From the NCBI GenBank assembly GCA_947573135.1, contig CANPDU010000002.1:1-64000 (forward strand): DNA of 64,000 nt. The letters run 5' to 3'. Of the stretch, positions 1 through 64,000 are shown piece after piece. The notes under the pieces were generated by a model that saw only the letters and a list, made by a program, of their open reading frames with translations, searched no databases and was not told where the DNA came from. The number at the start of each line of letters is the position of its first letter. Within the stretch, counting starts at the first letter, position 1. The position numbers and the translations under genes were made by a program. The DNA comes from an uncultured Bacteroidales bacterium (GTDB lineage: Bacteria > Bacteroidota > Bacteroidia > Bacteroidales > Muribaculaceae).

Positions 1-80
1 ATTACGCTGGCACAAAGCCATTTAAAAAATAAGATTTTTTTGACTTTAACATTTGAAGGGTGATCACGCGTCGATCACAC

Positions 81-953
81 TCATTCTTCCTCATAATAAT
101 ATGAGTAATCAATGCCCTTCATAAACATCTCACGATCACTAATTTTGTCAGTTAATGCGCCCTTCAGCAACGCTTTGATATGAGAAGAATCGACAACGCT
201 TTCGCGCATCGCAGTCAGATATTCATATTTATCAATACTGCTCCAGTCAACGCAACGTTTCAGAGAGCGTCTTAGCATCAGATCCAGCCAGATACGTGTG
301 CTTCGTCCATTCCCTTCCATAAATGGATGCACGACATTCATCTCCACATACTTATCGGCTATTTCATCAAATGTTGTTTCAGGCATATTTTCAATTGCCG
401 GAATAATCGTGGGAAAATGAAGGCAATTGGCAAAAGTAAATCCTCCCTTCGATATATTTTTGTTCCTTATCTGTCCGGCAAAATCATATAAACCGCCAAA
501 CAGATATGCATGTAGCTGTTGCAGACATTTTATGCTTCCGGGTTCAAGAGAATTAAGAAGATCACTTTCAAATAAGGTGTAAGCTTTTTTACGGCTCTGT
601 CCGTCAATGGTGTTATCACTATAAGTAAACCAGTCAAGAAATTTACTTCCGCGGTTGTTTGGATAATGCTTGGCGAGAAGAATAATATCCTCAGCCGAGA
701 GTGCATCGCTATTATATTGCTTTCCATCAGCAGCTACAATTTTCAGTTTGTGAGTATCACTCACGAACTGAACGTTCTCTTGCTTCAGTTTGCGCTTGAG
801 CCAACGCCAATAGTTGCCTGCTTTCGTATAATCCGGTTCATCGTTGATAGCACGCACAATGTCGGTAGCCGAAAACAACCAGCAATTGTTCTCTTCATCC
901 CAGACCGCCCTAACCTCGCGATCATTGAAAAAGCGTATCGACTTTTTACTCAT
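81..953 (-). CDS. Fic family protein adenylyltransferase
   Basis: Fic enzymes usually transfer AMP from ATP to a hydroxyl side chain of a target protein. The 290-residue product carries the full catalytic motif HPFMEGNGR at residues 209-217 (catalytic His209). The N-terminal ~120 residues look like a BRO-N/RhuM-type domain (inference from the FFNDREVRAVWDEE start and the YWRWLKRKL segment). The extreme C-terminus ends S284-YYY-E288-EE. This matches the position and form of the class III autoinhibitory motif SxxxE(G/N), but the protein stops two residues after the inhibitory Glu and lacks the usual Gly/Asn. No separate antitoxin-like gene lies beside it. A weak -7-like box (TAAATTTG on the minus strand, 976-983) lies upstream without a clear -33. 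The Fic assignment is firm; the target is unknown. Confidence 0.9.
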   Translation of the reverse strand: MSKKSIRFFNDREVRAVWDEENNCWLFSATDIVRAINDEPDYTKAGNYWRWLKRKLKQENVQFVSDTHKLKIVAADGKQYNSDALSAEDIILLAKHYPNNRGSKFLDWFTYSDNTIDGQSRKKAYTLFESDLLNSLEPGSIKCLQQLHAYLFGGLYDFAGQIRNKNISKGGFTFANCLHFPTIIPAIENMPETTFDEIADKYVEMNVVHPFMEGNGRSTRIWLDLMLRRSLKRCVDWSSIDKYEYLTAMRESVVDSSHIKALLKGALTDKISDREMFMKGIDYSYYYEEE

Positions 954-1030
954 TTCATACTGAAATATATAATTACAAATTTAATGAAATATTCGTAAAG
1001 GCCGAGGAATTCCGCAAAGTTTTTATGGTA

Positions 1031-1064
1031 ATTGTCCGAATTTCACCGTTTTTTGCTAACTTTG
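1031..1064 (+). promoter_or_regulatory. Promoter for exported protein gene
   Basis: ATTG at 1031-1034, then 22 bases, then TAACTTTG at 1057-1064. This is close to the Bacteroidota sigma-ABfr consensus, with a slightly long spacer. It lies 46 bases upstream of the start codon at 1111. Confidence 0.55.
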
Positions 1065-1110
1065 CCAGTAGTCATTATAAAATCGCCAACTCACCTTAAA
1101 TAATACGACA

Positions 1111-1842
1111 ATGAAGATTAAGACAATACTTGTATTTATACTCAGCATGGCAGCTGTCGTATGTAACGGACAGTCATTCCTCGGCAAATATCATAAGCTG
1201 ACAAAGAGAAATCTAAGTGAGTTTTTCTCGGACTGGAAAGCGTATTCAGACAATGTGGCATCGAAGGCGATGAATAATGACAGCCTGATTATCGAAATAA
1301 TAAAAAGCGAGTCGACACCGATACCGACTGACGAATCGGATCATGCAACCGGGAAAGAAGTTTCTCCCCGTTACGTTGTAGTTCCGCAATACATCCATAT
1401 AATCAAATATCGTACTGATGTTGATACAACTTACGCAAGACCTAATTTTGGCATGCCGCTATTCATTAAAGATTCAATAGGTAAACAATGCTTCTTAGAC
1501 AGTATAACACCTGTGCTTCCAAAGGATGGATTATACCTGACTTCAGATATAGAAAAAATCTTGTCAAAATTTGTCGGCGGTTTAATAAAAGGAAAAAAGA
1601 TAGAAAAAATCAACGATAAAAACGTCAGAAAATTAAGAGAATATATCCCTGTCGATTATGGACATTGGGGCGGTTACTGGTGGTTCACATCTTTTCCGCT
1701 GATTACCGAAATATGTTACTCCAATAATCTGATTGCAGTCGCAAGAAGGACCAGCTGGTGTACAGGTGATACATTCTGGTACATAAAAGAAAACGGCAAA
1801 TACGTGAAGCGACAGAAAAAGGTATCATCCTGGATCGAATAA
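1111..1842 (+). CDS. Exported protein of unknown function
   Basis: 243 residues with an N-terminal signal peptide (MKIKTILVFILSMAAVVCNG, likely cut after NGQ). I do not recognise a family. The mature part is charged and rich in aromatic residues, with a Trp/Tyr-rich segment near residues 190-200 (DYGHWGGYWWF) and a lysine-rich C-terminus. No membrane segment follows the signal peptide, so a periplasmic or surface location is likely. It has its own promoter just upstream, and the radical SAM gene follows 18 bases after the stop, so the two may be co-transcribed. Base composition is lower in GC than in the housekeeping genes further right. Confidence 0.65.
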   Translation: MKIKTILVFILSMAAVVCNGQSFLGKYHKLTKRNLSEFFSDWKAYSDNVASKAMNNDSLIIEIIKSESTPIPTDESDHATGKEVSPRYVVVPQYIHIIKYRTDVDTTYARPNFGMPLFIKDSIGKQCFLDSITPVLPKDGLYLTSDIEKILSKFVGGLIKGKKIEKINDKNVRKLREYIPVDYGHWGGYWWFTSFPLITEICYSNNLIAVARRTSWCTGDTFWYIKENGKYVKRQKKVSSWIE

Positions 1843-1860
1843 AGAATCGAGATTTGAACC

Positions 1861-2484
1861 ATGGAAAAGCAACGGGCTAAGATAATCGGCATTGCGCGGC
1901 ATCGTCTGTCGACCGACGGCGACGGTGTCACTACGCTCGTCGCTTTTCACGGTTGTCCGCTCCGTTGCCGCTATTGTCTCAATCCGCAGTCGTTGGAAGG
2001 CGGTGAGCGTTTCCATGAATATTCGGCCGAAGAACTATATGAAGTGACCCGCATTGACGAATTGTATTTCATCGCCACAAACGGCGGAGTGACATTCGGC
2101 GGCGGCGAACCGTGTCTGCGCCCGCAGTTTATCCGTGAATTCCGTGAGCTTTGCGGCCCCGGCTGGCGACTAAATCTGGAAACGTCGCTCAATGTGCCGA
2201 CAGCCAACATTGAGACACTTCTGCCTGTGGTCAATACACTGATCATCGACATCAAGGATATGAATCCTGACATATACCGCAGCTACACAGGTCATAGCAA
2301 CGACCTTGTTCTCGGCAATCTCCGGTTGATCGCCGAGGCAGGACGACAGCACGACTGCATTATCCGCATCCCGCTCATTCCTGACTATAACACCGACGCC
2401 GATCGCAATGCCAGCCGCAATGCGCTTGAAGCACTCGGCTTCGACCGCTTTGATTTATTCACCTACCAAATCCGCAAACACTGA
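1861..2484 (+). CDS. Radical SAM activase, PflA/NrdG-like
   Basis: A 207-residue radical SAM protein. The motif C32-PLR-C36-RY-C39 is the CxxxCxxC that binds the 4Fe-4S cluster cleaving S-adenosylmethionine. GGGEP at residues 80-84 is the SAM-binding motif. The sequence resembles glycyl-radical-enzyme activases (PflA family) but is shorter than PflA (about 246 residues) and has no ferredoxin insert. No glycyl radical enzyme is encoded in the window, so the substrate is unknown. It sits between two genes for exported proteins, 2 bases before the next ORF, suggesting one transcript. Confidence 0.8.
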   Translation: MEKQRAKIIGIARHRLSTDGDGVTTLVAFHGCPLRCRYCLNPQSLEGGERFHEYSAEELYEVTRIDELYFIATNGGVTFGGGEPCLRPQFIREFRELCGPGWRLNLETSLNVPTANIETLLPVVNTLIIDIKDMNPDIYRSYTGHSNDLVLGNLRLIAEAGRQHDCIIRIPLIPDYNTDADRNASRNALEALGFDRFDLFTYQIRKH

Positions 2485-2486
2485 CT

Positions 2487-3848
2487 ATGAAAATCAGCAC
2501 GAATATGATACGGTTGATGTCCATTATCATATCTTTGATAATGAACGGTGAAGCATATGCCAACGGAGATCCTGTCGCAAAATTCTCATCTGTCAATAGA
2601 GTAGCTAATCCTGAACCACTGTCTATTTCCGAAATATATATTACCAGCGAACAGATTAATATCACCCATATTGACGGTTATAACTGTTTTGATGTTACAT
2701 ACACACTAAAAAACAAATCTGATAAGAATTTTCCGGAAATTCATTATGGCTTCCCAATTGACTATCTTGTTGCTGATGAATTAGAGACTTATCGGTTTAC
2801 TGACGAGTATTATTCTGAAAGTATATATGAGATAGGCTGGAATGAGAAGCTTATCAAAGATATCGAATTTACATACAATGGTGCAAAACTTCCGTTTCAC
2901 TCATCAAAAGAAAGTGTGCGGGAATCAGAATTGTTGATTGAGACAGATGGAGTAGACAGTGACAGTATACCTATTCATGCCATAAACCGGCGCTGGTTTT
3001 ATACCGCTTTTGCAATGAGTCCATACGCCGAGGCAACACTTAACGTGCGTTATAAGGTATATGCTAATTCTTATGTAGATTTAGGTTGGGACACTTACGA
3101 TTTTTCATATTTTGCAAGAAAAACAAATGGGGATAATAATTACTATGGCAACATACCGTTTGCTTACCGATATTTTACCGATAAGTTTAAAATATTATAT
3201 GATTTCGCCCCGGCAAAGCATTTTGGGAACGACACTCCATATGGAATAGATGTAGACATAGATCTCTCCAATCTTGACAATCCGTGTATTAGAACTGATG
3301 ATGGATATTACTGCTATACAAGTCATATCCAAAAGTATATATATGATAAAGTTAGTAGTAGCAAGCCAATTGATCTTACTGTAAGCTTCAAATCAGACCA
3401 TTCGGAGAAAAGTCTGACACGAATTATCAATCAGTTAAAAATACCTGAGACTGAATTTGAAATAAACATGACAGGAGATACTGTTTCGGTTGCGTTCCAT
3501 AAGCCGATGTTTGTATCGGATGTTGTTTGTGACATAGATGCAGACAGCGTGAAAAGCATTAATTCACTCATTGAATATGCAGATGGGAGTAAGAAGGAAT
3601 ACATATATGAACCTGTTAAGAAGCACAATAAGATTGACAGACGGATAAAGTCGCCTGTTCTGCTTACTATTACCGACTTGTATAATGATGGTATAATCCG
3701 GTCGGGGAATAGTTTTGAGTTTGTATCTCAAACTTCAGGCTTTGATAAAGATAAATTCAAGATTAAGAATATAAAACTCGTTTTTAATACCGATTCTATT
3801 ACTGACACTGTATGTAGGGGCTTAACTGTTCTTGATTGCAGGTTCTAA
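2487..3848 (+). CDS. Exported protein of unknown function (AT-rich gene)
   Basis: 453 residues with an N-terminal hydrophobic signal (around residues 8-25, ending in EAYANG). The mature portion is rich in Tyr, Asp and Ser and looks beta-rich; the layout is loosely like DUF4424-type exported proteins, but that is only an impression. The gene is markedly AT-rich with AT-ending codons, unlike its neighbours at 1861 and 3863, which suggests different ancestry. The downstream TonB-C gene starts 15 bases after its stop. Confidence 0.6.
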   Translation: MKISTNMIRLMSIIISLIMNGEAYANGDPVAKFSSVNRVANPEPLSISEIYITSEQINITHIDGYNCFDVTYTLKNKSDKNFPEIHYGFPIDYLVADELETYRFTDEYYSESIYEIGWNEKLIKDIEFTYNGAKLPFHSSKESVRESELLIETDGVDSDSIPIHAINRRWFYTAFAMSPYAEATLNVRYKVYANSYVDLGWDTYDFSYFARKTNGDNNYYGNIPFAYRYFTDKFKILYDFAPAKHFGNDTPYGIDVDIDLSNLDNPCIRTDDGYYCYTSHIQKYIYDKVSSSKPIDLTVSFKSDHSEKSLTRIINQLKIPETEFEINMTGDTVSVAFHKPMFVSDVVCDIDADSVKSINSLIEYADGSKKEYIYEPVKKHNKIDRRIKSPVLLTITDLYNDGIIRSGNSFEFVSQTSGFDKDKFKIKNIKLVFNTDSITDTVCRGLTVLDCRF

Positions 3849-3862
3849 TAATACTAAAAATC

Positions 3863-4708
3863 ATGGCACGAGGGAAAAAGACTTGTAAGATCCTGAAAGA
3901 TATACGTCGGCAGATTGCCGAGGCGAATGATATCAAGTTCATAACGTCGGAATGCCGCTACAAAGGAGACTGTCTCGGCACATGCCCGAAGTGCGAGGCT
4001 GAGGTGCGCTATCTCGAGGAGCAACTACGCGCCCGTTCACTAACCGGCAAAGCCGTCGCCCTCGCCGGCATCTCGGCCGGAATGTTACTTATGCCAAGCT
4101 GCAGCAACACGTCGACGAATAAGACAAGTGAAACTTTGCAAAACGAGCAGGTAGAAGAGATTTTCGAACTTCCTCCCGAACCCGGAGAAATAATTGAAGG
4201 AGATGTCGAAGCAATTGATGATGCAGAAGATATCGAGGCAGAGGACGATGATCCGGTAATTTTAGTGACAGGAGATGTAGAGTACGAAGACCGTGAGAGT
4301 TCTGACGAAGAAAAAACTAATCTTTTAGCCAAAGATACTGTCACCGTCATTAAAGAAGCAGCAAATGATAACGCTGAAGACTCTGTTTTCGTAATGGGAA
4401 TGGTAGAGATGCAAGCCTCATTTCCGGGCGGAGTCGGCAAACTTTATGAATGGCTTTCACAAAATGTAGTTTATCCGCAGGCAGCAGCAGAAGCTAAAAT
4501 CAGCGGCAAAGTTGTAGTTGATTTCCGGATAGAAAAAGACGGTTCGATAGACGATATCAGAATCTTGAGAGGTGTCTGCGAAGAGCTTGACTCGGAAGCG
4601 GTTCGGGTCGTGAGGCTTCTCCCGAAATTCAATCCCGGACAGATGAATGGAGAAGCGGTCGCAACACGATACTGTCTGCCTATATCATTTAAAATAAATG
4701 AGGAATGA
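3863..4708 (+). CDS. TonB C-terminal domain protein with Cys4 N-terminus
   Basis: The reading frame is open from 3836, but ATG 3863 (MARGKKTCKILK) is the likelier start because the earlier codon lies inside the upstream gene. The product is 281 residues. A basic N-terminal segment has four clustered cysteines (C31, C37, C41, C44: CRYKGDCLGTCPKC), followed by a short hydrophobic stretch at about 64-78 ending in a lipobox-like LMPSC80. Next come a long acidic linker and a C-terminal TonB domain (from about residue 185) with the YPQAAAEAKISGKV and DGSI...I patterns. TonB-C domains pass proton-motive energy to outer-membrane receptors. This one lacks the usual single N-terminal anchor before the linker, so coupling to ExbBD is uncertain. 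Confidence 0.75.
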   Translation: MARGKKTCKILKDIRRQIAEANDIKFITSECRYKGDCLGTCPKCEAEVRYLEEQLRARSLTGKAVALAGISAGMLLMPSCSNTSTNKTSETLQNEQVEEIFELPPEPGEIIEGDVEAIDDAEDIEAEDDDPVILVTGDVEYEDRESSDEEKTNLLAKDTVTVIKEAANDNAEDSVFVMGMVEMQASFPGGVGKLYEWLSQNVVYPQAAAEAKISGKVVVDFRIEKDGSIDDIRILRGVCEELDSEAVRVVRLLPKFNPGQMNGEAVATRYCLPISFKINEE

Positions 4709-4878
4709 AGCAAATTATCAGATTCATAGCTTCAACCATAGTCTTATTTTGTTTCGTGTTTGGCCTGGCGTTTTCTTTCGATTCGCCTGATACATCGACT
4801 AATATTTTATTGGTTTCCGAGAACGTTCTGATCTGGGGCGGCCTCCTTTGGCTCATCAACAGAAAAGGCAGTAAATAA
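4705..4878 (+). CDS. Small membrane protein
   Basis: A 57-residue ORF whose ATG overlaps the stop of the TonB-C gene (ATGA, 4705-4708), implying translational coupling. It reads MKQIIRFIASTIVLFCFVFG, then a short polar loop (DSPDTSTN), then a second hydrophobic stretch (NVLIWGGLLWLI) and a basic end (NRKGSK). Two membrane segments with short termini are likely. I recognise no family. It could be an accessory subunit of the upstream TonB-C protein, but only position supports that. Confidence 0.55.
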   Translation: MKQIIRFIASTIVLFCFVFGLAFSFDSPDTSTNILLVSENVLIWGGLLWLINRKGSK

Positions 4879-4912
4879 AGGGCATAATTACATCGGAAAT
4901 GTGCTTATGGCT

Positions 4913-5692
4913 TTAAATTGCGAACAGGGTTTCGGCATTGGCGGTTGTTGCGTCGGCCACGCGGCTGACTTCAATATTGAGCGCGGAAGCGATATGTTCG
5001 GCGATCAACGGTATGTAGGCGCTCTCGTTGCGCTTTCCACGATGGGGCACGGGCGTAAGATAGGGCGAATCCGTCTCCAATAAAATCCTATCCAAGCCAA
5101 TTGCAGGCAATGTGTCGCGAAGTTTTGAGTTTTTAAACGTAACGACGCCGTTTATGCCAAAATAGAAATCGCCGGCACGGCGGCGTAGCGCGTCAACATC
5201 GCGCTCCGATCCTCCGAAGCTATGAAAAACGCCTTTCACGCCGCTGATGCCCTCAAGCACTTCAAGCGTCTGATCAAGGCCCTCACGGCAATGAATGATA
5301 ACCGGCAGATCAAGCCCGACAGCTTTCTGAACCTGACGCTCAAACACCTGCATCTGAGCGTCGACAAAGGTTTTGTCCCAGTAAAGATCAATGCCGATCT
5401 CACCGACAGCGACATACCGGCTTCCGTCGCCGATAACGCTCTCGATCTCAAACAGCACGTCGCGCCAGTCGTCCTTTACCTCTGTCGGATGCAGCCCCAT
5501 AGCCATCGAGATATTGTCGGGATAACGCGAAGCCAGATCAGTCAGAGGTTCGACCGATGAAAGATCGACATTCGGGAAAATCATACGGTCAACACCCGCC
5601 CCGATCGCTCTCTCAACAGCGTCAGGATGCTCGCCGGCAAATTCGGGAAGATAAAGATGAGTATGTGTGTCAACAAATCTCATTTCCGTCAT
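4913..5692 (-). CDS. tatD: TatD family hydrolase (metal-dependent DNase)
   Basis: 259 residues. TatD-family metal ligands are visible: N-terminal DTHTHLY (residues 8-14), GEIGID in the middle, HCREG, FHSFGG and ETDSPYLTP near the C-terminus. The family are TIM-barrel metal-dependent nucleases/hydrolases acting in DNA or RNA end processing. The alternative start at residue 4 (MRFVDTHTH) is also plausible. It lies 4 bases after the polyprenyl synthase gene on the same strand, so the two are co-transcribed. Confidence 0.9.
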   Translation of the reverse strand: MTEMRFVDTHTHLYLPEFAGEHPDAVERAIGAGVDRMIFPNVDLSSVEPLTDLASRYPDNISMAMGLHPTEVKDDWRDVLFEIESVIGDGSRYVAVGEIGIDLYWDKTFVDAQMQVFERQVQKAVGLDLPVIIHCREGLDQTLEVLEGISGVKGVFHSFGGSERDVDALRRRAGDFYFGINGVVTFKNSKLRDTLPAIGLDRILLETDSPYLTPVPHRGKRNESAYIPLIAEHIASALNIEVSRVADATTANAETLFAI

Positions 5693-5696
5693 TCAA

Positions 5697-6674
5697 TCAA
5701 TAATTGCGGTCGATCGAACGCTCGGCAAGATTGACGAAATAGTCGCGCGCATCATTGCCGAGACTGATATTCTCAAGCGAACGGACAGCCATGTCGGCAT
5801 ACCGGACAATTAGATCATGACATCTGTCTTTCAGATTGAGACGGTCATAGACAGCACGAACCTGATTGATGCGTTCCTGCGGTTCGAGATCCTCGGCCAG
5901 AATATCGAGCAGCTCGGTGCGGCACTCTGAGATCGCCGTGATAAGCAGCCATGTTTTTTTTGCATTGATGATGTCGCCGCCGATCTGCTTGCCGAATACG
6001 AGAGGATCGCCATAAGTGTCCAACCAGTCATCGCGCAGCTGGAAGGCGAGTCCGAGGTTCACACCGTAATCATAGAACGCCTGCGCAACATCGTCGGGAG
6101 CTTCGGCGACAACCGCACCGAGCCGGCAGGCGCAACCGATGAGAACCGACGTCTTAAGTCTGATCATCTCCATATACTGACCGACAGTGACATCGGTGCG
6201 GTTCTCAAAGTCCATGTCATACTGCTGGCCTTCGTAGACCTCCATGGCCGTTCGGTTGAAGAGCTTCATTGCCTCGGGCATTACCGCCGCCGGAGTCTTC
6301 GCGATATAAGAAGTGGCCATAGTCAGCATGGCGTCGCCCGAAAGGATAGCCGAATTGTCATTCCATCTGATCTGGACAGTAGGCCGTCCACGACGCATAT
6401 CGGCCGCATCCATGACATCGTCATGCAGCAGAGTGAAATTATGGAACACTTCCACACCCAGAGCCGCATTCATGGCGATATCAATATCCTTACCCAAAGC
6501 AGAACATACGGCGAGCGTGAGCTGCGGACGCAGACGTTTGCCGCCGCTCTCCAGCGTATAAGCTATCGGTTCATAAAGGCCGGCAGGCTGTGCCGGATAA
6601 GATATCGATGCGACCGCCTCGGCGACACGATCTGAAATGATGTCAGGACTTAACATGGCATTTATTTGTTTCAA
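5697..6674 (-). CDS. Polyprenyl (trans-isoprenyl) diphosphate synthase
   Basis: 325 residues with the two Asp-rich motifs of the family: LHDDVMD at 83-89 with RRGRPT after it, and LRDDWLDTYGD around residue 215. These bind Mg and the allylic diphosphate for chain elongation with isopentenyl diphosphate. Length and motifs fit the IspA/IspB group; chain length cannot be read from sequence by eye. A start at residue 7 (MLSPDIISDR) is possible. Upstream on the minus strand there is a TAACTTTG -7 box at 6690-6697 but no clear -33. ispE and ispH in the same window supply the same pathway. Confidence 0.9.
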   Translation of the reverse strand: MKQINAMLSPDIISDRVAEAVASISYPAQPAGLYEPIAYTLESGGKRLRPQLTLAVCSALGKDIDIAMNAALGVEVFHNFTLLHDDVMDAADMRRGRPTVQIRWNDNSAILSGDAMLTMATSYIAKTPAAVMPEAMKLFNRTAMEVYEGQQYDMDFENRTDVTVGQYMEMIRLKTSVLIGCACRLGAVVAEAPDDVAQAFYDYGVNLGLAFQLRDDWLDTYGDPLVFGKQIGGDIINAKKTWLLITAISECRTELLDILAEDLEPQERINQVRAVYDRLNLKDRCHDLIVRYADMAVRSLENISLGNDARDYFVNLAERSIDRNY

Positions 6675-6775
6675 AATTTATTACTGAGACAAAGTTACGA
6701 TAAATTAAGATAAAAACGGAAAGTTTGGGGAAATATGAGTAAATTTGTGCTTCAAGTGATACAACAGACCAAGAT

Positions 6776-6955
6776 ATGGATAATTTGCCTCAAGACCCGT
6801 TCATACTGCTAAGTTTTGTCAACACAAAGTTGCGCGACGACTATTCTTCACTCGATGAGATGTGTAACGATCTCGACATAGACCGCAAGGCTCTCGAAGA
6901 CAAACTCCGTGCAAGCGGATTTGAATATTCAGCTGAAAACAACAAATTCTTCTGA
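6776..6955 (+). CDS. DUF4250 small protein
   Basis: A 59-residue protein beginning MDNLPQDPFILLSFVNTKLR and ending ENNKFF. I recognise it as DUF4250, a small soluble family in anaerobes with the pattern LPxDPxxLLSxVNxKLRDxYxSLDxLCxDLxxD. Function unknown; the D-I-D-R-K-A-L helix pair looks like a winged-helix-like fold (inference). Its TGA overlaps the ATG of the helicase gene by one base (TGATG), so it should be translationally coupled to it. Start chosen because it is the only ATG giving the full family length. Confidence 0.8.
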   Translation: MDNLPQDPFILLSFVNTKLRDDYSSLDEMCNDLDIDRKALEDKLRASGFEYSAENNKFF

Positions 6956-9276
6956 TGGAGGATTATCTTTCAAAACTTAACGATCAGCAACGGGCGGCCG
7001 TCGAATATCTCGACGGTCCCGAGCTCGTGATAGCCGGTGCAGGCTCAGGCAAGACCCGTGTGCTGACATATAAGATCGTGCATCTGCTCAGCCACGGCTA
7101 CGAACCGTGGCGCATACTTGCCCTTACGTTTACCAACAAGGCAGCGCGCGAGATGCGTGAACGCATCGAGAAGCTTGTCGGAGCACAAACCTCTTCACGG
7201 CTGTGGATGGGAACATTCCACTCCATATTCTCGCGTATTCTCCACATTCACGCCGACCGTATCGGCTTCAAAAGCAATTTTACCATCTATGACTCGTCAG
7301 ACTCGAAGTCTTTGGTCAAAATGATCATAAAGGATATGAATCTTGACGACAAGATATATAAGCCCTCGACAGTCATGAATGCCATATCCTGGGCTAAAAA
7401 CGCGCTTGTCTCACCGGAAAATTATCTCGGAGACCGTCAGCTTGTCGAGTCGGACAAAAGAGCGAAACGGCCTGCAACCGGCCTCGTCTATAAGGCTTAC
7501 ATGGACCGCTGCCGTGTGGCCGGAGCGATGGATTTTGACGATCTGCTCTACTATACAAACATTCTGCTGACAGACAATCCTGACATACTGCGCCACTATC
7601 GTGAGTTTTTCAGATATGTGCTGGTCGATGAGTATCAGGACACAAACTTTGCCCAGCACCGCATCATCAGGTTACTCACCCAGGAAAGCGGCAACCTGTG
7701 TGTAGTCGGTGACGACGCGCAAAGCATATATTCGTTCCGCGGCGCCAACATCCGCAACATCCTCGAACTCAAACGTGAATACCCTACCCTCGGAATATAC
7801 AAACTCGAACAGAACTACCGCTCGACCCAGAACATTATCAACGCAGCCAACACCCTGATAGCAAAAAACTCCATGCAGATACCAAAGGAAGTTTTTTCGC
7901 GCAATGATGTCGGCGAGCGCATCGAAGTGGTCAAAAGTTTCAGTGATTTTGAAGAAGGCTACCTCGTGGCTAACCGCATCTCACAGGTAAAGATGAGAGG
8001 TACCGAGAGCTACGACGAATTTGCGATACTCTACCGCACCAATGCGCAGTCGCGTGTGCTTGAGGAATCGCTGAGAAAACGCAACATACCCTACCGCATC
8101 TACGGAGGCCTGTCATTCTATCAGCGAAAAGAGATCAAAGACGCCGTGTCATATCTGCGTCTGGCCATCAACCCGAATGACGATGAGGCGCTGAAACGCG
8201 TCATCAACACGCCGGCCCGCGGCATAGGCGAAACGACGGTCAAAAAAATCGCGGCCGCAGCGATAGAACACCATGTGAGCATGGCCGCTGTTGTCTTCGA
8301 ACCTGACAGATATGACGCAGACCTAAATAACGGCACTAAAACGAAACTGGCAAAATTCGCCGCCCTGATCGACAGTTTCGGTGCGCTGGTTAAGAACGGA
8401 CTGAACGCCGACGAGATGACCCAGACAATCATCACCAACACCGGCCTGCTGTCGATGTATCTGTCTGATCATACACCCGAAAGCGTGTCGAAACAGGAAA
8501 ATCTCGAAGAGCTGATGAATGCGGCACGTAGTTTTGTCGCAGACAAGATCGAACAGGGAGACGACGAACACACCACGCTTCAGGATTTCCTGAGCGAAGT
8601 TTCGCTCGCCACAGATCAGGACTCCGAAGACGAGACCGATGAGCCGAAAGTCACTATGATGACCATTCACGCCGCAAAAGGTCTTGAATTCGCCAACGTG
8701 TTCATAGTCGGCGTCGAAGAAGATCTGCTGCCGTCGTCCATGAGCGCATCGTCGCCGCAGGAAATCGAAGAAGAGCGCAGGCTGCTTTATGTAGCCATCA
8801 CAAGAGCAAAAAAATACTGCATGATGAGCTATGCCTCGTCGCGTTTTCATAACGGCCAGACAAAGACATGCCAGCCGTCACGCTTCATAGCCGATATCGA
8901 CTTCCGCTATCTCAGAGCCGAATCCGGATCTGACATATCGGCAGCTTCAAGATCGGGAAGCGACTTCAAGAATATCAACAGATTTGAAGCGCTCCGTCGT
9001 CCGTCATCGTCGTTTCAGCAGCGTGAGCAGAGCTTCACGCCGGCGCGTCCGGCAGCTGACAGGCCAATGCAATCTGTCGCCGACGGCGATTTCATCACCC
9101 ATCAGTCCGCCGATCTGTCGGAAGGAATGACAATCGAACACCAGCGTTTCGGCAGAGGCACAATCATCGATATAGACCGATCACAGAGCGATCACAAAAT
9201 CATAGTAGACTTCAATAATGTGCAAAAGCGCACGCTGTTGCTGAAGTTCGCACGCTTTAAAATCATAGAGCAATGA
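6955..9276 (+). CDS. UvrD/PcrA-type superfamily 1 DNA helicase
   Basis: 773 residues. Walker A AGAGSGKT is at 27-34, motif Ia ALTFTNKAA follows, Walker B VDEYQDTN is near 224-231, motif III GDDAQSIYSFRGA near 255, motif IV YRTNAQSR, motif V TIHAAKGLEF, motif VI VAITRAK. This is a 3'-5' helicase of nucleotide excision and mismatch repair and replication fork maintenance. The C-terminal ~70 residues (SEGMTIEHQRFGRGTI...) match the PcrA/UvrD C-terminal Tudor-like domain that contacts RNA polymerase. It is the second gene of an overlapping run DUF4250-uvrD-nspC-GT2-radC. Confidence 0.95.
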   Translation: MEDYLSKLNDQQRAAVEYLDGPELVIAGAGSGKTRVLTYKIVHLLSHGYEPWRILALTFTNKAAREMRERIEKLVGAQTSSRLWMGTFHSIFSRILHIHADRIGFKSNFTIYDSSDSKSLVKMIIKDMNLDDKIYKPSTVMNAISWAKNALVSPENYLGDRQLVESDKRAKRPATGLVYKAYMDRCRVAGAMDFDDLLYYTNILLTDNPDILRHYREFFRYVLVDEYQDTNFAQHRIIRLLTQESGNLCVVGDDAQSIYSFRGANIRNILELKREYPTLGIYKLEQNYRSTQNIINAANTLIAKNSMQIPKEVFSRNDVGERIEVVKSFSDFEEGYLVANRISQVKMRGTESYDEFAILYRTNAQSRVLEESLRKRNIPYRIYGGLSFYQRKEIKDAVSYLRLAINPNDDEALKRVINTPARGIGETTVKKIAAAAIEHHVSMAAVVFEPDRYDADLNNGTKTKLAKFAALIDSFGALVKNGLNADEMTQTIITNTGLLSMYLSDHTPESVSKQENLEELMNAARSFVADKIEQGDDEHTTLQDFLSEVSLATDQDSEDETDEPKVTMMTIHAAKGLEFANVFIVGVEEDLLPSSMSASSPQEIEEERRLLYVAITRAKKYCMMSYASSRFHNGQTKTCQPSRFIADIDFRYLRAESGSDISAASRSGSDFKNINRFEALRRPSSSFQQREQSFTPARPAADRPMQSVADGDFITHQSADLSEGMTIEHQRFGRGTIIDIDRSQSDHKIIVDFNNVQKRTLLLKFARFKIIEQ

Positions 9277-10427
9277 AAGTCAAGGATCTCCCCACTCCAT
9301 TTTATATCGTCTACGAAAACCGTATCGAACGTAATCTCCGACTCATTGACAGCGTCAGCCGTCGGGCCGGAGTAAAGATAATCATGGCGTTCAAGGCCAA
9401 TGCATTATGGAAGACATTCCCGATTGTAGCGCGTTACTGCACGGCATTCACGGCGAGTTCGCTCAACGAACTACGGCTCGGACTTGAATACCTCGGCAAG
9501 GACGCCCACAGCTATTGTCCGGCTTACACCGACGCGACGATTGACGAATACCTCGAAGGTAGCACTCACCTGACTTTCAACTCCATCAGTCAGTGGGAAC
9601 GCTTCGCCGGCAAAGTGGCGTCATACAACAGCACACACCCCGAAAAACGCGTCTCGCCGGGACTGAGGGTAAATCCCAAATGCTCGGTAATAGAGACAGA
9701 TCTTTACAATCCGGCTCTGCCCGGTTCAAGATTTGGCGTGGGAGCCGATCAGCTGCCATGGCTGCCTGAAGGAATTGAAGGGCTGCATTTTCACGCATTG
9801 TGCGAATCGACAAGTTATGATCTCGAAAAGGTGCTTGAAGCGTTCGAGCAACAGTTCGGCCACTTGCTTGATTCTGTCAAATGGGTCAACATGGGCGGCG
9901 GCCATCTTATGACCCGTGATGGATATGACACAGATCATCTCGTCGGTCTGCTTCAAGGCTTCAAGCAACGCCATCCAGGCCTTGAAGTCATACTTGAACC
10001 GGGAAGTGCATTCATGTGGCGCACAGGAGATTTGATCACATCTGTTGTTGATACGATCGAAAACGACGGCATAAAGACGGCAATTGTCGATGTGTCATTT
10101 GCGTGTCATATGCCCGACACGCTCGAAATGCCCTACAAGCCTGCGATCAGCGAAAGCATAGGCGTCGACGAGAGCCTGCCGACATACCGTCTCGGAGGCA
10201 ATTCCTGTCTGAGCGGCGACTACATGGGGGAATGGAGCTTCGACAGACCGCTCAGGATCGGCGACCGACTCACACTTGAAGATATGAACCATTATACGAC
10301 AGTCAAGACAACGATGTTCAACGGCATCTCCCACCCGGCGATCGTTCTGGCCTCATCTGAGGACGCCGATGACTGCCGGGTGCTGAGAGTATTTGACTAC
10401 GAAGATTATAAAAACAGAATGTGCTGA
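9273..10427 (+). CDS. nspC: Carboxynorspermidine/carboxyspermidine decarboxylase
   Basis: 384 residues, a fold-III PLP decarboxylase. AFKANALWK carries the PLP-binding Lys41, HALCES and MGGGH are glycine/His motifs of the fold, and EPGSAFMW and GGNSCLSGD (active-site Cys) match NspC. It catalyses the last step of the aspartate-semialdehyde route to spermidine/norspermidine, which Bacteroidales use instead of S-adenosylmethionine decarboxylase. The dehydrogenase partner is not in the window. The start overlaps the helicase stop (ATGA). Confidence 0.92.
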   Translation: MKVKDLPTPFYIVYENRIERNLRLIDSVSRRAGVKIIMAFKANALWKTFPIVARYCTAFTASSLNELRLGLEYLGKDAHSYCPAYTDATIDEYLEGSTHLTFNSISQWERFAGKVASYNSTHPEKRVSPGLRVNPKCSVIETDLYNPALPGSRFGVGADQLPWLPEGIEGLHFHALCESTSYDLEKVLEAFEQQFGHLLDSVKWVNMGGGHLMTRDGYDTDHLVGLLQGFKQRHPGLEVILEPGSAFMWRTGDLITSVVDTIENDGIKTAIVDVSFACHMPDTLEMPYKPAISESIGVDESLPTYRLGGNSCLSGDYMGEWSFDRPLRIGDRLTLEDMNHYTTVKTTMFNGISHPAIVLASSEDADDCRVLRVFDYEDYKNRMC

Positions 10428-10429
10428 TT

Positions 10430-11443
10430 ATGGCCGAACCGCATCCAAAATACTCTGTTATCATCCCTGTGTATAACCGCATAGGCGAGGTCAGCGATCT
10501 GCTGGAAAGCCTCGAAAAACAGACAATGCATAATTTTGAGGTTATAATTGTCGAGGACGGTTCTTCCGAACCGTGCAAAGAGGCAGTCGACAGATCAATC
10601 GGACATGGTCTTGATGTCAGATATTTTTATAAAGAAAACGAGGGACGCTCGATAGCGCGGAACTATGGTCTCGAACGCAGCCGCGGCGACTATTTCATTT
10701 TTTTTGATTCCGACTGCGTGATACCACCGGCCTATTTCGAGACGCTCGACAAGGAACTGGTCTCGCACCAATTCGATTGTTTCGGAGGACCCGACGCAGC
10801 CCACGAATCGTTCAGTGACACGCAAAAGGCCATAAACTACTCAATGACGTCGTTCCTGACTACCGGTGGCATCAGAGGCGGGAAAGTCCAACTTGAAAAA
10901 TTTGTGCCGCGGACATTCAACATGGGTTTCACGCGACAGGTCTATGAGCGCGTCGGCGGCTTCCGCGAAATGTTTTCGGAGGACATCGACATGAGCACGC
11001 GCATCAGACAGGCAGGTTTCACAATCGGTCTTATCCGCAGCACACCGGTATGGCACAAGCGGCGCATCGATCTGAAGAAATTTTTCCGACAGGTCTATGT
11101 GTTCGGCATGTCGCGCATAACACTGAAACTGCTTTATCCCGGTTCTCTGAAAATCGTCCACTTGCTTCCGGCATTGTTTGTAATCGGATGCTTAGCCCTT
11201 ATCGTACTCTCCATAATGGTTTCTCCATGGTTTTTAGCTCCGATAGCTATCTATTTTATTTTAATATTCATAGGTGCACTTATTTCAACCAAAAGATTAA
11301 AGATAGCCGCGCTTGCTGTTCCGGCCTCGGCGATACAGCTCGGCGGTTACGGCTGCGGTTTTATTAAAGCTTACCTCACAAAAATAGTTTTTGGCAGAGG
11401 CCGCGATATCAACGAAGAAATCTCAATCAGAAAAGGCAAATAA
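10430..11443 (+). CDS. Family 2 glycosyltransferase, membrane-anchored
   Basis: Start taken as ATG 10430, 2 bases after the nspC stop (a GTG at 10421 would overlap nspC). 337 residues. The GT-A fold begins at once (YSVIIPVYNR, VEDGSSEP), DSDC is the DxD metal/sugar-nucleotide site, and SEDIDMSTRIRQAG is the ED acceptor motif. Two to three hydrophobic segments follow from about residue 240 (HLLPALFVIGCLALIVLSIMV, WFLAPIAIYFILIFIGALI). It probably adds a sugar to a cell-envelope glycan at the inner membrane. Donor and acceptor are unknown. Confidence 0.85.
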   Translation: MAEPHPKYSVIIPVYNRIGEVSDLLESLEKQTMHNFEVIIVEDGSSEPCKEAVDRSIGHGLDVRYFYKENEGRSIARNYGLERSRGDYFIFFDSDCVIPPAYFETLDKELVSHQFDCFGGPDAAHESFSDTQKAINYSMTSFLTTGGIRGGKVQLEKFVPRTFNMGFTRQVYERVGGFREMFSEDIDMSTRIRQAGFTIGLIRSTPVWHKRRIDLKKFFRQVYVFGMSRITLKLLYPGSLKIVHLLPALFVIGCLALIVLSIMVSPWFLAPIAIYFILIFIGALISTKRLKIAALAVPASAIQLGGYGCGFIKAYLTKIVFGRGRDINEEISIRKGK

Positions 11444-11451
11444 ACACCAAC

Positions 11452-12177
11452 ATGCAAAACAATTCTGATACCATAAACGACACTTGCAGAGAACGCCTGA
11501 TCCGCGAAATGGGCAAGGACGAACGCCCTCGCGAGAAAGCACTTAAATTTGGCATCAAAAGTCTGTCGGACACCGAGCTTATGGCAATAATCTTCAGCAC
11601 AGGTTTAAAAGGGAAATCCGTGATTGAACTCAGCCGTGACATGCTGGCAGACAATGACGGCCATCTCTCGAAACTGGCCAGGCTGTCGGTATCCGAAATG
11701 CTGAAACGCTACAAAGGCATCGGACCTGCAAAAGCGATAACCCTGCTTGCTGCTCTCGAACTCGGCTCACGTTCGGCAGCCGACGCGGCCAGAACCGACA
11801 ATCCGGCAATAAGATCATCGGACGTTGCGTATACACTGATGAAACATCATTTCGAGCGTCTCGATCACGAGGAATTCTGGGTGCTTCTGATCTCACAATC
11901 AGGCAAACCGATACGCGAAATCAAAATCGGGCAAGGCGGCGTTACAGCAACCGCAGTTGATGTCAAACTGATAATGAAAGCAGCCATAGAAAATCTCGCA
12001 TCGGCAATGATAGTCTTTCACAATCATCCGTCGGGCAATCTCAAGCCAAGTCCACAGGACGACGCACTGACCTCAAAAATAAAAGAGGCCGCAAAATATA
12101 TCGACACACGCCTCAATGATCATATAATCGTCACCGACGCATCATACTATTCCTATAACGACGAAGGGCGACTGTGA
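11452..12177 (+). CDS. radC: RadC/JAB-domain protein
   Basis: 241 residues: an N-terminal helix-hairpin-helix region (MLKRYKGIGPAKAITLLAALEL) and a C-terminal JAB/MPN domain with the metal motif H190-N-H192-PSGNLKPSPQ-D203. RadC is historically linked to DNA repair, but its biochemical activity is unsettled; the JAMM-like motif suggests a metal-dependent hydrolase. Last gene of the uvrD operon: its stop codon lies inside the terminator hairpin. Confidence 0.92.
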   Translation: MQNNSDTINDTCRERLIREMGKDERPREKALKFGIKSLSDTELMAIIFSTGLKGKSVIELSRDMLADNDGHLSKLARLSVSEMLKRYKGIGPAKAITLLAALELGSRSAADAARTDNPAIRSSDVAYTLMKHHFERLDHEEFWVLLISQSGKPIREIKIGQGGVTATAVDVKLIMKAAIENLASAMIVFHNHPSGNLKPSPQDDALTSKIKEAAKYIDTRLNDHIIVTDASYYSYNDEGRL

Positions 12178-12188
12178 TGTCGCCCTTC
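12163..12188 (+). terminator. Terminator of the uvrD-radC operon
   Basis: GAAGGGCGAC (12163-12172), 6-base loop, GTCGCCCTTC (12179-12188): a perfect 10-bp stem followed by ATTTATATTT. The left arm codes for the last residues of radC and the loop holds its stop codon. The symmetric stem may also stop transcription from the convergent purF-like gene. Confidence 0.7.
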
Positions 12189-12215
12189 ATTTATATTTAT
12201 AATGTATAGTGTCGA

Positions 12216-14099
12216 TCAGTCGCGCTTGTCGGCATGACCCTCATAATAGTTGACAAACGCCTGATTGACGAGCCTTACGCCCCCGGGGGTCGGATAATCG
12301 CCCGAGAAATACCAGTCACCGGGATGCCCGGGAATTGCTTCATGCAGACCGTCGAGAGTCTGATAGACAATGTCAACCTCGGCCTTAACCTCCAGACCTT
12401 TCAGCATCTTTGCGATCTGTGCGGAAATTTCCTTGTCGGTAAAAGACTCATAGATAGTCTTCACACAGTTGACCTGCTCTCCGACAGGCTTTTTAAGTTC
12501 GTTCAGTGCTTTAGCGTAGGTTTCATCCAATATATTCCCGCAGCCTGATGATTTCAGCAATTCGACAGCGGCTTTAAACGCAATAAACTCAGCCATGCGC
12601 GACATATCGATGCCATAACAGTCAGGATAACGCACCTGAGGCGACGATGACACGACAATGATGCGGCGCGGATGCAGACGGTCAAGCATACGGAGTATCG
12701 ACTGCCTGAGAGTCGTGCCTCTGACTATGCTGTCGTCAATCACGACAAGAGTGTCGCAATCGTTTTTGATACATCCGTAAGTCACATCATAGACATGGGC
12801 GGCAAGGTCATTGCGAGACTCGCCTTCGGCTATGAATGTGCGCAATTTAATATCCTTCAGAGCAATTTTCTCAACCCTCACGCGCTGACTCATTATCGCC
12901 TTAACAGAGTCGGCGGTCAGGTCGCCTGAAAGTTGAGCATCAATAATTTTCCGAGCTTTTCGAGAATCAAGATATTCTTCGAGGCCTTCGTGAAGTCCCA
13001 TAAAAGCAACTTCGGCCGTGTTGGGAATAAAAGCAAAGACGGTATTATCAAGATCGTAATCTACCATTTTCAAGATCTCGGGAGCGAGTTTACGGCCAAG
13101 CTCCTTGCGTTCGCGATATATGTCGGCGTCGCTTCCTCTCGAAAAATAAATCCGCTCGAACGAGCAACGCTTGTTTTCACCGGGCTCCAGGACCTGACGC
13201 AAAGCAATCGTTCCGGTTTTGCCTACGATAAGACTTTCGCCGGGCTTAAGTTCGCGTACATCGGCACGGGCAACATTCATCACCGTCTGAATCACAGGAC
13301 GCTCGGAGGCGAGAACAACAATTTCATCATCATAATAATAGAAAGCGGGACGTATGCCGTGACGGTCTCTTAATGCGAACATGTCACCCGAACCGGTAGC
13401 ACCGCAGATCACGAAACCGCCGTCCCACATCGGCGATGCGGCAGCGAGCACGTTGTAAGGATCAAGTTCATCCTCAATCGCCACACTGAGCTGCGGATCC
13501 TCGAGGCTGTCACGGAACTTTCGATAAAGACGGTGATTTTCCTTGTCAAGATAATAGCCGAGCTGCTCGAGTATCACAACTGTATCGCCATAGATCCTCG
13601 GATGCTGGCCTTTGGCTACAATGTTCTGAAATATTTCCTCGACATTTGTCATATTGAAGTTGCCGCAAAGCAACAGATTGCGTGACCGCCAGTTGTTCCG
13701 TCTCAAAAAAGGATGGACATACGAGATGCCGCTGCGCCCGGTGGTGCTGTAGCGCAGATGTCCCATGTAAATGTTGCCGAGAAACGGAGTGTCGGCCAGT
13801 CCGGATGTATTGTCTGCTTTTATTGCAGAAGCCAGCTGATGGTGTATGCTGTCAAAAATAGTCGAAATCGCATCAGTTCCCATTGCACGTTCACGGAACA
13901 CATATTCATGGCCGGGTTTTGCATCAAACTTTACGACTCCCACTCCGGCAGCTTCCTGTCCGCGGTTGTGCTGCTTCTCCATGAGCAGATAAAGTTTATC
14001 GAGACCGTAGGTCCATGTGCCATACTTCTCTTTATAATAACTCAGCGGCTTGCGAAGCCTTATAAGAGCCACGCCGCACTCATGCTTGATCTGTTCCAT
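12216..14099 (-). CDS. purF: Amidophosphoribosyltransferase-like protein (long PurF form)
   Basis: 627 residues against ~470-505 for ordinary PurF. The N-terminal glutaminase domain has the nucleophile-type Cys8 (HECGVALIRL), which needs removal of a short propeptide, then KQHNRGQEAAG. The phosphoribosyltransferase signature VVIDDSIVRGTT is near 452-463. PurF makes 5-phosphoribosylamine from PRPP and glutamine, the first purine step. The long form with extra N-terminal and C-terminal segments (residues 560-627 have no counterpart in E. coli PurF) is usual in Bacteroidales. Its own promoter lies ~170 bases upstream, leaving a long leader. Confidence 0.85.
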   Translation of the reverse strand: MEQIKHECGVALIRLRKPLSYYKEKYGTWTYGLDKLYLLMEKQHNRGQEAAGVGVVKFDAKPGHEYVFRERAMGTDAISTIFDSIHHQLASAIKADNTSGLADTPFLGNIYMGHLRYSTTGRSGISYVHPFLRRNNWRSRNLLLCGNFNMTNVEEIFQNIVAKGQHPRIYGDTVVILEQLGYYLDKENHRLYRKFRDSLEDPQLSVAIEDELDPYNVLAAASPMWDGGFVICGATGSGDMFALRDRHGIRPAFYYYDDEIVVLASERPVIQTVMNVARADVRELKPGESLIVGKTGTIALRQVLEPGENKRCSFERIYFSRGSDADIYRERKELGRKLAPEILKMVDYDLDNTVFAFIPNTAEVAFMGLHEGLEEYLDSRKARKIIDAQLSGDLTADSVKAIMSQRVRVEKIALKDIKLRTFIAEGESRNDLAAHVYDVTYGCIKNDCDTLVVIDDSIVRGTTLRQSILRMLDRLHPRRIIVVSSSPQVRYPDCYGIDMSRMAEFIAFKAAVELLKSSGCGNILDETYAKALNELKKPVGEQVNCVKTIYESFTDKEISAQIAKMLKGLEVKAEVDIVYQTLDGLHEAIPGHPGDWYFSGDYPTPGGVRLVNQAFVNYYEGHADKRD

Positions 14100-14303
14100 A
14101 TATCTGTTTTTAAAATACTATGTGTTCCTGACAAAAAGCCCTCATCGAAAACAGTCATCGGGGAAAGAGGGGTTGCTTTCCTTAGCGACTCGTTCTGGCG
14201 ACAAGCCGTTTGCACAATGCAGGTCAATGATTGATTCGGACGTTCCACTGATCGTCATCTGTAATTTCGCTGCAAAATTAGATTCTTTATTCGGGACATA
14301 CAA
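14100..14303 (-). promoter_or_regulatory. Promoter and long leader of the purF-like gene
   Basis: On the minus strand TTG (14301-14303), 20 bases, TAATTTTG (14273-14280) is a canonical promoter. Transcription would start near 14266, giving a leader of about 165 bases. The leader RNA can form GGAAAG/CTTTCC (14162-14167 with 14176-14181), or instead CCCTC/GAGGG (14167-14171 with 14139-14143) followed by CTTTTTGTC. The two share bases, so an attenuator is possible, but the second stem has only 5 bp. Confidence 0.5.
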
Positions 14304-14493
14304 TAATCAGACATAATTTTAACAGAAACCTTACATAGCTCAGCTCCGGCCTGAAAAGGCTGGAATTCTTCTAAAATTATTTTTCAATATTTCTGACAAT
14401 TATTAAAGTATTATGACTAACTTTACGGCAGAGATTTTTCATACTATCATATTTTATCAATCAACTATATCAGTTATAAAAATTCATAGCCAC
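14304..14493 (+). other. Intergenic region before the GH13 gene
   Basis: AT-rich region. It holds a 7-bp hairpin with a GAAA tetraloop (CCGGCCT at 14346-14352 with AGGCTGG at 14357-14363) and a weak -7 box TAACTTTA (14418-14425), 68 bases before the chosen GH13 start. No clear -33 element is seen. Confidence 0.35.
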
Positions 14494-15936
14494 ATGAAAT
14501 TCACCCCATTATTTATTTCAGCGACCTTAATCGGATCGCTATCGCTCAATTCATGCACGACAAAAGATCAGTCAACAACCGAAGAGCAGGTTCCGCAGGA
14601 CGAAGTGATCCTGCATGCCTGGACATGGTCATTCGACACCATCGCAGCCAATATGCGCCAGATCGCCGAGGCCGGTTATGATTATGTGCAGACTTCACCC
14701 GCGCAGGCATGCTTCATAGGCGACGGAGGCGGCATGGCCCTGTACAGTGAGGAAGGCGACTCGGTCATGGGCAAATGGTATTACTATTACCAACCTACTG
14801 ACTGGACTGTCGGAAACTATATGCTCGGTGACCGCGATGCGTTCAAAGCCCTGTGCGACAGCGCGAGGGCTTATGGCGTCCGTGTGATCGTAGATGTCCT
14901 TCCCAACCACACAGCCGTAGATCATACAGCCGTACTGCCGGGACTCGACAACGCCGTAGGCGGCCATGAAAATCTGTTCCACGCCAACGGCTTCACCGAT
15001 ATCACTGACTACAATGACCGTCTGCAGTGCACAACAGGCAAAATGGGCGGACTACCCGACGTCAATACCGAGAACCCGGATTTCCAATATTATTACATGC
15101 AGTATGTCAACGACCTCATCGCACTCGGAGCCCGCGGTTTCCGTTATGACACAGCAAAGCATATCGGTCTGCCGTCAGATCCTCTCGACCCGAAGGCCGA
15201 ACAGAACGACTTCTGGGACATCGCTCTCGGTCATAAAGATATCCGCGGAGTGTCGCTTTCGATGCCCGACAGCCTGTTCATATATGGCGAGGTGCTTCAG
15301 GACCGCAACGTCAAAGAAGACGAATATGCCGAACTTATGAGCGTCACCGCCAGCAACTACGGTCACGAACTCCGCAAGGCCCTAACAGAAAACAATGCTA
15401 CGGCAGCTGATCTCATCGACTGGCATCATCCGGCAGATCCCTCACGCCTTGTGACATGGGTTGAGAGCCACGATACATATTGCAACCAGCACGAATCAGC
15501 CGGCATACCTGACGATGTGATCCGCGCAGGCTGGGTATTCCTGACTGCCCGTCAGGGCGGACGCCCGTTGTTCTTCAGCCGTCCTGCCGGAAGCACCCGT
15601 GAGAATTACTGGGGCAACAACCGCATCGGCGCACGAGGCAATGACGAATTTTTCCATCCTGAAGTCGTTGCAGCCAACAAATTCCGTCACAGCATGACCG
15701 GCGAGCCCGAGCGCATCGTATTCGCTCAGGACGGCAGCGCTACCGAAATCAACCGCGGCGACCGCGGAGCCGCTCTCATCAGCTTCTCACCGGAAACCGT
15801 CGAGATATCACTCGACACAATGCTTCCCGACGGCGAATACTCGGATCAGGTCCACAATGCAGCATTCAAAGTTGAGAACGGTAAAATAACCGGCAAACTC
15901 GATCCGCACGCTACATATATATTATATGCCGAATAA
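14494..15936 (+). CDS. GH13 alpha-amylase family lipoprotein
   Basis: The frame is open from 14413, but ATG 14494 starts a proper lipoprotein signal (MKFTPLFISATLIGSLSLNSC, lipobox LNSC). The product is 480 residues. All GH13 regions are visible: DVLPNHTAV (I), GFRYDTAKH with nucleophile Asp219 (II), YGEVLQ with acid/base Glu266 (III), WVESHDT with Asp327 (IV). It hydrolyses alpha-1,4-glucans at the outer membrane or periplasm. No SusC/SusD partner is nearby. The C-terminal all-beta domain C is short. Only a weak promoter is visible upstream. Confidence 0.9.
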   Translation: MKFTPLFISATLIGSLSLNSCTTKDQSTTEEQVPQDEVILHAWTWSFDTIAANMRQIAEAGYDYVQTSPAQACFIGDGGGMALYSEEGDSVMGKWYYYYQPTDWTVGNYMLGDRDAFKALCDSARAYGVRVIVDVLPNHTAVDHTAVLPGLDNAVGGHENLFHANGFTDITDYNDRLQCTTGKMGGLPDVNTENPDFQYYYMQYVNDLIALGARGFRYDTAKHIGLPSDPLDPKAEQNDFWDIALGHKDIRGVSLSMPDSLFIYGEVLQDRNVKEDEYAELMSVTASNYGHELRKALTENNATAADLIDWHHPADPSRLVTWVESHDTYCNQHESAGIPDDVIRAGWVFLTARQGGRPLFFSRPAGSTRENYWGNNRIGARGNDEFFHPEVVAANKFRHSMTGEPERIVFAQDGSATEINRGDRGAALISFSPETVEISLDTMLPDGEYSDQVHNAAFKVENGKITGKLDPHATYILYAE

Positions 15937-15963
15937 CGGCTATATTATATGCCGAATAACGGC
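15918..15963 (+). repeat. Perfect 23-bp tandem duplication at the 3' end of the GH13 gene
   Basis: The 23 bases at 15918-15940, covering the last codons and the TAA stop, are repeated exactly at 15941-15963. The second copy is non-coding because the first copy already ends the protein. This looks like a recent slippage duplication between the stop codon and the terminator. Confidence 0.9.
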
Positions 15964-15977
15964 CAACACTTAATTGT

Positions 15978-16016
15978 AAAAGCCCGACTTTATCTATGCG
16001 TAAGGTCGGGCTTTTT
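15978..16016 (+). terminator. Terminator of the GH13 gene
   Basis: AAAAGCCCGAC, a 17-base spacer, then GTCGGGCTTTTT: strong GC stem and T-tract, active in either direction. Confidence 0.85.
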
Positions 16017-16503
16017 CTGTCATCCCCCCATGTTTTTATGTCTTAGAACATATTTTCTATCAAAAAGATATAATATATAACATATCATATGATATGAAAG
16101 CATGTTATAAAACATAATGCTATAACAGATTGATAAATTAACTCAATTTAACAAACTTGCAAAACCACTCTTAACAGATGGAATTATTTAATAATATCCA
16201 TAATTATTTGGTTAAAAAATAAAATATAAAAAAGTAAGCGGAAAAATATCACAATATTTAAGCAAGAAGACATAGCGCCCATCCCCTGAAAATTTTGACG
16301 GATTACATTTTATCACTAATTTTGTATCGCAAACATAAAGAACAAATAAACGCTTTTTCATATAATAAATAAATCTGGAATAGACATATAAATCTAACAT
16401 TAAGTACTATGTGTAAGAAAATAATGGAGGTTCGTGAGAATCTCCATTGTTATTTAATCACAAATCCGTCATCGCTCACAAAAATATTCGTAATTTTGCA
16501 TTG
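16017..16503 (+). other. AT-rich intergenic region with promoter upstream of dnaG
   Basis: No coding ORF is convincing. TTTG (16294-16297), 19 bases, TAATTTTG (16317-16324) is a canonical promoter; start near 16331 gives a ~170-base leader for dnaG. The leader ends with a 10-bp stem (AATAATGGAG/CTCCATTGTT, about 16419-16452). A second TAATTTTG box lies at 16491-16498, too close to the start codon for a normal leader. The bases at 16030-16290 show short AT palindromes only. Confidence 0.5.
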
Positions 16504-18741
16504 ATGAAGAAAATCGATCGCGAAACAGTACAACGCATACTTGACACTGCCGACATCGTCGATGTTGTGAGTGACTTTGTGAGCCTGAAACGCCGCGGGG
16601 CCAATTATATCGGTCTGTGTCCGTTTCACAACGAGCGCACGCCGTCGTTCTCAGTATCTAAATCGAAAGGCATCTGCAAATGCTTCAGCTGCGGAAAAGG
16701 AGGCTCGCCGGTCAACTTCATCATGGAAATCGAGCAGCTAAGCTACCAGGAAGCACTCCGCTATCTCGCAAAAAAATACAATATCGAGATCGTAGAGCAT
16801 GAAATGAGCGATCAGGAGCGACAGGAAGAATCACAACGAGAATCCATGCTGGCCGTAAACGCATTCGCCCTGACACATTTTGAAAAGAATCTGACCGAGA
16901 CCCCCGACGGACGAGAAATCGGGCTCGCTTACTTCCGCAAACGCGGCATCAATGACGCCATGATCAGCCGTTTTCATCTAGGTTATTCACTCGAACAGGG
17001 TAACACACTCCATCAAGCTGCCGTCGCGAAAGGTTACAATGAAAAATATCTTATCGACACCGGTCTTTGTGTACGCACCGACCGCGGAACGATCTACGAC
17101 CGCTTCAAAGGACGTGTTATCTATCCCGTTCACAGCATTTCGGGCAAAGTAGTGGCATTCGGAGGCCGCACATTGAAAAGCGATAAAACAGTAGCCAAAT
17201 ATGTCAACTCGCCGGAATCTGTCATCTACAGCAAGAGCCGCGAACTATACGGTCTCTATCAGGCTAAACAGTCTATCGCCAGAAAGAACAAATGTATTCT
17301 TGTCGAAGGATACATGGACGTCATTTCGATGCACCAGTCGGGAGTCGAGAATGTCGTAGCCTCATCAGGCACGTCACTCACCGAAGGCCAAATAAGACTC
17401 ATCCATCGTTTCACTGACAACGTAACCGTCATCTACGATTCTGACGCTGCCGGCATAAAGGCATCACTTCGAGGCATAGACATGATACTCGCCGAAGGCA
17501 TCAATGTCAAAGTGCTGTCACTCCCAGACGGAGACGACCCAGACTCTTTCGCCCAAAGCCATAGTGCCCAGGAAGTCGAAGACTATCTTCAGGCCAACGA
17601 AACCGATTTCATCCGTTTTAAAACCAGAATACTGCTTAAAGACACTAACGAAGATCCTATTGCCAAAAGCCGGGTTATAAGCGATATACTCCGCACTATT
17701 GCCGTCATTCCCGATGCGGTGACACGCACAGTCTATGTAGCTGAATGCTCAAGAGCCTTTGCCATCGACGAACAAGTGCTGATGTTACAGCTATCCAAAC
17801 TCATCGCCGAACGCGCCGAGAATATCGAGCGACAGACACGTCAGAGCGAAGCTCACAAATCTATAGCCGACATTACAACCGAGAACCAGACTGAGCCCCA
17901 GGCCGATACAAGCAACGCTCCTGACCAAAGCGCCATGCCGACCGAAAAAAGCGACCCTATCAAGTCTCTTGACGGCCGCGTCAAATTTCTCGAACCTTTT
18001 GAGCGTGAGCTGTTACGTTTCGTACTCAAATATGGCATGACTGATTTATGTGAGGCAGAAGACGAGGAGGGAAACCCCATACAACTAAAACTCGTCGACT
18101 ATGTAAGATACGAACTGCAAAAAGAAGACATCGTGTTCACTGTTCCTGTCTACAGACGGGCATTTGAAAAAGTTGTCGTCCTCGCAGATACGACATGGCC
18201 TGCAGACAAAGAAAACTGCCGTGCACGACTTCTATCGGAAAAAAAACATGACGAACAACAAATGCTTGAAGAAATCCGCACAGCTAACATGTCTGTGAGT
18301 GAGATCAAAGCAAAAGAAATTGCCCTGACCACAAGACTTGAAGGGAATTTCAATAACGGAATGGCAGATTTCGCCGAGCATTATGTCGAACAGAGACTAT
18401 GTTCCTCGTCAGATGATGAAATCAGGCTTCTCGCCACAGATCTCGTCAGCGACCGCTACCGTCTGAGCAAAATACATTCGAAATATTCAAAAATAGAAAC
18501 CGAACGCGACCGACTTATTGAGCTCGTACCGCGTGCTGTCTACGAACTGATGTACGGTATACTTCAATATAATATTAAAGAAACGGAACTCCTTCTTGCC
18601 GATACTACAGATCAGACCACCATGCGTGAACTTCTGCATAAATACGTCGAGATGAAGACAACGCAACAGGAATTCGCCAAATTTTTAGGCGAACGCATAG
18701 TCGCGCCACGACATAAAAACAAAACATCACAAACTTTATAA
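16504..18741 (+). CDS. dnaG: DNA primase
   Basis: Start at ATG 16504 (MKKIDRETVQRIL), as in other DnaG proteins; the frame is open further left. 745 residues. The CHC2 zinc-binding domain (CPFHNERTPSFSVS...CFSCGKGG, about residues 37-64) recognises template, the TOPRIM domain has VEGYMDVIS and YDSDAAGIKAS, and the C-terminal ~200 residues would bind DnaB helicase. A Glu/Gln/Ser-rich linker (about 445-480) joins them. It makes RNA primers at the replication fork. trpB2 follows after 34 bases. Confidence 0.95.
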   Translation: MKKIDRETVQRILDTADIVDVVSDFVSLKRRGANYIGLCPFHNERTPSFSVSKSKGICKCFSCGKGGSPVNFIMEIEQLSYQEALRYLAKKYNIEIVEHEMSDQERQEESQRESMLAVNAFALTHFEKNLTETPDGREIGLAYFRKRGINDAMISRFHLGYSLEQGNTLHQAAVAKGYNEKYLIDTGLCVRTDRGTIYDRFKGRVIYPVHSISGKVVAFGGRTLKSDKTVAKYVNSPESVIYSKSRELYGLYQAKQSIARKNKCILVEGYMDVISMHQSGVENVVASSGTSLTEGQIRLIHRFTDNVTVIYDSDAAGIKASLRGIDMILAEGINVKVLSLPDGDDPDSFAQSHSAQEVEDYLQANETDFIRFKTRILLKDTNEDPIAKSRVISDILRTIAVIPDAVTRTVYVAECSRAFAIDEQVLMLQLSKLIAERAENIERQTRQSEAHKSIADITTENQTEPQADTSNAPDQSAMPTEKSDPIKSLDGRVKFLEPFERELLRFVLKYGMTDLCEAEDEEGNPIQLKLVDYVRYELQKEDIVFTVPVYRRAFEKVVVLADTTWPADKENCRARLLSEKKHDEQQMLEEIRTANMSVSEIKAKEIALTTRLEGNFNNGMADFAEHYVEQRLCSSSDDEIRLLATDLVSDRYRLSKIHSKYSKIETERDRLIELVPRAVYELMYGILQYNIKETELLLADTTDQTTMRELLHKYVEMKTTQQEFAKFLGERIVAPRHKNKTSQTL

Positions 18742-18775
18742 ACACTCCTTTTTATTTCCAAAATTAACTGTAGCT

Positions 18776-20137
18776 ATGACAGAATCAAAAAAATTCATAT
18801 TACAGGAAAAAGACATTCCACAGGCATGGTACAACATCATTCCGTCCATGCCTAACAAACCGCTGCCAATGCTCAATCCGGCTAACGGACAACCGCTGAA
18901 AGCCGAAGATCTATATCCGCTTTTTTCAAAGGAAGCAGCCGATCAGGAAATGAATTTCACCGACTCATGGATTGAAATTCCCGATCAGGTCAGAGAGCTA
19001 TACAAAATATGGCGTCCGACTCCGCTGGTAAGAGCCCGAGCGCTCGAAAAAGCGCTTGACACGCCGGCCCACATTTATTTCAAAAACGAAAGTGTCAGCC
19101 CGGTCGGATCTCACAAACTCAATTCGGCTATTCCGCAGGCTTACTTCTGCAAGCAACAGGGCGTAACAAATGTAACGACCGAGACCGGAGCAGGCCAATG
19201 GGGGGCTGCCCTGTCGATGGCATGCAAGATGTTCGGCCTCGAACTCGCAGTATATATGGTAAAAATATCATATAATCAGAAACCATACCGACGTTCGATC
19301 ATGCAGACTTACGGTGCAGAAGTCATAGCCTCTCCCAGTATGTCGACACGTGCCGGCCGCGACATCATCACCGCACATCCCAATTATCAGGGATCACTCG
19401 GCACAGCCATCAGCGAAGCCGTCGAACTTGCAATGTCGACCCCAAATTGCAAATACGCTCTTGGATCAGTCCTCAACCATGTCGCACTCCATCAGACTGT
19501 CATCGGTCTTGAAGCAGAGAAACAGATGGAAATGGCCGGCGAATATCCTGACACTGTTATCGGCTGCTTCGGCGGCGGAAGCAACTTTTCAGGCATATCA
19601 TTCCCATTCCTCCGTCACAACCTCAACGAAGGTTACAAAACACGCTTTATCGCAGCAGAACCGGCCTCATGTCCGAAACTGACACGCGGTGTATACAGCT
19701 ACGACTTCGGCGACGAAGCCGGCTATACGCCCATGATCCCTATGCTTTCGCTCGGCCACAACTTTGCGCCCGCCAACATTCACGCCGGCGGTCTGCGTTA
19801 CCACGGCGCCGGAGCTGTTGTCAGCCGTCTGCGTGAAGACAAACTGATTGACGCCGTCGACATACCTCAGCTTGAGTCTTTTGATGCGGCAACAATTTTT
19901 GCAAAGGCCGAAGGTATCATTCCTGCTCCCGAATCAGCCCACGCCATCGCTGCTGCCATACGCGAAGCCAACGCAGCCAAAGAGGCCGGAGAAAAGAAAG
20001 TCATCCTTTTCAACCTCTCGGGTCACGGTCTTATTGATATGACCGCCTACGACAGGTATTTCGCCGGAGACCTTGCCAATTATGAAGTTCCTGACTCTGA
20101 AATTCAGGCCAACACTGCTTCATTGAGAAAACTCTGA
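18776..20137 (+). CDS. TrpB2-type tryptophan synthase beta chain
   Basis: 453 residues, longer than TrpB1 (~400), with the N-terminal extension (DIPQAWYNIIPSMPNKPLPML) typical of TrpB2. The PLP lysine lies in VGSHKLNSA, the phosphate loop is FGGGSNFSG, and ETGAGQWG is the substrate motif. It condenses indole and serine to tryptophan. No trpA or other trp gene is adjacent, which is usual for TrpB2; it may salvage indole or serve another role. Confidence 0.9.
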   Translation: MTESKKFILQEKDIPQAWYNIIPSMPNKPLPMLNPANGQPLKAEDLYPLFSKEAADQEMNFTDSWIEIPDQVRELYKIWRPTPLVRARALEKALDTPAHIYFKNESVSPVGSHKLNSAIPQAYFCKQQGVTNVTTETGAGQWGAALSMACKMFGLELAVYMVKISYNQKPYRRSIMQTYGAEVIASPSMSTRAGRDIITAHPNYQGSLGTAISEAVELAMSTPNCKYALGSVLNHVALHQTVIGLEAEKQMEMAGEYPDTVIGCFGGGSNFSGISFPFLRHNLNEGYKTRFIAAEPASCPKLTRGVYSYDFGDEAGYTPMIPMLSLGHNFAPANIHAGGLRYHGAGAVVSRLREDKLIDAVDIPQLESFDAATIFAKAEGIIPAPESAHAIAAAIREANAAKEAGEKKVILFNLSGHGLIDMTAYDRYFAGDLANYEVPDSEIQANTASLRKL

Positions 20138-20145
20138 GCGCGAAG

Positions 20146-21000
20146 ATGATTGTTTTTCCTAACGCAAAAATCAACCTCGGGCTCAATATCATAAGACGCC
20201 GCAGCGACGGGTACCATGACCTCGACATGGTTATGGTGCCCGTGGGCTGGCGTGATATACTTGAGATCGTGCCGTCATCATCAGGCTCCACCACTCTGAC
20301 GACAAGCGGCAACGAGGTAAACTGTCCGCCGGAGAAAAATCTTGTCTATAAGGCGTGGTGCCGACTCAACGACTTCCTTGACGGAGATCTTGCGCCGGTC
20401 GACATGTATCTTCACAAGGTCATTCCTGACGGCGCAGGACTGGGCGGCGGCTCGGCTGACGCCGCATTCACCCTGCGCGCACTCAACAGTCTGTTCGGTC
20501 TGGGACTGACTGACGCAAAGCTGTGCGAGATTGCGGCGACACTCGGAGCCGACTGTCCGTTTTTCATCCACAACAGGCCGATGCTCTGCAGCGGAACGGG
20601 TACAGACATGCTTCCCGTCGAGGTAAATTTCGGAAGCGCGATCCGGATTGTCATTGCCAAACCCGGAGGTGTATGTGTCTCGACTGCTGAAGCATATTCG
20701 GGCGTAACACCGTCCGTGCCGGAGTTAACCACCGGCGAAATCGTATCGAGGCTGACTCCCGACGAATGGCATGATAAACTCTTCAACGGGTTCGAACCTC
20801 ATATATTTGCCGCTCATCCCGAAATAGCCGACGTCAAGCGGATGATGATAGCTTCAGGTGCAATATACGCGTCAATGAGCGGCAGCGGCTCGGCAGTGTA
20901 CGGTCTTTTCGGTGATGCCAAAATGGCAGAAAAGGCAGCAGCAGACCTTAAAGGTTGTGACATTTATAGCGGAGACCTCGCCTCATTGAGCTATCATTGA
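20146..21000 (+). CDS. ispE: 4-diphosphocytidyl-2-C-methyl-D-erythritol kinase
   Basis: 284 residues, GHMP kinase fold. NAKINLGL at the N-terminus, ATP loop PDGAGLGGGSADAA around 89-102 and the C-terminal SGSGSAVYG loop are all present. It phosphorylates CDP-methylerythritol in the non-mevalonate isoprenoid pathway, feeding the polyprenyl synthase at 5697 and IspH at 51671. It begins 8 bases after trpB2. Confidence 0.93.
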   Translation: MIVFPNAKINLGLNIIRRRSDGYHDLDMVMVPVGWRDILEIVPSSSGSTTLTTSGNEVNCPPEKNLVYKAWCRLNDFLDGDLAPVDMYLHKVIPDGAGLGGGSADAAFTLRALNSLFGLGLTDAKLCEIAATLGADCPFFIHNRPMLCSGTGTDMLPVEVNFGSAIRIVIAKPGGVCVSTAEAYSGVTPSVPELTTGEIVSRLTPDEWHDKLFNGFEPHIFAAHPEIADVKRMMIASGAIYASMSGSGSAVYGLFGDAKMAEKAAADLKGCDIYSGDLASLSYH

Positions 21001-21039
21001 ACGATATTTTGTCTGATTTGTTATCAAAATAAGCGACAG

Positions 21040-21066
21040 CATTCCCAAACCGTAAGTTTGGCAATG
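21040..21066 (+). promoter_or_regulatory. Inverted repeat over a -7 box upstream of grpE
   Basis: CATTCCCAAAC (21040-21050), 5-base centre, GTTTGGCAATG (21056-21066): 11-bp arms with one mismatch. A -7-type box TAAGTTTG (21053-21060) lies inside it, 55 bases before the grpE start. No good -33 is seen at the right distance. It may be an operator for the heat-shock pair or a hairpin after ispE. It differs from the CIRCE sequence. Confidence 0.45.
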
Positions 21067-21114
21067 TTTTTGCATTAGTGATTGTACAAACATACGATAA
21101 TAAATTCATACTCC

Positions 21115-21702
21115 ATGGACAAAAATAAAAACAAAGCCGAAAAGGCTGAAAAAAATTCTCAGACAAAAGACAACGCTCCTGAAATTGTCGACGATCTCGA
21201 AGAAGTCGTTGACAGCCCTGACGCTGAGCCTGATGAAGCCGAGACTCTTACCATGCAGCTCGAAGCTACTCAGGAAGCCCTCGAGAAAGAGAAAAAAGAA
21301 TATCTCTTCCTTATGGCAGAATTTGACAACTACCGTAAGAGAGTCACCCGCGAGAAAGCTGAAATCATTAAAAACGGCGCAGAAAAAGTCCTCGCCGGGC
21401 TGCTCCCCATCGTCGATGACTTCGAACGCGGCCTAAAAGCGTCAAAGGACGCCGACAGCGCTGACTCTGTGCGTGAAGGCATGGAACTGATCTACAATAA
21501 ACTCATAAAATTTCTCGAGTCAAACGGCGTCAAGGCAATGGACTCAACCGGCAAGGATTTTGATCCGGAGCTGCATGAAGCCATTGCGTCAATACCGGCG
21601 CCGAGTGAAGATCTCAAAGGCAAGGTTATCGACACGACTCAGACCGGTTATACACTCAACGACAAAGTCCTGCGTCATGCTAAAGTTGCCGTAGGCGAAT
21701 GA
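21115..21702 (+). CDS. grpE: GrpE nucleotide exchange factor
   Basis: Start at ATG 21115 (MDKNKNKAEKAEK); the frame is open further left but that part is non-coding in character. 195 residues: a Lys/Glu-rich unstructured N-terminus, a long coiled coil (about residues 45-95) and the C-terminal beta domain (HEAIASIPAPSEDLKGKVI...TGYTLNDKVLRHAKVAV). It exchanges ADP for ATP on DnaK. Co-transcribed with dnaJ 37 bases downstream; dnaK is not in the window. Confidence 0.95.
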   Translation: MDKNKNKAEKAEKNSQTKDNAPEIVDDLEEVVDSPDAEPDEAETLTMQLEATQEALEKEKKEYLFLMAEFDNYRKRVTREKAEIIKNGAEKVLAGLLPIVDDFERGLKASKDADSADSVREGMELIYNKLIKFLESNGVKAMDSTGKDFDPELHEAIASIPAPSEDLKGKVIDTTQTGYTLNDKVLRHAKVAVGE

Positions 21703-21739
21703 TCAGAAACCGCAAGTCACCTTTAGAGCGTGAATAATA

Positions 21740-22927
21740 ATGGAAAATAAGAGAGACTACTACGAAGTGCTCGGGGTGTCGAAAAGCGCCTCCGACGATG
21801 AAATAAAAAAGGCCTACCGCACTATGGCCCGCAAATACCACCCCGATGTAAATCCGGGCGATAAAGCGGCCGAAGAAAAATTCAAGGAAGCGGCAGAGGC
21901 TTATGAGGTACTTAGCAACCCGGAGAAAAGGCAGAAATACGATCAGTTCGGATTTAACATGGGACCGCAGGGATTCCCCGGCGGAGGAAGTCAGGGAGGC
22001 TTCTATCAGTCGGGAGGCATGTCGATGGACGACATATTCTCCATGTTCGGCGACATATTCGGCGATGTCAGCGGCGGAGGCGGCCGATACAGCGGCTTCG
22101 GCTCAGCGACAGGCGGCCGTCAGCGACGCGCCCAGCGCAAAGGTTCAAATCTGCGTATCCATGTCAAGCTCACTCTTCAGGACATCCTCAACGGCACGAC
22201 AAAGACACTTAAAATACCGACATTTGTCAAATGTGACCATTGCAACGGCACCGGCGCCAAAGACGGTACAGCGTTCGCCACATGTCCGCAATGTCATGGC
22301 TCAGGATCAATAACTCAGGTACAGCAGACAATTTTCGGTGTCAGTCAGGCTCATGTCGAGTGTCCGCGCTGTAACGGCACCGGTAAGATTATAACCGAAA
22401 ATTGCCAGTATTGCCGCGGCACAGGTGTCGAAAAGCGTGAGCAACAGATCACATTCACAATCCCTGCCGGAGTAGAAGATGGAAATGTTCTTACGATAAA
22501 AGGCAAAGGCAATGCACCCGAACATGGCGGCGTCAACGGTGATCTGCTTGTAGTCGTCGACGAGATCAAGCATCCTGAACTCATCCGTGACGGAGCCGAC
22601 GTGATCTACAATCTTATGCTCGATATTCCGACAGCCACGCTCGGCGGCTCGGTCGATGTCCCTACTATAGAGGGCAGGGCGAGATTGAAAATCGCCCCGG
22701 GAACACAGCCGGGCAAGATTCTGCGTCTCCGCGGCAAAGGATTGCCAAACGGTCAGGGAGGCAGCGCCAAAGGCGATGAGCTTATCAATGTTATGGTATA
22801 TGTGCCGGAAAAACTTTCCGATGCCGAACGCTCTGCCATCGAAAGCCTCAAAGGTTCGCCCAACATCCAGCCTTCAGAAACGGAGAAACAAAGGCTCTTT
22901 TCCAAATTCAGACACATCTTCGAGTAA
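21740..22927 (+). CDS. dnaJ: DnaJ chaperone
   Basis: 395 residues. J domain with HPD (KYHPDVNPG, near residue 33), Gly/Phe-rich linker (about 75-135), four CxxCxGxG zinc repeats ([32 protein letters not shown]) and C-terminal substrate-binding domains. It delivers unfolded protein to DnaK and stimulates its ATPase. Confidence 0.96.
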
Positions 22928-22936
22928 CAATAAAGC

Positions 22937-22975
22937 AAAAAAATCCACCTCACTGTTTGTAAGGCGGATTTTTTT
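22937..22975 (+). terminator. Bidirectional terminator between dnaJ and the convergent gene
   Basis: An A-run plus TCCACCT, 11-base loop, then AGGCGGA plus a T-run; one mismatch in the stem. It suits both dnaJ and the minus-strand gene at 22989. Confidence 0.8.
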
Positions 22976-22988
22976 GGCTTGCATTCCG

Positions 22989-23678
22989 TTATTTCACGCA
23001 TTCAATTTTCTTGATTTTCGATCCGAAATTGTTGCCCATGATAAAATCAGGCAATCCGTTCTCATTTATCAACAATGTGCCTATTTTTGTTAGTTTGAGA
23101 AGCATGCTGTAATCACAGCGCTCCGCCAGAGGCATGTTATCCACCGGATTCCAATACAGTTTCTTAAACTTACAGTTCAGAAGTCTGAACGAATTGCTCG
23201 AAGTAATAGTCATCGTTTTGCCGGACTTAAAATTGATCAGCGAGGTATTATACTGATATGTTCCGTTGTTGTATACCGAAACAAGATTATATTTCGCCGG
23301 AACCTCAATTACAATTGCAGAGATCATTCCATATGATGGATGCCATTCTGTCAATGACGGATAAAGAAAACTCTGATCGAGTTTCACTTCGAGCGTATCG
23401 TCCGCAACATCGACAGAAATATATGGCGAACAAACATTATTATATGTTATCGTCGCATTGTCACCATCAGTCTCGCGTATCCAGATACCGGGATAACCCC
23501 ATGTAAATCCGGAGTGAACATCTGTGACATCAATGATTTTAATACTGGAAAAGAACTTGAGATCTTTGGTTATGACAGTGCGTGGATCGTTGCGTTGCTG
23601 AGCATGCACGGAAATGTTTCCAAAAACAACAGAAACAAAAACAGTAATTTTGAATAAAAAGGAATAACAATTGTTCAT
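22989..23678 (-). CDS. Exported beta-rich protein, possibly DUF2807-like
   Basis: 229 residues with a signal peptide (FLFKITVFVSVVFGNISVHA, cut before QQRND). The mature part alternates short hydrophobic and polar stretches (SVDVADDTLEVKLDQS, NGTYQYNTSLINFKSGKTMTITSSNSFRL), like the beta-helical head domains of DUF2807 exported proteins; this is inference only. It is transcribed toward dnaJ. A -7 box (TATATTTG on the minus strand, 23707-23714) lies upstream without a clear -33. Confidence 0.6.
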   Translation of the reverse strand: MNNCYSFLFKITVFVSVVFGNISVHAQQRNDPRTVITKDLKFFSSIKIIDVTDVHSGFTWGYPGIWIRETDGDNATITYNNVCSPYISVDVADDTLEVKLDQSFLYPSLTEWHPSYGMISAIVIEVPAKYNLVSVYNNGTYQYNTSLINFKSGKTMTITSSNSFRLLNCKFKKLYWNPVDNMPLAERCDYSMLLKLTKIGTLLINENGLPDFIMGNNFGSKIKKIECVK

Positions 23679-23857
23679 GATAGCATTATTTAGTCAATTA
23701 TGCCGACAAATATACGATTTAAAATCAGCCGAACCATTCCCCCTTTATAAATTTACATTTTTTTATATTTAAAATAGGCCCTCTCGCTTTAAAAAATCGA
23801 TATTTCTTGCGAACTTCGCACTACAAACAAACAACCCATCGTTAATTACTATTTCAA

Positions 23858-25042
23858 GTGGATATTTTCAATCTTGACCAAGTTATAGACCGTCGGAATA
23901 CCGACGCCACAAAATATGCCGAACTTGCCGAAAAATACGGACGCGACGATCTGATGCCCATGTGGATAGCCGACATGGATTTTGCCGCGCCTGCTGAGAT
24001 AGGCAAAGCACTTGTTGATTGCTTCAGCCGGCCGATTTTAGGCTACACTACACCGCCACGGGCGTTTTGGGACAGCATCACGTCATGGCTGTCAGACCGC
24101 CACGGTTGGAAATTAGCTTCTGAAGATATCGACTACATACCGGGTCTTAAAAAAGGTATCGGCCTATGTCTCAACTATTTCACCAAGCCCGGCGACAGTA
24201 TCGTCATACAGCCGCCTGTATATCATTCATTCAGATCTGTAATCGAAGGCAACGGACGCAAAGCTGTCGATAATCCGCTGCTTTATGACGGCGAAAGCTA
24301 TTCCATGGACTTTGAAGGTCTGCAGAGAGTCATTGATGAAAAGCGACCGGTAATGATGTTTCTCTGTAATCCGCAAAATCCGATCGGACTTCAATGGAGC
24401 CGTGAAACCCTCGAACGCGTGGTTGATATTTGCCGGCGCAATAAAATGTTGCTGCTGTCTGACGAAATTTATGGAGATCTCGTTTTCAATGACGCTACAC
24501 ACATACCGACTGCATCACTCTCCCCCGAAGCTGCAGAAATAACAATTACCCTCGGCGCTCCTTCCAAGACTTTCAACATACCGGGAATATCAAGCGCATG
24601 GGTAGCCATATCGTCGCCAGATCTCCGCGACGGATTTTTTAAATGGCTTCATGCAAGCGAGTTCGATACTCCTCCGATCGCGGCCATATATTCCACAATC
24701 GCAGCCTACTCTACGGGCGCGCCCTGGCTTGACGCAGTCACTCATTACCTCGCCGACAATGCCGCGTTTGCCCGCGACAGAATAACCGGCAATCTTCCGG
24801 GTGTCAAAGTGATTATGCCCAACGCCGGTTTTGGTCTGTGGATTGACTTCAATCCTACAGGGCTGTCTCATGATACACTCAACAATATTTTCGTCAACGA
24901 AGCCCGTCTCGCACTGAGCGACGGTGCAAACTTCGGCTTGGAAGGCTCAGGTTTCGTCAGACTGAATATCGGCACACCACGCAAGGTACTCGACGACGGG
25001 CTCAACAGACTGTTCCACGCTCTTAAACCGCATCTGTCGTGA
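23858..25042 (+). CDS. MalY/PatB-family PLP aminotransferase (C-S lyase type)
   Basis: 394 residues with a GTG start; no in-frame ATG fits better. MWIADMDFAAPAEI at the N-terminus, NPQNPIG, SDEIYGDLVF and the PLP-lysine motif GAPSKTFNIPG are the MalY/PatB signature. Members cleave cystathionine or cysteine conjugates (beta C-S lyase) or act as aminotransferases. It overlaps dapF by 4 bases (GTGA). In other Bacteroidales dapF is commonly beside dapL, so a role in lysine/diaminopimelate synthesis is possible but not shown. Confidence 0.85.
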   Translation: MDIFNLDQVIDRRNTDATKYAELAEKYGRDDLMPMWIADMDFAAPAEIGKALVDCFSRPILGYTTPPRAFWDSITSWLSDRHGWKLASEDIDYIPGLKKGIGLCLNYFTKPGDSIVIQPPVYHSFRSVIEGNGRKAVDNPLLYDGESYSMDFEGLQRVIDEKRPVMMFLCNPQNPIGLQWSRETLERVVDICRRNKMLLLSDEIYGDLVFNDATHIPTASLSPEAAEITITLGAPSKTFNIPGISSAWVAISSPDLRDGFFKWLHASEFDTPPIAAIYSTIAAYSTGAPWLDAVTHYLADNAAFARDRITGNLPGVKVIMPNAGFGLWIDFNPTGLSHDTLNNIFVNEARLALSDGANFGLEGSGFVRLNIGTPRKVLDDGLNRLFHALKPHLS

Positions 25043-25875
25043 CCACACACTTACATATAAGTCTGATAAAAATGCAGGGTACAGGCAACGATTTCGTGCT
25101 GCTTGATCGCCCTGCGATCGACAATATGCTTCTTCCTGAAGTGGCGCGAAAACTATGCGACCGACATTTCGGTATCGGCGCCGACGGTATGCTGATAATC
25201 GAGGACTCCCAATGTGCCGACGCCAGAATGCGCATTTTCAATGCCGACGGCTCTGAAGCCCAAATGTGCGGCAACGGCATAAGATGCATAGCAAAATATC
25301 TCTTCGAAAAAAAAATCATATCATCTGTTTACGTCAAAATCGAGACGCCTGACGGCATCAAGAATTTGACTATCCATACCAATGCAGACGGCATAGCAGA
25401 CATAGTGACAGTAGACATGGGCAACGCCTCACTCACTTGTCCCGACGGGAGTTTCATTGCTGATACAGATTATGGATCCTTCAATGTAATCCCTGTGTCA
25501 ACCGGAAATCCTCACGGAATAGTAATAGTAGAAAACGCATCTGAAATCAATATACGCGAAATCGGTCCATTACTTGAAAATCACCCGTACTGGTCTGACA
25601 GGGCAAACATAGAATTTGTAAGCCTCGATACTCCGGGACACATCACGCAACGCACTTGGGAACGCGGCGTAGGCGAAACTCTCGCTTGCGGCACCGGAGC
25701 CTGCGCGGCTGCATTCGCACTTGTTTCCCGCGGACTCGCAGCCTGGCCGGTGTCAGTCCGACTCTCCGGCGGCATTCTTGTGATAGATTGTGACCATAAT
25801 TCAGGCCATATACTTATGACCGGACCCGCAGAAAATGTTTTTAACACTTCAGTCAATCTCTCAATACAGACATAA
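25039..25875 (+). CDS. dapF: Diaminopimelate epimerase
   Basis: 278 residues, GTG start overlapping the upstream stop. The two catalytic cysteines are C77 (AQMCGNGIRC) and C217 (LACGTGACAA). It converts LL- to meso-diaminopimelate for lysine and peptidoglycan. ATG at residue 12 (MQGTGNDF) would be an alternative start, but GTG gives the usual length and tight coupling. Confidence 0.93.
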   Translation: MTTHLHISLIKMQGTGNDFVLLDRPAIDNMLLPEVARKLCDRHFGIGADGMLIIEDSQCADARMRIFNADGSEAQMCGNGIRCIAKYLFEKKIISSVYVKIETPDGIKNLTIHTNADGIADIVTVDMGNASLTCPDGSFIADTDYGSFNVIPVSTGNPHGIVIVENASEINIREIGPLLENHPYWSDRANIEFVSLDTPGHITQRTWERGVGETLACGTGACAAAFALVSRGLAAWPVSVRLSGGILVIDCDHNSGHILMTGPAENVFNTSVNLSIQT

Positions 25876-26034
25876 TAATTTAAATTATTAAAAAAGGCTG
25901 CATGAAGCATCAATAAATCAACAGCAATCGCCCTATATTTCATCGATATCATTTTATCAAACCGAAAAACACTTTATATTTGTGGGCAATATATTTTTAA
26001 ATCGCTCATTAACAAAAAATCAAAAAATTATGTT

Positions 26035-26042
26035 TAACTTTG
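26035..26042 (+). promoter_or_regulatory. -7 element upstream of the TonB receptor gene
   Basis: TAACTTTG in the 268-base gap after dapF, about 100 bases before the receptor start; a second candidate TATATTTG lies at 25975-25982. Neither has a clear TTG at the right distance. Confidence 0.4.
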
Positions 26043-26143
26043 TGAAAAATTAAACAGTCGAGCAAAACTTCATCACAGACTTGAAACTATACAAAACAAA
26101 AACATTAACTATCAATCATTTATCATTTTAAATCATCATCGCT

Positions 26144-28876
26144 ATGTTAAAGAGACTCTTTCTCTTGACCGGAGCTTTCATGATCGCGGCTTCCGTAACA
26201 CTTACGGCCGCCAATATCAGATGTACCGGTCAGATTGTAGATGAGCAAAATTCCCCTATGATCGGCGCTATGGTTGTTCCGGATGGTCAGACAACCGGTG
26301 TAACATCCGACATCGACGGTCATTTTGTCATCTCCGTTCCCGCAGGGAAAAAACTCAACATCAGCTACGTCGGCTACAAACCCGCGCATGTAGCAGCTGC
26401 CGAAAAATTGGGTGTCATCAAACTCGAGCCTGACACTAAAATGCTTCAGGACGTCGTAGTGACTCAATCTGTCGCCCGCACCCGTCTCACCCCTGTGGCC
26501 GCCTCTAACGTTACCGCCGCCACGATAGAAAACAAACTCGGTAATCAGGAATTGCCCGAAGTGCTCAAAACTACCCCGGGTGTATGGACCACACGTGCCG
26601 GAGGCGGTTTCGGAGATGCCAAGACCAATATGCGCGGCTTCAAGTCTGAGAATGTCGCAATTATGGTTAACGGTGTACCTATCAACGACATGGAATGGGG
26701 CGGCGTCTACTGGAGCAACTGGGCCGGTCTCGGCGACGTGGCCTCAAGCATACAGACTCAGCGTGGTCTTGGAGCCACAATCGTTTCGACACCGTCAGTC
26801 GGCGGAACTATCAACATCACCACACGTTCGACCGATGCTGAGAAAGGCGGCAGCGTATGGTATGGCATGGGCAACGACGGCATGAACCAGATGGGTATGA
26901 AAGTTTCGACCGGCCTGATGAAAAACGGTCTGGCACTCACAGTCCTCGGATCTCGCAAATGGGGCGACGGATATATTCAGGGTACGCCTTTCAACAGCTA
27001 CAACTATTTTATCAATCTCGCATGGAAAATAAATGAGGCTCACCAGTTGTCACTGACTGCGTTCGGCGCGCCTCAGACCCACTATCAGCGCAGCAGTCAG
27101 AACGGTCTGACCATTATGGGATATCAGAACGTCAAGAACTACATGAGCAACGATGTCAGCATGTACCGTTTCAACCCGACTTACGGTCATAAGAAAAACG
27201 GTGAATGGTATAACTCTTCAAAAAATTTCTACCACAAGCCACAGATATCATTAGCTCACAACTGGAAGATCAACAATCACTCTTCTCTGTCATCGACAGT
27301 CTACGCATCATTCGCAACCGGCGGCGGCAACTCAGGACAGGGCAGCGGTCTCGGTTCATATTCATACACTGACTGGTATGGTGCAACAGACGGAAAACTA
27401 CACACCAAGTTCCTTGCAGCCGACGGGTCATTCGACTACGGCGCAATCCAGGACCTCAACGCCGCAAGCGCAACAGGTTCGGAGCTCGTAATGTCAAAAT
27501 CAATGAACTCCCACAAGTGGATAGGTCTGGTTTCTTCATATAAAAATGATCTTAACCACTCTAACGGCAACAGACTGTCGCTCACCGGCGGTCTTGATAT
27601 CCGTTATTACATGGGCGAACACAAGAATATCATTACCGATCTTTTCGACGGCGAATACTTCATCGACTACTCAAGCCGTAAAAACGTCAAGGCCGAACTC
27701 AACAGCGCAGCCCTCAATCCTGCATGGGCTTTTGAGAAACTGGGTGTCGGAGACGTTGTCTACCGTAACTACAACAGCTATATCGTCCAGGAAGGCATCT
27801 ACGGCCAGGCCGAATACACAATGCTCGACAAAGCCCTCAACCTCGTCGTTTCAGGCGCTATCAACAACAATACTTATTGGCGCCGCGACTTCTTCTATTA
27901 CGACAAGGCCAACGAAAAATCGGCAACACGAAACTTCATCGGCGGCACAATCAAGGGAGGAGCCAACTACAACATTGACTCTAAAAACAACGTATTCTTC
28001 AACACCGGCTTTATCAGCCGCGCGCCTTTCTTCGCTGGAGGCGTATTCGTCAACTCCACTACTTCAAACGTACTCAACTCTGATCCTGTCAACGAAAAGG
28101 TATTTTCGTTCGAACTCGGTTACGGATTCAACACGCCGGAATTCGCTCTTACCGCCAACGCATATTATACAAAATGGATGGATAAGACAACTACCCGCGG
28201 CGGTACAGTTTCTCGCGGCGAACATGCCGGCGACCGTTATTTCATGAACATGACCGGCGTAGACGCCCGCCATATGGGCATTGAACTCAACGCCAGCTGG
28301 GTGCCGGTTCAGTGGATGAACCTTCAGGCAATGATTTCTTACGGCGACTGGATCTGGGATTCTAACGCTAGCGGCTACTTCTGGAACCAGCTTGGTCAGC
28401 CTCTGAAAAACACTGACGGCGACGTTGCAAGCGGAATTCTCGCTCCCGACCATCTGCATGCTACAATAGACCAAAAAGGCATAAAAGTCGGAGGATCAGC
28501 CCAGACCACCGGTTCGATCTCAGCTGAATTCATTCCTTTCAAAGGCTTCCGCATCGGAGGTGACTGGGTGTTCAACGCACGCAACTACTCTGACTATCAG
28601 ATAAGCAGCAGCGATTTCGAAAACGGCGGCACTATCAAAGTCGCTGATCCATGGGAAATTCCCTGGGGTCAGCAACTTGATCTTAATGCAAGCTTACGCT
28701 TCAAGATCGGCGGCGTAAACGCTACTCTTTACGGCAACGTTTACAACGTATTCAACTACAATTACATTGTCGACGCCTACAATAAGTCTACCCAAAAAGG
28801 CGAATGGGACAATGTGTTCCGTGTATTCTATTCTTTCGGCCGCACATATTCGCTCCGTCTGAAAATCAATTTCTAA
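26144..28876 (+). CDS. TonB-dependent outer-membrane receptor
   Basis: 910 residues. Signal peptide (MLKRLFLLTGAFMIAASVTLTAA), carboxypeptidase-regulatory-like domain (residues ~25-100, GQIVDEQNSPMIGAMV), plug domain (~110-230, LGNQELPEVLKTTPGVWTTRAGGGFGDAKTNMRGF, VMVNGVPINDMEWG) and a 22-strand barrel ending in ...YSLRLKINF with the terminal Phe. It imports a large ligand across the outer membrane using TonB energy. No SusD-like gene follows; instead there is an OB-fold lipoprotein 22 bases downstream. Ligand unknown. Confidence 0.92.
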   Translation: MLKRLFLLTGAFMIAASVTLTAANIRCTGQIVDEQNSPMIGAMVVPDGQTTGVTSDIDGHFVISVPAGKKLNISYVGYKPAHVAAAEKLGVIKLEPDTKMLQDVVVTQSVARTRLTPVAASNVTAATIENKLGNQELPEVLKTTPGVWTTRAGGGFGDAKTNMRGFKSENVAIMVNGVPINDMEWGGVYWSNWAGLGDVASSIQTQRGLGATIVSTPSVGGTINITTRSTDAEKGGSVWYGMGNDGMNQMGMKVSTGLMKNGLALTVLGSRKWGDGYIQGTPFNSYNYFINLAWKINEAHQLSLTAFGAPQTHYQRSSQNGLTIMGYQNVKNYMSNDVSMYRFNPTYGHKKNGEWYNSSKNFYHKPQISLAHNWKINNHSSLSSTVYASFATGGGNSGQGSGLGSYSYTDWYGATDGKLHTKFLAADGSFDYGAIQDLNAASATGSELVMSKSMNSHKWIGLVSSYKNDLNHSNGNRLSLTGGLDIRYYMGEHKNIITDLFDGEYFIDYSSRKNVKAELNSAALNPAWAFEKLGVGDVVYRNYNSYIVQEGIYGQAEYTMLDKALNLVVSGAINNNTYWRRDFFYYDKANEKSATRNFIGGTIKGGANYNIDSKNNVFFNTGFISRAPFFAGGVFVNSTTSNVLNSDPVNEKVFSFELGYGFNTPEFALTANAYYTKWMDKTTTRGGTVSRGEHAGDRYFMNMTGVDARHMGIELNASWVPVQWMNLQAMISYGDWIWDSNASGYFWNQLGQPLKNTDGDVASGILAPDHLHATIDQKGIKVGGSAQTTGSISAEFIPFKGFRIGGDWVFNARNYSDYQISSSDFENGGTIKVADPWEIPWGQQLDLNASLRFKIGGVNATLYGNVYNVFNYNYIVDAYNKSTQKGEWDNVFRVFYSFGRTYSLRLKINF

Positions 28877-28898
28877 CCAATAGCGACTATTATCGATT

Positions 28899-31016
28899 AT
28901 GAAACATATAGCATTCAAAAGCCTGATGTTCGGTACAGTTCTCGCTGTCTCACTCTCCGCCTGCGACGAGAATTCTTGGAACGACGAATATCTTGAAGGC
29001 TTCGAGACTCCGACCATAACCAAGAAGGAGACTGTTGCTTACACTATGACTGTAAAGGACATCCAAAGGATGGCCAACATGCCTGCCAATAAGAAAATTG
29101 CTGCAGACAGCGGTCTTACTGCGCAACTCGAAGCTGTTGCTGTAAACGGTTATTTTACTGAAAAAATAACCCCCGAACTTTTTGCTCCCGCATGGCTTGA
29201 CTCTCTGTCAGGTGTAAAGGGCAGCATTATATACTGGCTGTCAGAGAAATCGACTCTCCAGCTTAGCTTCCCTACTTCCGACGCTCTTCCGTCTCAGATG
29301 AGTGGCATTCAGAACGGTCTGAAATACACCGTCACCGAAGCAGACTATCAGTCTGTTTGGGAAAGCGACAAAGATTTTGTTGAGGCTTTCGCTCCATCAA
29401 AACCTGCGTCAAAATATCTGGCCGATTTTCTCCAGAACGTAGAGGATTGTGACAGCGGCACATATGTTGTCGTCACTTACAATCAGGCTGTTCAGGATCC
29501 CGTGTTCGGCGGCAACTCACAGACACCGGATCCCGAACCGGAATTTGAAATGAGCAGCACCATTTCATCGCTCGCAGTAGGTTCGTCGATCGAGGCCAGT
29601 GGTATAGTAACAGCCATATGCAAACAAGGATATATACTTACAGACCTCTCGGGGTCAACGCTTGTCTACTATGGCAGCAGTTTCGACATCGACTCCTATG
29701 CAGTAGGACAGCAGCGTACCGTGAGCGGTAAAGGCGGTTGTTACGGCGGATGTCTGCAGATTGCTCCATCCGGCGACGAACTTGCAGGCTCTCAGGAATA
29801 CACCTATCCGGCTCCTATTGATATCACCGGCGAAGTGTTCGAACAGTTCTCCGCCGAACGTCAGGCCCTCAAGGCCGACAACAATGGCGCAGCACCTGTC
29901 TATGGCGAAATTAAAGGCGCTACGTTTACGCAGAGCGGCAACTATATTAACTTCTCTGTTCCGGGTGCTGATGAGTCAAAAGCTCAGGGAAGCGGTTATC
30001 AGCTTCCTCAGAATATAACCAATATGCTCAACTTCGGTAACCCCGTCAACGTCCGCGGATATGTCATCGGTTGCTCAGGCAAAGCATATGTGACTTTCCT
30101 TGTGACAGAAGTCAACGGCCAAAAACCGGCATCGGCTCCGGCTATGCGCATTCCTTCACGTGCCGGAGTGGCAATCACTTCAACGACTGAAAACGCAGTT
30201 TACCAATATGACGGATCCGAATGGCTCGCATGCAAAGATATATTCGTGCTCAGTTCAGCTGATTATGCACAGATGGGCGTGACATCAAATCTCACCGCCA
30301 CTCAGGCTGCGACATACCTCCCGATCTATATGACGACCAAGGCTCCGTATGCTCAGGAAGGTGCGATATATTATATCGTCTATAACTTCAAGGACGGTGA
30401 CAACACCATCAGAAACTTCACCTCACGTGCCACTTACACCGGCACGGAATGGTCTGTCACGACAATCAACACCGGCATGATGCAGTTTGTCCGCAAAGGC
30501 ATTGGCAACGGCTGGTCCAACTGGGTCTACGACCCCAGCGTCTATATCGATCTGCCTTCTGGTAAGGGAGCCACATCGGCTACATTCTGGCAGGCATGTG
30601 TCGACTGGGTATATGAGCATATTGATGTACCTGAATTCGGGGCTGAGAGCATAACATCAGGAGTAGGCTATGTAACTTCTTACGGAAATAATGACTACTT
30701 CTGCGGAGCGTCGGCCTATCAGTGCAACGTTGATCTCCGTGCATCTGCTGCCCGCAAACAGGTGCCTTCTGTCTACGGCACAATGTCTGACGACGATATC
30801 GTCGCCAAGGTCAAGAGCAACTTTGAAAACATTGTGATGCCGGCAGTACTTGCCGAACAATATCCCGATGCTCAGCCCGGAAACGGTGTTGACCTCTATT
30901 ACGTGATCTCATTCGTAATGTACAACGGATCAAGCCACGACGAAGTCATCCGTTACCTTGTTACGGCTCCGGGCACATTCGAATTTGTCGATTGCACCTG
31001 GAACGAAGAAGAATAA
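28899..31016 (+). CDS. Surface lipoprotein with OB-fold-like domain, partner of TonB receptor
   Basis: 705 residues, lipoprotein signal with lipobox LSAC (Cys about 22) followed by DENSWND, an acidic export-to-surface pattern. The N-terminal third has no family I recognise. Residues ~220-290 (SSTISSLAVGSSIEASGIVTAICKQGYILTDLSGSTLVYYG) resemble the OB-fold of DUF5689/DUF6359-type Bacteroidales lipoproteins; a related segment (EIKGATFTQSGNYINFSVPG) may be a second one. It sits where SusD would be in a nutrient-uptake pair and is probably co-transcribed with the receptor, ending at the strong terminator 31039-31077. Confidence 0.75.
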   Translation: MKHIAFKSLMFGTVLAVSLSACDENSWNDEYLEGFETPTITKKETVAYTMTVKDIQRMANMPANKKIAADSGLTAQLEAVAVNGYFTEKITPELFAPAWLDSLSGVKGSIIYWLSEKSTLQLSFPTSDALPSQMSGIQNGLKYTVTEADYQSVWESDKDFVEAFAPSKPASKYLADFLQNVEDCDSGTYVVVTYNQAVQDPVFGGNSQTPDPEPEFEMSSTISSLAVGSSIEASGIVTAICKQGYILTDLSGSTLVYYGSSFDIDSYAVGQQRTVSGKGGCYGGCLQIAPSGDELAGSQEYTYPAPIDITGEVFEQFSAERQALKADNNGAAPVYGEIKGATFTQSGNYINFSVPGADESKAQGSGYQLPQNITNMLNFGNPVNVRGYVIGCSGKAYVTFLVTEVNGQKPASAPAMRIPSRAGVAITSTTENAVYQYDGSEWLACKDIFVLSSADYAQMGVTSNLTATQAATYLPIYMTTKAPYAQEGAIYYIVYNFKDGDNTIRNFTSRATYTGTEWSVTTINTGMMQFVRKGIGNGWSNWVYDPSVYIDLPSGKGATSATFWQACVDWVYEHIDVPEFGAESITSGVGYVTSYGNNDYFCGASAYQCNVDLRASAARKQVPSVYGTMSDDDIVAKVKSNFENIVMPAVLAEQYPDAQPGNGVDLYYVISFVMYNGSSHDEVIRYLVTAPGTFEFVDCTWNEEE

Positions 31017-31038
31017 TTCTTTATAAATTTCGAATTCT

Positions 31039-31077
31039 AAAAAAATCCCGGATCACAATTGCGATCCGGGATTTTTT
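31039..31077 (+). terminator. Terminator of the TonB receptor operon
   Basis: A-run, TCCCGGATC, 8-base loop, GATCCGGGA, T-run. Perfect stem; also serves the convergent gene at 31082. Confidence 0.9.
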
Positions 31078-31081
31078 ATGT

Positions 31082-31726
31082 TCAGTCTATTTCATGAAAA
31101 TGCGATCGGTCAACACCACAGACCGGACAGACAAAGTCTTCGGGTAAATCGCTACCGTCAGTCTCTGCCACATAGAAGCAGACATCACATTCAAACCTGC
31201 GTTTGGGCCCTGCCGCCACTTCTGCCTCTTCAGCTCTGTAAGTAGGCGCATTTTTCGGTTCTTTCCCCTTTATAACATTATGATAATAGGCATATGTCAT
31301 CGGTACACCGTTACCTTCCACAGTATCGACCACACGCGCAATAACGAGTACATGAGTGCTGCAATCGACAGTCTGCTCCACCTCGGCTATCAGCCGGCCG
31401 CAAAACTTACCTTTTACACATGGCACGTAGTCAATCACCTCCATACCGAATGCTTCATATTTGTCAGTGTCACGGCTGCTCATGAAGCCGAAACGACCGA
31501 TAACCGACGGATCAGTGTCCTCAGCGATTATCGACAGAGAAAAACGCTTGTTCTCTTTGACAGCTTCGAGCGTATAGTTGTTTTTGTTGAGCGCGACTGC
31601 CACTCTCGGCACGTCGTTAGTTATCTGGAAACAGGTATTGACCACGCAGCCTACCGCGCGGCCGTCTTTAAACGCGCCTACAACATATAGGCCGTAAGTC
31701 AGTTTGTAAAGTACTTTTAGATCCAT
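31082..31726 (-). CDS. Flavin reductase-rubredoxin fusion (Hrb-like)
   Basis: Start at Met 31726 (MDLKVLYKLTYGLYVV); the frame is open 17 codons further but that stretch is AT-rich leader. 214 residues. The N-terminal ~160 residues are a flavin reductase-like FMN-binding split barrel; the C-terminus is a rubredoxin with CDVC and CPVCG iron ligands. This matches high-molecular-weight rubredoxin (Hrb) of anaerobes, which passes electrons from NAD(P)H to flavodiiron proteins for O2/NO detoxification (known for the family; not shown here). A TATATTTG -7 box (minus, 31753-31760) lies upstream. Confidence 0.88.
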   Translation of the reverse strand: MDLKVLYKLTYGLYVVGAFKDGRAVGCVVNTCFQITNDVPRVAVALNKNNYTLEAVKENKRFSLSIIAEDTDPSVIGRFGFMSSRDTDKYEAFGMEVIDYVPCVKGKFCGRLIAEVEQTVDCSTHVLVIARVVDTVEGNGVPMTYAYYHNVIKGKEPKNAPTYRAEEAEVAAGPKRRFECDVCFYVAETDGSDLPEDFVCPVCGVDRSHFHEID

Positions 31727-31828
31727 TTTATTCTGTTTTATAAGATATGCTGCAAATATAAAAAATATATTCTTCAAAAGAAAACACCGTGAAGGAAGAT
31801 AGTGTTTACAGTCGTTTAAGCATCAGTT

Positions 31829-31860
31829 TTTGTGTATCAAAATAAAAATGGCTACCTTTG
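31829..31860 (+). promoter_or_regulatory. Promoter of the MATE gene
   Basis: TTTG (31829-31832), 20 bases, TACCTTTG (31853-31860): a textbook Bacteroidota promoter. Transcription should start near 31867, leaving a leader of about 97 bases. Confidence 0.8.
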
Positions 31861-31880
31861 CGGTGCTCATCGGAGGGTCG

Positions 31881-31946
31881 ATAGTCGCAACTATTTGGCC
31901 GGATAAGATGTCGGGTGCGCCCGAGTTCTTGTTCGGTCTTTTTTTT
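31881..31946 (+). promoter_or_regulatory. Attenuator-like leader of the MATE gene
   Basis: Three stems. P1: ATAGT-cgca-ACTAT (31881-31894). P2: TCGGG-tgcg-CCCGA (31911-31924). P3: CCGAG (31921-31925) with TTCGG (31932-31936), followed by TC and eight T (31939-31946). P2 and P3 share bases 31921-31924, so only one can form: P3 is an intrinsic terminator and P2 the anti-terminator. P1 could be part of a sensor. I do not recognise a known riboswitch class. Confidence 0.5.
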
Positions 31947-31963
31947 GTAATTATTCAGATAAT

Positions 31964-33319
31964 ATGGAACAGAAAACTACAGGTCTTGACTATGCCGGAG
32001 GCAAAATCAGCCGGCTATTTTCAAAAATGTTCTTCCCTACTCTGCTGGGACTGATCTTCAACGCCCTTATTACAATTGTCGACGGAATATTTGTCGGTCA
32101 GGGAGTCGGTCCCGACGGAATCGCCGCCGTCAATATAATCGCACCACTCTATATGGTCGTGACAGGTTCGGGACTGATGTTCGGCATCGGTTCGTCGGTT
32201 ATAGCAGGCATCGCTATCGCACGCGAAGATTATCGGCGTGCGAGCATCAATACTACTCAGGCTTGTGTACTGTCGGCAGTCATTATTTCGCTTCTGGTCG
32301 TAATGATCTTTATATTCAAAGTTCCGACGGCCCGGATGCTCGGATGCTCTGACCGGCTTTTGCCCGGCGCTCTCGACTATCTGACATGGCTGATACCCGG
32401 CATATTCTTTCTGATTTTCGAATGTATCGGCATGATGGTAATCCGTCTTGACGGATCACCGAAATTTGCCATGTACTGCAACATCATCCCGGCCGTCATC
32501 AACATCGTTCTCGACTACTATCTCGTGTTTCCTTGCGGCATGGGAGTCAAAGGCGCTGCGATCGCGACATCGGCAAGCATCGCTATCGGTGCGGCCATGG
32601 TGTTTGTCTATTTTATCCGGTTCTCCTATGTGATCAAATTTATATGGAGCGCGCGTAACTTCTTTTCAAACACATGGCGCCAGATACAGATCGGCTCGTC
32701 GGCTTTCATTACCGAAATCGCCATGTCGGTAATGATGCTCACAGGCAATTATATGTTTATGAAATATTACGGCGACACGGGCGTGGCGGCTTTCAGCATA
32801 GCATGCTATCTGTTTCCGCTGATGTTCATGATGAGCAACGCCGTCGCACAGTCAGCCCAGCCGATAATAAGCTACAATTACGGTGCCGGCGCCTCACGCC
32901 GTGTCAGCGAGGCTTTCCGTCTGAGCGTCAAGGTTGCCGCTTTATGCGGCTTGATAGCCTTTCTTGCAATAGCATTCTGGGCAAAGCCAATTGTATCGCT
33001 CTTCATATCGCCTATGTGCGACGCCGGCCGTCTTGCCGTGGCGGGTCTGCCGGTCTATTCTGCCTGCGCTCTGTTTTTCGCCGTCAATATATCATTCATC
33101 GGCTACTATCAGAGTATCGAAAAAGCATTCAAAGCAATGGTCTTCACGCTTATGCGCGGCATCATCGTGCTTATTCCGATGTTTTATATTTTGCCCGAAA
33201 TAATACCGGGAGCCGGCATCTGGGCGGCGATACCCGCCTCAGAAGCCATTACCCTTGCGGCCATCACACTCACCTATCTGTATACCCGTCGCCGGCACTC
33301 CGGATCAGGTCAGGACTGA
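31964..33319 (+). CDS. MATE family multidrug efflux transporter
   Basis: 451 residues, about 12 hydrophobic segments arranged as two repeats of six. The N-terminal MATE pattern KISRLFSKMFFPTLLGLIFNALITIVDGIFVGQGVGPDGIAAVNIIAP is clear. It exports cationic drugs or metabolites in exchange for H+ or Na+ across the inner membrane. It has its own promoter with an attenuator-like leader, suggesting induction by a small molecule. Confidence 0.92.
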   Translation: MEQKTTGLDYAGGKISRLFSKMFFPTLLGLIFNALITIVDGIFVGQGVGPDGIAAVNIIAPLYMVVTGSGLMFGIGSSVIAGIAIAREDYRRASINTTQACVLSAVIISLLVVMIFIFKVPTARMLGCSDRLLPGALDYLTWLIPGIFFLIFECIGMMVIRLDGSPKFAMYCNIIPAVINIVLDYYLVFPCGMGVKGAAIATSASIAIGAAMVFVYFIRFSYVIKFIWSARNFFSNTWRQIQIGSSAFITEIAMSVMMLTGNYMFMKYYGDTGVAAFSIACYLFPLMFMMSNAVAQSAQPIISYNYGAGASRRVSEAFRLSVKVAALCGLIAFLAIAFWAKPIVSLFISPMCDAGRLAVAGLPVYSACALFFAVNISFIGYYQSIEKAFKAMVFTLMRGIIVLIPMFYILPEIIPGAGIWAAIPASEAITLAAITLTYLYTRRRHSGSGQD

Positions 33320-33340
33320 CTCTCCGGCAATTAATCACGC

Positions 33341-33802
33341 TTATAGCGGTGAGGCGGCATATTTCTTTCCGTTCTTTATATATAAACCGCTTTGCGGCTC
33401 CGACGTCAGACGGATCCCGGAGACGAGATAGACTGTGCTATTGTCATCATACGGATAATTTATTATTTCCGCTATACGTGCGCTATCGCTGCCGTAACCT
33501 ATGCGTTCAAGCCATTGCCTTACAGTGGCGGCTGTCGGCATGTCGATGCCGTCATCGTCATTCTGAGGCTGACGTATGTTGTCAGGATCAAGATCTTCGG
33601 GAAGTTCGGCCGGAATATGTATCGAATTGGGCGTACATTTATATAGTTTCTGCATCGTTTCGTTGAGATACGTTCTTGCGCCATAAGTGACAATCGGAAT
33701 CACGACTTTGTCGCTCAGATCATAATGTTCAAGAATTCCGCGATTAAGGCATATTGTTACACACATTACTGAATGTGATATAAATATTACCGAAAACCTC
33801 AA
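33341..33802 (-). CDS. Truncated flavodoxin-like protein (likely pseudogene)
   Basis: 153 codons. Residues ~20-60 (ILEHYDLSDKVVIPIVTYGARTYLNET) match the C-terminal half of flavodoxin domains (YDLSGKxVIPFxTYG), but the N-terminal FMN phosphate loop (GTxTGNTxxxA) and first half of the fold are absent. The AraC gene follows directly, so the missing part is not in another frame nearby. The first ~18 residues (MRFSVIFISHSVMC) are probably spurious. The C-terminal ~60 residues are of unknown nature. Most likely a remnant; the family call is moderate. Confidence 0.5.
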   Translation of the reverse strand: MRFSVIFISHSVMCVTICLNRGILEHYDLSDKVVIPIVTYGARTYLNETMQKLYKCTPNSIHIPAELPEDLDPDNIRQPQNDDDGIDMPTAATVRQWLERIGYGSDSARIAEIINYPYDDNSTVYLVSGIRLTSEPQSGLYIKNGKKYAASPL

Positions 33803-33810
33803 AATTTAAT

Positions 33811-33818
33811 TAACTTTG
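33811..33818 (+). promoter_or_regulatory. -7 element of the AraC-type regulator gene
   Basis: TAACTTTG, 26 bases before the start codon at 33845. No clear -33 element. Confidence 0.45.
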
Positions 33819-33844
33819 CGAAGGACAATATCAACAGACACCGT

Positions 33845-34750
33845 ATGGACAAGATAGTAGAAGTAAATACCGTTGCCGATTTCGACAAAATATGGGGCGT
33901 CGGCACCCGCCATCCACTCGTCAATGTCATCGAAGGGTCAAAGATTCAGACCCCGGTAGCCCACTGCCGCAAACATTTCGGCATGTATGTCGTGTATATC
34001 AAAGACGTGATATGCGCCGACTATATAAAGTACGGACGCGGCGAGTACGACTTTCAGGAGAACACTCTCGTGTTTGTCGGTCCGGGACAGGTGCTCGGCT
34101 ATCCGGCTGACGGCTCGACTTTCGAGGCTAAAGGCTGGTGTCTGTATTTTAGTCCCGAACTGCTTCGCGGCACCTCCCTCGCCGGACGCATGAAGAATTA
34201 CACATTCTTCTCCTACTCCGTTAACGAAGCCCTCCACATTTCGCCCGACGAACGCGACACGATAATCGGATGTCTCCGGCTTATCGACTCGGAGATCAAC
34301 CGGGGCAATGACCGCCACAGCAACATGATCATCGCATCGGCAATCGAACTCTTTCTCAACTACTGCAGCCGTTTCTACGACCGTCAGTTCGTCACACGCA
34401 AAAAAGTCAACAAAGACGTCATAATGGCGTTCGAAGATCTCATCGACGACTACTATGCTTCGGGCAAAGCCGCCGACAACGGCACACTGACTGTCAACTG
34501 GTGTGCGCAGCAACTTAACCTGTCGCCCAACTATTTCGGCGATCTTGTCAAAAAAGACACCGGCAAGTCGCCGATGGAGCATATTCAGGCCAAAAGCATG
34601 AACATCGCGAAAGAAATGCTATGGCAGACAAAACACAGCATCAGCGAAATAGGCTATGCCCTCGGCTACCAGTACCCGCAGTATTTCAGCCGTGCATTCA
34701 AAGCCTCGACGGGCATGACCCCTAACGAATACCGCAAGATGGAAGCCTGA
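33845..34750 (+). CDS. AraC family transcriptional regulator
   Basis: 301 residues. The N-terminal ~180 residues form a cupin-like sensing domain (YGRGEYDFQENTLVFVGPGQVLGYPAD). The C-terminal ~100 residues hold two helix-turn-helices: VNWCAQQLNLSPNYFGDLVKKDTGKSP and ISEIGYALGYQYPQYFSRAFKASTGMTPNEYR, the AraC signature. Target genes unknown; the adjacent truncated flavodoxin and DUF1349 genes are candidates by position. Confidence 0.92.
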   Translation: MDKIVEVNTVADFDKIWGVGTRHPLVNVIEGSKIQTPVAHCRKHFGMYVVYIKDVICADYIKYGRGEYDFQENTLVFVGPGQVLGYPADGSTFEAKGWCLYFSPELLRGTSLAGRMKNYTFFSYSVNEALHISPDERDTIIGCLRLIDSEINRGNDRHSNMIIASAIELFLNYCSRFYDRQFVTRKKVNKDVIMAFEDLIDDYYASGKAADNGTLTVNWCAQQLNLSPNYFGDLVKKDTGKSPMEHIQAKSMNIAKEMLWQTKHSISEIGYALGYQYPQYFSRAFKASTGMTPNEYRKMEA

Positions 34751-34772
34751 TAGCAATTGGGCTATTGATCAC

Positions 34773-35420
34773 TCACTCGGAGTTGCGTCGGAGCCAGTCA
34801 GTACGCACCTTGTCGGGCAGATGAGTGAACTTGAAATCAGAGAATGTCGCTTTGAAACCGTTACCGTCGGGACACGCCGCAAACATGCCGATCTTCACCG
34901 GATGGTTGGCTTCCAGCCAGGCATTGCGCATCATATGATACTCTTTGTCATCAAACGAATAGAATATCTCAACGGCATCAAGCCTGCGGACGGCCTTGAT
35001 CCAGATATATTCAACCGGCCGGTCAAGGGCAATGACACTCCAGTCGGAGGTCTGATGAGTGACAACCGTGCTGAGATTATATTTTCCATCGACAAATTCG
35101 ATGCCGGTCTTAATATAATTCTCATGATCGAGTCGTATCATCATACCGGCCTGATCAAATCTCACTTTATAGTCGCCGCTGATCCTGACTTTTGCCTCGA
35201 ATTCACCGCCGTATTCGGCATAATAGAACGGTGCATCGTCAACCGTAAAGCCGTAATGAGACACGCGCCAGTAGTCGCTTTTAGGCGTCACATCCATGAC
35301 CAGACTACGGCCGTCGACCGACCAGGCATCAGGTTCGTTGAACCAATTCATTTTATCCAAAGACTGAGCTGCCGCATACTGACATGCAAGAGCCGCGAAT
35401 GCTAAAATTAACTTTTTCAT
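34773..35420 (-). CDS. Exported DUF1349 protein
   Basis: 215 residues with signal peptide (MKKLILAFAALACQYAAAQ). The mature part (MNWFNEPDAW...YGGEFEAKVRISGDYKVRFDQAGMMIRLDHENYIKTGIEFVDG...CPDGNGFKATFSDFKF) matches DUF1349, a concanavalin-like beta-sandwich family of unconfirmed, possibly carbohydrate-binding function. Its start overlaps the acetyltransferase stop by 4 bases (ATGA), so they share a transcript. Confidence 0.85.
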   Translation of the reverse strand: MKKLILAFAALACQYAAAQSLDKMNWFNEPDAWSVDGRSLVMDVTPKSDYWRVSHYGFTVDDAPFYYAEYGGEFEAKVRISGDYKVRFDQAGMMIRLDHENYIKTGIEFVDGKYNLSTVVTHQTSDWSVIALDRPVEYIWIKAVRRLDAVEIFYSFDDKEYHMMRNAWLEANHPVKIGMFAACPDGNGFKATFSDFKFTHLPDKVRTDWLRRNSE

Positions 35421-36010
35421 GAGTGTTTATCTAATTCTGTTATTGTTCTGATTACTTTGCAGGGATTTCCGGCGGCGACTGAATTGGCGGGAATGTCCTT
35501 AGTCACGACGCTTCCCGCACCTATGACACAATTGTCGCCGACTATGACGCCGGGCAGCACAGAGACACCGGCTCCGAACCATACATTATCGCCCACCACA
35601 ATTGGCCGGGCATATTCAAGCCCCTTGTTTCTGAGGGCGGCTTCAACGGGGTGTCCGGCTGTATAGAAGCCGCAGTTTGGCGCCACAAACACATTGTCGC
35701 CAAAAGTCACCGGGGCTTCATCGAGTATCACAAGATTGTAATTGGCGTAGAAGTTACGGCCGACACTGATATTATAGCCATAATCGCAATAGAAAGGCTG
35801 CTCGATCAGCAGATCGCCTTTGATTTGGCCTAAAATACGGTGTAACAACTCCACACGGGCATCGGTCGCGCGTGGCCGCAGATCATTATAATCGCGGCAC
35901 AGTTCCTTGCACTGAAGGCGTTCGTCGATAAGCTGCGGATCATTATTGGCGTCATAGAGCAATCCGGCAAACATTTTTTCTTTTTCAGTCATCTTTTCTT
36001 TTTCAGTCAT
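35417..36010 (-). CDS. Maltose/galactoside O-acetyltransferase-like protein
   Basis: Left-handed beta-helix acetyltransferase of the Maa/LacA type (hexapeptide repeats VGDNVWFGAGVSVLPGVIVGDNCVIGAGSVVTKDIP; active-site His in YTAGHP). It acetylates a sugar hydroxyl with acetyl-CoA. Start choice: the promoter -7 box at 36025-36032 implies transcription from about 36018, so the open frame further upstream is not translated. ATG 36010 opens an exact 18-bp tandem duplication (MTEKEK MTEKEK MFAG); 35992 is an equal or better start because it leaves a leader of about 26 bases. Confidence 0.88.
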   Translation of the reverse strand: MTEKEKMTEKEKMFAGLLYDANNDPQLIDERLQCKELCRDYNDLRPRATDARVELLHRILGQIKGDLLIEQPFYCDYGYNISVGRNFYANYNLVILDEAPVTFGDNVFVAPNCGFYTAGHPVEAALRNKGLEYARPIVVGDNVWFGAGVSVLPGVIVGDNCVIGAGSVVTKDIPANSVAAGNPCKVIRTITELDKHS

Positions 36011-36024
36011 CGTTATTAATTTTG

Positions 36025-36055
36025 CAAAGTTAAACACTTATCGCAAAGCAACCAA
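36025..36055 (-). promoter_or_regulatory. Promoter of the acetyltransferase-DUF1349 unit
   Basis: Minus strand TTG (36053-36055), 20 bases, TAACTTTG (36025-36032). Confidence 0.75.
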
Positions 36056-36076
36056 TGGCTAAAAATAACCATTTTT

Positions 36077-36151
36077 ATGAATAATTTCTCACGACTTGAC
36101 ACACTCCTGAAAGGACAGGCCCAAACCGGGCACGCGGCACACCGGGACTGA
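36077..36151 (+). other. Probable out-of-frame N-terminus of the LuxR-type regulator
   Basis: ATG 36077 opens 24 codons (MNNFSRLDTLLKGQAQTG then HAAHRD) ending in TGA 36149-36151. The next frame, from GAT 36150, continues without a stop as DVCNYAASMAAVENVIAVVSDL into the regulator. Joining them needs a single +1 shift at GAC-T-GAT. The result (~244 residues) looks like a complete Bacteroidales LuxR-type regulator. Confidence 0.5.
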
Positions 36152-36173
36152 TGTCTGCAATTATGCCGCATCG

Positions 36174-36812
36174 ATGGCTGCAGTAGAGAATGTCATCGCC
36201 GTGGTCAGCGATCTCAGCAGGAGGACAAGCCGAATATTCAACGGCCGCTTTGCATCGATATTAGGCATAACCGGTTACAACGAGGAAAATTCGATATGGG
36301 AAAAGAAAATACTGTCGCTGATGACGCCGCATGATCTTGAAGAAAAATACATTGCCGAACTGCGGTTCTTCCATTATCTGCGGCGCATGGGATCATCACG
36401 GCGCAACTGCTATCTGATGAGCAAACTGAGGTTTACCGACATCAGCGGTAAAATGATAGATGTTCTCCACCGGATGTATTATATCTACGATGAAAACTCC
36501 GATGCCATAAGATATGCGATCTGTCTCTACGGCCCGCTGACAGTCGATTTTAAAGGCAAAAGCATTGTCGTGGATTCGTTGACTGGCGTAAGCGAAGAAC
36601 TTACTTCGTCGTCGGCATCCGGCATACTCAGCCGTCGTGAACGACAGATACTGACGCTTATTGACTCCGGTATGAAGAGCAGCGACATCGCTGAAAAGCT
36701 AAATATCAGCATCCACACAGTCAGCCGTCACCGGCAGGAAATCCTTGCCAGACTTAAGGTAAAGAATTCGATCGAAGCATGCCGCCTCGCCCGGACGATG
36801 GAACTGATCTGA
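36174..36812 (+). CDS. LuxR-type helix-turn-helix regulator (N-terminus probably frameshifted)
   Basis: 212 residues from ATG 36174. Residues ~1-110 resemble a PAS-like sensor (VENVIAVVSDLSRRTSRIFNGRFASILGI); the C-terminal ~60 are a LuxR/GerE HTH (LSRRERQILTLIDSGMKSSDIAEKLNISIHTVSRHRQEILARL). It presumably regulates transcription in response to an unknown signal. The frame is open left to 36111, and homology-like sequence extends upstream (NYAAS), so the real start is probably 36077 in another frame. It is divergent from the acetyltransferase gene. Confidence 0.8.
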   Translation: MAAVENVIAVVSDLSRRTSRIFNGRFASILGITGYNEENSIWEKKILSLMTPHDLEEKYIAELRFFHYLRRMGSSRRNCYLMSKLRFTDISGKMIDVLHRMYYIYDENSDAIRYAICLYGPLTVDFKGKSIVVDSLTGVSEELTSSSASGILSRRERQILTLIDSGMKSSDIAEKLNISIHTVSRHRQEILARLKVKNSIEACRLARTMELI

Positions 36813-36819
36813 ACTGTCA

Positions 36820-36858
36820 GGAGGCGCGCCGCAGTCTTTCGACGCGCCTCTGTTTTAT
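36820..36858 (+). terminator. Terminator after the LuxR-type gene
   Basis: GAGGCGCG (36821-36828), loop, CGCGCCTC (36843-36850), TGTTTTATTT. GC-rich 8-bp stem. Confidence 0.75.
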
Positions 36859-36965
36859 TTATGCAACATTGTGTAGGTGATTGAGAGGGTGAATTCCTGA
36901 TACAACTTGAAGCCACTCGTAGTCGTGGGATTCTGCACGGCGACTGATCTCCCTGCAGGCGACAT
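36855..36965 (-). pseudogene. Remnant 3' end of an outer-membrane receptor gene
   Basis: Read on the minus strand, the last 37 codons are SVAVQNPTTTSGFKLYQ followed by EFTLSITYTMLHK and a stop. This is the closing beta-strand pattern of TonB-type barrels, and EFTLSITYTM parallels EFILSITCTM at the end of the receptor gene at 38406, with nucleotide similarity around 36865-36895 versus 38408-38440. Everything upstream of this tail is missing; the ATPase gene promoter begins ~40 bases away. Confidence 0.65.
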
Positions 36966-37002
36966 TTATTTTTAAACAAGCTCAGAAAAAAGATTACAAC
37001 TG

Positions 37003-37033
37003 TTGCACATATCGAATAAAACAATTATTTTTG
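37003..37033 (+). promoter_or_regulatory. Promoter of the ATPase gene
   Basis: TTG (37003-37005), 20 bases, TATTTTTG (37026-37033); 34 bases before the start codon. Confidence 0.75.
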
Positions 37034-37067
37034 CAACAGCGGTTACAGTAACAATCGTTGCTTTAAT

Positions 37068-38381
37068 ATGAAATTCTACGACAGAGAGATAGAGACAGAG
37101 ACTTTACAACGCATCGAATCCACATCAAGAGAGTACGCCCAGATGACTGTCATAACCGGACGAAGACGTATCGGCAAGACAACCCTTATCAAACACGCTT
37201 ATGAAGGCAAAGAGATGATATATTTCTTTGTCGCACGTAAAAGTGAGGCATTGCTGTGTCAGGAACTTTCCGACACAATTCGTGATGTGCTTGGCGAAGA
37301 CTTGGGAGACTTTTCAAGTATGGCCCGACTGTTCGCGTCGATTATGCAGATAGCAAAGCGACGTCATTTCACACTCGTTTTTGACGAATTCCAGAATTTC
37401 AAATATGTCAATGAAGCATTTTTCAGCGAAATGCAGAATATCTGGGACAGCAACAAGAATGAGGCTCGGATAAATCTGGTGGTGTGTGGCTCGCTGTACT
37501 CAATGATGACGAAGATATTCGATGACAAAAAGGAACCCTTATATGGCCGTGCCACTTCCAGAATTCGTCTTCGTGAATTTCCACTGGCTACACTTCGTGA
37601 AATAATGCGGAACAACAATCCCGATTACACACCCGATGATCTGCTTGCCATGTATATGATTACCGGCGGAGTCGCAAAATATGTGGAACAGCTCTACATG
37701 CAAAAGGCATTCACAAAAGACAGGATAATCGAGGCAGTACTGTCTTTCGGCTCTTATTTCATCGACGAGGGAAAGGAACTTTTGTCCGATGAATTCGGTA
37801 AAGATTATGGTAATTACTTTTCCATTCTGTCAGCAATCGCAGGAGGGTACAACGAACGCAGAGAAATCAAATCCTACACCGGCGTGGAAGCGGGAGGCTA
37901 TCTCGACAAGCTGGAGAACTCTTACGACCTTGTGTATCGCTACCGTCCTTATCTCGCAAGTGAGAATAGCCGCAATGTAAGATACGGTATCAAGGACAAC
38001 TTCCTCAATTTCTGGTTCAGATTCATATATAAATATCGGAGTGCGGTGGAAATTGGAAATCTTGCCTATGTCAAGGAAAAGGTTCTTGCCGACTACTCTA
38101 CATTCTCCGGCTGGATTCTTGAACGCTATTTCAGGCAGATGTACCGCGAGACTGGTCTCTATAATATTGTGACAAACTATTGGGAGAAAGACGGCAGCAA
38201 TGAGATTGACCTTATCGCCGTCAACGAGGCCGACCGTGAAATAGTAATCGGCGAAGTCAAGCGTAATCCACGACGTATCGACCTACATGGTCTGGAGCAG
38301 AAATCGCAGAATATCGTATCAAAGCGCAAAGGCTGGCACATCGGATATGCCGCTCTGTCTCTTGACGACATGGGGCACTGA
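37068..38381 (+). CDS. Archaeal-type ATPase with DUF234-like C-terminus
   Basis: 437 residues. Walker A GRRRIGKTTLIK near 31-42, Walker B FTLVFDEFQNF near 105, sensor-like LVVCGSLYSMM. The C-terminal ~150 residues match the DUF234/PD-(D/E)XK-like tail: NEIDLIAVNEADREIVIGEVKRNP has the D...EVK nuclease pattern. Such STAND-like ATPases are common mobile-type accessory genes of unknown function. The gene has its own promoter and is flanked by a receptor-gene remnant on one side and an intact receptor gene ending 24 bases from its stop, suggesting insertion or deletion in a tandem receptor array. Confidence 0.85.
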   Translation: MKFYDREIETETLQRIESTSREYAQMTVITGRRRIGKTTLIKHAYEGKEMIYFFVARKSEALLCQELSDTIRDVLGEDLGDFSSMARLFASIMQIAKRRHFTLVFDEFQNFKYVNEAFFSEMQNIWDSNKNEARINLVVCGSLYSMMTKIFDDKKEPLYGRATSRIRLREFPLATLREIMRNNNPDYTPDDLLAMYMITGGVAKYVEQLYMQKAFTKDRIIEAVLSFGSYFIDEGKELLSDEFGKDYGNYFSILSAIAGGYNERREIKSYTGVEAGGYLDKLENSYDLVYRYRPYLASENSRNVRYGIKDNFLNFWFRFIYKYRSAVEIGNLAYVKEKVLADYSTFSGWILERYFRQMYRETGLYNIVTNYWEKDGSNEIDLIAVNEADREIVIGEVKRNPRRIDLHGLEQKSQNIVSKRKGWHIGYAALSLDDMGH

Positions 38382-38405
38382 GATCCGATGGCAGGACTGA
38401 TCGGG

Positions 38406-40994
38406 CTACATTGTGCAGGTGATTGAAAGGATGAATTCGCGGCCGCGGAGGCGGTAGTCGTAGGTGAAGCTGTTGAGGCCGGTGAAGACGGTGTACGCAT
38501 AATGGCGCGAATCGAGCAGATTGTCAACACGGGCAGCAAAACGCCAGGACCTGAAGGTATAACTTGCATCGGCGTCGAGCAAAGCGATAAACTTTATGTT
38601 GTCGGCGGCAAGTTCACGCCATGACATATCTGTTCCGGCTCCGAAACTCAGACCGCAGTCAAGAAAGAAATTCAGCCGGGCGCTCTGGCTCAATGTCCAG
38701 AAACTGCGCTTCACGTCAAGATAGGAACTGCGTGATTTTGAAAAGTTCACATCATAGTCGAACGACATTAATGCGACCGGCGCGGTGTATAGTGACATGC
38801 CGGCTGTATAACCGCTATTATCATACGGAATTACTTCATCGCTCTGAAACATTTCATTCCGCCCGAAAGTATATGAACCGCATAATGAGACTTTTGTCCT
38901 GACAGACTGGATCTGCTTGGTCACAGTCGCACTAAGCGAGGTGTTGCGCCCGTGAGCAGGACGGTCAACAGTATAGTCACCGATGATATCATCCTCGACA
39001 GACTGGGCGGTCAGCAGATTGACACGCGAACGCGTATGCCTGACAGTGGCGTTGAAAAACAGCATCTCTACCGGCCGTTTGTAGTCATAACGCGCGTAAG
39101 CTGACATCGCTTCCGACTCAGAGATTATGCCCGAGCGCGCATTGACACTAAGATAATCAGTAGAAACCGGAGCCGTAAGCATATCGAGTATATCGCCGAT
39201 ACTGTTATTAAAGTCCACTCTGGCCATGAGGCCTGACCGAGCATTCATATTCCAGTCGATGTCAAGTCCGGGATTGACCGTAAACTTAGCCGACTTCTGT
39301 TCGGCAGCCACTGAACCGAGATTTCTGTAACTGAAAAAACGGCCTCTCAGCCCGGCATCCGCCCGGACTTTAATCACTTTGCGTGGATGGGTGTAAGTGA
39401 ATGCAGGCGTAGCAGCGATCTCAAAATCATTGCCGTTCACATCATTACGTGAGTCGCCGGCGAGCGAATGGACAAGATGAGTCTCGATATGTTCGCCGGC
39501 GTATCTGACGCGGACGGGAAGATATAAATCCGTGTTCAGACGCTTATAATTCATCGAGAGGACATGATTGGTAGAGAACTGCGATGTGCGGGCGGTCTGT
39601 AAAAGCGTGTTATCAGCGGCTGCCGCGCGGCTTACATCTATCCTACCCTCGGGACCGCCCTGATAATCAAAATCGGAATGCAGGCCCCAGGTAAAACGGC
39701 CGCGTTTCCAACGGGTTGAAAAATTATCTGTAATTCCGAACGTAGTCATTTTCTCCTTTTGCGCTATATGATCGCCAGATCTCAGCACAGGCAGTCCGGC
39801 TTCAAAAAACGAGGCCTTAGCATTCAAACGGTTGAGAAGATATTGTCGGTCAGAATTGAGATTGTACTCAACCGATAGCTCGGGTTTATGCACACGCGAT
39901 TCAGGCGACATAAGCTGATCTATCACCAGTTCACCGTCACCGTCGAAATAACGGCCAACTGTCGAATACTCATATCGATCTTTAGAATATGTATACGATG
40001 CATTGGTCCTGACAGTGACATCTTCTTTGTTGTTGAGAAGGTTGAGAGTCACCGATCTATCATCAGGATGAATATACCGGCGCCCCTCTATAGGAGGCTG
40101 AGAGGCCGACAGTTTTCCCAGCACCGACTCCAGCCGGCTTGCGCCCTGATAGCCCGACTCGACAAATACCCTGACCTGCGATTGGGCAAACTCCTCGATA
40201 TTACCGATCCTGGCGGTCAGCATAGCCTGAAATTTCTTGTTGAACATCATTCCGGCGCCTCCGACCCGATATAAAGCGCGATCGCCCCACCCGGCCGAAG
40301 CCTCATAAGTGCCCATCGGCCTGAATTTAGCCCACGGCTCGAGTTTGATATTGATCGCGACGTCGTCTGACATCTCGTCTTTGTCGATCTTAGCATCCTT
40401 ATGATTATTGAGCACCTGCACGGCCTGGACATAATTTGCCGGAATATTGTCGGTAGCTATGTTGTATTTACCGCCGAGCATATCCATGCCTTCGATGTAG
40501 AAATGCTTGATCGCTTTGCCGTTATATTTTATCTCACCGTCGGCGGCAATCTCTATGCCAGGTATCTTTTTCATCGCGTCTTTAAGCGATATGTCTTCCT
40601 TGCCTTTGAAAGCATCGAGACGAAAGGTCAGAGTGTCGCCACGCACATAGATCATCGGTGCGCTGACCGTCACCTCACGCAGTTCGGTCGACTTAGGATT
40701 GAGCACGACATCGGCAGTCGAAGTCCGGTTAACTATACGGCGAGAATATTTTTCAAACGACAGACGCTCGGCTGTCAAAGTCAGGGAGTCCGCTTTGCTC
40801 GCGGTCTTCACACTGTAAGTTCCGTCAGGACGGCTCATGGCGTAAGCGGCGATCTTTTTCCCGTCGAGCAGCCTGACAATCACATTTTCCACCGGATCAC
40901 CGGCAGTGTCTGTCACCTTGCCGCTGACAACGGTCTGGGCCAGAGCCGGCAGTGACATTATTACAATCAGCCACGCTGACAGCAGACGCTTCAT
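38406..40994 (-). CDS. Outer-membrane receptor with carboxypeptidase-regulatory domain
   Basis: Start at Met 40994 (MKRLLSAWLIVIMSLPALAQ), a clean signal peptide; the frame runs further left without one. 862 residues. Carboxypeptidase-regulatory-like domain at ~20-100 (GKVTDTAGDPVENVIVRLLDGKKIAAYA), plug-like segment (LKDAMKKIPGIEIAADGEIKYNGKAIKHFYIEGMDMLGGKYNIA), then a long beta-barrel ending in ILSITCTM. The group is TonB-dependent-receptor-like and regularly travels with GLPGLI proteins; ligand unknown. The GLPGLI gene ends 1 base upstream, so they are co-transcribed. Confidence 0.85.
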   Translation of the reverse strand: MKRLLSAWLIVIMSLPALAQTVVSGKVTDTAGDPVENVIVRLLDGKKIAAYAMSRPDGTYSVKTASKADSLTLTAERLSFEKYSRRIVNRTSTADVVLNPKSTELREVTVSAPMIYVRGDTLTFRLDAFKGKEDISLKDAMKKIPGIEIAADGEIKYNGKAIKHFYIEGMDMLGGKYNIATDNIPANYVQAVQVLNNHKDAKIDKDEMSDDVAINIKLEPWAKFRPMGTYEASAGWGDRALYRVGGAGMMFNKKFQAMLTARIGNIEEFAQSQVRVFVESGYQGASRLESVLGKLSASQPPIEGRRYIHPDDRSVTLNLLNNKEDVTVRTNASYTYSKDRYEYSTVGRYFDGDGELVIDQLMSPESRVHKPELSVEYNLNSDRQYLLNRLNAKASFFEAGLPVLRSGDHIAQKEKMTTFGITDNFSTRWKRGRFTWGLHSDFDYQGGPEGRIDVSRAAAADNTLLQTARTSQFSTNHVLSMNYKRLNTDLYLPVRVRYAGEHIETHLVHSLAGDSRNDVNGNDFEIAATPAFTYTHPRKVIKVRADAGLRGRFFSYRNLGSVAAEQKSAKFTVNPGLDIDWNMNARSGLMARVDFNNSIGDILDMLTAPVSTDYLSVNARSGIISESEAMSAYARYDYKRPVEMLFFNATVRHTRSRVNLLTAQSVEDDIIGDYTVDRPAHGRNTSLSATVTKQIQSVRTKVSLCGSYTFGRNEMFQSDEVIPYDNSGYTAGMSLYTAPVALMSFDYDVNFSKSRSSYLDVKRSFWTLSQSARLNFFLDCGLSFGAGTDMSWRELAADNIKFIALLDADASYTFRSWRFAARVDNLLDSRHYAYTVFTGLNSFTYDYRLRGREFILSITCTM

Positions 40995-40995
40995 A

Positions 40996-41943
40996 TCACT
41001 CAAGTTCGCGAGGAACATATCCGTTAGCCTTCTGCCTGATAGGTACACCATTGACCGAAATCACATGCTGGCCGTGGTCTCCCTTGTAAACATTTATCAC
41101 CCGGATAGATTCTGGCATAATATTCTGCATCGGATCAGGTGTTGCATTTTTCTGCTTAACAAATTTAACACGTTCGGTTTTCACCGGATCGGGCCACATT
41201 GGTTTGTAGACGGGCATATTGCCTTTCCTGAAGCTTATTGCCTCGAAAAGATGCAGATTATCAGAGTCCTTTGCCTTCATGACCAGTCCGGGCAGTCCGC
41301 AGAATTTCCACGGCCCCATCGCGACGGGTATTTCCGGTGCAAACCAGACTTCCCATTGCCGTCCGCCATAAGATCCGGTCGCTTTCATACATTCATAGCC
41401 GCAGACCGTGTCCGTATCTTCCGTCAGCACCCATTCGACAGGATTTCCGTCTTCTTCGTAGATAAAATAACTCGGAGCAATGATACCATAGACAGTCATT
41501 TTGCCTGCAGGATAATTCTGGTACACAATCTCCTCAAAATAATAATCATTCTGCATCTCACGTTTCAAGAGACGATTCACAGCATCCTCATCCCTGTCGA
41601 CCTGATGATTGGCCGAGTCGACACTGAATGTCGTGTAGTCGCAGAAGCGACCGATGCCGTCGCCAATCTGAAGCACACAGGCGGTAGTCTCTCTGATCGT
41701 GTCGCCCTTGGCCGGATTGTTGATCGTATAGTTGTAAATACATTCATACTCAGGCTCGGCCATGAACATATTCGTTTTATGGTCATAATTCGGGATGCAG
41801 GATGGCTGTTTGTCGTTATTGGGCTGAGGTGCAGTACGATCGACTGTGCGCGACGACACAACGACGATGTCACTACCGGTAATAGTCTGAGCTGCTGCGG
41901 TGATATTCAATGTCACCGCGGCAAATAAAAGCAGATTTTTCAT
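40996..41943 (-). CDS. GLPGLI family protein
   Basis: 315 residues with signal peptide (MKNLLLFAAVTLNITAAAQ). The family motif appears as KFCGLPGLVMKAKDSDN near residue 215-230. GLPGLI proteins are a Bacteroidota-only exported family of unknown function, usually beside receptors like the one at 38406. It lies 9 bases after the BlaR1-like gene, part of one four-gene operon. Confidence 0.9.
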   Translation of the reverse strand: MKNLLLFAAVTLNITAAAQTITGSDIVVVSSRTVDRTAPQPNNDKQPSCIPNYDHKTNMFMAEPEYECIYNYTINNPAKGDTIRETTACVLQIGDGIGRFCDYTTFSVDSANHQVDRDEDAVNRLLKREMQNDYYFEEIVYQNYPAGKMTVYGIIAPSYFIYEEDGNPVEWVLTEDTDTVCGYECMKATGSYGGRQWEVWFAPEIPVAMGPWKFCGLPGLVMKAKDSDNLHLFEAISFRKGNMPVYKPMWPDPVKTERVKFVKQKNATPDPMQNIMPESIRVINVYKGDHGQHVISVNGVPIRQKANGYVPRELE

Positions 41944-41952
41944 TATATTTTG

Positions 41953-43020
41953 TTATTTGGTTTTTATATAGATTGTTCCGTTAGGACTCTGATCTTTTCT
42001 GACAGTAATGCTTTTGATCGCCGATGGATCGACAGTGTTAATCGCAGATGATTCAATCTCCTCACCATCGACTATATATATCGGAGAATCCGGCTCGTCC
42101 AAGCCGACAATTACAGTTTTTGCATCAGAAAATTCCACCACCCGATCAATCATGCCGAACACTTCTTTTCCGTATACCGAGTTAACTCCCACAGCCAGCA
42201 ATGCCATAACCGGTAACATAAGGAGCGCCCTACTTCTGACGGTAAGCCGTGAGTGTGCTGCTGTCATCATTGCCAGACGACGTTTAAGTTTTCCGTGATT
42301 CAGACTGTTGCCGACAAACGACACGCGGCGTCCGACCGCCTTACCGATCAGCATGAGCTGATAAGCCTGACGGTCATAGCCGAGAGCCACGACACGTTCG
42401 TCGGCCTGGAATTCATGTATATCTTTAAGCTCATCGCGCATCAGCCAGGCAGCAGGATTAAACCACTGCACTATAAGCGCGAAATCAGCCACAAGCAGAT
42501 CGATCCAGTGACGGGCGGCAAGGTGACTCTGTTCATGAGCTATCACCATATCCGCGCCTTCTTCAAAATCGGAACGGTTCATCACTATATATTTCCACCA
42601 ACTGAAAGTGGCCATAGATCTATCGTCAGAAACGACAATTGTATAACCGTCGCGGAAGATCTTTTCTCCACGTGCTATAATCTTCATCAGGCAGATCTGT
42701 CCCCAAAGGCGACGCATAAACATCACGGTAGCACCAACAAGATAAATTGCCAGCAATGCTTTAAGCCACATCCCGGCAGAACGCAGTCCGGAAGTCGAAA
42801 AACTGCTTATTCCGACAACACGTATCGATCCGTCAGCGTCGTATCCCGGTTCGAACAGACTGAACAGAAACAGCGATGAAAACGAAAATACATAAATCAG
42901 GACAAGAACCGTCCGGTTGAACGCCGGCTGACGCTGACCCGACAACAAAAGACTGTAGACTGCATAGAGGGCTATCATCACAAGACCCGAGACCATGAGC
43001 CAAATAATAAACGCACTCAT
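41953..43020 (-). CDS. M56 family (BlaR1-like) membrane metallopeptidase
   Basis: 355 residues. N-terminal membrane helices (FIIWLMVSGLVMIALYAVYSLLL, VLVLIYVFSFSSLFLFSLF), the zinc motif VIAHEQSHLAARHW (HExxH) and a following QWFNPAAWLM helix; another hydrophobic segment near 265 (ALLMLPVMALLAVGVNSVYG). The C-terminus carries a plug-like motif (IYIVDGEEIESSAINTVDPSAIKSITV) as in TonB receptors rather than a beta-lactam sensor. BlaR1-type proteases inactivate BlaI repressors on a signal. Here the sensor may detect receptor or envelope state (inference). Confidence 0.88.
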   Translation of the reverse strand: MSAFIIWLMVSGLVMIALYAVYSLLLSGQRQPAFNRTVLVLIYVFSFSSLFLFSLFEPGYDADGSIRVVGISSFSTSGLRSAGMWLKALLAIYLVGATVMFMRRLWGQICLMKIIARGEKIFRDGYTIVVSDDRSMATFSWWKYIVMNRSDFEEGADMVIAHEQSHLAARHWIDLLVADFALIVQWFNPAAWLMRDELKDIHEFQADERVVALGYDRQAYQLMLIGKAVGRRVSFVGNSLNHGKLKRRLAMMTAAHSRLTVRSRALLMLPVMALLAVGVNSVYGKEVFGMIDRVVEFSDAKTVIVGLDEPDSPIYIVDGEEIESSAINTVDPSAIKSITVRKDQSPNGTIYIKTK

Positions 43021-43023
43021 GAC

Positions 43024-43410
43024 TTATGACTTATTTTTATCACGTTCAACCATAGCAAGAAGTTCGCGGAGATCGTCGGCAGTAATTTTTTCTTCAGCCA
43101 CAAGAGCAGAAACCGCCTCACGATAACTGCCTTTGAAATAATTGGCAATCACCTTGCCGAGCGAGCGGCTGCGGCAGTCGTCGATCGATGCTATGGCGTA
43201 AAAACGATGAGAACCGCCTATCGCTTCATGACCGACATAACCCTTCTGCTCCAAAATTCGGACTGTAGTTGCGACAGTGTTGAAATGCGGGCGAGGTTCG
43301 GGATAGAGTTCGACGATCTCACGCACAAAGAGCGGTCCGTGTTCCCACAGCCGCTTCATTATTTCCTCTTCCTTTTCAGTGAGGAGCGATTTAGGTCTAC
43401 CTTTAAGCAT
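43024..43410 (-). CDS. BlaI/MecI-type transcriptional repressor
   Basis: 128 residues. Winged helix with LTEKEEEIMKRLWEHGPLFVREIVELYP and HFNTVATTVRILEQKGYVGHEAIG, the BlaI/MecI pattern; the C-terminal part would dimerise and be cut by the M56 protease. First gene of the operon running to 38406. Two TAGT/ACTA-type palindromes lie in and beside its promoter, so it probably represses itself. Confidence 0.92.
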   Translation of the reverse strand: MLKGRPKSLLTEKEEEIMKRLWEHGPLFVREIVELYPEPRPHFNTVATTVRILEQKGYVGHEAIGGSHRFYAIASIDDCRSRSLGKVIANYFKGSYREAVSALVAEEKITADDLRELLAMVERDKNKS

Positions 43411-43433
43411 AACGAAAGAATTAGTTTCACGGC

Positions 43434-43487
43434 CAAAATTACAACTATTTTTTTAGTTGGCAATAGCGCAAAACTAATTCTTTAGTT
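43434..43487 (-). promoter_or_regulatory. blaI-operon promoter with embedded BlaI-type operators
   Basis: Minus-strand promoter: TTG (43461-43463), 19 bases, TAATTTTG (43434-43441). Operator 1, CAACTA-N6-TAGTTG (43442-43459), fills the spacer exactly. Operator 2, AACTAA-N4-TTAGTT (43472-43487), lies just upstream. A further half site TTAGTTT is at 43421-43427. The ACTA/TAGT cores fit known BlaI/MecI operators. Confidence 0.7.
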
Positions 43488-43556
43488 AAAACGTGTTAAG
43501 CATAGCACCGACAAGGTCAGTTGATACAATTGAGTTCTTCAATAAAAGCAGTATTG

Positions 43557-43775
43557 TTAAACCGCCATACAGTTGTTATAGGACATAGAATCTCGACAGA
43601 CGTCGGATTTGATCACTGAATAGAGGCGTTTTTCCTCCTCGTTGAGTTCATCTCTGACCACCGCGCCGAAAATCATTTCGCCGGCTATCGCCGATATGAT
43701 TGAAAACTGCTGTTCGCGCGGAAGTGATTTGATGGTATTGATTACATCCTGACTGATAACGATTGAATTGTTCAT
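43557..43775 (-). CDS. Small conserved-type protein of unknown function
   Basis: 72 residues (MNNSIVISQDVINTIKSLPREQQ...). Helical, soluble, with a hydrophobic centre (FSIISAIAGEMIFGA) and an LNEEEKRLYSVIKSDVCRDS segment. It resembles small Bacteroidota proteins of the DUF6291-like layout, but I cannot name it with confidence. A proper promoter upstream (43823-43854) supports that it is a real gene. Confidence 0.6.
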   Translation of the reverse strand: MNNSIVISQDVINTIKSLPREQQFSIISAIAGEMIFGAVVRDELNEEEKRLYSVIKSDVCRDSMSYNNCMAV

Positions 43776-43822
43776 GACTATAAGAGTTGAGATAGTGAAT
43801 AATGTTTTTAATTCTTACGACA

Positions 43823-43854
43823 CAAAGTTAATGCGTCACACGGGCAACAATCAA
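43823..43854 (-). promoter_or_regulatory. Promoter of the small protein gene
   Basis: Minus strand TTG (43852-43854), 21 bases, TAACTTTG (43823-43830). Confidence 0.55.
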
Positions 43855-43878
43855 GCCCATAAATCTATAAAAACATTA

Positions 43879-43910
43879 ATCAGGGATCATGCGACAGCAC
43901 GATCCCTGAT
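43879..43910 (-). terminator. Terminator of the RND efflux operon
   Basis: ATCAGGGATC (43879-43888) and GATCCCTGAT (43901-43910): perfect 10-bp stem. On the minus strand it is followed by TAATGTTTTTAT. Confidence 0.7.
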
Positions 43911-43931
43911 ATTAATCATAACGTTTTATGA

Positions 43932-46900
43932 TCAGACTTCATCGCCCGAGCCAGGCTGTTTGCCCTGAGCTACGACTGTTGACTTGCTGAAAACTTTCGA
44001 CAGATATTTTTCCTGAAAATTCTGCAACAGTTCCCAGAAGTTAGGCACAAAGAATGTTCCGATCAGAGCATTGACAGCCATACCGAACACGACAGCAGTG
44101 CCGAGCGACACACGGCTGGCTGCGCCGGCACCTGTTGCAAAGAGCATAGGCATGACACCGAACACAAATGCGAGCGCGGTCATCAATATAGGCCTCAGAC
44201 GCACACTGCCGGCATCCTGAGCTGCCTTGCGCACAGGCAGCCCGGCCTTGCGGTAGTCCATAGCATATTCGACTATCAATATAGCATTCTTAGCCGCCAT
44301 ACCTATCAGCAGGATTATACCGATCTGTGTGTAGATGCTGATGCTTTGGTTCATAAATATGCATCCTATGATTGTGCCGAGAATTGCTGTCGGTGTTGTG
44401 ATGACCACAGCCACAGGATCGGTCCAAGATTCATACTGAGCGGCAAGGACAAGAATTGTTATCAGCACTGCGAAAAGCAACACCATCGAGATTGTCACGC
44501 CTGAGCCTGTTTCCTGATAAGCCTCTCCAGTCCAAGCGTATGAAAAACTGTCGCCGACGACTTCATCCATCATGCGCTCCATCGCCTTGATGCCGTCAGA
44601 CGAGCTGACCCCGTCGGCCACAGAAGCCGTGATGCCCGCGGTAGTGTACATGTTGTATCTGCTGACCGAACCTTCGCCCAGCACAGGCTCGACTGTAGCA
44701 AACGATGCAAACGGCACCATCTGTCCTGATGAATTACGCACACTGAGATTCAGCACGTCATCGGCGACCGCACGCGACGATCCCTCGGCACCCAGATTGA
44801 CTTCATAAACACGTCCGAAGTCGACAAAGTCGTTGACGTAGCTTCCGCCCATATAGCTTGAAAGCACCGAATAGACATCCTCTATGACGAGTCCCTGTAA
44901 TTTCACCTTATCACAGTCGATCTTAATCGAGTACTGAGGCACTTCGCCTTCGTACATCGATGTGATCTCTTTGATCTCAGGTGTCCGTGCAACAGCAGCC
45001 TGCATATCATCGACAGCCTGTTTCAATTCTTTCGGTCCGAGATTATTGATGTCGAGCAACTGCATCTGAAGGCCTGACGACATACCCAGGCCCGGTATGG
45101 CCGGAGGGTTAACCGAGAATATTATCGCTTCCTGAATTCCTGCTGTCAGCTCGTAAGTCTTGGCAATGACACCGTCGACGCTCTGACCTTTGCCTTTTCG
45201 TTCACTCCACGGCTTAAGCACGACAAACATCGAACCGAGGTTGCTGCCTGCACCGCCGGCCAAAAACGACATGCCGGAGATAGAAATCACGTCTTTCACC
45301 TCAGGGAGACTCTGAAGATCGGCCGACACTTTCGACACAATGCTGTCGGTACGAGAAAGCGATGCGCCTTCGGGCAACTGAACAGATGTCAAAAAGTAAC
45401 CCTGATCTTCCTGTGGAACATAAGAAGTCGGCCATTTCATAAAGCCCCAGAACGCCGCAAAGCAAATGACAATAAAAATCAACAGCGAAAGTACAGGATG
45501 TTTCAGCATCTTGCCGACAATGTTGTCGTAGCCGTTGCGCGTGGCATCAAAACCGCGGTTAAACCAACGGTAAAGGAAAAACCGTGTGTCGGTACGCGGA
45601 CGCAGGAAAAGAGCACACATCGCCGGAGTAAATGTCAAGGCGTTGAAACCTGAGAATGCGGTCGACACTGCGATCGTCAGCGCGAATTGTTTGTATAGTT
45701 CGCCTGTAATGCCAGATATAAATGCCGTCGGAATAAAGACTGACATCAGCACAAGGACTTCGCCGACCACAGGGCCTTCGAGTTCGGACATCGCTTTTTC
45801 GGCAGCCTGTCGCGGCGAGACTCCTCCCCGGTCGATAATGCGCGAACAATCCTCGACCACGACTATCGCATCATCGACGACAATCGCAATGGCGAGCACA
45901 AGACCGAACAGAGTCAGAGTGTTGATCGTAAATCCCATTATTTTCATTACGGCAAACGTCGCGATCAGCGAGACCGGAATGGTCAGCATCGGTATCACAA
46001 CCGTACGCCAGTTCTGAAGGAAGAGTAAAATCACGATCATGACAATCAGTGTTGTCTCGAGGAACGTCACCAACAGTTCATCAATAGAGGCATTAACGAC
46101 ATCGGTTGTGTCGAGAATCACATTATAATATATGCCGTCGGGAAAATAACGCTCAAGCTCGTCGAGACGAGCCTTGACTTTTTCAGCCACGTCGAGAGCA
46201 TTGGCTCCCGGCAACTGATAGATACCTATAAGTCCGGCCTGACGATTGGAGACATGAGAAACTTCGGAGTAACTGCTCGCCCCAAGATCAACCCGGCCGA
46301 CATCGCGCAGACGCAACATCGAACCGTCGGCATTGGTCGCTATTACGATATTGCCGAATTCTTCCGGCGTCTTGAGACGGCCTTGCGATGTGAGAGAGAA
46401 CTGGAACTGACTTATCGAATTGCTCGGAGGCGCACCGACATTGCCGGCCGACACTTCCATATTCTGACTCTGTATTGCCGAATATACATCACTCGGCGTC
46501 AGCCCTCTCACTCTCATTTTTTCAGGATCGAGCCAAACGCGCATGCTGTAATCTCCGGCACCGAAAGCACCCACCTCACCTACTCCGTCGACGCGTGAAA
46601 GTTCGTCGACGATGTTAAGTTTTGCATAATTAGTGAGATATAACGCGTCATATAATTCAGGTCTGTCAGTCTCGAGAGCGACAAACATTATAATATTGGT
46701 CGAGCGGGACGTGACCGACACACCCTGCTGTTTGACAGACGAAGGCAGCGACGGTTCGGCAAGCGCGACACGATTCTGAACCTTGACTGTAGCCATATCA
46801 ATATCGGTTCCGACTTCAAATGTGACAGTCAGACCATACGACCCGTCAGCCCCTGAATTAGAACTCATATACATCATGCCCTCAACACCATTGACCTGCT

Positions 46901-47102
46901 CCTCGATCGGCACGCCGACCGTTTCCGCTACAGTCTGTGCATCAGCACCGGGATAGACAGCCGAAACCTGAACCGTCGGGGGAGTGATTTCGGGATATTG
47001 AGCCACAGGCAGAGATTTAACCGTCAGCAAACCGGCGATAATCATCAGTATGGCCAGCACTGTGGCAAAAATAGGCCTGTCAATAAAAAATTTCGAAAAC
47101 AT
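43932..47102 (-). CDS. RND family efflux permease (AcrB-like)
   Basis: Start at Met 47102 (MFSKFFIDRPIFATVLAILMIIAG), the standard HAE1-RND N-terminus; the frame is open 12 codons further but lacks support. 1056 residues. Two repeats of 6 membrane helices with large periplasmic loops. The GxxxDD proton-relay region ALVLAIAIVVDDAIVVVED, the LPEGASLSRTDSIV loop and RVSLGTAVVFGMAVNALIGTFFVPNFW near the end are typical. It exports drugs, bile salts or similar by proton antiport through the adaptor and outer-membrane channel encoded upstream. Confidence 0.93.
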   Translation of the reverse strand: MFSKFFIDRPIFATVLAILMIIAGLLTVKSLPVAQYPEITPPTVQVSAVYPGADAQTVAETVGVPIEEQVNGVEGMMYMSSNSGADGSYGLTVTFEVGTDIDMATVKVQNRVALAEPSLPSSVKQQGVSVTSRSTNIIMFVALETDRPELYDALYLTNYAKLNIVDELSRVDGVGEVGAFGAGDYSMRVWLDPEKMRVRGLTPSDVYSAIQSQNMEVSAGNVGAPPSNSISQFQFSLTSQGRLKTPEEFGNIVIATNADGSMLRLRDVGRVDLGASSYSEVSHVSNRQAGLIGIYQLPGANALDVAEKVKARLDELERYFPDGIYYNVILDTTDVVNASIDELLVTFLETTLIVMIVILLFLQNWRTVVIPMLTIPVSLIATFAVMKIMGFTINTLTLFGLVLAIAIVVDDAIVVVEDCSRIIDRGGVSPRQAAEKAMSELEGPVVGEVLVLMSVFIPTAFISGITGELYKQFALTIAVSTAFSGFNALTFTPAMCALFLRPRTDTRFFLYRWFNRGFDATRNGYDNIVGKMLKHPVLSLLIFIVICFAAFWGFMKWPTSYVPQEDQGYFLTSVQLPEGASLSRTDSIVSKVSADLQSLPEVKDVISISGMSFLAGGAGSNLGSMFVVLKPWSERKGKGQSVDGVIAKTYELTAGIQEAIIFSVNPPAIPGLGMSSGLQMQLLDINNLGPKELKQAVDDMQAAVARTPEIKEITSMYEGEVPQYSIKIDCDKVKLQGLVIEDVYSVLSSYMGGSYVNDFVDFGRVYEVNLGAEGSSRAVADDVLNLSVRNSSGQMVPFASFATVEPVLGEGSVSRYNMYTTAGITASVADGVSSSDGIKAMERMMDEVVGDSFSYAWTGEAYQETGSGVTISMVLLFAVLITILVLAAQYESWTDPVAVVITTPTAILGTIIGCIFMNQSISIYTQIGIILLIGMAAKNAILIVEYAMDYRKAGLPVRKAAQDAGSVRLRPILMTALAFVFGVMPMLFATGAGAASRVSLGTAVVFGMAVNALIGTFFVPNFWELLQNFQEKYLSKVFSKSTVVAQGKQPGSGDEV

Positions 47103-47142
47103 CGCTTTATAACTTAGAGCTTGTATAACACTAGACAATCGG

Positions 47143-48264
47143 TTACTCGGTCATGCGCGGACTCACTGTCTGTCCGTCCCTCACTTTCAGCAACGCTTTA
47201 GTGACATAACGGGATTTTGGAGTCAGCCCTTTGTTAACAATGCACAAAGTATCGCCGACCATCTGACCGATTTCGATCGGAGTATAGACAATTTTATTAG
47301 AATCATTGACAACATATACATACTTGCCAAGCTGATCAGTGCCGATGGATGCCTCTCTGATCAATATAGCATCCGAGGCAAAAGCATACGGCAATGCAAC
47401 AGTCACATACATTCCGTCTTTAAGCTCGTTGTAGGGATTATCGATCCTGGCCTTCAGCAGCATTGTGCCGGTCGATTTGTCGACCGACGGTGACATATAG
47501 CTCAGATCAGCTGTATAATGATGGGGTAACGGTTCGGAAAATTTCACCGGCATTTTTGTATAGTCGACATCGTCAACTGAATCTTTAAAATTCTGAATCA
47601 ACTCAAGATAACGACTGTCCTCAATTGAGAACACAGCATTCATGCTTGCATCATCATAGATAGTCGCAAGTACAACAGGCGAGACGTCACCTGATAAATA
47701 AGTACCAATGTCATATTTGCTCGTACTGACATGGCCGTCAAAAGGAGCTACCACCGTACAATAACCGAGCGACGTACGCGCCGTGCGTAATGCCGCTTCG
47801 GCAGATTTGATGTCAGCTGCCGCACCCTCCATAGAGTTTTTGGCCTGAAGCACTTCCATCTGGCTGACAGCATCGCTTTCCAACGCCTCCTTCATCGCGG
47901 CATACTGACTCGATGCATATTCATATGAAGATTTTGCATCGGCAAGTGCGGCCTCGGCCTTCACGACAGCATCACGATAATTCTTATCCTCTATTGTGAA
48001 AAGCACAGTTCCCTTTTTAACAAAATCCCCTCCTGTGTAAGGATGCGACTCAAGATAACCGTTGACCCTCGCCACAAGATCGACTGACTGCGATGCGCCC
48101 AGATAACCGGGATACGATTTGGTCAGCGATACCGAATCAACGGTCGGTAATGCGACATCGACCACCATGTCGCGTTCTTCACCTGTGACTTTCTTTTTGC
48201 CACACGACGGCATAATCATTCCGCCAAGCATCATCAATACCGTAAGTCGGACTATCTTCTTCAT
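47143..48264 (-). CDS. RND periplasmic adaptor (membrane fusion) lipoprotein
   Basis: 373 residues. Lipoprotein signal (MKKIVRLTVLMMLGGMIMPSC, Cys 21). Barrel-sandwich (lipoyl-like) halves at VDLVARVNGYLESHPYTGGDFVKKGTVLFTIED and CTVVAPFDGHVSTSKYDIGTYLS, with a coiled-coil hairpin between them (VKAEAALADAKSSYEYASSQYAAMKEALESDAVSQMEVLQAKNS). It bridges the permease and the channel. Gaps of about 40 bases separate it from both partners. Confidence 0.92.
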   Translation of the reverse strand: MKKIVRLTVLMMLGGMIMPSCGKKKVTGEERDMVVDVALPTVDSVSLTKSYPGYLGASQSVDLVARVNGYLESHPYTGGDFVKKGTVLFTIEDKNYRDAVVKAEAALADAKSSYEYASSQYAAMKEALESDAVSQMEVLQAKNSMEGAAADIKSAEAALRTARTSLGYCTVVAPFDGHVSTSKYDIGTYLSGDVSPVVLATIYDDASMNAVFSIEDSRYLELIQNFKDSVDDVDYTKMPVKFSEPLPHHYTADLSYMSPSVDKSTGTMLLKARIDNPYNELKDGMYVTVALPYAFASDAILIREASIGTDQLGKYVYVVNDSNKIVYTPIEIGQMVGDTLCIVNKGLTPKSRYVTKALLKVRDGQTVSPRMTE

Positions 48265-48305
48265 ATTATATCTTGCTTTTTCAGTTCTCGTTTACATAAG
48301 TTTTT

Positions 48306-49691
48306 TCATTCGATATCGTTTATCCAACCGCCTCCGACTGCTTTGTATAAATTTATCAGCGACACTATAGCATCGCCTTTAGCAACGACCAGTGAATTCT
48401 GATATTCAAGCAGATTAAGCTGTGCGTCAACGACATTTGAAAACGCCGACAAACCGCGTTTATAGAGATCAAGTGACAGATTTTGAGCCTCATTGCTCTG
48501 GTTGACAACCTCTTCGAGTGACTTCATATATTCAAGCTCGTTACTGTAGGCCGACACAGCATTGTCAGCCTCTCCGACAGCAGTCAGAACTGTCTGATTA
48601 TAGCTGTCCATCTCACTTTCCAGCCGCAATTTTGCCTCTGCGGTCGCACTACGGCGAGCAAAACCGTCAAACAACGTCCATGACAGCGTCGGAGCAACGG
48701 TGTATGCAAAACTGTTTTTAGAGAACAGATCGGAGCCATTATGCGCTGAAGTTCCGATCGATCCGTTCAGCGATAAAGTCGGAAGATAATCCTTACGGGC
48801 AATTCCCAAAGCGTCGGCAGCCGATGCCACACTCTGGCGGGCAGCCACAACATCGGGACGGCGGCAGATAAGATCCAACGGCACATTTTTCGGAACCATC
48901 TGCGCATGATCAGGCATCGGCCGCGGAGTTCCGAGCATAGCGTAAAGGTTGGACGGCTGTTCGCCAAGCAGTACGGCTATCGAGTTTATCGTCGATCTAA
49001 TAGATGTTTCGAGCAACGGAATAGAAGCTACGGTCGAATAATATACCGTCTTAGCCTGCGCCACATCGAGCATCGATGCCAGACCGGCTTTATGGCGCGC
49101 TTCAGTGATATGAACCACTTTCAATTGATTTTCCGTATGATTTTCCGCAATTTTCATTTCTGCCTGATAAGTGCGGAGATTAACATATGCAGTAGCGATC
49201 TGAGCCTGTAACGACACCATCACGGATGCATATTCAGCTCTGCTGACACGCAATTCAGACTGACTCTGCCGGACAGACGCACGGATTTTTCCGAACACGT
49301 CGACTTCCCAGCGCATCGTAGCTCCGGCATTCCAATAGGATGTCACCGCTGCAGGCACATCGCGGCCTTCTATTGCTCCGGCAGCACGATTTCTGGTCCA
49401 TCCTCCGCTGATATCTATCTGAGGATAGTATCCGGCGCGGGCAGACCTTACACCCTCACGCGCAATATCGATACGCTTTGCGGCAATAGCAAGATCATAA
49501 TTCCGTTCCTGGACAATACGCACTAACGAATCAAGCATAGGATCACCGAAACGCGTCCACCATTTCACGTCGTCGATTTCTTCCGATGTATATTCACCTA
49601 AGATACTGTCTGCCGGCAATGAACCTGATGCAGCAAAATGACATAAGATTATCACTCCGGCTATAAAAATTGTTTTTGTTCTTGTCATCAT
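48306..49691 (-). CDS. TolC/OprM-type outer-membrane efflux channel
   Basis: 461 residues. Two OEP repeats with long helices (LAIAAKRIDIAREGVRSARAGYYPQIDISGGW, RSATAEAKLRLESEMDSYNQTVLTAVGEADNAVSAYSNELEYMKSLEEVVNQSNEAQNLSLDLYKRGLSAFSNVVDAQ). The signal region (MTRTKTIFIAGVIILCHFAASG) lacks a clear lipobox at the usual place (there is a Cys but no LxxC spacing), unlike most NodT-type members. First gene of the RND operon; start could be the second Met. No regulator gene is adjacent. Confidence 0.9.
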   Translation of the reverse strand: MMTRTKTIFIAGVIILCHFAASGSLPADSILGEYTSEEIDDVKWWTRFGDPMLDSLVRIVQERNYDLAIAAKRIDIAREGVRSARAGYYPQIDISGGWTRNRAAGAIEGRDVPAAVTSYWNAGATMRWEVDVFGKIRASVRQSQSELRVSRAEYASVMVSLQAQIATAYVNLRTYQAEMKIAENHTENQLKVVHITEARHKAGLASMLDVAQAKTVYYSTVASIPLLETSIRSTINSIAVLLGEQPSNLYAMLGTPRPMPDHAQMVPKNVPLDLICRRPDVVAARQSVASAADALGIARKDYLPTLSLNGSIGTSAHNGSDLFSKNSFAYTVAPTLSWTLFDGFARRSATAEAKLRLESEMDSYNQTVLTAVGEADNAVSAYSNELEYMKSLEEVVNQSNEAQNLSLDLYKRGLSAFSNVVDAQLNLLEYQNSLVVAKGDAIVSLINLYKAVGGGWINDIE

Positions 49692-49917
49692 TAAGATAAT
49701 TGAAACGTAAAATCATTTTTCTAACATGAAACCAAGGCTATTCGTTTGACTTCAGAATTTATGCTTAACATTTTTTAAGCCATTCATGATACCTACTAAC
49801 GTTCATTATGCAGCGCTCTTTAAACGTACAATATACAGCAGGGGTTTCTCGTTAAATTATTATTGTGTAACTTTACAGTCCGAAAAAGTTCAGTCCGATT
49901 CTCCGGCAATCATATTT

Positions 49918-50949
49918 ATGAAATCTCTTTTTAAGAAAATATCACTGACATGCGTCACATTCTGTTGTATAGGATTTTACAATCTTAACGCACAGGATGG
50001 GACCAATGCATACAATTTCCTTAACATTACCTCATCGTCGAAGATTTACGGACTCGGAGGTGTCAACATTTCTCTTGTCGATGACGAATTGTCTACGTCA
50101 GACCAAAACCCGGCGTTGCTCGGCAGTGAGATGTCAAATCAGACAGTGCTTAACTACATGCACTATGTCGGAGGCTCCAATTTTGCCGGATTACGTTATG
50201 CTCACTCTGCCGGAGAGAGGGGCGCCTGGTCGGCTTCGATAAGATATTTCGGTTACGGATCACTGAAAGAAACCACTCCCGACGGATCGATAGTAGGATC
50301 GTTCTCGCCAAAAGACGTGGCCTTCGGCGGAACATATTCGCATGACATCACCGACCGTCTGCGCGGAGGTATCGGACTCAACATGCTTTACAGCGGATAT
50401 GCCGACTACAGCGCTTTTGCAATCTCTACCGATCTTGGCCTGAATTATTACAATGACGAGCGTGATCTCTCGCTGTCGGTTGTTGCGGCAAATCTCGGCG
50501 GTCAGGTCAAGCGTTTTGACCAATCCTACGACCGGCTGCCGTTTGACATCAGACTCGGATGGTCGCAGTCATTCGGCACATTTCCTGTGCGCTTTTCGAT
50601 CACGGCGTGGAATCTGACCAAATGGTCTCTTCCGTACGTCGAGACAGGCGACGGTTCGAGCGACCGCGAACCGGTGATCAAAGATTCATTCAAATCCAAT
50701 CTGTTCCGTCATCTCGTGTTCGGTGCTGATCTCATTTCGAATGAAAACTTCTATATCGGCATAGGCTATAACTATAAGACACGCACCGACATGGCGACTT
50801 ATTCGCGCAACATGCTTTCGGGGTTCTCTCTGGCCGCCGGTATCAATGTGCGCAGTTTCAATATCGGTGTGGCGCTTGCCCAGCCTCATACCGGAGCGAC
50901 AACATTCATGTTGAACCTCAATTGCAATCTCAGCGAACTGTTAAATTAA
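49918..50949 (+). CDS. porQ: PorQ-like type IX secretion protein
   Basis: Start at ATG 49918 (MKSLFKKISLTCVTFCCIGFYNLNAQ, signal peptide); the frame is open further left but that is leader. 343 residues. FLNITSSSKIYGLGGVNISLVDDELSTSDQNPALLG is the PorQ N-terminal pattern, followed by a beta-barrel. PorQ interacts with the type IX secretion attachment complex; here other T9SS genes are not in view. In many Bacteroidota porQ lies beside cmk, as here (10 bases apart). A weak -7 box TAACTTTA lies at 49868-49875. Confidence 0.85.
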   Translation: MKSLFKKISLTCVTFCCIGFYNLNAQDGTNAYNFLNITSSSKIYGLGGVNISLVDDELSTSDQNPALLGSEMSNQTVLNYMHYVGGSNFAGLRYAHSAGERGAWSASIRYFGYGSLKETTPDGSIVGSFSPKDVAFGGTYSHDITDRLRGGIGLNMLYSGYADYSAFAISTDLGLNYYNDERDLSLSVVAANLGGQVKRFDQSYDRLPFDIRLGWSQSFGTFPVRFSITAWNLTKWSLPYVETGDGSSDREPVIKDSFKSNLFRHLVFGADLISNENFYIGIGYNYKTRTDMATYSRNMLSGFSLAAGINVRSFNIGVALAQPHTGATTFMLNLNCNLSELLN

Positions 50950-50959
50950 ATTCACAGAT

Positions 50960-51661
50960 ATGTCAGATAAAAAAATCATAATAGCTATCGACGGATATTC
51001 ATCGTCAGGCAAAAGCACGATGGCGCGTCGTCTCGCCGCAAAAATCGGCTATCGCTACATAGATTCAGGCGCCATGTATCGCGCAGTAACCCTGTTTGCT
51101 CTCGACAACGGAATTATAGCTCCAGACGGAACTATCGACCGTTACGCGCTCGACAAGGCTCTCCCGTCGATTAAGATTGATTTCCGTCCTATGCCCGACG
51201 GATCCCAGCACACACTCCTCAACGGCCACGACGTGGAGACCGAGATACGTCAGCTTCGTGTTTCAGACAATGTGTCACCTGTCGCCGCCATCAAAGAAGT
51301 GCGTAAAGCGCTGACAGCCCTGCAGCGCGAACTCGGCCAAGAGAAAGGCATAGTCATGGACGGCCGTGATATCGGCACCACCGTTTTCCCGGAAGCCGAG
51401 CTTAAGATTTTTGTCAACGCCTCGGCCGAGACCCGCGCCAGACGCCGTTTTCTCGAAATGTGCGAAAAGGGTGACAATGTCAATTATGAAGAAGTGCTCG
51501 CCAACGTCGTGCGCCGCGACCATATCGACGAGACCCGCGAAGAGAGTCCTTTGCATCGTGCCGACGATGCAATCGATCTTGACAATAGCGTGATGACGCT
51601 CGACGAGCAGAACGACTGGCTCGAACGGCAATATAAGTCAGCTTTGGACAAACTGCAGTGA
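50960..51661 (+). CDS. cmk: Cytidylate kinase
   Basis: 233 residues. Walker A GYSSSGKST at 12-20, YIDSGAMYRAVT, MDGRDIGTTVFPEAELKIFV, all CMK signatures. It phosphorylates CMP and dCMP. Second gene of the porQ-cmk-ispH run. Confidence 0.94.
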   Translation: MSDKKIIIAIDGYSSSGKSTMARRLAAKIGYRYIDSGAMYRAVTLFALDNGIIAPDGTIDRYALDKALPSIKIDFRPMPDGSQHTLLNGHDVETEIRQLRVSDNVSPVAAIKEVRKALTALQRELGQEKGIVMDGRDIGTTVFPEAELKIFVNASAETRARRRFLEMCEKGDNVNYEEVLANVVRRDHIDETREESPLHRADDAIDLDNSVMTLDEQNDWLERQYKSALDKLQ

Positions 51662-51670
51662 CAGGCGGAA

Positions 51671-52549
51671 ATGGCTATTATCGAGATTGATAAAGACTCA
51701 GGATTCTGTTTCGGCGTAACGGCCGCAATCGGCAAAGCAGAGGAACAGCTTGCATCTGACGGAACCCTGTATTGTCTGGGGGATATTGTCCACAACAGCG
51801 ACGAGGTCGAGCGTCTGCAGGCTAAAGGTCTGCGCACCATCACCCACGAGCAGCTCGCCACGCTCCACGACGTCAAGGTGCTTCTCCGCGCCCACGGCGA
51901 ACCGCCGTCGACTTATGAGCTCGCACGCCGCAACAATATTCATATAATAGATGCGACCTGTCCTGTCGTGCTTAAACTTCAAGAGCGCATCAAAAGCGCA
52001 TGCGACCGCACTGACCGGCAGCCGCAGATCGTAATCTACGGCAAGCTCGGCCATGCCGAAGTCAACGGACTTGTCGGTCAAACCGGTGGCCGCGCTATAG
52101 TCGTAGAAGACATCGCCGGCCTCGACAAAATAGATTTTTCACGCGACATAGCCCTCTACTCCCAGACCACAAAATCACTTGAAGGCTTCCGCACGATAAT
52201 CGAGGAAATCAAGCGACGCAAATCGCCCGAAGCTAATTTTGAATCATTCGACACCATATGTCGGCGTGTAAGCAACAGAGTCGAACATCTCAAACAGTTT
52301 GCTGCCGATCACGAAGTAATACTTTTCGTCGCCGGATCAAAAAGCAGCAATGGTAAAATACTTTTCAACCACTGTCTCGACGTCAACCCACAGACATATC
52401 TTGTCTCGAATGCATCTCACCTTCAGGCCGATTGGCTGAAAGGGACTGAAACAATCGGAATCTGCGGTGCCACATCGACACCACGCTGGCTGATGGAACA
52501 GGTCCGCGACCGTGCGGCCAAGATGATTTCGGAGCTTGAGAATGGATAA
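51671..52549 (+). CDS. ispH: 4-hydroxy-3-methylbut-2-enyl diphosphate reductase
   Basis: 292 residues. Three conserved cysteines: C13 (SGFCFGVTAA), C97 (DATCPVV) and one in GICGATSTPRWL near the C-terminus, plus VAGSKSSNGKILFN. The 4Fe-4S enzyme makes IPP and DMAPP, the last step of the non-mevalonate pathway. Confidence 0.95.
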   Translation: MAIIEIDKDSGFCFGVTAAIGKAEEQLASDGTLYCLGDIVHNSDEVERLQAKGLRTITHEQLATLHDVKVLLRAHGEPPSTYELARRNNIHIIDATCPVVLKLQERIKSACDRTDRQPQIVIYGKLGHAEVNGLVGQTGGRAIVVEDIAGLDKIDFSRDIALYSQTTKSLEGFRTIIEEIKRRKSPEANFESFDTICRRVSNRVEHLKQFAADHEVILFVAGSKSSNGKILFNHCLDVNPQTYLVSNASHLQADWLKGTETIGICGATSTPRWLMEQVRDRAAKMISELENG

Positions 52550-53036
52550 ATTCATCGCCATCGACGTCGAAACCGCCAATTTCGAGCCCACAAGCATATG
52601 CGCCATCGGCGCGGCAAAGGTCGAAGACGGCCTCGTCACCGACACACGCTACTCACTCATACGTCCCGAGCCCGACTGGTACTCGGCCGCATGTGTCCGC
52701 GTCCACGGCATCACCGACAACGACACGTTCGACGCTCCGTCGTTCGGCACGGTCTGGCGTCAATGGCAGCCATGGCTCGACGGTTTCACTCTCGTCGCTC
52801 ATAACGCAGCTTTCGACAGCCGGTGTATCCGCGCTGCATGCCGGATGTACGGTCTCGATGATCCGCTGCCGTTCAAATGCACGCTGATTGCTGCCCGGCG
52901 AAAAATCCCGCGCGGCGTATGCGCATCCAAGTCTCTCGACTCACTATGTGACTTTTTCGGTATTCCTCTCCGACGTCATCATTGCGCGCTCGATGACGCT
53001 GTCGCATGTGCCAATCTCGGAATATTGCTCCTCTGA
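52542..53036 (+). CDS. 3'-5' exonuclease, DNA polymerase III epsilon-like
   Basis: Start at ATG 52542 (MDKFIAIDVETANFEP), overlapping ispH by 8 bases. 164 residues. DEDD exonuclease motifs: DVETA (Exo I), VAHNAAFDSRCI (Exo II) and HHCALDDAVACANL (Exo IIIepsilon). It trims DNA or RNA ends or proofreads; short relatives are free-standing exonucleases rather than polymerase subunits. Confidence 0.9.
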   Translation: MDKFIAIDVETANFEPTSICAIGAAKVEDGLVTDTRYSLIRPEPDWYSAACVRVHGITDNDTFDAPSFGTVWRQWQPWLDGFTLVAHNAAFDSRCIRAACRMYGLDDPLPFKCTLIAARRKIPRGVCASKSLDSLCDFFGIPLRRHHCALDDAVACANLGILLL

Positions 53037-53049
53037 CACCCGATTTCCA

Positions 53050-53316
53050 ATGACCCGACCAAATTTTGATAAAATAAAAAATTGGCTGAAGTCACTCTCG
53101 TTCAGAACCGGAGTCACTGTCGGCATAATCTGTATTTTTTGCTACGGATTTTCATTCGCCCAGATGCTCCTGCCTATATCCGTGACAGCAAAAAGTATAT
53201 TATGGACCATATTCTTCGGCCTCGCCAAAGCCACCCAATATACCGCCATAATCATCCTCGGCAAAACAGGTATTGACCGGCTGAAAGAATTACGCAAAAG
53301 CTCTCCACGATGCTGA
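53050..53316 (+). CDS. Small membrane protein, transporter-suffix domain type
   Basis: 88 residues from ATG 53050 (MTRPNFDKIKNWLKSLSFRTG); 13 bases after the exonuclease stop. Two hydrophobic segments, VTVGIICIFCYGFSFAQMLL and ILWTIFFGLAKATQYTAIIILG, followed by a basic tail. The FRTGVTVGIICIFCYGFSFAQMLLPIS...FGLAKATQY pattern matches the short domain called transporter suffix domain in Bacteroidota. Function unknown. Confidence 0.7.
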   Translation: MTRPNFDKIKNWLKSLSFRTGVTVGIICIFCYGFSFAQMLLPISVTAKSILWTIFFGLAKATQYTAIIILGKTGIDRLKELRKSSPRC

Positions 53317-53345
53317 TGCGCCAAAAACAATATCACATTTCTGTA

Positions 53346-53648
53346 ATGAAAATAAAATATTTACTTACATACCTGATCGCTGTACTGACATTTACTGCAT
53401 GTTCCGAAAGTGTCAAAAATTCAGAGATCATACGTTCGGCAGCTATCAGAGACGCAGCCAAAGTCGCTGAAGCTCCTGAGTCATCGATGCAACGCGAACA
53501 CGCCGTTCTTGCTATCCGTGTCAGAGAACAGACTCTCCGCGACAATGGCTATGAACAGGAGGCTGATCTTTATTATTCCACCGCCCGCAGCATCCTTGTT
53601 GACAGTCTGCATATTATCGAAGACCGAGCCACTGTTAACGAATACTAA
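53346..53648 (+). CDS. Small lipoprotein of unknown function
   Basis: Start at ATG 53346 (MKIKYLLTYLIAVLTFTAC, lipobox TFTAC). 100 residues. The mature part is helical and charged (SSMQREHAVLAIRVREQTLRDNGYEQEADLYYSTARSILVDSLHII). Last gene before a 313-base gap. Confidence 0.65.
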   Translation: MKIKYLLTYLIAVLTFTACSESVKNSEIIRSAAIRDAAKVAEAPESSMQREHAVLAIRVREQTLRDNGYEQEADLYYSTARSILVDSLHIIEDRATVNEY

Positions 53649-53804
53649 ACGTGCATTGCTACCCCGCGTGCGCCAGCACGACCAATCCGTGACATTTTGA
53701 CAGCGTTGCATTACAACAATATCAATTTGCCACCATATAATCCGCAAATATTGACTACATGATATAATAAATGTTAATATCAAGCAAATTTCCAGTCAAA
53801 ACAC
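53649..53804 (+). other. Intergenic stretch without clear content
   Basis: Between the small lipoprotein gene and the sRNA promoter. No ORF with coding character, terminator or strong repeat seen; moderately AT-rich. Confidence 0.4.
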
Positions 53805-53835
53805 TTGCATGACAGTCACCATGTTTCTAAATTTG
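53805..53835 (+). promoter_or_regulatory. Promoter of the candidate small RNA
   Basis: TTG (53805-53807), 20 bases, TAAATTTG (53828-53835): canonical Bacteroidota promoter with no coding gene downstream. Confidence 0.75.
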
Positions 53836-53840
53836 CATAG

Positions 53841-53905
53841 TGTTTTTCATGGTATAGATTTAAGGTTAACTGGATTGGTTTGTCGGGAGACAAATCAATT
53901 TTTTT
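53841..53905 (+). ncRNA. Candidate stand-alone small RNA (~65 nt)
   Basis: A canonical promoter followed, about 5-7 bases downstream of the -7 box, by a ~65-base transcript that ends in a perfect intrinsic terminator: ATTGGTTTGTC (53874-53884), GGGA loop, GACAAATCAAT (53889-53899, one G-T pair), then seven T. The 5' half has the motif TAGATTTAAGGTTAAC (53856-53871). No ORF above 15 codons fits. Transcription would stop before the next converging gene, which has its own terminator at 53918-53946. I believe similar elements recur in Bacteroidales intergenic regions, but cannot confirm this here. Confidence 0.6.
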
Positions 53906-53917
53906 ATTACCTAAAGC

Positions 53918-53946
53918 AACGCCGGCAGTTTTGAATTGCCGGCGTT
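53918..53946 (-). terminator. Terminator of the thioredoxin-fold protein gene
   Basis: AACGCCGGCA (53918-53927), 9-base loop, TGCCGGCGTT (53937-53946); 10-bp perfect stem, T-rich flank on both sides. It also backs up the small RNA terminator on the plus strand. Confidence 0.8.
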
Positions 53947-53961
53947 ACTTTTTCAAAAGCC

Positions 53962-56136
53962 TTATCTGATATATTTTATTCCCTGCTTGTCGAGGAAGTT
54001 CGGCATCATATACGGCCCCATGAATTTTTTACTTGCCACGCGGCCGTCGCGGTCGAAAAGGACGTAGCGCGGAATGCCGCTGAATTCAAACAGTTCTCTA
54101 AGCAAATTATAATCTGATGTGCTGAGATAGTGACAGTCTTCACCGTCAAGATACATCTTTGAGTATTCGTCATACTCTTTTCGGGGAGAATCGTTTTCTG
54201 ACGTTACAAATACAAAAGCAAAATCATCATTTCCGCGATTTTTCACTCTGAATTCCATCGAATGTTCGATGCCGGAGCGACAGGGGCCGCAGGTAGTCGC
54301 CCATAGATCCATCAGCACAAACTTACCCTTGTATGGCTCAATTATTGACCTCACGAGATCACCGCCGCGGGTTTCGGGAAGCACTATCGGTTCGTAAGCT
54401 GTCATATAATAGTTGGTAAGTGCGTCGTAGACAGCTTCAGAGGTAAACACACCGTTATCCTTCAATTGTTTCAGAACTTCAAACGCATCGCGCTGCTCTA
54501 CCGCGTCAGTCGGCATGCCGCCATAGGACACCAGATATGAAGCCCTGAGAATCTGCCACCATAACGGAGGCTCTTCAGTCCCGAGATATGTATTGATCTC
54601 GCGAGCTTTTCGACTCATGTTTCTGACGATTGCGTTGCTTAAATCATAGACTTTAAATGATTCATCTTTAATCAGACTATCGTTGAACTGTTTATAATCA
54701 TTCATAAGACCAGACCTTCTGGCAACGTTAAAAGGCATCGAACGAAACATGTTAAGCGAGTCAGTCCCCAACCACATTTCTTCGCCCTCGTGTTCGTCTA
54801 TCCAATCGAGGGTTTTCTGTTCATCGGCGGTGAGTTCGGCGCCACGCGATTTCAGATATGCGAGTCCGAAATCCCTTACAATGAATAAATATTCATTCTC
54901 CTCTCCGATAAGCCTGTCGAGATCCGAAAAAGCCATGCCGTTGATCAAGTGTCCGTCTGTAGAAGCCACAGCCATAGCATCACTGTCAAAGCCATTTTTT
55001 AAGAAACCGAACATGTCACGCGGCGCTTCAGGCGCCGGCTTTCTATTATACATTGCGGTGTATTTCGCTTCGCTCGCCGTGTTTACGATAAAAGTAACCA
55101 TCTGGGCTTTTTCGCGGTTGGAAATCAGCTCTCTTGATGGGCTGCAGACCTTAAACTCTACGAAAAATTTACTCAACTCGTCAAGATTAGCCTCGTGTTT
55201 CTGAGCGATCATCATCATGGCGCTGTCAAGTGGGGTCGAATCGTTGAGCTCCGGAATGCAGCGATAGCCCCACATTTCCGGCGAGCAGATGATATCCTCG
55301 TTGATCTGTCCGAGTTCACCGCCGTTGAAAATAGTCGTCCGTTGGTTTTCAAAGCCCCAGTATTGCCCGATCAGTCTGTCAAAATCGAAAAACAGCCTCA
55401 GTTCGCGGCCGGGCTCGATATACATATTACGCCGGATGTATTTCCATATCATCGCAAAAATATGTTTTGGCATATAACAGTCAATCTCAATCTCAAACGT
55501 TCCGTCGTCTGCAATAGGCACAACTGTAGGCTTCGAAAGATCGAGCATTTCATCAGTATTGTAAATCAAGAAATTATCACCATGCATCTGTTTATCATAG
55601 CCGGTAAACATGCCTTTGATCACAGCTTTATGCGGCCGGTCGTAAACAAGCGTATCGAGTTTACCCGGATATGGCACAGTATTATTGACAAGCCACTGAT
55701 CGCTGGTCATACGGTCATAGTTTTTACCGTCAAGTCTCACACCGGAAATAACTTTTCCATTGCCGGGCACCACAATATCAATCAGTCTTGTCTTCTTTTT
55801 AATTGGCGGATAAACGAGTCTAAATTGATGAGTCCGGCTTTCGTCCATGACGATAGGCAATCCAAATTCAGCACCTTCGACACTGAAAGGCATATATGTT
55901 TTACCGTCAGCAGCGATTGCCATGACAGAGTCGACAGTCACCGATCTGTTCTTATAATTGAAAGCATCAAAAGTCACTACGGTACTGTCCTTGTACATTT
56001 CAATATTCTTAATCTTAAGCGAACCGTCTCTTCGCGCGAGGTAGTCGGGACTTGCCACAGTTTTAAACGGAGCGGCGCCGTGCAAGGATAATACTGATGC
56101 AGAGAAGGCTATGACTGCCGGGATTAATCTGTTCAT
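53962..56136 (-). CDS. Large exported protein with C-terminal thioredoxin-like (TlpA) domain
   Basis: 724 residues. Signal peptide (MNRLIPAVIAFSASVLSLHGAA). The first ~570 residues have no family I can name. The C-terminal ~150 residues are a TlpA/ResA thioredoxin fold with the active-site WATTCGPCRSG (CxxC about residue 615) and FSGIPRYVLFDRDGRV. Such proteins reduce disulfides in the periplasm or act with outer-membrane receptors. Own promoter upstream and terminator downstream, so monocistronic. Confidence 0.85.
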   Translation of the reverse strand: MNRLIPAVIAFSASVLSLHGAAPFKTVASPDYLARRDGSLKIKNIEMYKDSTVVTFDAFNYKNRSVTVDSVMAIAADGKTYMPFSVEGAEFGLPIVMDESRTHQFRLVYPPIKKKTRLIDIVVPGNGKVISGVRLDGKNYDRMTSDQWLVNNTVPYPGKLDTLVYDRPHKAVIKGMFTGYDKQMHGDNFLIYNTDEMLDLSKPTVVPIADDGTFEIEIDCYMPKHIFAMIWKYIRRNMYIEPGRELRLFFDFDRLIGQYWGFENQRTTIFNGGELGQINEDIICSPEMWGYRCIPELNDSTPLDSAMMMIAQKHEANLDELSKFFVEFKVCSPSRELISNREKAQMVTFIVNTASEAKYTAMYNRKPAPEAPRDMFGFLKNGFDSDAMAVASTDGHLINGMAFSDLDRLIGEENEYLFIVRDFGLAYLKSRGAELTADEQKTLDWIDEHEGEEMWLGTDSLNMFRSMPFNVARRSGLMNDYKQFNDSLIKDESFKVYDLSNAIVRNMSRKAREINTYLGTEEPPLWWQILRASYLVSYGGMPTDAVEQRDAFEVLKQLKDNGVFTSEAVYDALTNYYMTAYEPIVLPETRGGDLVRSIIEPYKGKFVLMDLWATTCGPCRSGIEHSMEFRVKNRGNDDFAFVFVTSENDSPRKEYDEYSKMYLDGEDCHYLSTSDYNLLRELFEFSGIPRYVLFDRDGRVASKKFMGPYMMPNFLDKQGIKYIR

Positions 56137-56162
56137 GATATTCTGATTTTTCGTTTTCTATG

Positions 56163-56194
56163 CAAATATAGGGATTTTTTTGACTGCTGACAAA
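56163..56194 (-). promoter_or_regulatory. Promoter of the thioredoxin-fold protein gene
   Basis: Minus strand TTTG (56191-56194), 20 bases, TATATTTG (56163-56170). Confidence 0.8.
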
Positions 56195-56253
56195 ACATTC
56201 CCGCATAACCATGAGTTATAACTATAACGTATCAACTAATCTGTTTATGTAAT

Positions 56254-56625
56254 ATGATTAAAGCAATGATTTTGGCAGGTTGCGGCGGTTTTGTCGGCAC
56301 TTGCGGACGCTATCTGATCGGCAAATGGGCTTCCGGCATGTTCCATGGTTCATTTCCGATGGGAACTTTTCTGGTTAACATTATCGGGTGTTTCATCATC
56401 GGCCTCTTTTTCGGTCTGCTCGAAAAGGCTCACGTGATGACTCCGGGTGAGAATGTGCTGCTGATCACAGGTTTCTGTGGCGGTTTCACAACATTTTCAT
56501 AATTTGCCGACGATCTCTGGGTTCTCGGGAACAAAGGCGACTGGAGCACATCGATTATTTATCTTTGCGCAAGCGTGATCATAGGTGTGCTTCTTGTCTG
56601 GGCCGGTCGCGCGCTTATTCGCTAA
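56254..56625 (+). pseudogene. crcB: CrcB/Fluc fluoride channel gene interrupted by an in-frame stop
   Basis: The frame 56254-56625 reads as a complete 124-codon CrcB with one TAA at codon 83 (56500-56502). Before it: GCGGFVGTCGRYLIGKW...MGTFLVNIIGCFIIGLFFG...GFCGGFTTFS. After it: FADDLWVLGNKGDW...SVIIGVLLVWAGRALIR, still in frame. The stop falls in the conserved TTFS(T/S)F motif, whose Phe and Thr line the fluoride pore. CrcB exports fluoride. The single-base change TCA to TAA explains it. The first 82 residues alone lack helix 4, so the product is unlikely to work. No fluoride riboswitch is seen upstream. Confidence 0.85.
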
Positions 56626-56648
56626 TACACAGCAATCCACATTAAAAA

Positions 56649-56692
56649 CAGGATCAATCAGCCGTTCCATAGCAGATTGATCCTGCTTTTTT
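56649..56692 (+). terminator. Terminator of crcB
   Basis: CAGGATCAATC (56649-56659), 15-base loop, GATTGATCCTG (56675-56685), then C and six T. Confidence 0.85.
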
Positions 56693-56696
56693 ACGG

Positions 56697-56727
56697 TTGA
56701 CATTCTGACATATATTTATTATCTTTG
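56697..56727 (+). promoter_or_regulatory. Promoter of the prolyl oligopeptidase gene
   Basis: TTG (56697-56699), 20 bases, TATCTTTG (56720-56727). The start at ATG 56752 follows 18 bases after the expected transcription start. Confidence 0.8.
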
Positions 56728-56751
56728 CATCCAAAAGCAAATCAATCAATA

Positions 56752-58881
56752 ATGTCACGTCTTATTCCTACAATCGCCCTTATGGCACTCGCGGCAGCTT
56801 CATGCTCTAAACAGTCCAAGCTATCCTATCCGGATGCTCCGTCCGACGACACAGTCGATAACTATTTCGGTCACGAAGTGGCCGATCCCTACCGTCCGCT
56901 CGAGAACGATACCGCAGCGGCAACACTCGCATGGGTCGAAGCCGAGAACAAAGTAACAAGGGATTATCTGTCGAATATACCTTTCCATGACGCACTCCGC
57001 ACTCGCCTTGAGCAATTAAACAATTACCCTAAAGTCGGCATGCCGACAAAGCTTTATGACAATAAATATTACACCTATAAAAACGACGGCCTTCAGAATC
57101 AGTATGTGCTTTATCGCTCCGATACGCCCGACGGTGAAGGAGAGGTATTTCTCGATCCAAATAAACTCTCTGACGACGGCACTGTCGCTCTGACCGGCAC
57201 CTACATGTCGCATGACGGCAAATATACCGCCTACACTATTTCGCGCAGCGGCAGCGACTGGACAGAGATATTTGTTCTGGATAACGCTACCGGCAAAACT
57301 CTCGACGACCATATCGAATGGGCCAAATTCACAGGTGCAGCCTGGCAAGGCGACGGTTTCTACTACAGCGCCTACGAGAAACCGACCGACGGAAAGGAAT
57401 TCTCCAACGCCAACGAATATCATAAGGTGTACTATCATAAACTCGGCACACCTCAATCGGCCGACAAAGTCATATACGAAAACCGTAACGAACCGCTTCA
57501 TTTCCATAATGTCGGCATTACCCGCGACGAATCAACTCTTATAGTCATGGGCGGCGGTGCAGGCAATGGCAATTCATTATACATCAAAGATCTGACTACA
57601 CCAAACTCAAAATGGGTAACTGTCGAAGAGTCGCAGGATTACGATATCAGTGTGATAGACGCCCGCGACGGCAAACTCTATATCTTTACTTCGGCCGACG
57701 CTCCGCTCTACCGTCTCGTCACTGCCGACGTTAAGGCGCCGCAACGTGCCAACTGGAAAGATCTCGTACCTGAAAACAAAGACGCTGTTCTCGTAAATGC
57801 CGAATTTGCAGGCGACAAACTTATACTTACCTACGACAAAGACGCCTCTCACCACGCCTACGTCTATACATCCGACGGCAGTCCCGTCCGCGAGATCACT
57901 CTGCCGACCTACGGCACTCTGGCTTTCTCGACAGATGCCGATAGTCCTGAAGCGTTCTATTCATTCACATCTTTCACAACGCCGGCATCAATCTACAGCT
58001 ACAACGTGGATTCCGGAGAAAGCAGCCTCTTACGCTCGACTGAGCTTGAAGGTTTCAACCCCGACGATTATGTGACCGAACAGGTCTTCTACCCGTCGGC
58101 AGACGGAACAAAGATACCGATGTTCCTCACCTACAAGAAAGGCCTCGAACGCAACGGTAAGAATCCGGTATATCTTTACGGCTACGGCGGCTTCAACATC
58201 ACACTCAACCCATCGTTCTCCGCCAACCGCCTGCTGTGGCTCGAAAACGGCGGCATATATGCCCAGACCAACTTGCGCGGAGGCGGCGAATACGGTGAGG
58301 CATGGCATCTTGCCGGCACCAAACAACAGAAACTCAACGTATTCAATGATTTTATCTCAGCTGCCGAGTATATGATTGACGAAGGCTGGACCAATCCCGA
58401 ACTCATCGCTATCGAAGGCGGAAGCAACGGCGGTCTGCTCGTCGGAGCAGTCACCAACATGCGTCCCGATTTATTTAAAGTCGCAATACCGCGTGTGGGT
58501 GTCATGGATATGATGCGCTACCATCTCTTTACCATCGGCTGGAACTGGGCTCACGACTACGGCACATCGGCCGACTCGCCGGAAATGGCTGAATATCTGC
58601 TTGCATATTCACCTCTCCATAACATCAAGAACGACGGCACCCCTTATCCCGCTATCATGATCACCACCGCCGACCATGACGACCGCGTCGTACCGGCTCA
58701 CTCGTTCAAATACGCTGCCACTCTTCAGGCCGCCGACACCGGCGATCAGCCCAAACTGATCCGCATCGACAGCAAAGCCGGCCATGGAGCAGGAAAACCG
58801 ATAGCCAAGGTTATCGACGAGTATGCCGACATATACTCATTTATATTCTATAATCTGGGCATTAACCCCGTCGAAAAGTGA
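56752..58881 (+). CDS. Prolyl oligopeptidase family (S9A) lipoprotein
   Basis: Start at ATG 56752; the frame runs earlier but begins inside the promoter. 709 residues. Lipoprotein signal (MSRLIPTIALMALAAASCSKQ), an N-terminal seven-bladed beta-propeller and a C-terminal alpha/beta hydrolase with catalytic Ser558 (EGGSNGGLL), the Asp motif DHDDRVVPAHSFK and His in KAGHGAGKP. It cuts short peptides after proline, here in the periplasm. Confidence 0.93.
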   Translation: MSRLIPTIALMALAAASCSKQSKLSYPDAPSDDTVDNYFGHEVADPYRPLENDTAAATLAWVEAENKVTRDYLSNIPFHDALRTRLEQLNNYPKVGMPTKLYDNKYYTYKNDGLQNQYVLYRSDTPDGEGEVFLDPNKLSDDGTVALTGTYMSHDGKYTAYTISRSGSDWTEIFVLDNATGKTLDDHIEWAKFTGAAWQGDGFYYSAYEKPTDGKEFSNANEYHKVYYHKLGTPQSADKVIYENRNEPLHFHNVGITRDESTLIVMGGGAGNGNSLYIKDLTTPNSKWVTVEESQDYDISVIDARDGKLYIFTSADAPLYRLVTADVKAPQRANWKDLVPENKDAVLVNAEFAGDKLILTYDKDASHHAYVYTSDGSPVREITLPTYGTLAFSTDADSPEAFYSFTSFTTPASIYSYNVDSGESSLLRSTELEGFNPDDYVTEQVFYPSADGTKIPMFLTYKKGLERNGKNPVYLYGYGGFNITLNPSFSANRLLWLENGGIYAQTNLRGGGEYGEAWHLAGTKQQKLNVFNDFISAAEYMIDEGWTNPELIAIEGGSNGGLLVGAVTNMRPDLFKVAIPRVGVMDMMRYHLFTIGWNWAHDYGTSADSPEMAEYLLAYSPLHNIKNDGTPYPAIMITTADHDDRVVPAHSFKYAATLQAADTGDQPKLIRIDSKAGHGAGKPIAKVIDEYADIYSFIFYNLGINPVEK

Positions 58882-59816
58882 TCAGACAGCAACGCATCAT
58901 AATATGCGCCGCCTTATTGGCGGCGCTTTTATCCTCTTGCTTTACCGGCATCGAGAGCACACCACGCATTTCTGCCGGCGACGTAAGGAAACGCGATGCG
59001 GCCGACCGCACTCCCGAACAGCTTTTCCTTGCCGACATCATGCCAGAGAAGCCGTCGGCATGGCGCGAAGGCAAACGCTTCTACGTAGCTGACGACAAAA
59101 TCTCGATCATTTTTCTCCCGGGTGACTCGGAGTCTGACTCACTTTCGGGACACGACTTGATTTTCAAACGTTTCGACGAAGTGCCGTCTGTCACAGGCAA
59201 CGGCGCCACTATCCTAACATTCAGCGCTTCTGATCGTCGCGGTGAATTCCAGTATCGCATTAACACCCCAGTAGCCGATCTGCTAAAGCGCGACCGTCTT
59301 GAAGTACCGTTCACCATCGAGCGATCGGTTGTCGAACGCGTTGACTCAGCCATGAGATTGCACACATTTTACATCACCACGCCAAAATGGTTTGACGCCG
59401 CCGACAATAAGGCCGCGGTCGGACGCCGACACATACCGGTGACAGTCTCTCGCGTAGAGCCGGGCACATACATTTATCCGCTGCGCGTCTACTTCTCCAC
59501 AGCCGCCGCAGACAAGGAATATTGGATACCGATGACCATAGGCAATGATCGCGCCGCCACGCGTAACTTCCACGCCCTATTCAATTTCAATGACCCGCGA
59601 AAACGCTATCCGCAGATCACCGACGCTACTTGGGAACTCATCATCAGCAGCCGCGTGGCCGCCGGAATGACGCGCGACGAATGCCGCCTTGCACTCGGAG
59701 CTCCCAACAGCTACCGTACAATTCCCGTCTATAATGCCATCGTCGAACAGTGGAACTACGACGACGGCTTATACCTGATCTTCGAAGACGGCATACTCAC
59801 CCGCTATCGCATCTGA
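58878..59816 (+). CDS. Lipoprotein with BamE/SmpA-like C-terminus
   Basis: 312 residues, GTG start overlapping the peptidase stop (GTGA). Lipoprotein signal (IIICAALLAALLSSC). Residues ~20-255 are beta-rich and of unknown family (domain with RGEFQYRIN, IPVTVSRVEPGTYIYPLRVYF). The C-terminal ~50 residues (VAAGMTRDECRLALGAPNSYRTIPVYNAIVEQWNYDDGLYLIFEDGILTRYR) match the SmpA/BamE repeat pattern GMTxxEVxxxLGxP. Probably periplasmic; role unknown. Translationally coupled on both sides. Confidence 0.7.
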   Translation: MIRQQRIIICAALLAALLSSCFTGIESTPRISAGDVRKRDAADRTPEQLFLADIMPEKPSAWREGKRFYVADDKISIIFLPGDSESDSLSGHDLIFKRFDEVPSVTGNGATILTFSASDRRGEFQYRINTPVADLLKRDRLEVPFTIERSVVERVDSAMRLHTFYITTPKWFDAADNKAAVGRRHIPVTVSRVEPGTYIYPLRVYFSTAAADKEYWIPMTIGNDRAATRNFHALFNFNDPRKRYPQITDATWELIISSRVAAGMTRDECRLALGAPNSYRTIPVYNAIVEQWNYDDGLYLIFEDGILTRYRI

Positions 59817-60580
59817 TGAAACTCACTTTTCTCGGCACCGGCACATCGACAGGCGTCCCGCAGATCGGATGCCGCTGTGAAGTCTGCACATCATCCGACC
59901 CACGCGAAAAACGCCTTCGATCATCGGTCATGATCGAAGTGTCACCGGGGCGCAACTTGCTAATCGACTGCGGTCCCGACTTCCGCGAGCAGATACTGCG
60001 CGCCGGAGCCCCGCCGCTGTCAGCCCTTCTGATCACCCACTCCCATTATGACCATGTCGGAGGTATCGACGACATGCGTCCCTACTGCTATCCGAGTTCA
60101 TTTCCTGTATACTGTCTCGCCGACGTTGCCCGCGACCTGCGCGAACGCGTGCCCTACTGCTTCCGTAAACACCTCTATCCGGGAGTACCGACCTTCGATA
60201 TCCATGTCATCGATCCGTCTCGTCCCTTCACTGTCGACGGCATCGAGATCACACCGTTGCCCGTCATGCACGCCCGGCTTCCTATCATAGGCTTCCGCAT
60301 CGGCAACCTCGCCTACATCACCGACTGCTCAGCGATGCCCCCCGATACCCTCAGCAAGATACACGGCGTCGACACACTTATCATCAACGCATTGCGTCGC
60401 GAACCACATATGTCGCACATGAACCTCAGCCAGGCGCTCGAAGTCATCCGGTCGGCAGCTCCGCGCCGGGCATTCCTCACTCATCTGAGCCACGGCATGG
60501 GACTCATCGACGACACCCGCCCCCTGCTTCCCCCCGGTGTCGACATTGCCACAGACAGTCTCACCGTCGAAATACCCTGA
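59816..60580 (+). CDS. MBL-fold metallohydrolase, PhnP-like
   Basis: Start at ATG 59816, overlapping the upstream stop by one base (TGATG). 254 residues. Metal motif HSHYDHVGGIDD, then a Cys-containing N-terminal segment GCRCEVCTSSDPREKRLRSS as in PhnP-type phosphodiesterases, DCGPDFREQ and a late His (LTHLSHGMG). It hydrolyses a phosphodiester or cyclic phosphate; substrate unknown. Third gene of the unit beginning at 56752. Confidence 0.88.
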   Translation: MKLTFLGTGTSTGVPQIGCRCEVCTSSDPREKRLRSSVMIEVSPGRNLLIDCGPDFREQILRAGAPPLSALLITHSHYDHVGGIDDMRPYCYPSSFPVYCLADVARDLRERVPYCFRKHLYPGVPTFDIHVIDPSRPFTVDGIEITPLPVMHARLPIIGFRIGNLAYITDCSAMPPDTLSKIHGVDTLIINALRREPHMSHMNLSQALEVIRSAAPRRAFLTHLSHGMGLIDDTRPLLPPGVDIATDSLTVEIP

Positions 60581-60659
60581 CGCCGCCGCACAAGGTGAAC
60601 ATACATCGGCCGACCGATGTTATTTATGCAGCAACATAACTAACATACTTTTTTGACCT

Positions 60660-61385
60660 ATGGACAAAATCACCTACCTCGACCACAGCGGTTTCATGAT
60701 CGAAACATCCGACGCGCTGCTGGTCTTCGACTACTATCGCGATCCGGCTCATGAAGTCATCAAGACTCTTCGCCACAATCCGGAGCTGCCGGTCATATTC
60801 TTCATCTCACACAACCACCGCGACCATTTCAACCACGAGATCTTTCATCTCGGCCAGAACCATAAACGACTCTACGTCATCAGCAACGACGTCTTCGACC
60901 GCGAAGACAATCTCGATGTATCGGTAAGCTGGATTAGTCCCGGCGACAGCCTCGAGAACCTCCCCGGCGACATAAGCGTCAAGGCCTATGGCACCACCGG
61001 CAAAGGCTGCTCATTCGCAGTCACTACCGCCGCCGGACGACATATCTTCCATGGCGGAGAACTCGGTGAGCCACTCGCTCACAACCACGACGCACCGCGT
61101 GATGCCGAACGCTATGCCGATCGCTTCACCGTAGCGATCAACCGCATAGCCCAAGAGCAGACGCATTTCGACCTCGCCATGATGGCCGTCGACACCACCG
61201 ACAGCCCCGACTTCGCTACCGGAGCCACACGCCTTATCGAAAAGATCGACATCGACACCTTTGTACCGTTCCACACCGACGATCCGACCGACCGGGCATG
61301 CGACTTCAGTGCATATCCGTTCACCAAAAAAGTTGACACTCGCATGATCTGCCTGACTCGTCCCGGCGAATCGGCCACATTCTGA
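60660..61385 (+). CDS. MBL-fold metal-dependent hydrolase
   Basis: 241 residues. SHNHRDHFNHEIF is the HxHxDH-like zinc motif, HGGELG and a C-terminal PFHTDD provide further ligands. Function unknown (UPF0173-like layout). It follows an 80-base gap that contains the palindrome ACATCGG-N4-CCGATGT (60603-60620), which may be a weak terminator or operator. Its terminator is at 61431-61467. Confidence 0.85.
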   Translation: MDKITYLDHSGFMIETSDALLVFDYYRDPAHEVIKTLRHNPELPVIFFISHNHRDHFNHEIFHLGQNHKRLYVISNDVFDREDNLDVSVSWISPGDSLENLPGDISVKAYGTTGKGCSFAVTTAAGRHIFHGGELGEPLAHNHDAPRDAERYADRFTVAINRIAQEQTHFDLAMMAVDTTDSPDFATGATRLIEKIDIDTFVPFHTDDPTDRACDFSAYPFTKKVDTRMICLTRPGESATF

Positions 61386-61430
61386 CCCAAAGACAAAAAA
61401 ATTCTTATCTGCATCGACAGATATCCAAAA

Positions 61431-61467
61431 GTGCCCGTTGCAACTCAATGCGACGGGCGCTTTTTTT
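61431..61467 (+). terminator. Terminator after the MBL hydrolase gene
   Basis: GTGCCCGTTGC, loop, GCGACGGGCGC (61431-61460) with one G-T pair, then seven T (61461-61467). It would also block leftward transcription from the invertible element. Confidence 0.85.
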
Positions 61468-61488
61468 GCCATATTTCGAATGCATTTA

Positions 61489-61750
61489 CAATCTCTTGTT
61501 AAGAGAAGCTTTTGAGTTACAAAGATACGAATTTTTAGTTGATTAGCCATGAATTTTAGTGTTAAAATCAGACTTTTAATGATTTTAATTTTTAGATAGA
61601 GCGGTTGTCTATATTTAACCAAATAAATCAAAATATGTCGTAAGATGTGTATAGCTCAGTTAAATTATTGAGTATTAGAGTTGTACATCATATCACGATC
61701 TCTTAACAAGAGATTAATCATACCATTTACGATCTCTTAACAAGAGATTG
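61489..61750. repeat. Candidate invertible DNA element with 18-bp inverted repeats
   Basis: Left repeat CAATCTCTTGTTAAGAGA (61489-61506) and right repeat TCTCTTAACAAGAGATTG (61733-61750) are perfect reverse complements over 18 bp. They enclose 226 bp of AT-rich non-coding DNA (61507-61732). A third copy, TCTCTTAACAAGAGATT (61699-61715, 17 bp), lies inside in the same orientation as the right one, 34 bases away. Each repeat is itself a near palindrome (ATCTCTT-3-AAGAGAT), as expected for a site-specific recombinase core. The segment carries a -7 box near its left end reading outward. Confidence 0.7.
61520..61527 (-). promoter_or_regulatory. Outward-reading -7 element inside the invertible segment
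   Basis: TATCTTTG on the minus strand, 13 bases from the left repeat. It is the only TAnnTTTG match I find in the segment on either strand. The -33 region (about 61547) reads TGG, not TTG. In the present orientation it points to the terminator at 61431-61467; after inversion it would drive 61860 with a leader of about 134 bases. Confidence 0.55.
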
Positions 61751-61859
61751 CTGCACGACAAACCGATCATTCTAAGTAATTTACTATATATCAACACATT
61801 AGAAAAACAATCGACAAATAATTGTTTCGGCAACTGAAATGCCCTCGAAATATCCTACG

Positions 61860-62447
61860 ATGAAACTATTACGCTCACTTTTTTGCATCATACTTCTTGT
61901 GTCCGCGGCTCGTTCGGTCTCGGCACAGGACTTTGCCATCAAGACAAATCTCATTGACGATGCCCTCTTGAATGTCAATATCGGTATCGAGACCGCCATC
62001 GCTCCACAATGGACAGCTGAAATGCCCGTAAGCATCAACGCATGGACTCTCAGTCACTTGCGCCGCTGGAAACACTGGACAGTGCAGCCCGGCGTCCGCC
62101 GCTGGTTCTGCGACCGTTTTGCAGGTCACTTCGTAGGCGCACACATCCACGGAGGCCAGTACAACATCGGCGGGATCGACGGCCGGATCAACTTCCTCGG
62201 CACAGACTTCCGCAAACTCAAAGACAACCGCTACCAGGGATGGTTTATCGGCGCAGGCATAAGCTACGGCTACACATGGATACTCGGGCGCCACTGGAAC
62301 GCCGAGGCCGAAATAGGTTTCGGATGGAGCTATACAATCTATGACCGTTACCGCTGCGCCAAGTGTGGTAAAAAGATCGAGCATGGAAACGCCCACCACT
62401 ACGTCGGCCCCACAAAAGCCGCAATCAACATCGTCTACCTATTCTAA
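61860..62447 (+). CDS. DUF3575 exported protein (fimbria-type locus)
   Basis: Start at ATG 61860 (MKLLRSLFCIILLVSAARSVSAQ, signal peptide); the frame is open 7 codons further left. 195 residues. The mature part (FAIKTNLIDDALLNVNIGIETAIAPQWTAE...WTVQPGVRRWFCDRFAGHFVGAHIHGGQYNIGGI...YQGWFIGAGISYGYTWILGRHWNAEAEIGFGW) is a small outer-membrane beta-barrel of the DUF3575 type. These genes open operons with DUF3868 and fimbrillin-like genes in Bacteroidales. Contains CAKCGKK, an odd CxxC near the C-terminus. Confidence 0.85.
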   Translation: MKLLRSLFCIILLVSAARSVSAQDFAIKTNLIDDALLNVNIGIETAIAPQWTAEMPVSINAWTLSHLRRWKHWTVQPGVRRWFCDRFAGHFVGAHIHGGQYNIGGIDGRINFLGTDFRKLKDNRYQGWFIGAGISYGYTWILGRHWNAEAEIGFGWSYTIYDRYRCAKCGKKIEHGNAHHYVGPTKAAINIVYLF

Positions 62448-62462
62448 CCACTCAACGCGACA

Positions 62463-63935
62463 ATGAAAAAAATCATCATAGCCTCAATCCTGCTCTCCGC
62501 CTCGGCCACTGCGGCCCGCGCCGGTGTCATTGTCGACAACGTCGCCGTCGAAAACTTCACTGCCGAGCGCAACGGCAACTACCTCGCCATCGCCATGGAC
62601 GTCGACCTTTCAGGCCTCGACGTCAAGACTAACAATTGCGTCGTGCTCAGCCCCTGCCTCATCAACGGCGCCGACACTCTCGCCCTCGACCCCATAGCGG
62701 TCTACGGCCGTCGCCGCTACTACCACTATCTCCGCTCCGGCGCCGACAGCCTCGTGCCCGCGCCCGACCGCAGTTTCGTCTACCGCGCCTCCGACCGACC
62801 CGATGCCGTCAGCTACAGCCGTCTCGTCAGCTATCAGCCGTGGATGGACGGAGCCGTTCTCACCATGCGGCGCATCGACCGCGGATGCTGCGGCAAGGTT
62901 CTCCTTGCCGACAGCGGCGAGATCGGGCGCTGCATCCTGCCGCAGACCGACACCGACATACTCAACTCGGCCGTATTCTTCCCCGAGCTTGTCTATATCC
63001 GTCCTGCAGGCGAGCGCGAAAAACACCGCGCACTTGAAGGCCGGGCCTACATCGACTTCCCCGTCAACCGCACCGAGATCCGACCCGACTACCGCCGCAA
63101 CAGCGCCGAGCTCGCCGCAATAATAGCCACAATCGACACCGTCCGCAACGACCGCGACGCCTCGATCGACACCGTCACACTCAAAGGCTACGCATCGCCC
63201 GAAAGCCCATACGCCAACAACCGCCGTCTCGCTATCGGCCGTACGGAGGCGCTACGCCGCTACATCAACCGCCTCTATGACTTCGGCTCGGCCACCGTCA
63301 TCACCGACTACGAGCCCGAAGATTGGGACGGACTCCGCCGCGCCGTAGCCTCTTCTAACCTCGACAACCGAGATGCTATCATCGCCCTTATCGACAGCGA
63401 CATGGATCCCGACGCAAAAGAAGCCCGCATCAAGGCCCTCTATCCCGACGACTACAGCTTCATGCTCCAGACTTATTATCCCGCTCTGCGCCATACCGAC
63501 TACCGCGTCTCCTACGTAGTGCGCTCATTCTCCGATCCCGCCGAGATACTGCGCATCATGAAATCACGGCCACAGAACCTCGACCAGAACGAATTCTACG
63601 TCGCAGCCAGCGAACTCGAGCCCGGATCCGACGAATTTACCGAAGTGTTTGAGACCGCCGTCCGAATGTTCCCCGACGATGAGATCGCAAATCTCAACGC
63701 CGCCAATGCCGCCATGCGCCGCGGCGACCTCGACGGCGCCGACCGCTATCTTGCCAAAGCCGGATCGTCGCCCGAAGCCGTTTACGCCCGCGGAGCTGTG
63801 GCCATCCGACGCTACGACTTCGACACCGCCCGACGCTATCTGCGCCAGGCCGCCGACGCCGGACTTCGCCAGGCCGAGCTTACACTCGACGAACTCAACG
63901 AAAAAACATCAAAATACAACTCAGAAAACAAATAA
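62463..63935 (+). CDS. DUF3868/OmpA-like protein with TPR tail
   Basis: 490 residues. Signal peptide (MKKIIIASILLSASATAARA). Residues ~20-180 match the DUF3868 beta-rich domain, ~195-345 are OmpA-like (YIDFPVNRTEIRPDYRRNSAELAAIIATID...GYASPESPYANNRRLAIGRTEALRRYI) and the last ~110 form TPR-like helices (ANAAMRRGDLDGADRYLAKAGSSPEAVYARGAVAIRRYDFDTARRYLRQAADAGLRQAELTL). Likely a periplasmic or outer-membrane anchor of a fimbria-type system. The gene is clearly GC-richer than the rest of the window. Confidence 0.85.
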   Translation: MKKIIIASILLSASATAARAGVIVDNVAVENFTAERNGNYLAIAMDVDLSGLDVKTNNCVVLSPCLINGADTLALDPIAVYGRRRYYHYLRSGADSLVPAPDRSFVYRASDRPDAVSYSRLVSYQPWMDGAVLTMRRIDRGCCGKVLLADSGEIGRCILPQTDTDILNSAVFFPELVYIRPAGEREKHRALEGRAYIDFPVNRTEIRPDYRRNSAELAAIIATIDTVRNDRDASIDTVTLKGYASPESPYANNRRLAIGRTEALRRYINRLYDFGSATVITDYEPEDWDGLRRAVASSNLDNRDAIIALIDSDMDPDAKEARIKALYPDDYSFMLQTYYPALRHTDYRVSYVVRSFSDPAEILRIMKSRPQNLDQNEFYVAASELEPGSDEFTEVFETAVRMFPDDEIANLNAANAAMRRGDLDGADRYLAKAGSSPEAVYARGAVAIRRYDFDTARRYLRQAADAGLRQAELTLDELNEKTSKYNSENK

Positions 63936-63967
63936 TAATTCAATAATTAACCCTAAAAACTTTCACA

Positions 63968-64000
63968 ATGAAAAAGAAATTTTATCAATTTTTCCTGTTC
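63968..64000 (+). CDS. Start of the next operon gene, cut by the window end
   Basis: ATG 63968 begins MKKKFYQFFLF, a signal-peptide-like start 32 bases after the DUF3868 stop. By context probably a fimbrillin-type or related surface protein; only 11 residues are visible. Confidence 0.45.
   Translation, partial: MKKKFYQFFLF

Follow-up and report, generated by a model that had tools for sequence, protein, structure and literature searches.

Does the non-coding DNA ahead of a fimbria operon in an uncultured Muribaculaceae genome hold a promoter that can be turned around and, if so, by which enzyme? The window, meaning the whole 64,000-nucleotide stretch that was analysed, had been described in an initial annotation as carrying perfect 18-bp inverted repeats at 61489-61506 and 61733-61750 around 226 bp of non-coding DNA. 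These coordinates and the spacing proved exact, and the bracketed segment (61507-61732) is non-coding. Judging from the letters of this and related loci, we consider it very probable that the element is a phase-variable invertible promoter, a switch of the fimbria operon, with the tyrosine recombinase encoded at C2:78780-79982 as its likely enzyme.

The left repeat, A (CAATCTCTTGTTAAGAGA, plus strand), and the right repeat, C (minus strand), are putative recombination sites that would delimit the predicted invertible segment of an A x C exchange. Each repeat arm is a palindrome, ATCTCTT-NNN-AAGAGAT, with the core GTT in A and AAC in C. A third copy of the site, B (61699-61715, minus strand, 17 bp, core AAC), lies in direct orientation relative to C and 34 bp ahead of it; both the palindromes and this third copy had been overlooked initially. 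When the window was searched for inverted repeats with arms of at least 16 bp and arm starts 60-1000 bp apart, A, B and C were the sole perfect ones in the 64 kb. Dinucleotide shuffling of the window, done 100 times, never produced a match to the paired pattern CTCTTNNNAAGAG (gap 156-216). Across all 56 contigs of the genome (2.85 Mb), A, B and C are the only matches to TCTCTTGTTAAGAGA with up to one mismatch; its reversed control pattern matched once. As in known Bacteroidales invertons, the inverted repeats surround an intergenic promoter motif, and the cores of the paired sites, GTT and AAC, are reverse complements. Because the cores of A and C, and likewise of A and B, match in inverted orientation only, recombination would be expected to invert the segment and not to lose it. 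The outer flank of A (61476-61491, GCATTTACAA) resembles the inner flank of C (61717-61732, CCATTTACGA) in direct orientation, a likeness hinting that site C arose through a past rearrangement involving A.

The promoter motif is a -7 box (TATCTTTG, 61520-61527, minus strand) that reads left, away from the fimbria operon. It had been reported as a single box 13 nt inside the left repeat, and it is the only TAnnTTTG on either strand of 61380-61900. From the box to the outer end of site A is 35 nt, within the range of 31-41 nt that marks the site class described below. The claim that inversion would move the box to 61712-61719 on the plus strand held when the position was recomputed. The plus strand from 61751 to the start codon (61860) held no TAnnTTTG, even with one mismatch allowed, and no clear -33 element was seen by eye. 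With no other -7 box before it, the operon would be served by one orientation only, and the element was apparently sequenced in its OFF orientation, the box facing away from the operon. A stem-loop followed by a T run lies to the left of A (61427-61464). The initial annotation had placed there, at 61431-61467, a terminator halting the leftward transcript; the hairpin itself stands and folds on both strands, and its role in stopping that transcript is possible only. On the plus strand it folds at -26.5 kcal/mol with a long U tail, and on the minus strand at -20.5 kcal/mol with a UUUU tail, so it looks foremost like a terminator of the upstream gene, possibly bidirectional; a consensus terminator scan did not include it. 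In the sequenced state, the lone promoter would read left to this terminator-like hairpin, and the operon, having no recognisable promoter, would be OFF.

The upstream gene (60660-61385, plus strand) encodes a beta-lactamase-fold superfamily protein (PF13483) and is convergent with a leftward transcript. To the right of the repeats, also on the plus strand, follow genes for a DUF3575 protein (61860-62447; start picked by eye, the longest open reading frame beginning at 61839) and a DUF3868 protein (62463-63935), and the start of the major fimbrial subunit gene (63968-64000), which extends beyond the window to C2:65755. The major subunit matched the Fimbrillin_C and FimA domain profiles and scored 125.9 bits against the Mfa1-family model, slightly below the cut-off of 130. 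After it, beyond the window, come Mfa2, two proteins that could be given no firm family and one that is thioredoxin-like. We read this gene set as an Mfa-type fimbria operon.

The sites belong to a wider set, for which the class CTCTT-NNN-AAGAG was defined in the present analysis. AATCTCTTNNNAAGAGA was present in 20 of 49 genomes of the genus and its reversed control pattern in three. Among 21 genus loci inspected closely, our own included, 15 had an inverted pair (up to one mismatch) whose cores are reverse complements; in the other six a single site was recognised, and some of these loci adjoin a contig end or a run of masked or unknown bases. Core letters vary from locus to locus, and variants adjacent to a recombinase show that the varying core can extend to CTCT-NNNNN-AGAG. 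Relaxed pairs occurred in 29 of the 49 genus genomes (control 0) and strict pairs in 11 of 393 genomes of the order, our own included (control 0). A scan of contigs for paired sites yielded at least 118 stretches; among the matches listed, 105 of 118 had reverse-complement cores. All 13 listed stretches whose cores do not match are titled as non-Bacteroidales (Bacillales, Helicobacter, Thermoproteota and similar) and therefore serve as a chance control; four of them, again among the matches listed, each held one pair whose cores are equal and directly oriented. Two listed stretches had matching cores and a non-Bacteroidales title (L144, a Lachnospiraceae MAG, beside a family recombinase, and L238, Cysteiniphilum), and three more (L147, L195, L226) had matching cores and no such taxon in the title. 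In 93 of the 111 matched pairs listed, a -7 box lay 31-41 nt from an outer end (mode 36), as compared to 1.7% with shuffled interiors, the range having been fixed after inspection of the genus loci. These counts support the placement of the window sites in a Bacteroidales inverton class with a near-fixed promoter position. The idea of the core as a locus-specific address was considered and rejected: of 28 comparisons between cores of the same genome, 13 gave identical letters where the background was 5.6%, so cores sharing a genome resemble each other more, not less, than expected; some of the equal pairs are nested or duplicated loci. Read from the outside inwards, the cores of 215 class sites end in T in 59% and in A in 3%, a polarity that may explain why pairs invert rather than delete.

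Comparison with related genomes, proposed initially as a way to find the opposite orientation, turned up both facings before DUF3575/fimbria operons. In G031, a similar inverton with one site mismatch has its -7 box facing a DUF3575/fimbrillin-like operon (ON), and a family recombinase follows the operon; in G018, the box of a similar inverton faces away from a DUF3575 operon (OFF). The G031 locus (L053, G031:C9, 9020-16927) holds inverton, fimbria-like operon and family recombinase in 8 kb, a compact version of the layout in the window genome. In G068, two DUF3575-DUF3868 fimbria operons with first proteins 58% identical diverge from a single inverton (L262, G068:C20, 2330-2564), which faces the left one; its inversion would select one fimbria operon or the other. 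An either/or layout was also seen at L064 (G007:C10, 9780-9972), where an inverton separates two divergent polysaccharide export operons with first proteins 77% identical. An inverton was located upstream in only three of 30 DUF3575 loci (our own included; three loci had short upstream sequence), and in 13 of the 27 others a forward -7 box stands in its place, 100-330 nt upstream; phase control is therefore not general for this operon type.

The window contains no recombinase gene by the two families searched, Phage_integrase and Resolvase, in agreement with the initial annotation, which had suggested looking within 20 kb to the right. There, 14.8 kb right of the window end and 17 kb from the repeats, a tyrosine recombinase was found (C2:78780-79982), an open frame and the genome's only full-length member of its family. 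It carries Phage_int_SAM_5 and Phage_integrase domains; Arm-DNA-bind_5 is present in two relatives scanned and absent from this protein. K275, R348, H349, H371 and Y380 (numbering of L012:18777), which we take to be the catalytic residues of the family, are invariant across 12 aligned rows. The protein is 46-51% identical to eight of nine aligned inverton-linked members and 30% identical to the ninth. In a tree whose bootstrap had not settled, it falls inside a clade of 32 rows (98/96), 14 of them inverton-linked, and the named rows of the clade are titled Muribaculaceae, Porphyromonadaceae or Bacteroidales. Its closest tree relative, in G036, has the same neighbourhood, with a DUF2130-like gene behind and a DUF6155-like gene before (genes matched by Pfam in the window genome and by eye in G036); no class sites were detected in the G036 genome.

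Across the class, sites and recombinase are often found together. For 29 of 105 listed invertons, the 3' end of a family recombinase is turned towards the site and lies within 400 bp of it, so adjacency is a frequent trait of the class and not a defining one; in the window genome the nearest such end is the one 17 kb off. Among the matches listed, 20 of 23 rows (one locus counted twice) have the promoter pointing to the end of the recombinase. A matched site pair was found nearby in nine of 30 genus recombinase loci fetched and was absent in 21, with about 1.5 kb covered per side (less at contig ends). Relaxed paired sites occurred in 27 of 37 genus genomes with the recombinase family versus two of 12 without it (Fisher p 0.0014), the E-value cut and the relaxed pattern having been chosen after seeing the data. 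With the strict motif, co-occurrence with the recombinase was weak, at 16 of 37 genomes that have the family versus four of 12 that lack it, and was set aside. At L293 (OY726003.1, 5237-5771), two tandem class-type invertons lie behind a recombinase 46% identical to that of the window genome. From its clade and its relatives' sites, we infer that C2:78780-79982 encodes the enzyme acting on the window sites.

Evidence on whether elements of this kind flip comes from plasmids and strains. On pMMCAT, an intergenic region separates a family recombinase, which shares 41.6% identity with that of the window genome, from a upxY operon, and 20 plasmid records matched this region; in 16 of these it was in one piece (at least 99% of the query, 99.8-100% identity), one copy had diverged (87.5%), and two records matched only in part. 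In NZ_CP072238.1, the pMMCAT segment, in whose sites the spacing is 2 nt less than in the window class, is inverted exactly at its repeats relative to the reference, with one other mismatch, and the inversion turns the -7 box towards upxY. The pMMCAT plasmids L292 and L295 carry two tandem invertons between the recombinase gene and the upxY operon, one of them being that inverted in NZ_CP072238.1. A search with the window region among plasmids gave no match. A contig end fell within 70 bp of six of 105 listed invertons (0.69 expected), an indirect sign, as if assemblies had stopped where orientations were mixed, though repeats or coverage could have the same effect. The opposite orientation was not found at two clear exact-class orthologues compared between Phocaeicola massiliensis DSM 17679 and TSDC17.2-1.1, in records filed as plasmids. 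In this species, ten exact-class invertons at nine loci in two strains (L126, L133, L142, L299-L304) each precede a gene of 159-168 aa and a larger lipoprotein-like gene (MNKKFLSAILFG...), and the promoters of all ten face away from those genes.

There is some chance, though we lean against it, that the element inverts through another tyrosine recombinase of the genome: Phage_integrase matches number 12, of which 10 are above the cut-off, and besides the distance of C2:78780 from the repeats, its sister in G036 comes from a genome without detected sites. Yet C2:78780 alone is a full-length member of the clade that adjoins such sites, whereas, of the genome's other recombinases, the eight that the tree includes, several of them long branches, all fall outside it; the tree left out three genome matches (C36:21198, C5 and C23).

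We think it improbable that the switch is a fossil whose sites and promoter persist but whose inversion has ceased, leaving the operon locked OFF. A recombinase not adjacent to the repeats, an OFF state that is the sole state in the one sequence at hand and the single orientation kept by two P. massiliensis class invertons in two strains would all suit such a relic; nevertheless, A, B and C remain perfect over their 17-18 bp, and the frame of the family recombinase is open and keeps the conserved residues. Least credible of all is that the palindromes are regulator operators or hairpins and not recombination sites. Each arm can fold (-3.8 kcal/mol, as do 16 of 200 shuffles), but the cores differ among loci and yet pair as reverse complements in 111 listed pairs, which would be needless for an operator, and the recombinase linkage and the plasmid inversion favour recombination.

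If the element is, as we favour, an invertible promoter worked by the family recombinase, the enzyme would bind the palindromic sites and exchange strands at the short central core. An A x C inversion was computed to leave one site between the -7 box and the operon; an A x B inversion would put the box at 61678, with two sites between. Both forms would be ON, possibly differing in strength. Among the matches listed, an extra site within 60 bp of a pair was observed at six of 106 loci (our own included), with the same core in five of the six. The available passages on Bacteroides fragilis NCTC9343 describe duplicated repeats (PMC3090145) and an inverse correlation of transcription with how many repeats separate the promoter from the genes (PMC4747536). 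The right-hand site used, B or C, might set weak or strong ON. Our broadest proposal is tentative and may well be wrong: a three-state dial (OFF; weak ON with two site hairpins; strong ON with one) within an order-wide class, on which one recombinase family would act in cis and in trans via a short, variable core of fixed polarity.

Promoter inversion before surface operons has well-known examples. In Escherichia coli, the fimS segment, about 300 bp long, carries the promoter of a fimbria operon and is inverted by a tyrosine integrase; it serves a different fimbria type, and the comparison is one of layout. Comparable in architecture is Tsr19 (BF2766) of B. fragilis, for which the passages available describe a tyrosine recombinase, an invertible TAnnTTTG-type promoter ahead of a surface operon, repeats that are duplicated on one side and an OFF state in three sequenced genomes compared (PMC4747536, PMC3090145). 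The Tsr19 gene lies beside its local promoter, whereas the candidate enzyme of the window is 17 kb away, and that promoter serves extracellular polysaccharide, not fimbriae. The capsule promoters of B. fragilis are likewise described as inverting before surface operons, through the serine recombinase Mpi (passages of PMC4747536); in contrast, the window genome gave no match to the Resolvase (serine recombinase) family, a model that matched in 10 of 14 genomes as a control. In Phocaeicola vulgatus CL10, a promoter before upxY resembles the window in its upstream recombinase gene, inverted repeats and -7 box, and its inversion was shown by PCR, according to the passages available; it differs in belonging to a polysaccharide locus with a defective adjacent recombinase, and the comparison is one of layout (PMC13114119). 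Inverton groups of gut Bacteroidota are also described, in the parts available, as intergenic, containing promoter motifs and enriched near fimbrillin and polysaccharide genes; some were tied to recombinase groups, and motifs from earlier work were recovered (PMC11892184). The letters CTCTT do not occur in the main text of that paper, and the comparison with its groups is by description only. A literature search for the motif letters gave nothing usable, the letters standing within primers in passages of two papers, and a search on promoter inversion in Muribaculaceae, judged by titles and the starts of abstracts, found no paper in the library searched.

The window element is thus a well-supported further case of a known kind of invertible promoter, as far as sequence comparison can place it. 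For a fimbria switch of a gut bacterium, the site, the likely enzyme and two predicted ON forms can now be named. The site rule, a matched core with a promoter about 36 nt in and often a recombinase end nearby, would make such switches findable by sequence across Bacteroidales, and the phase states of fimbriae and capsules would become scorable in metagenomes.
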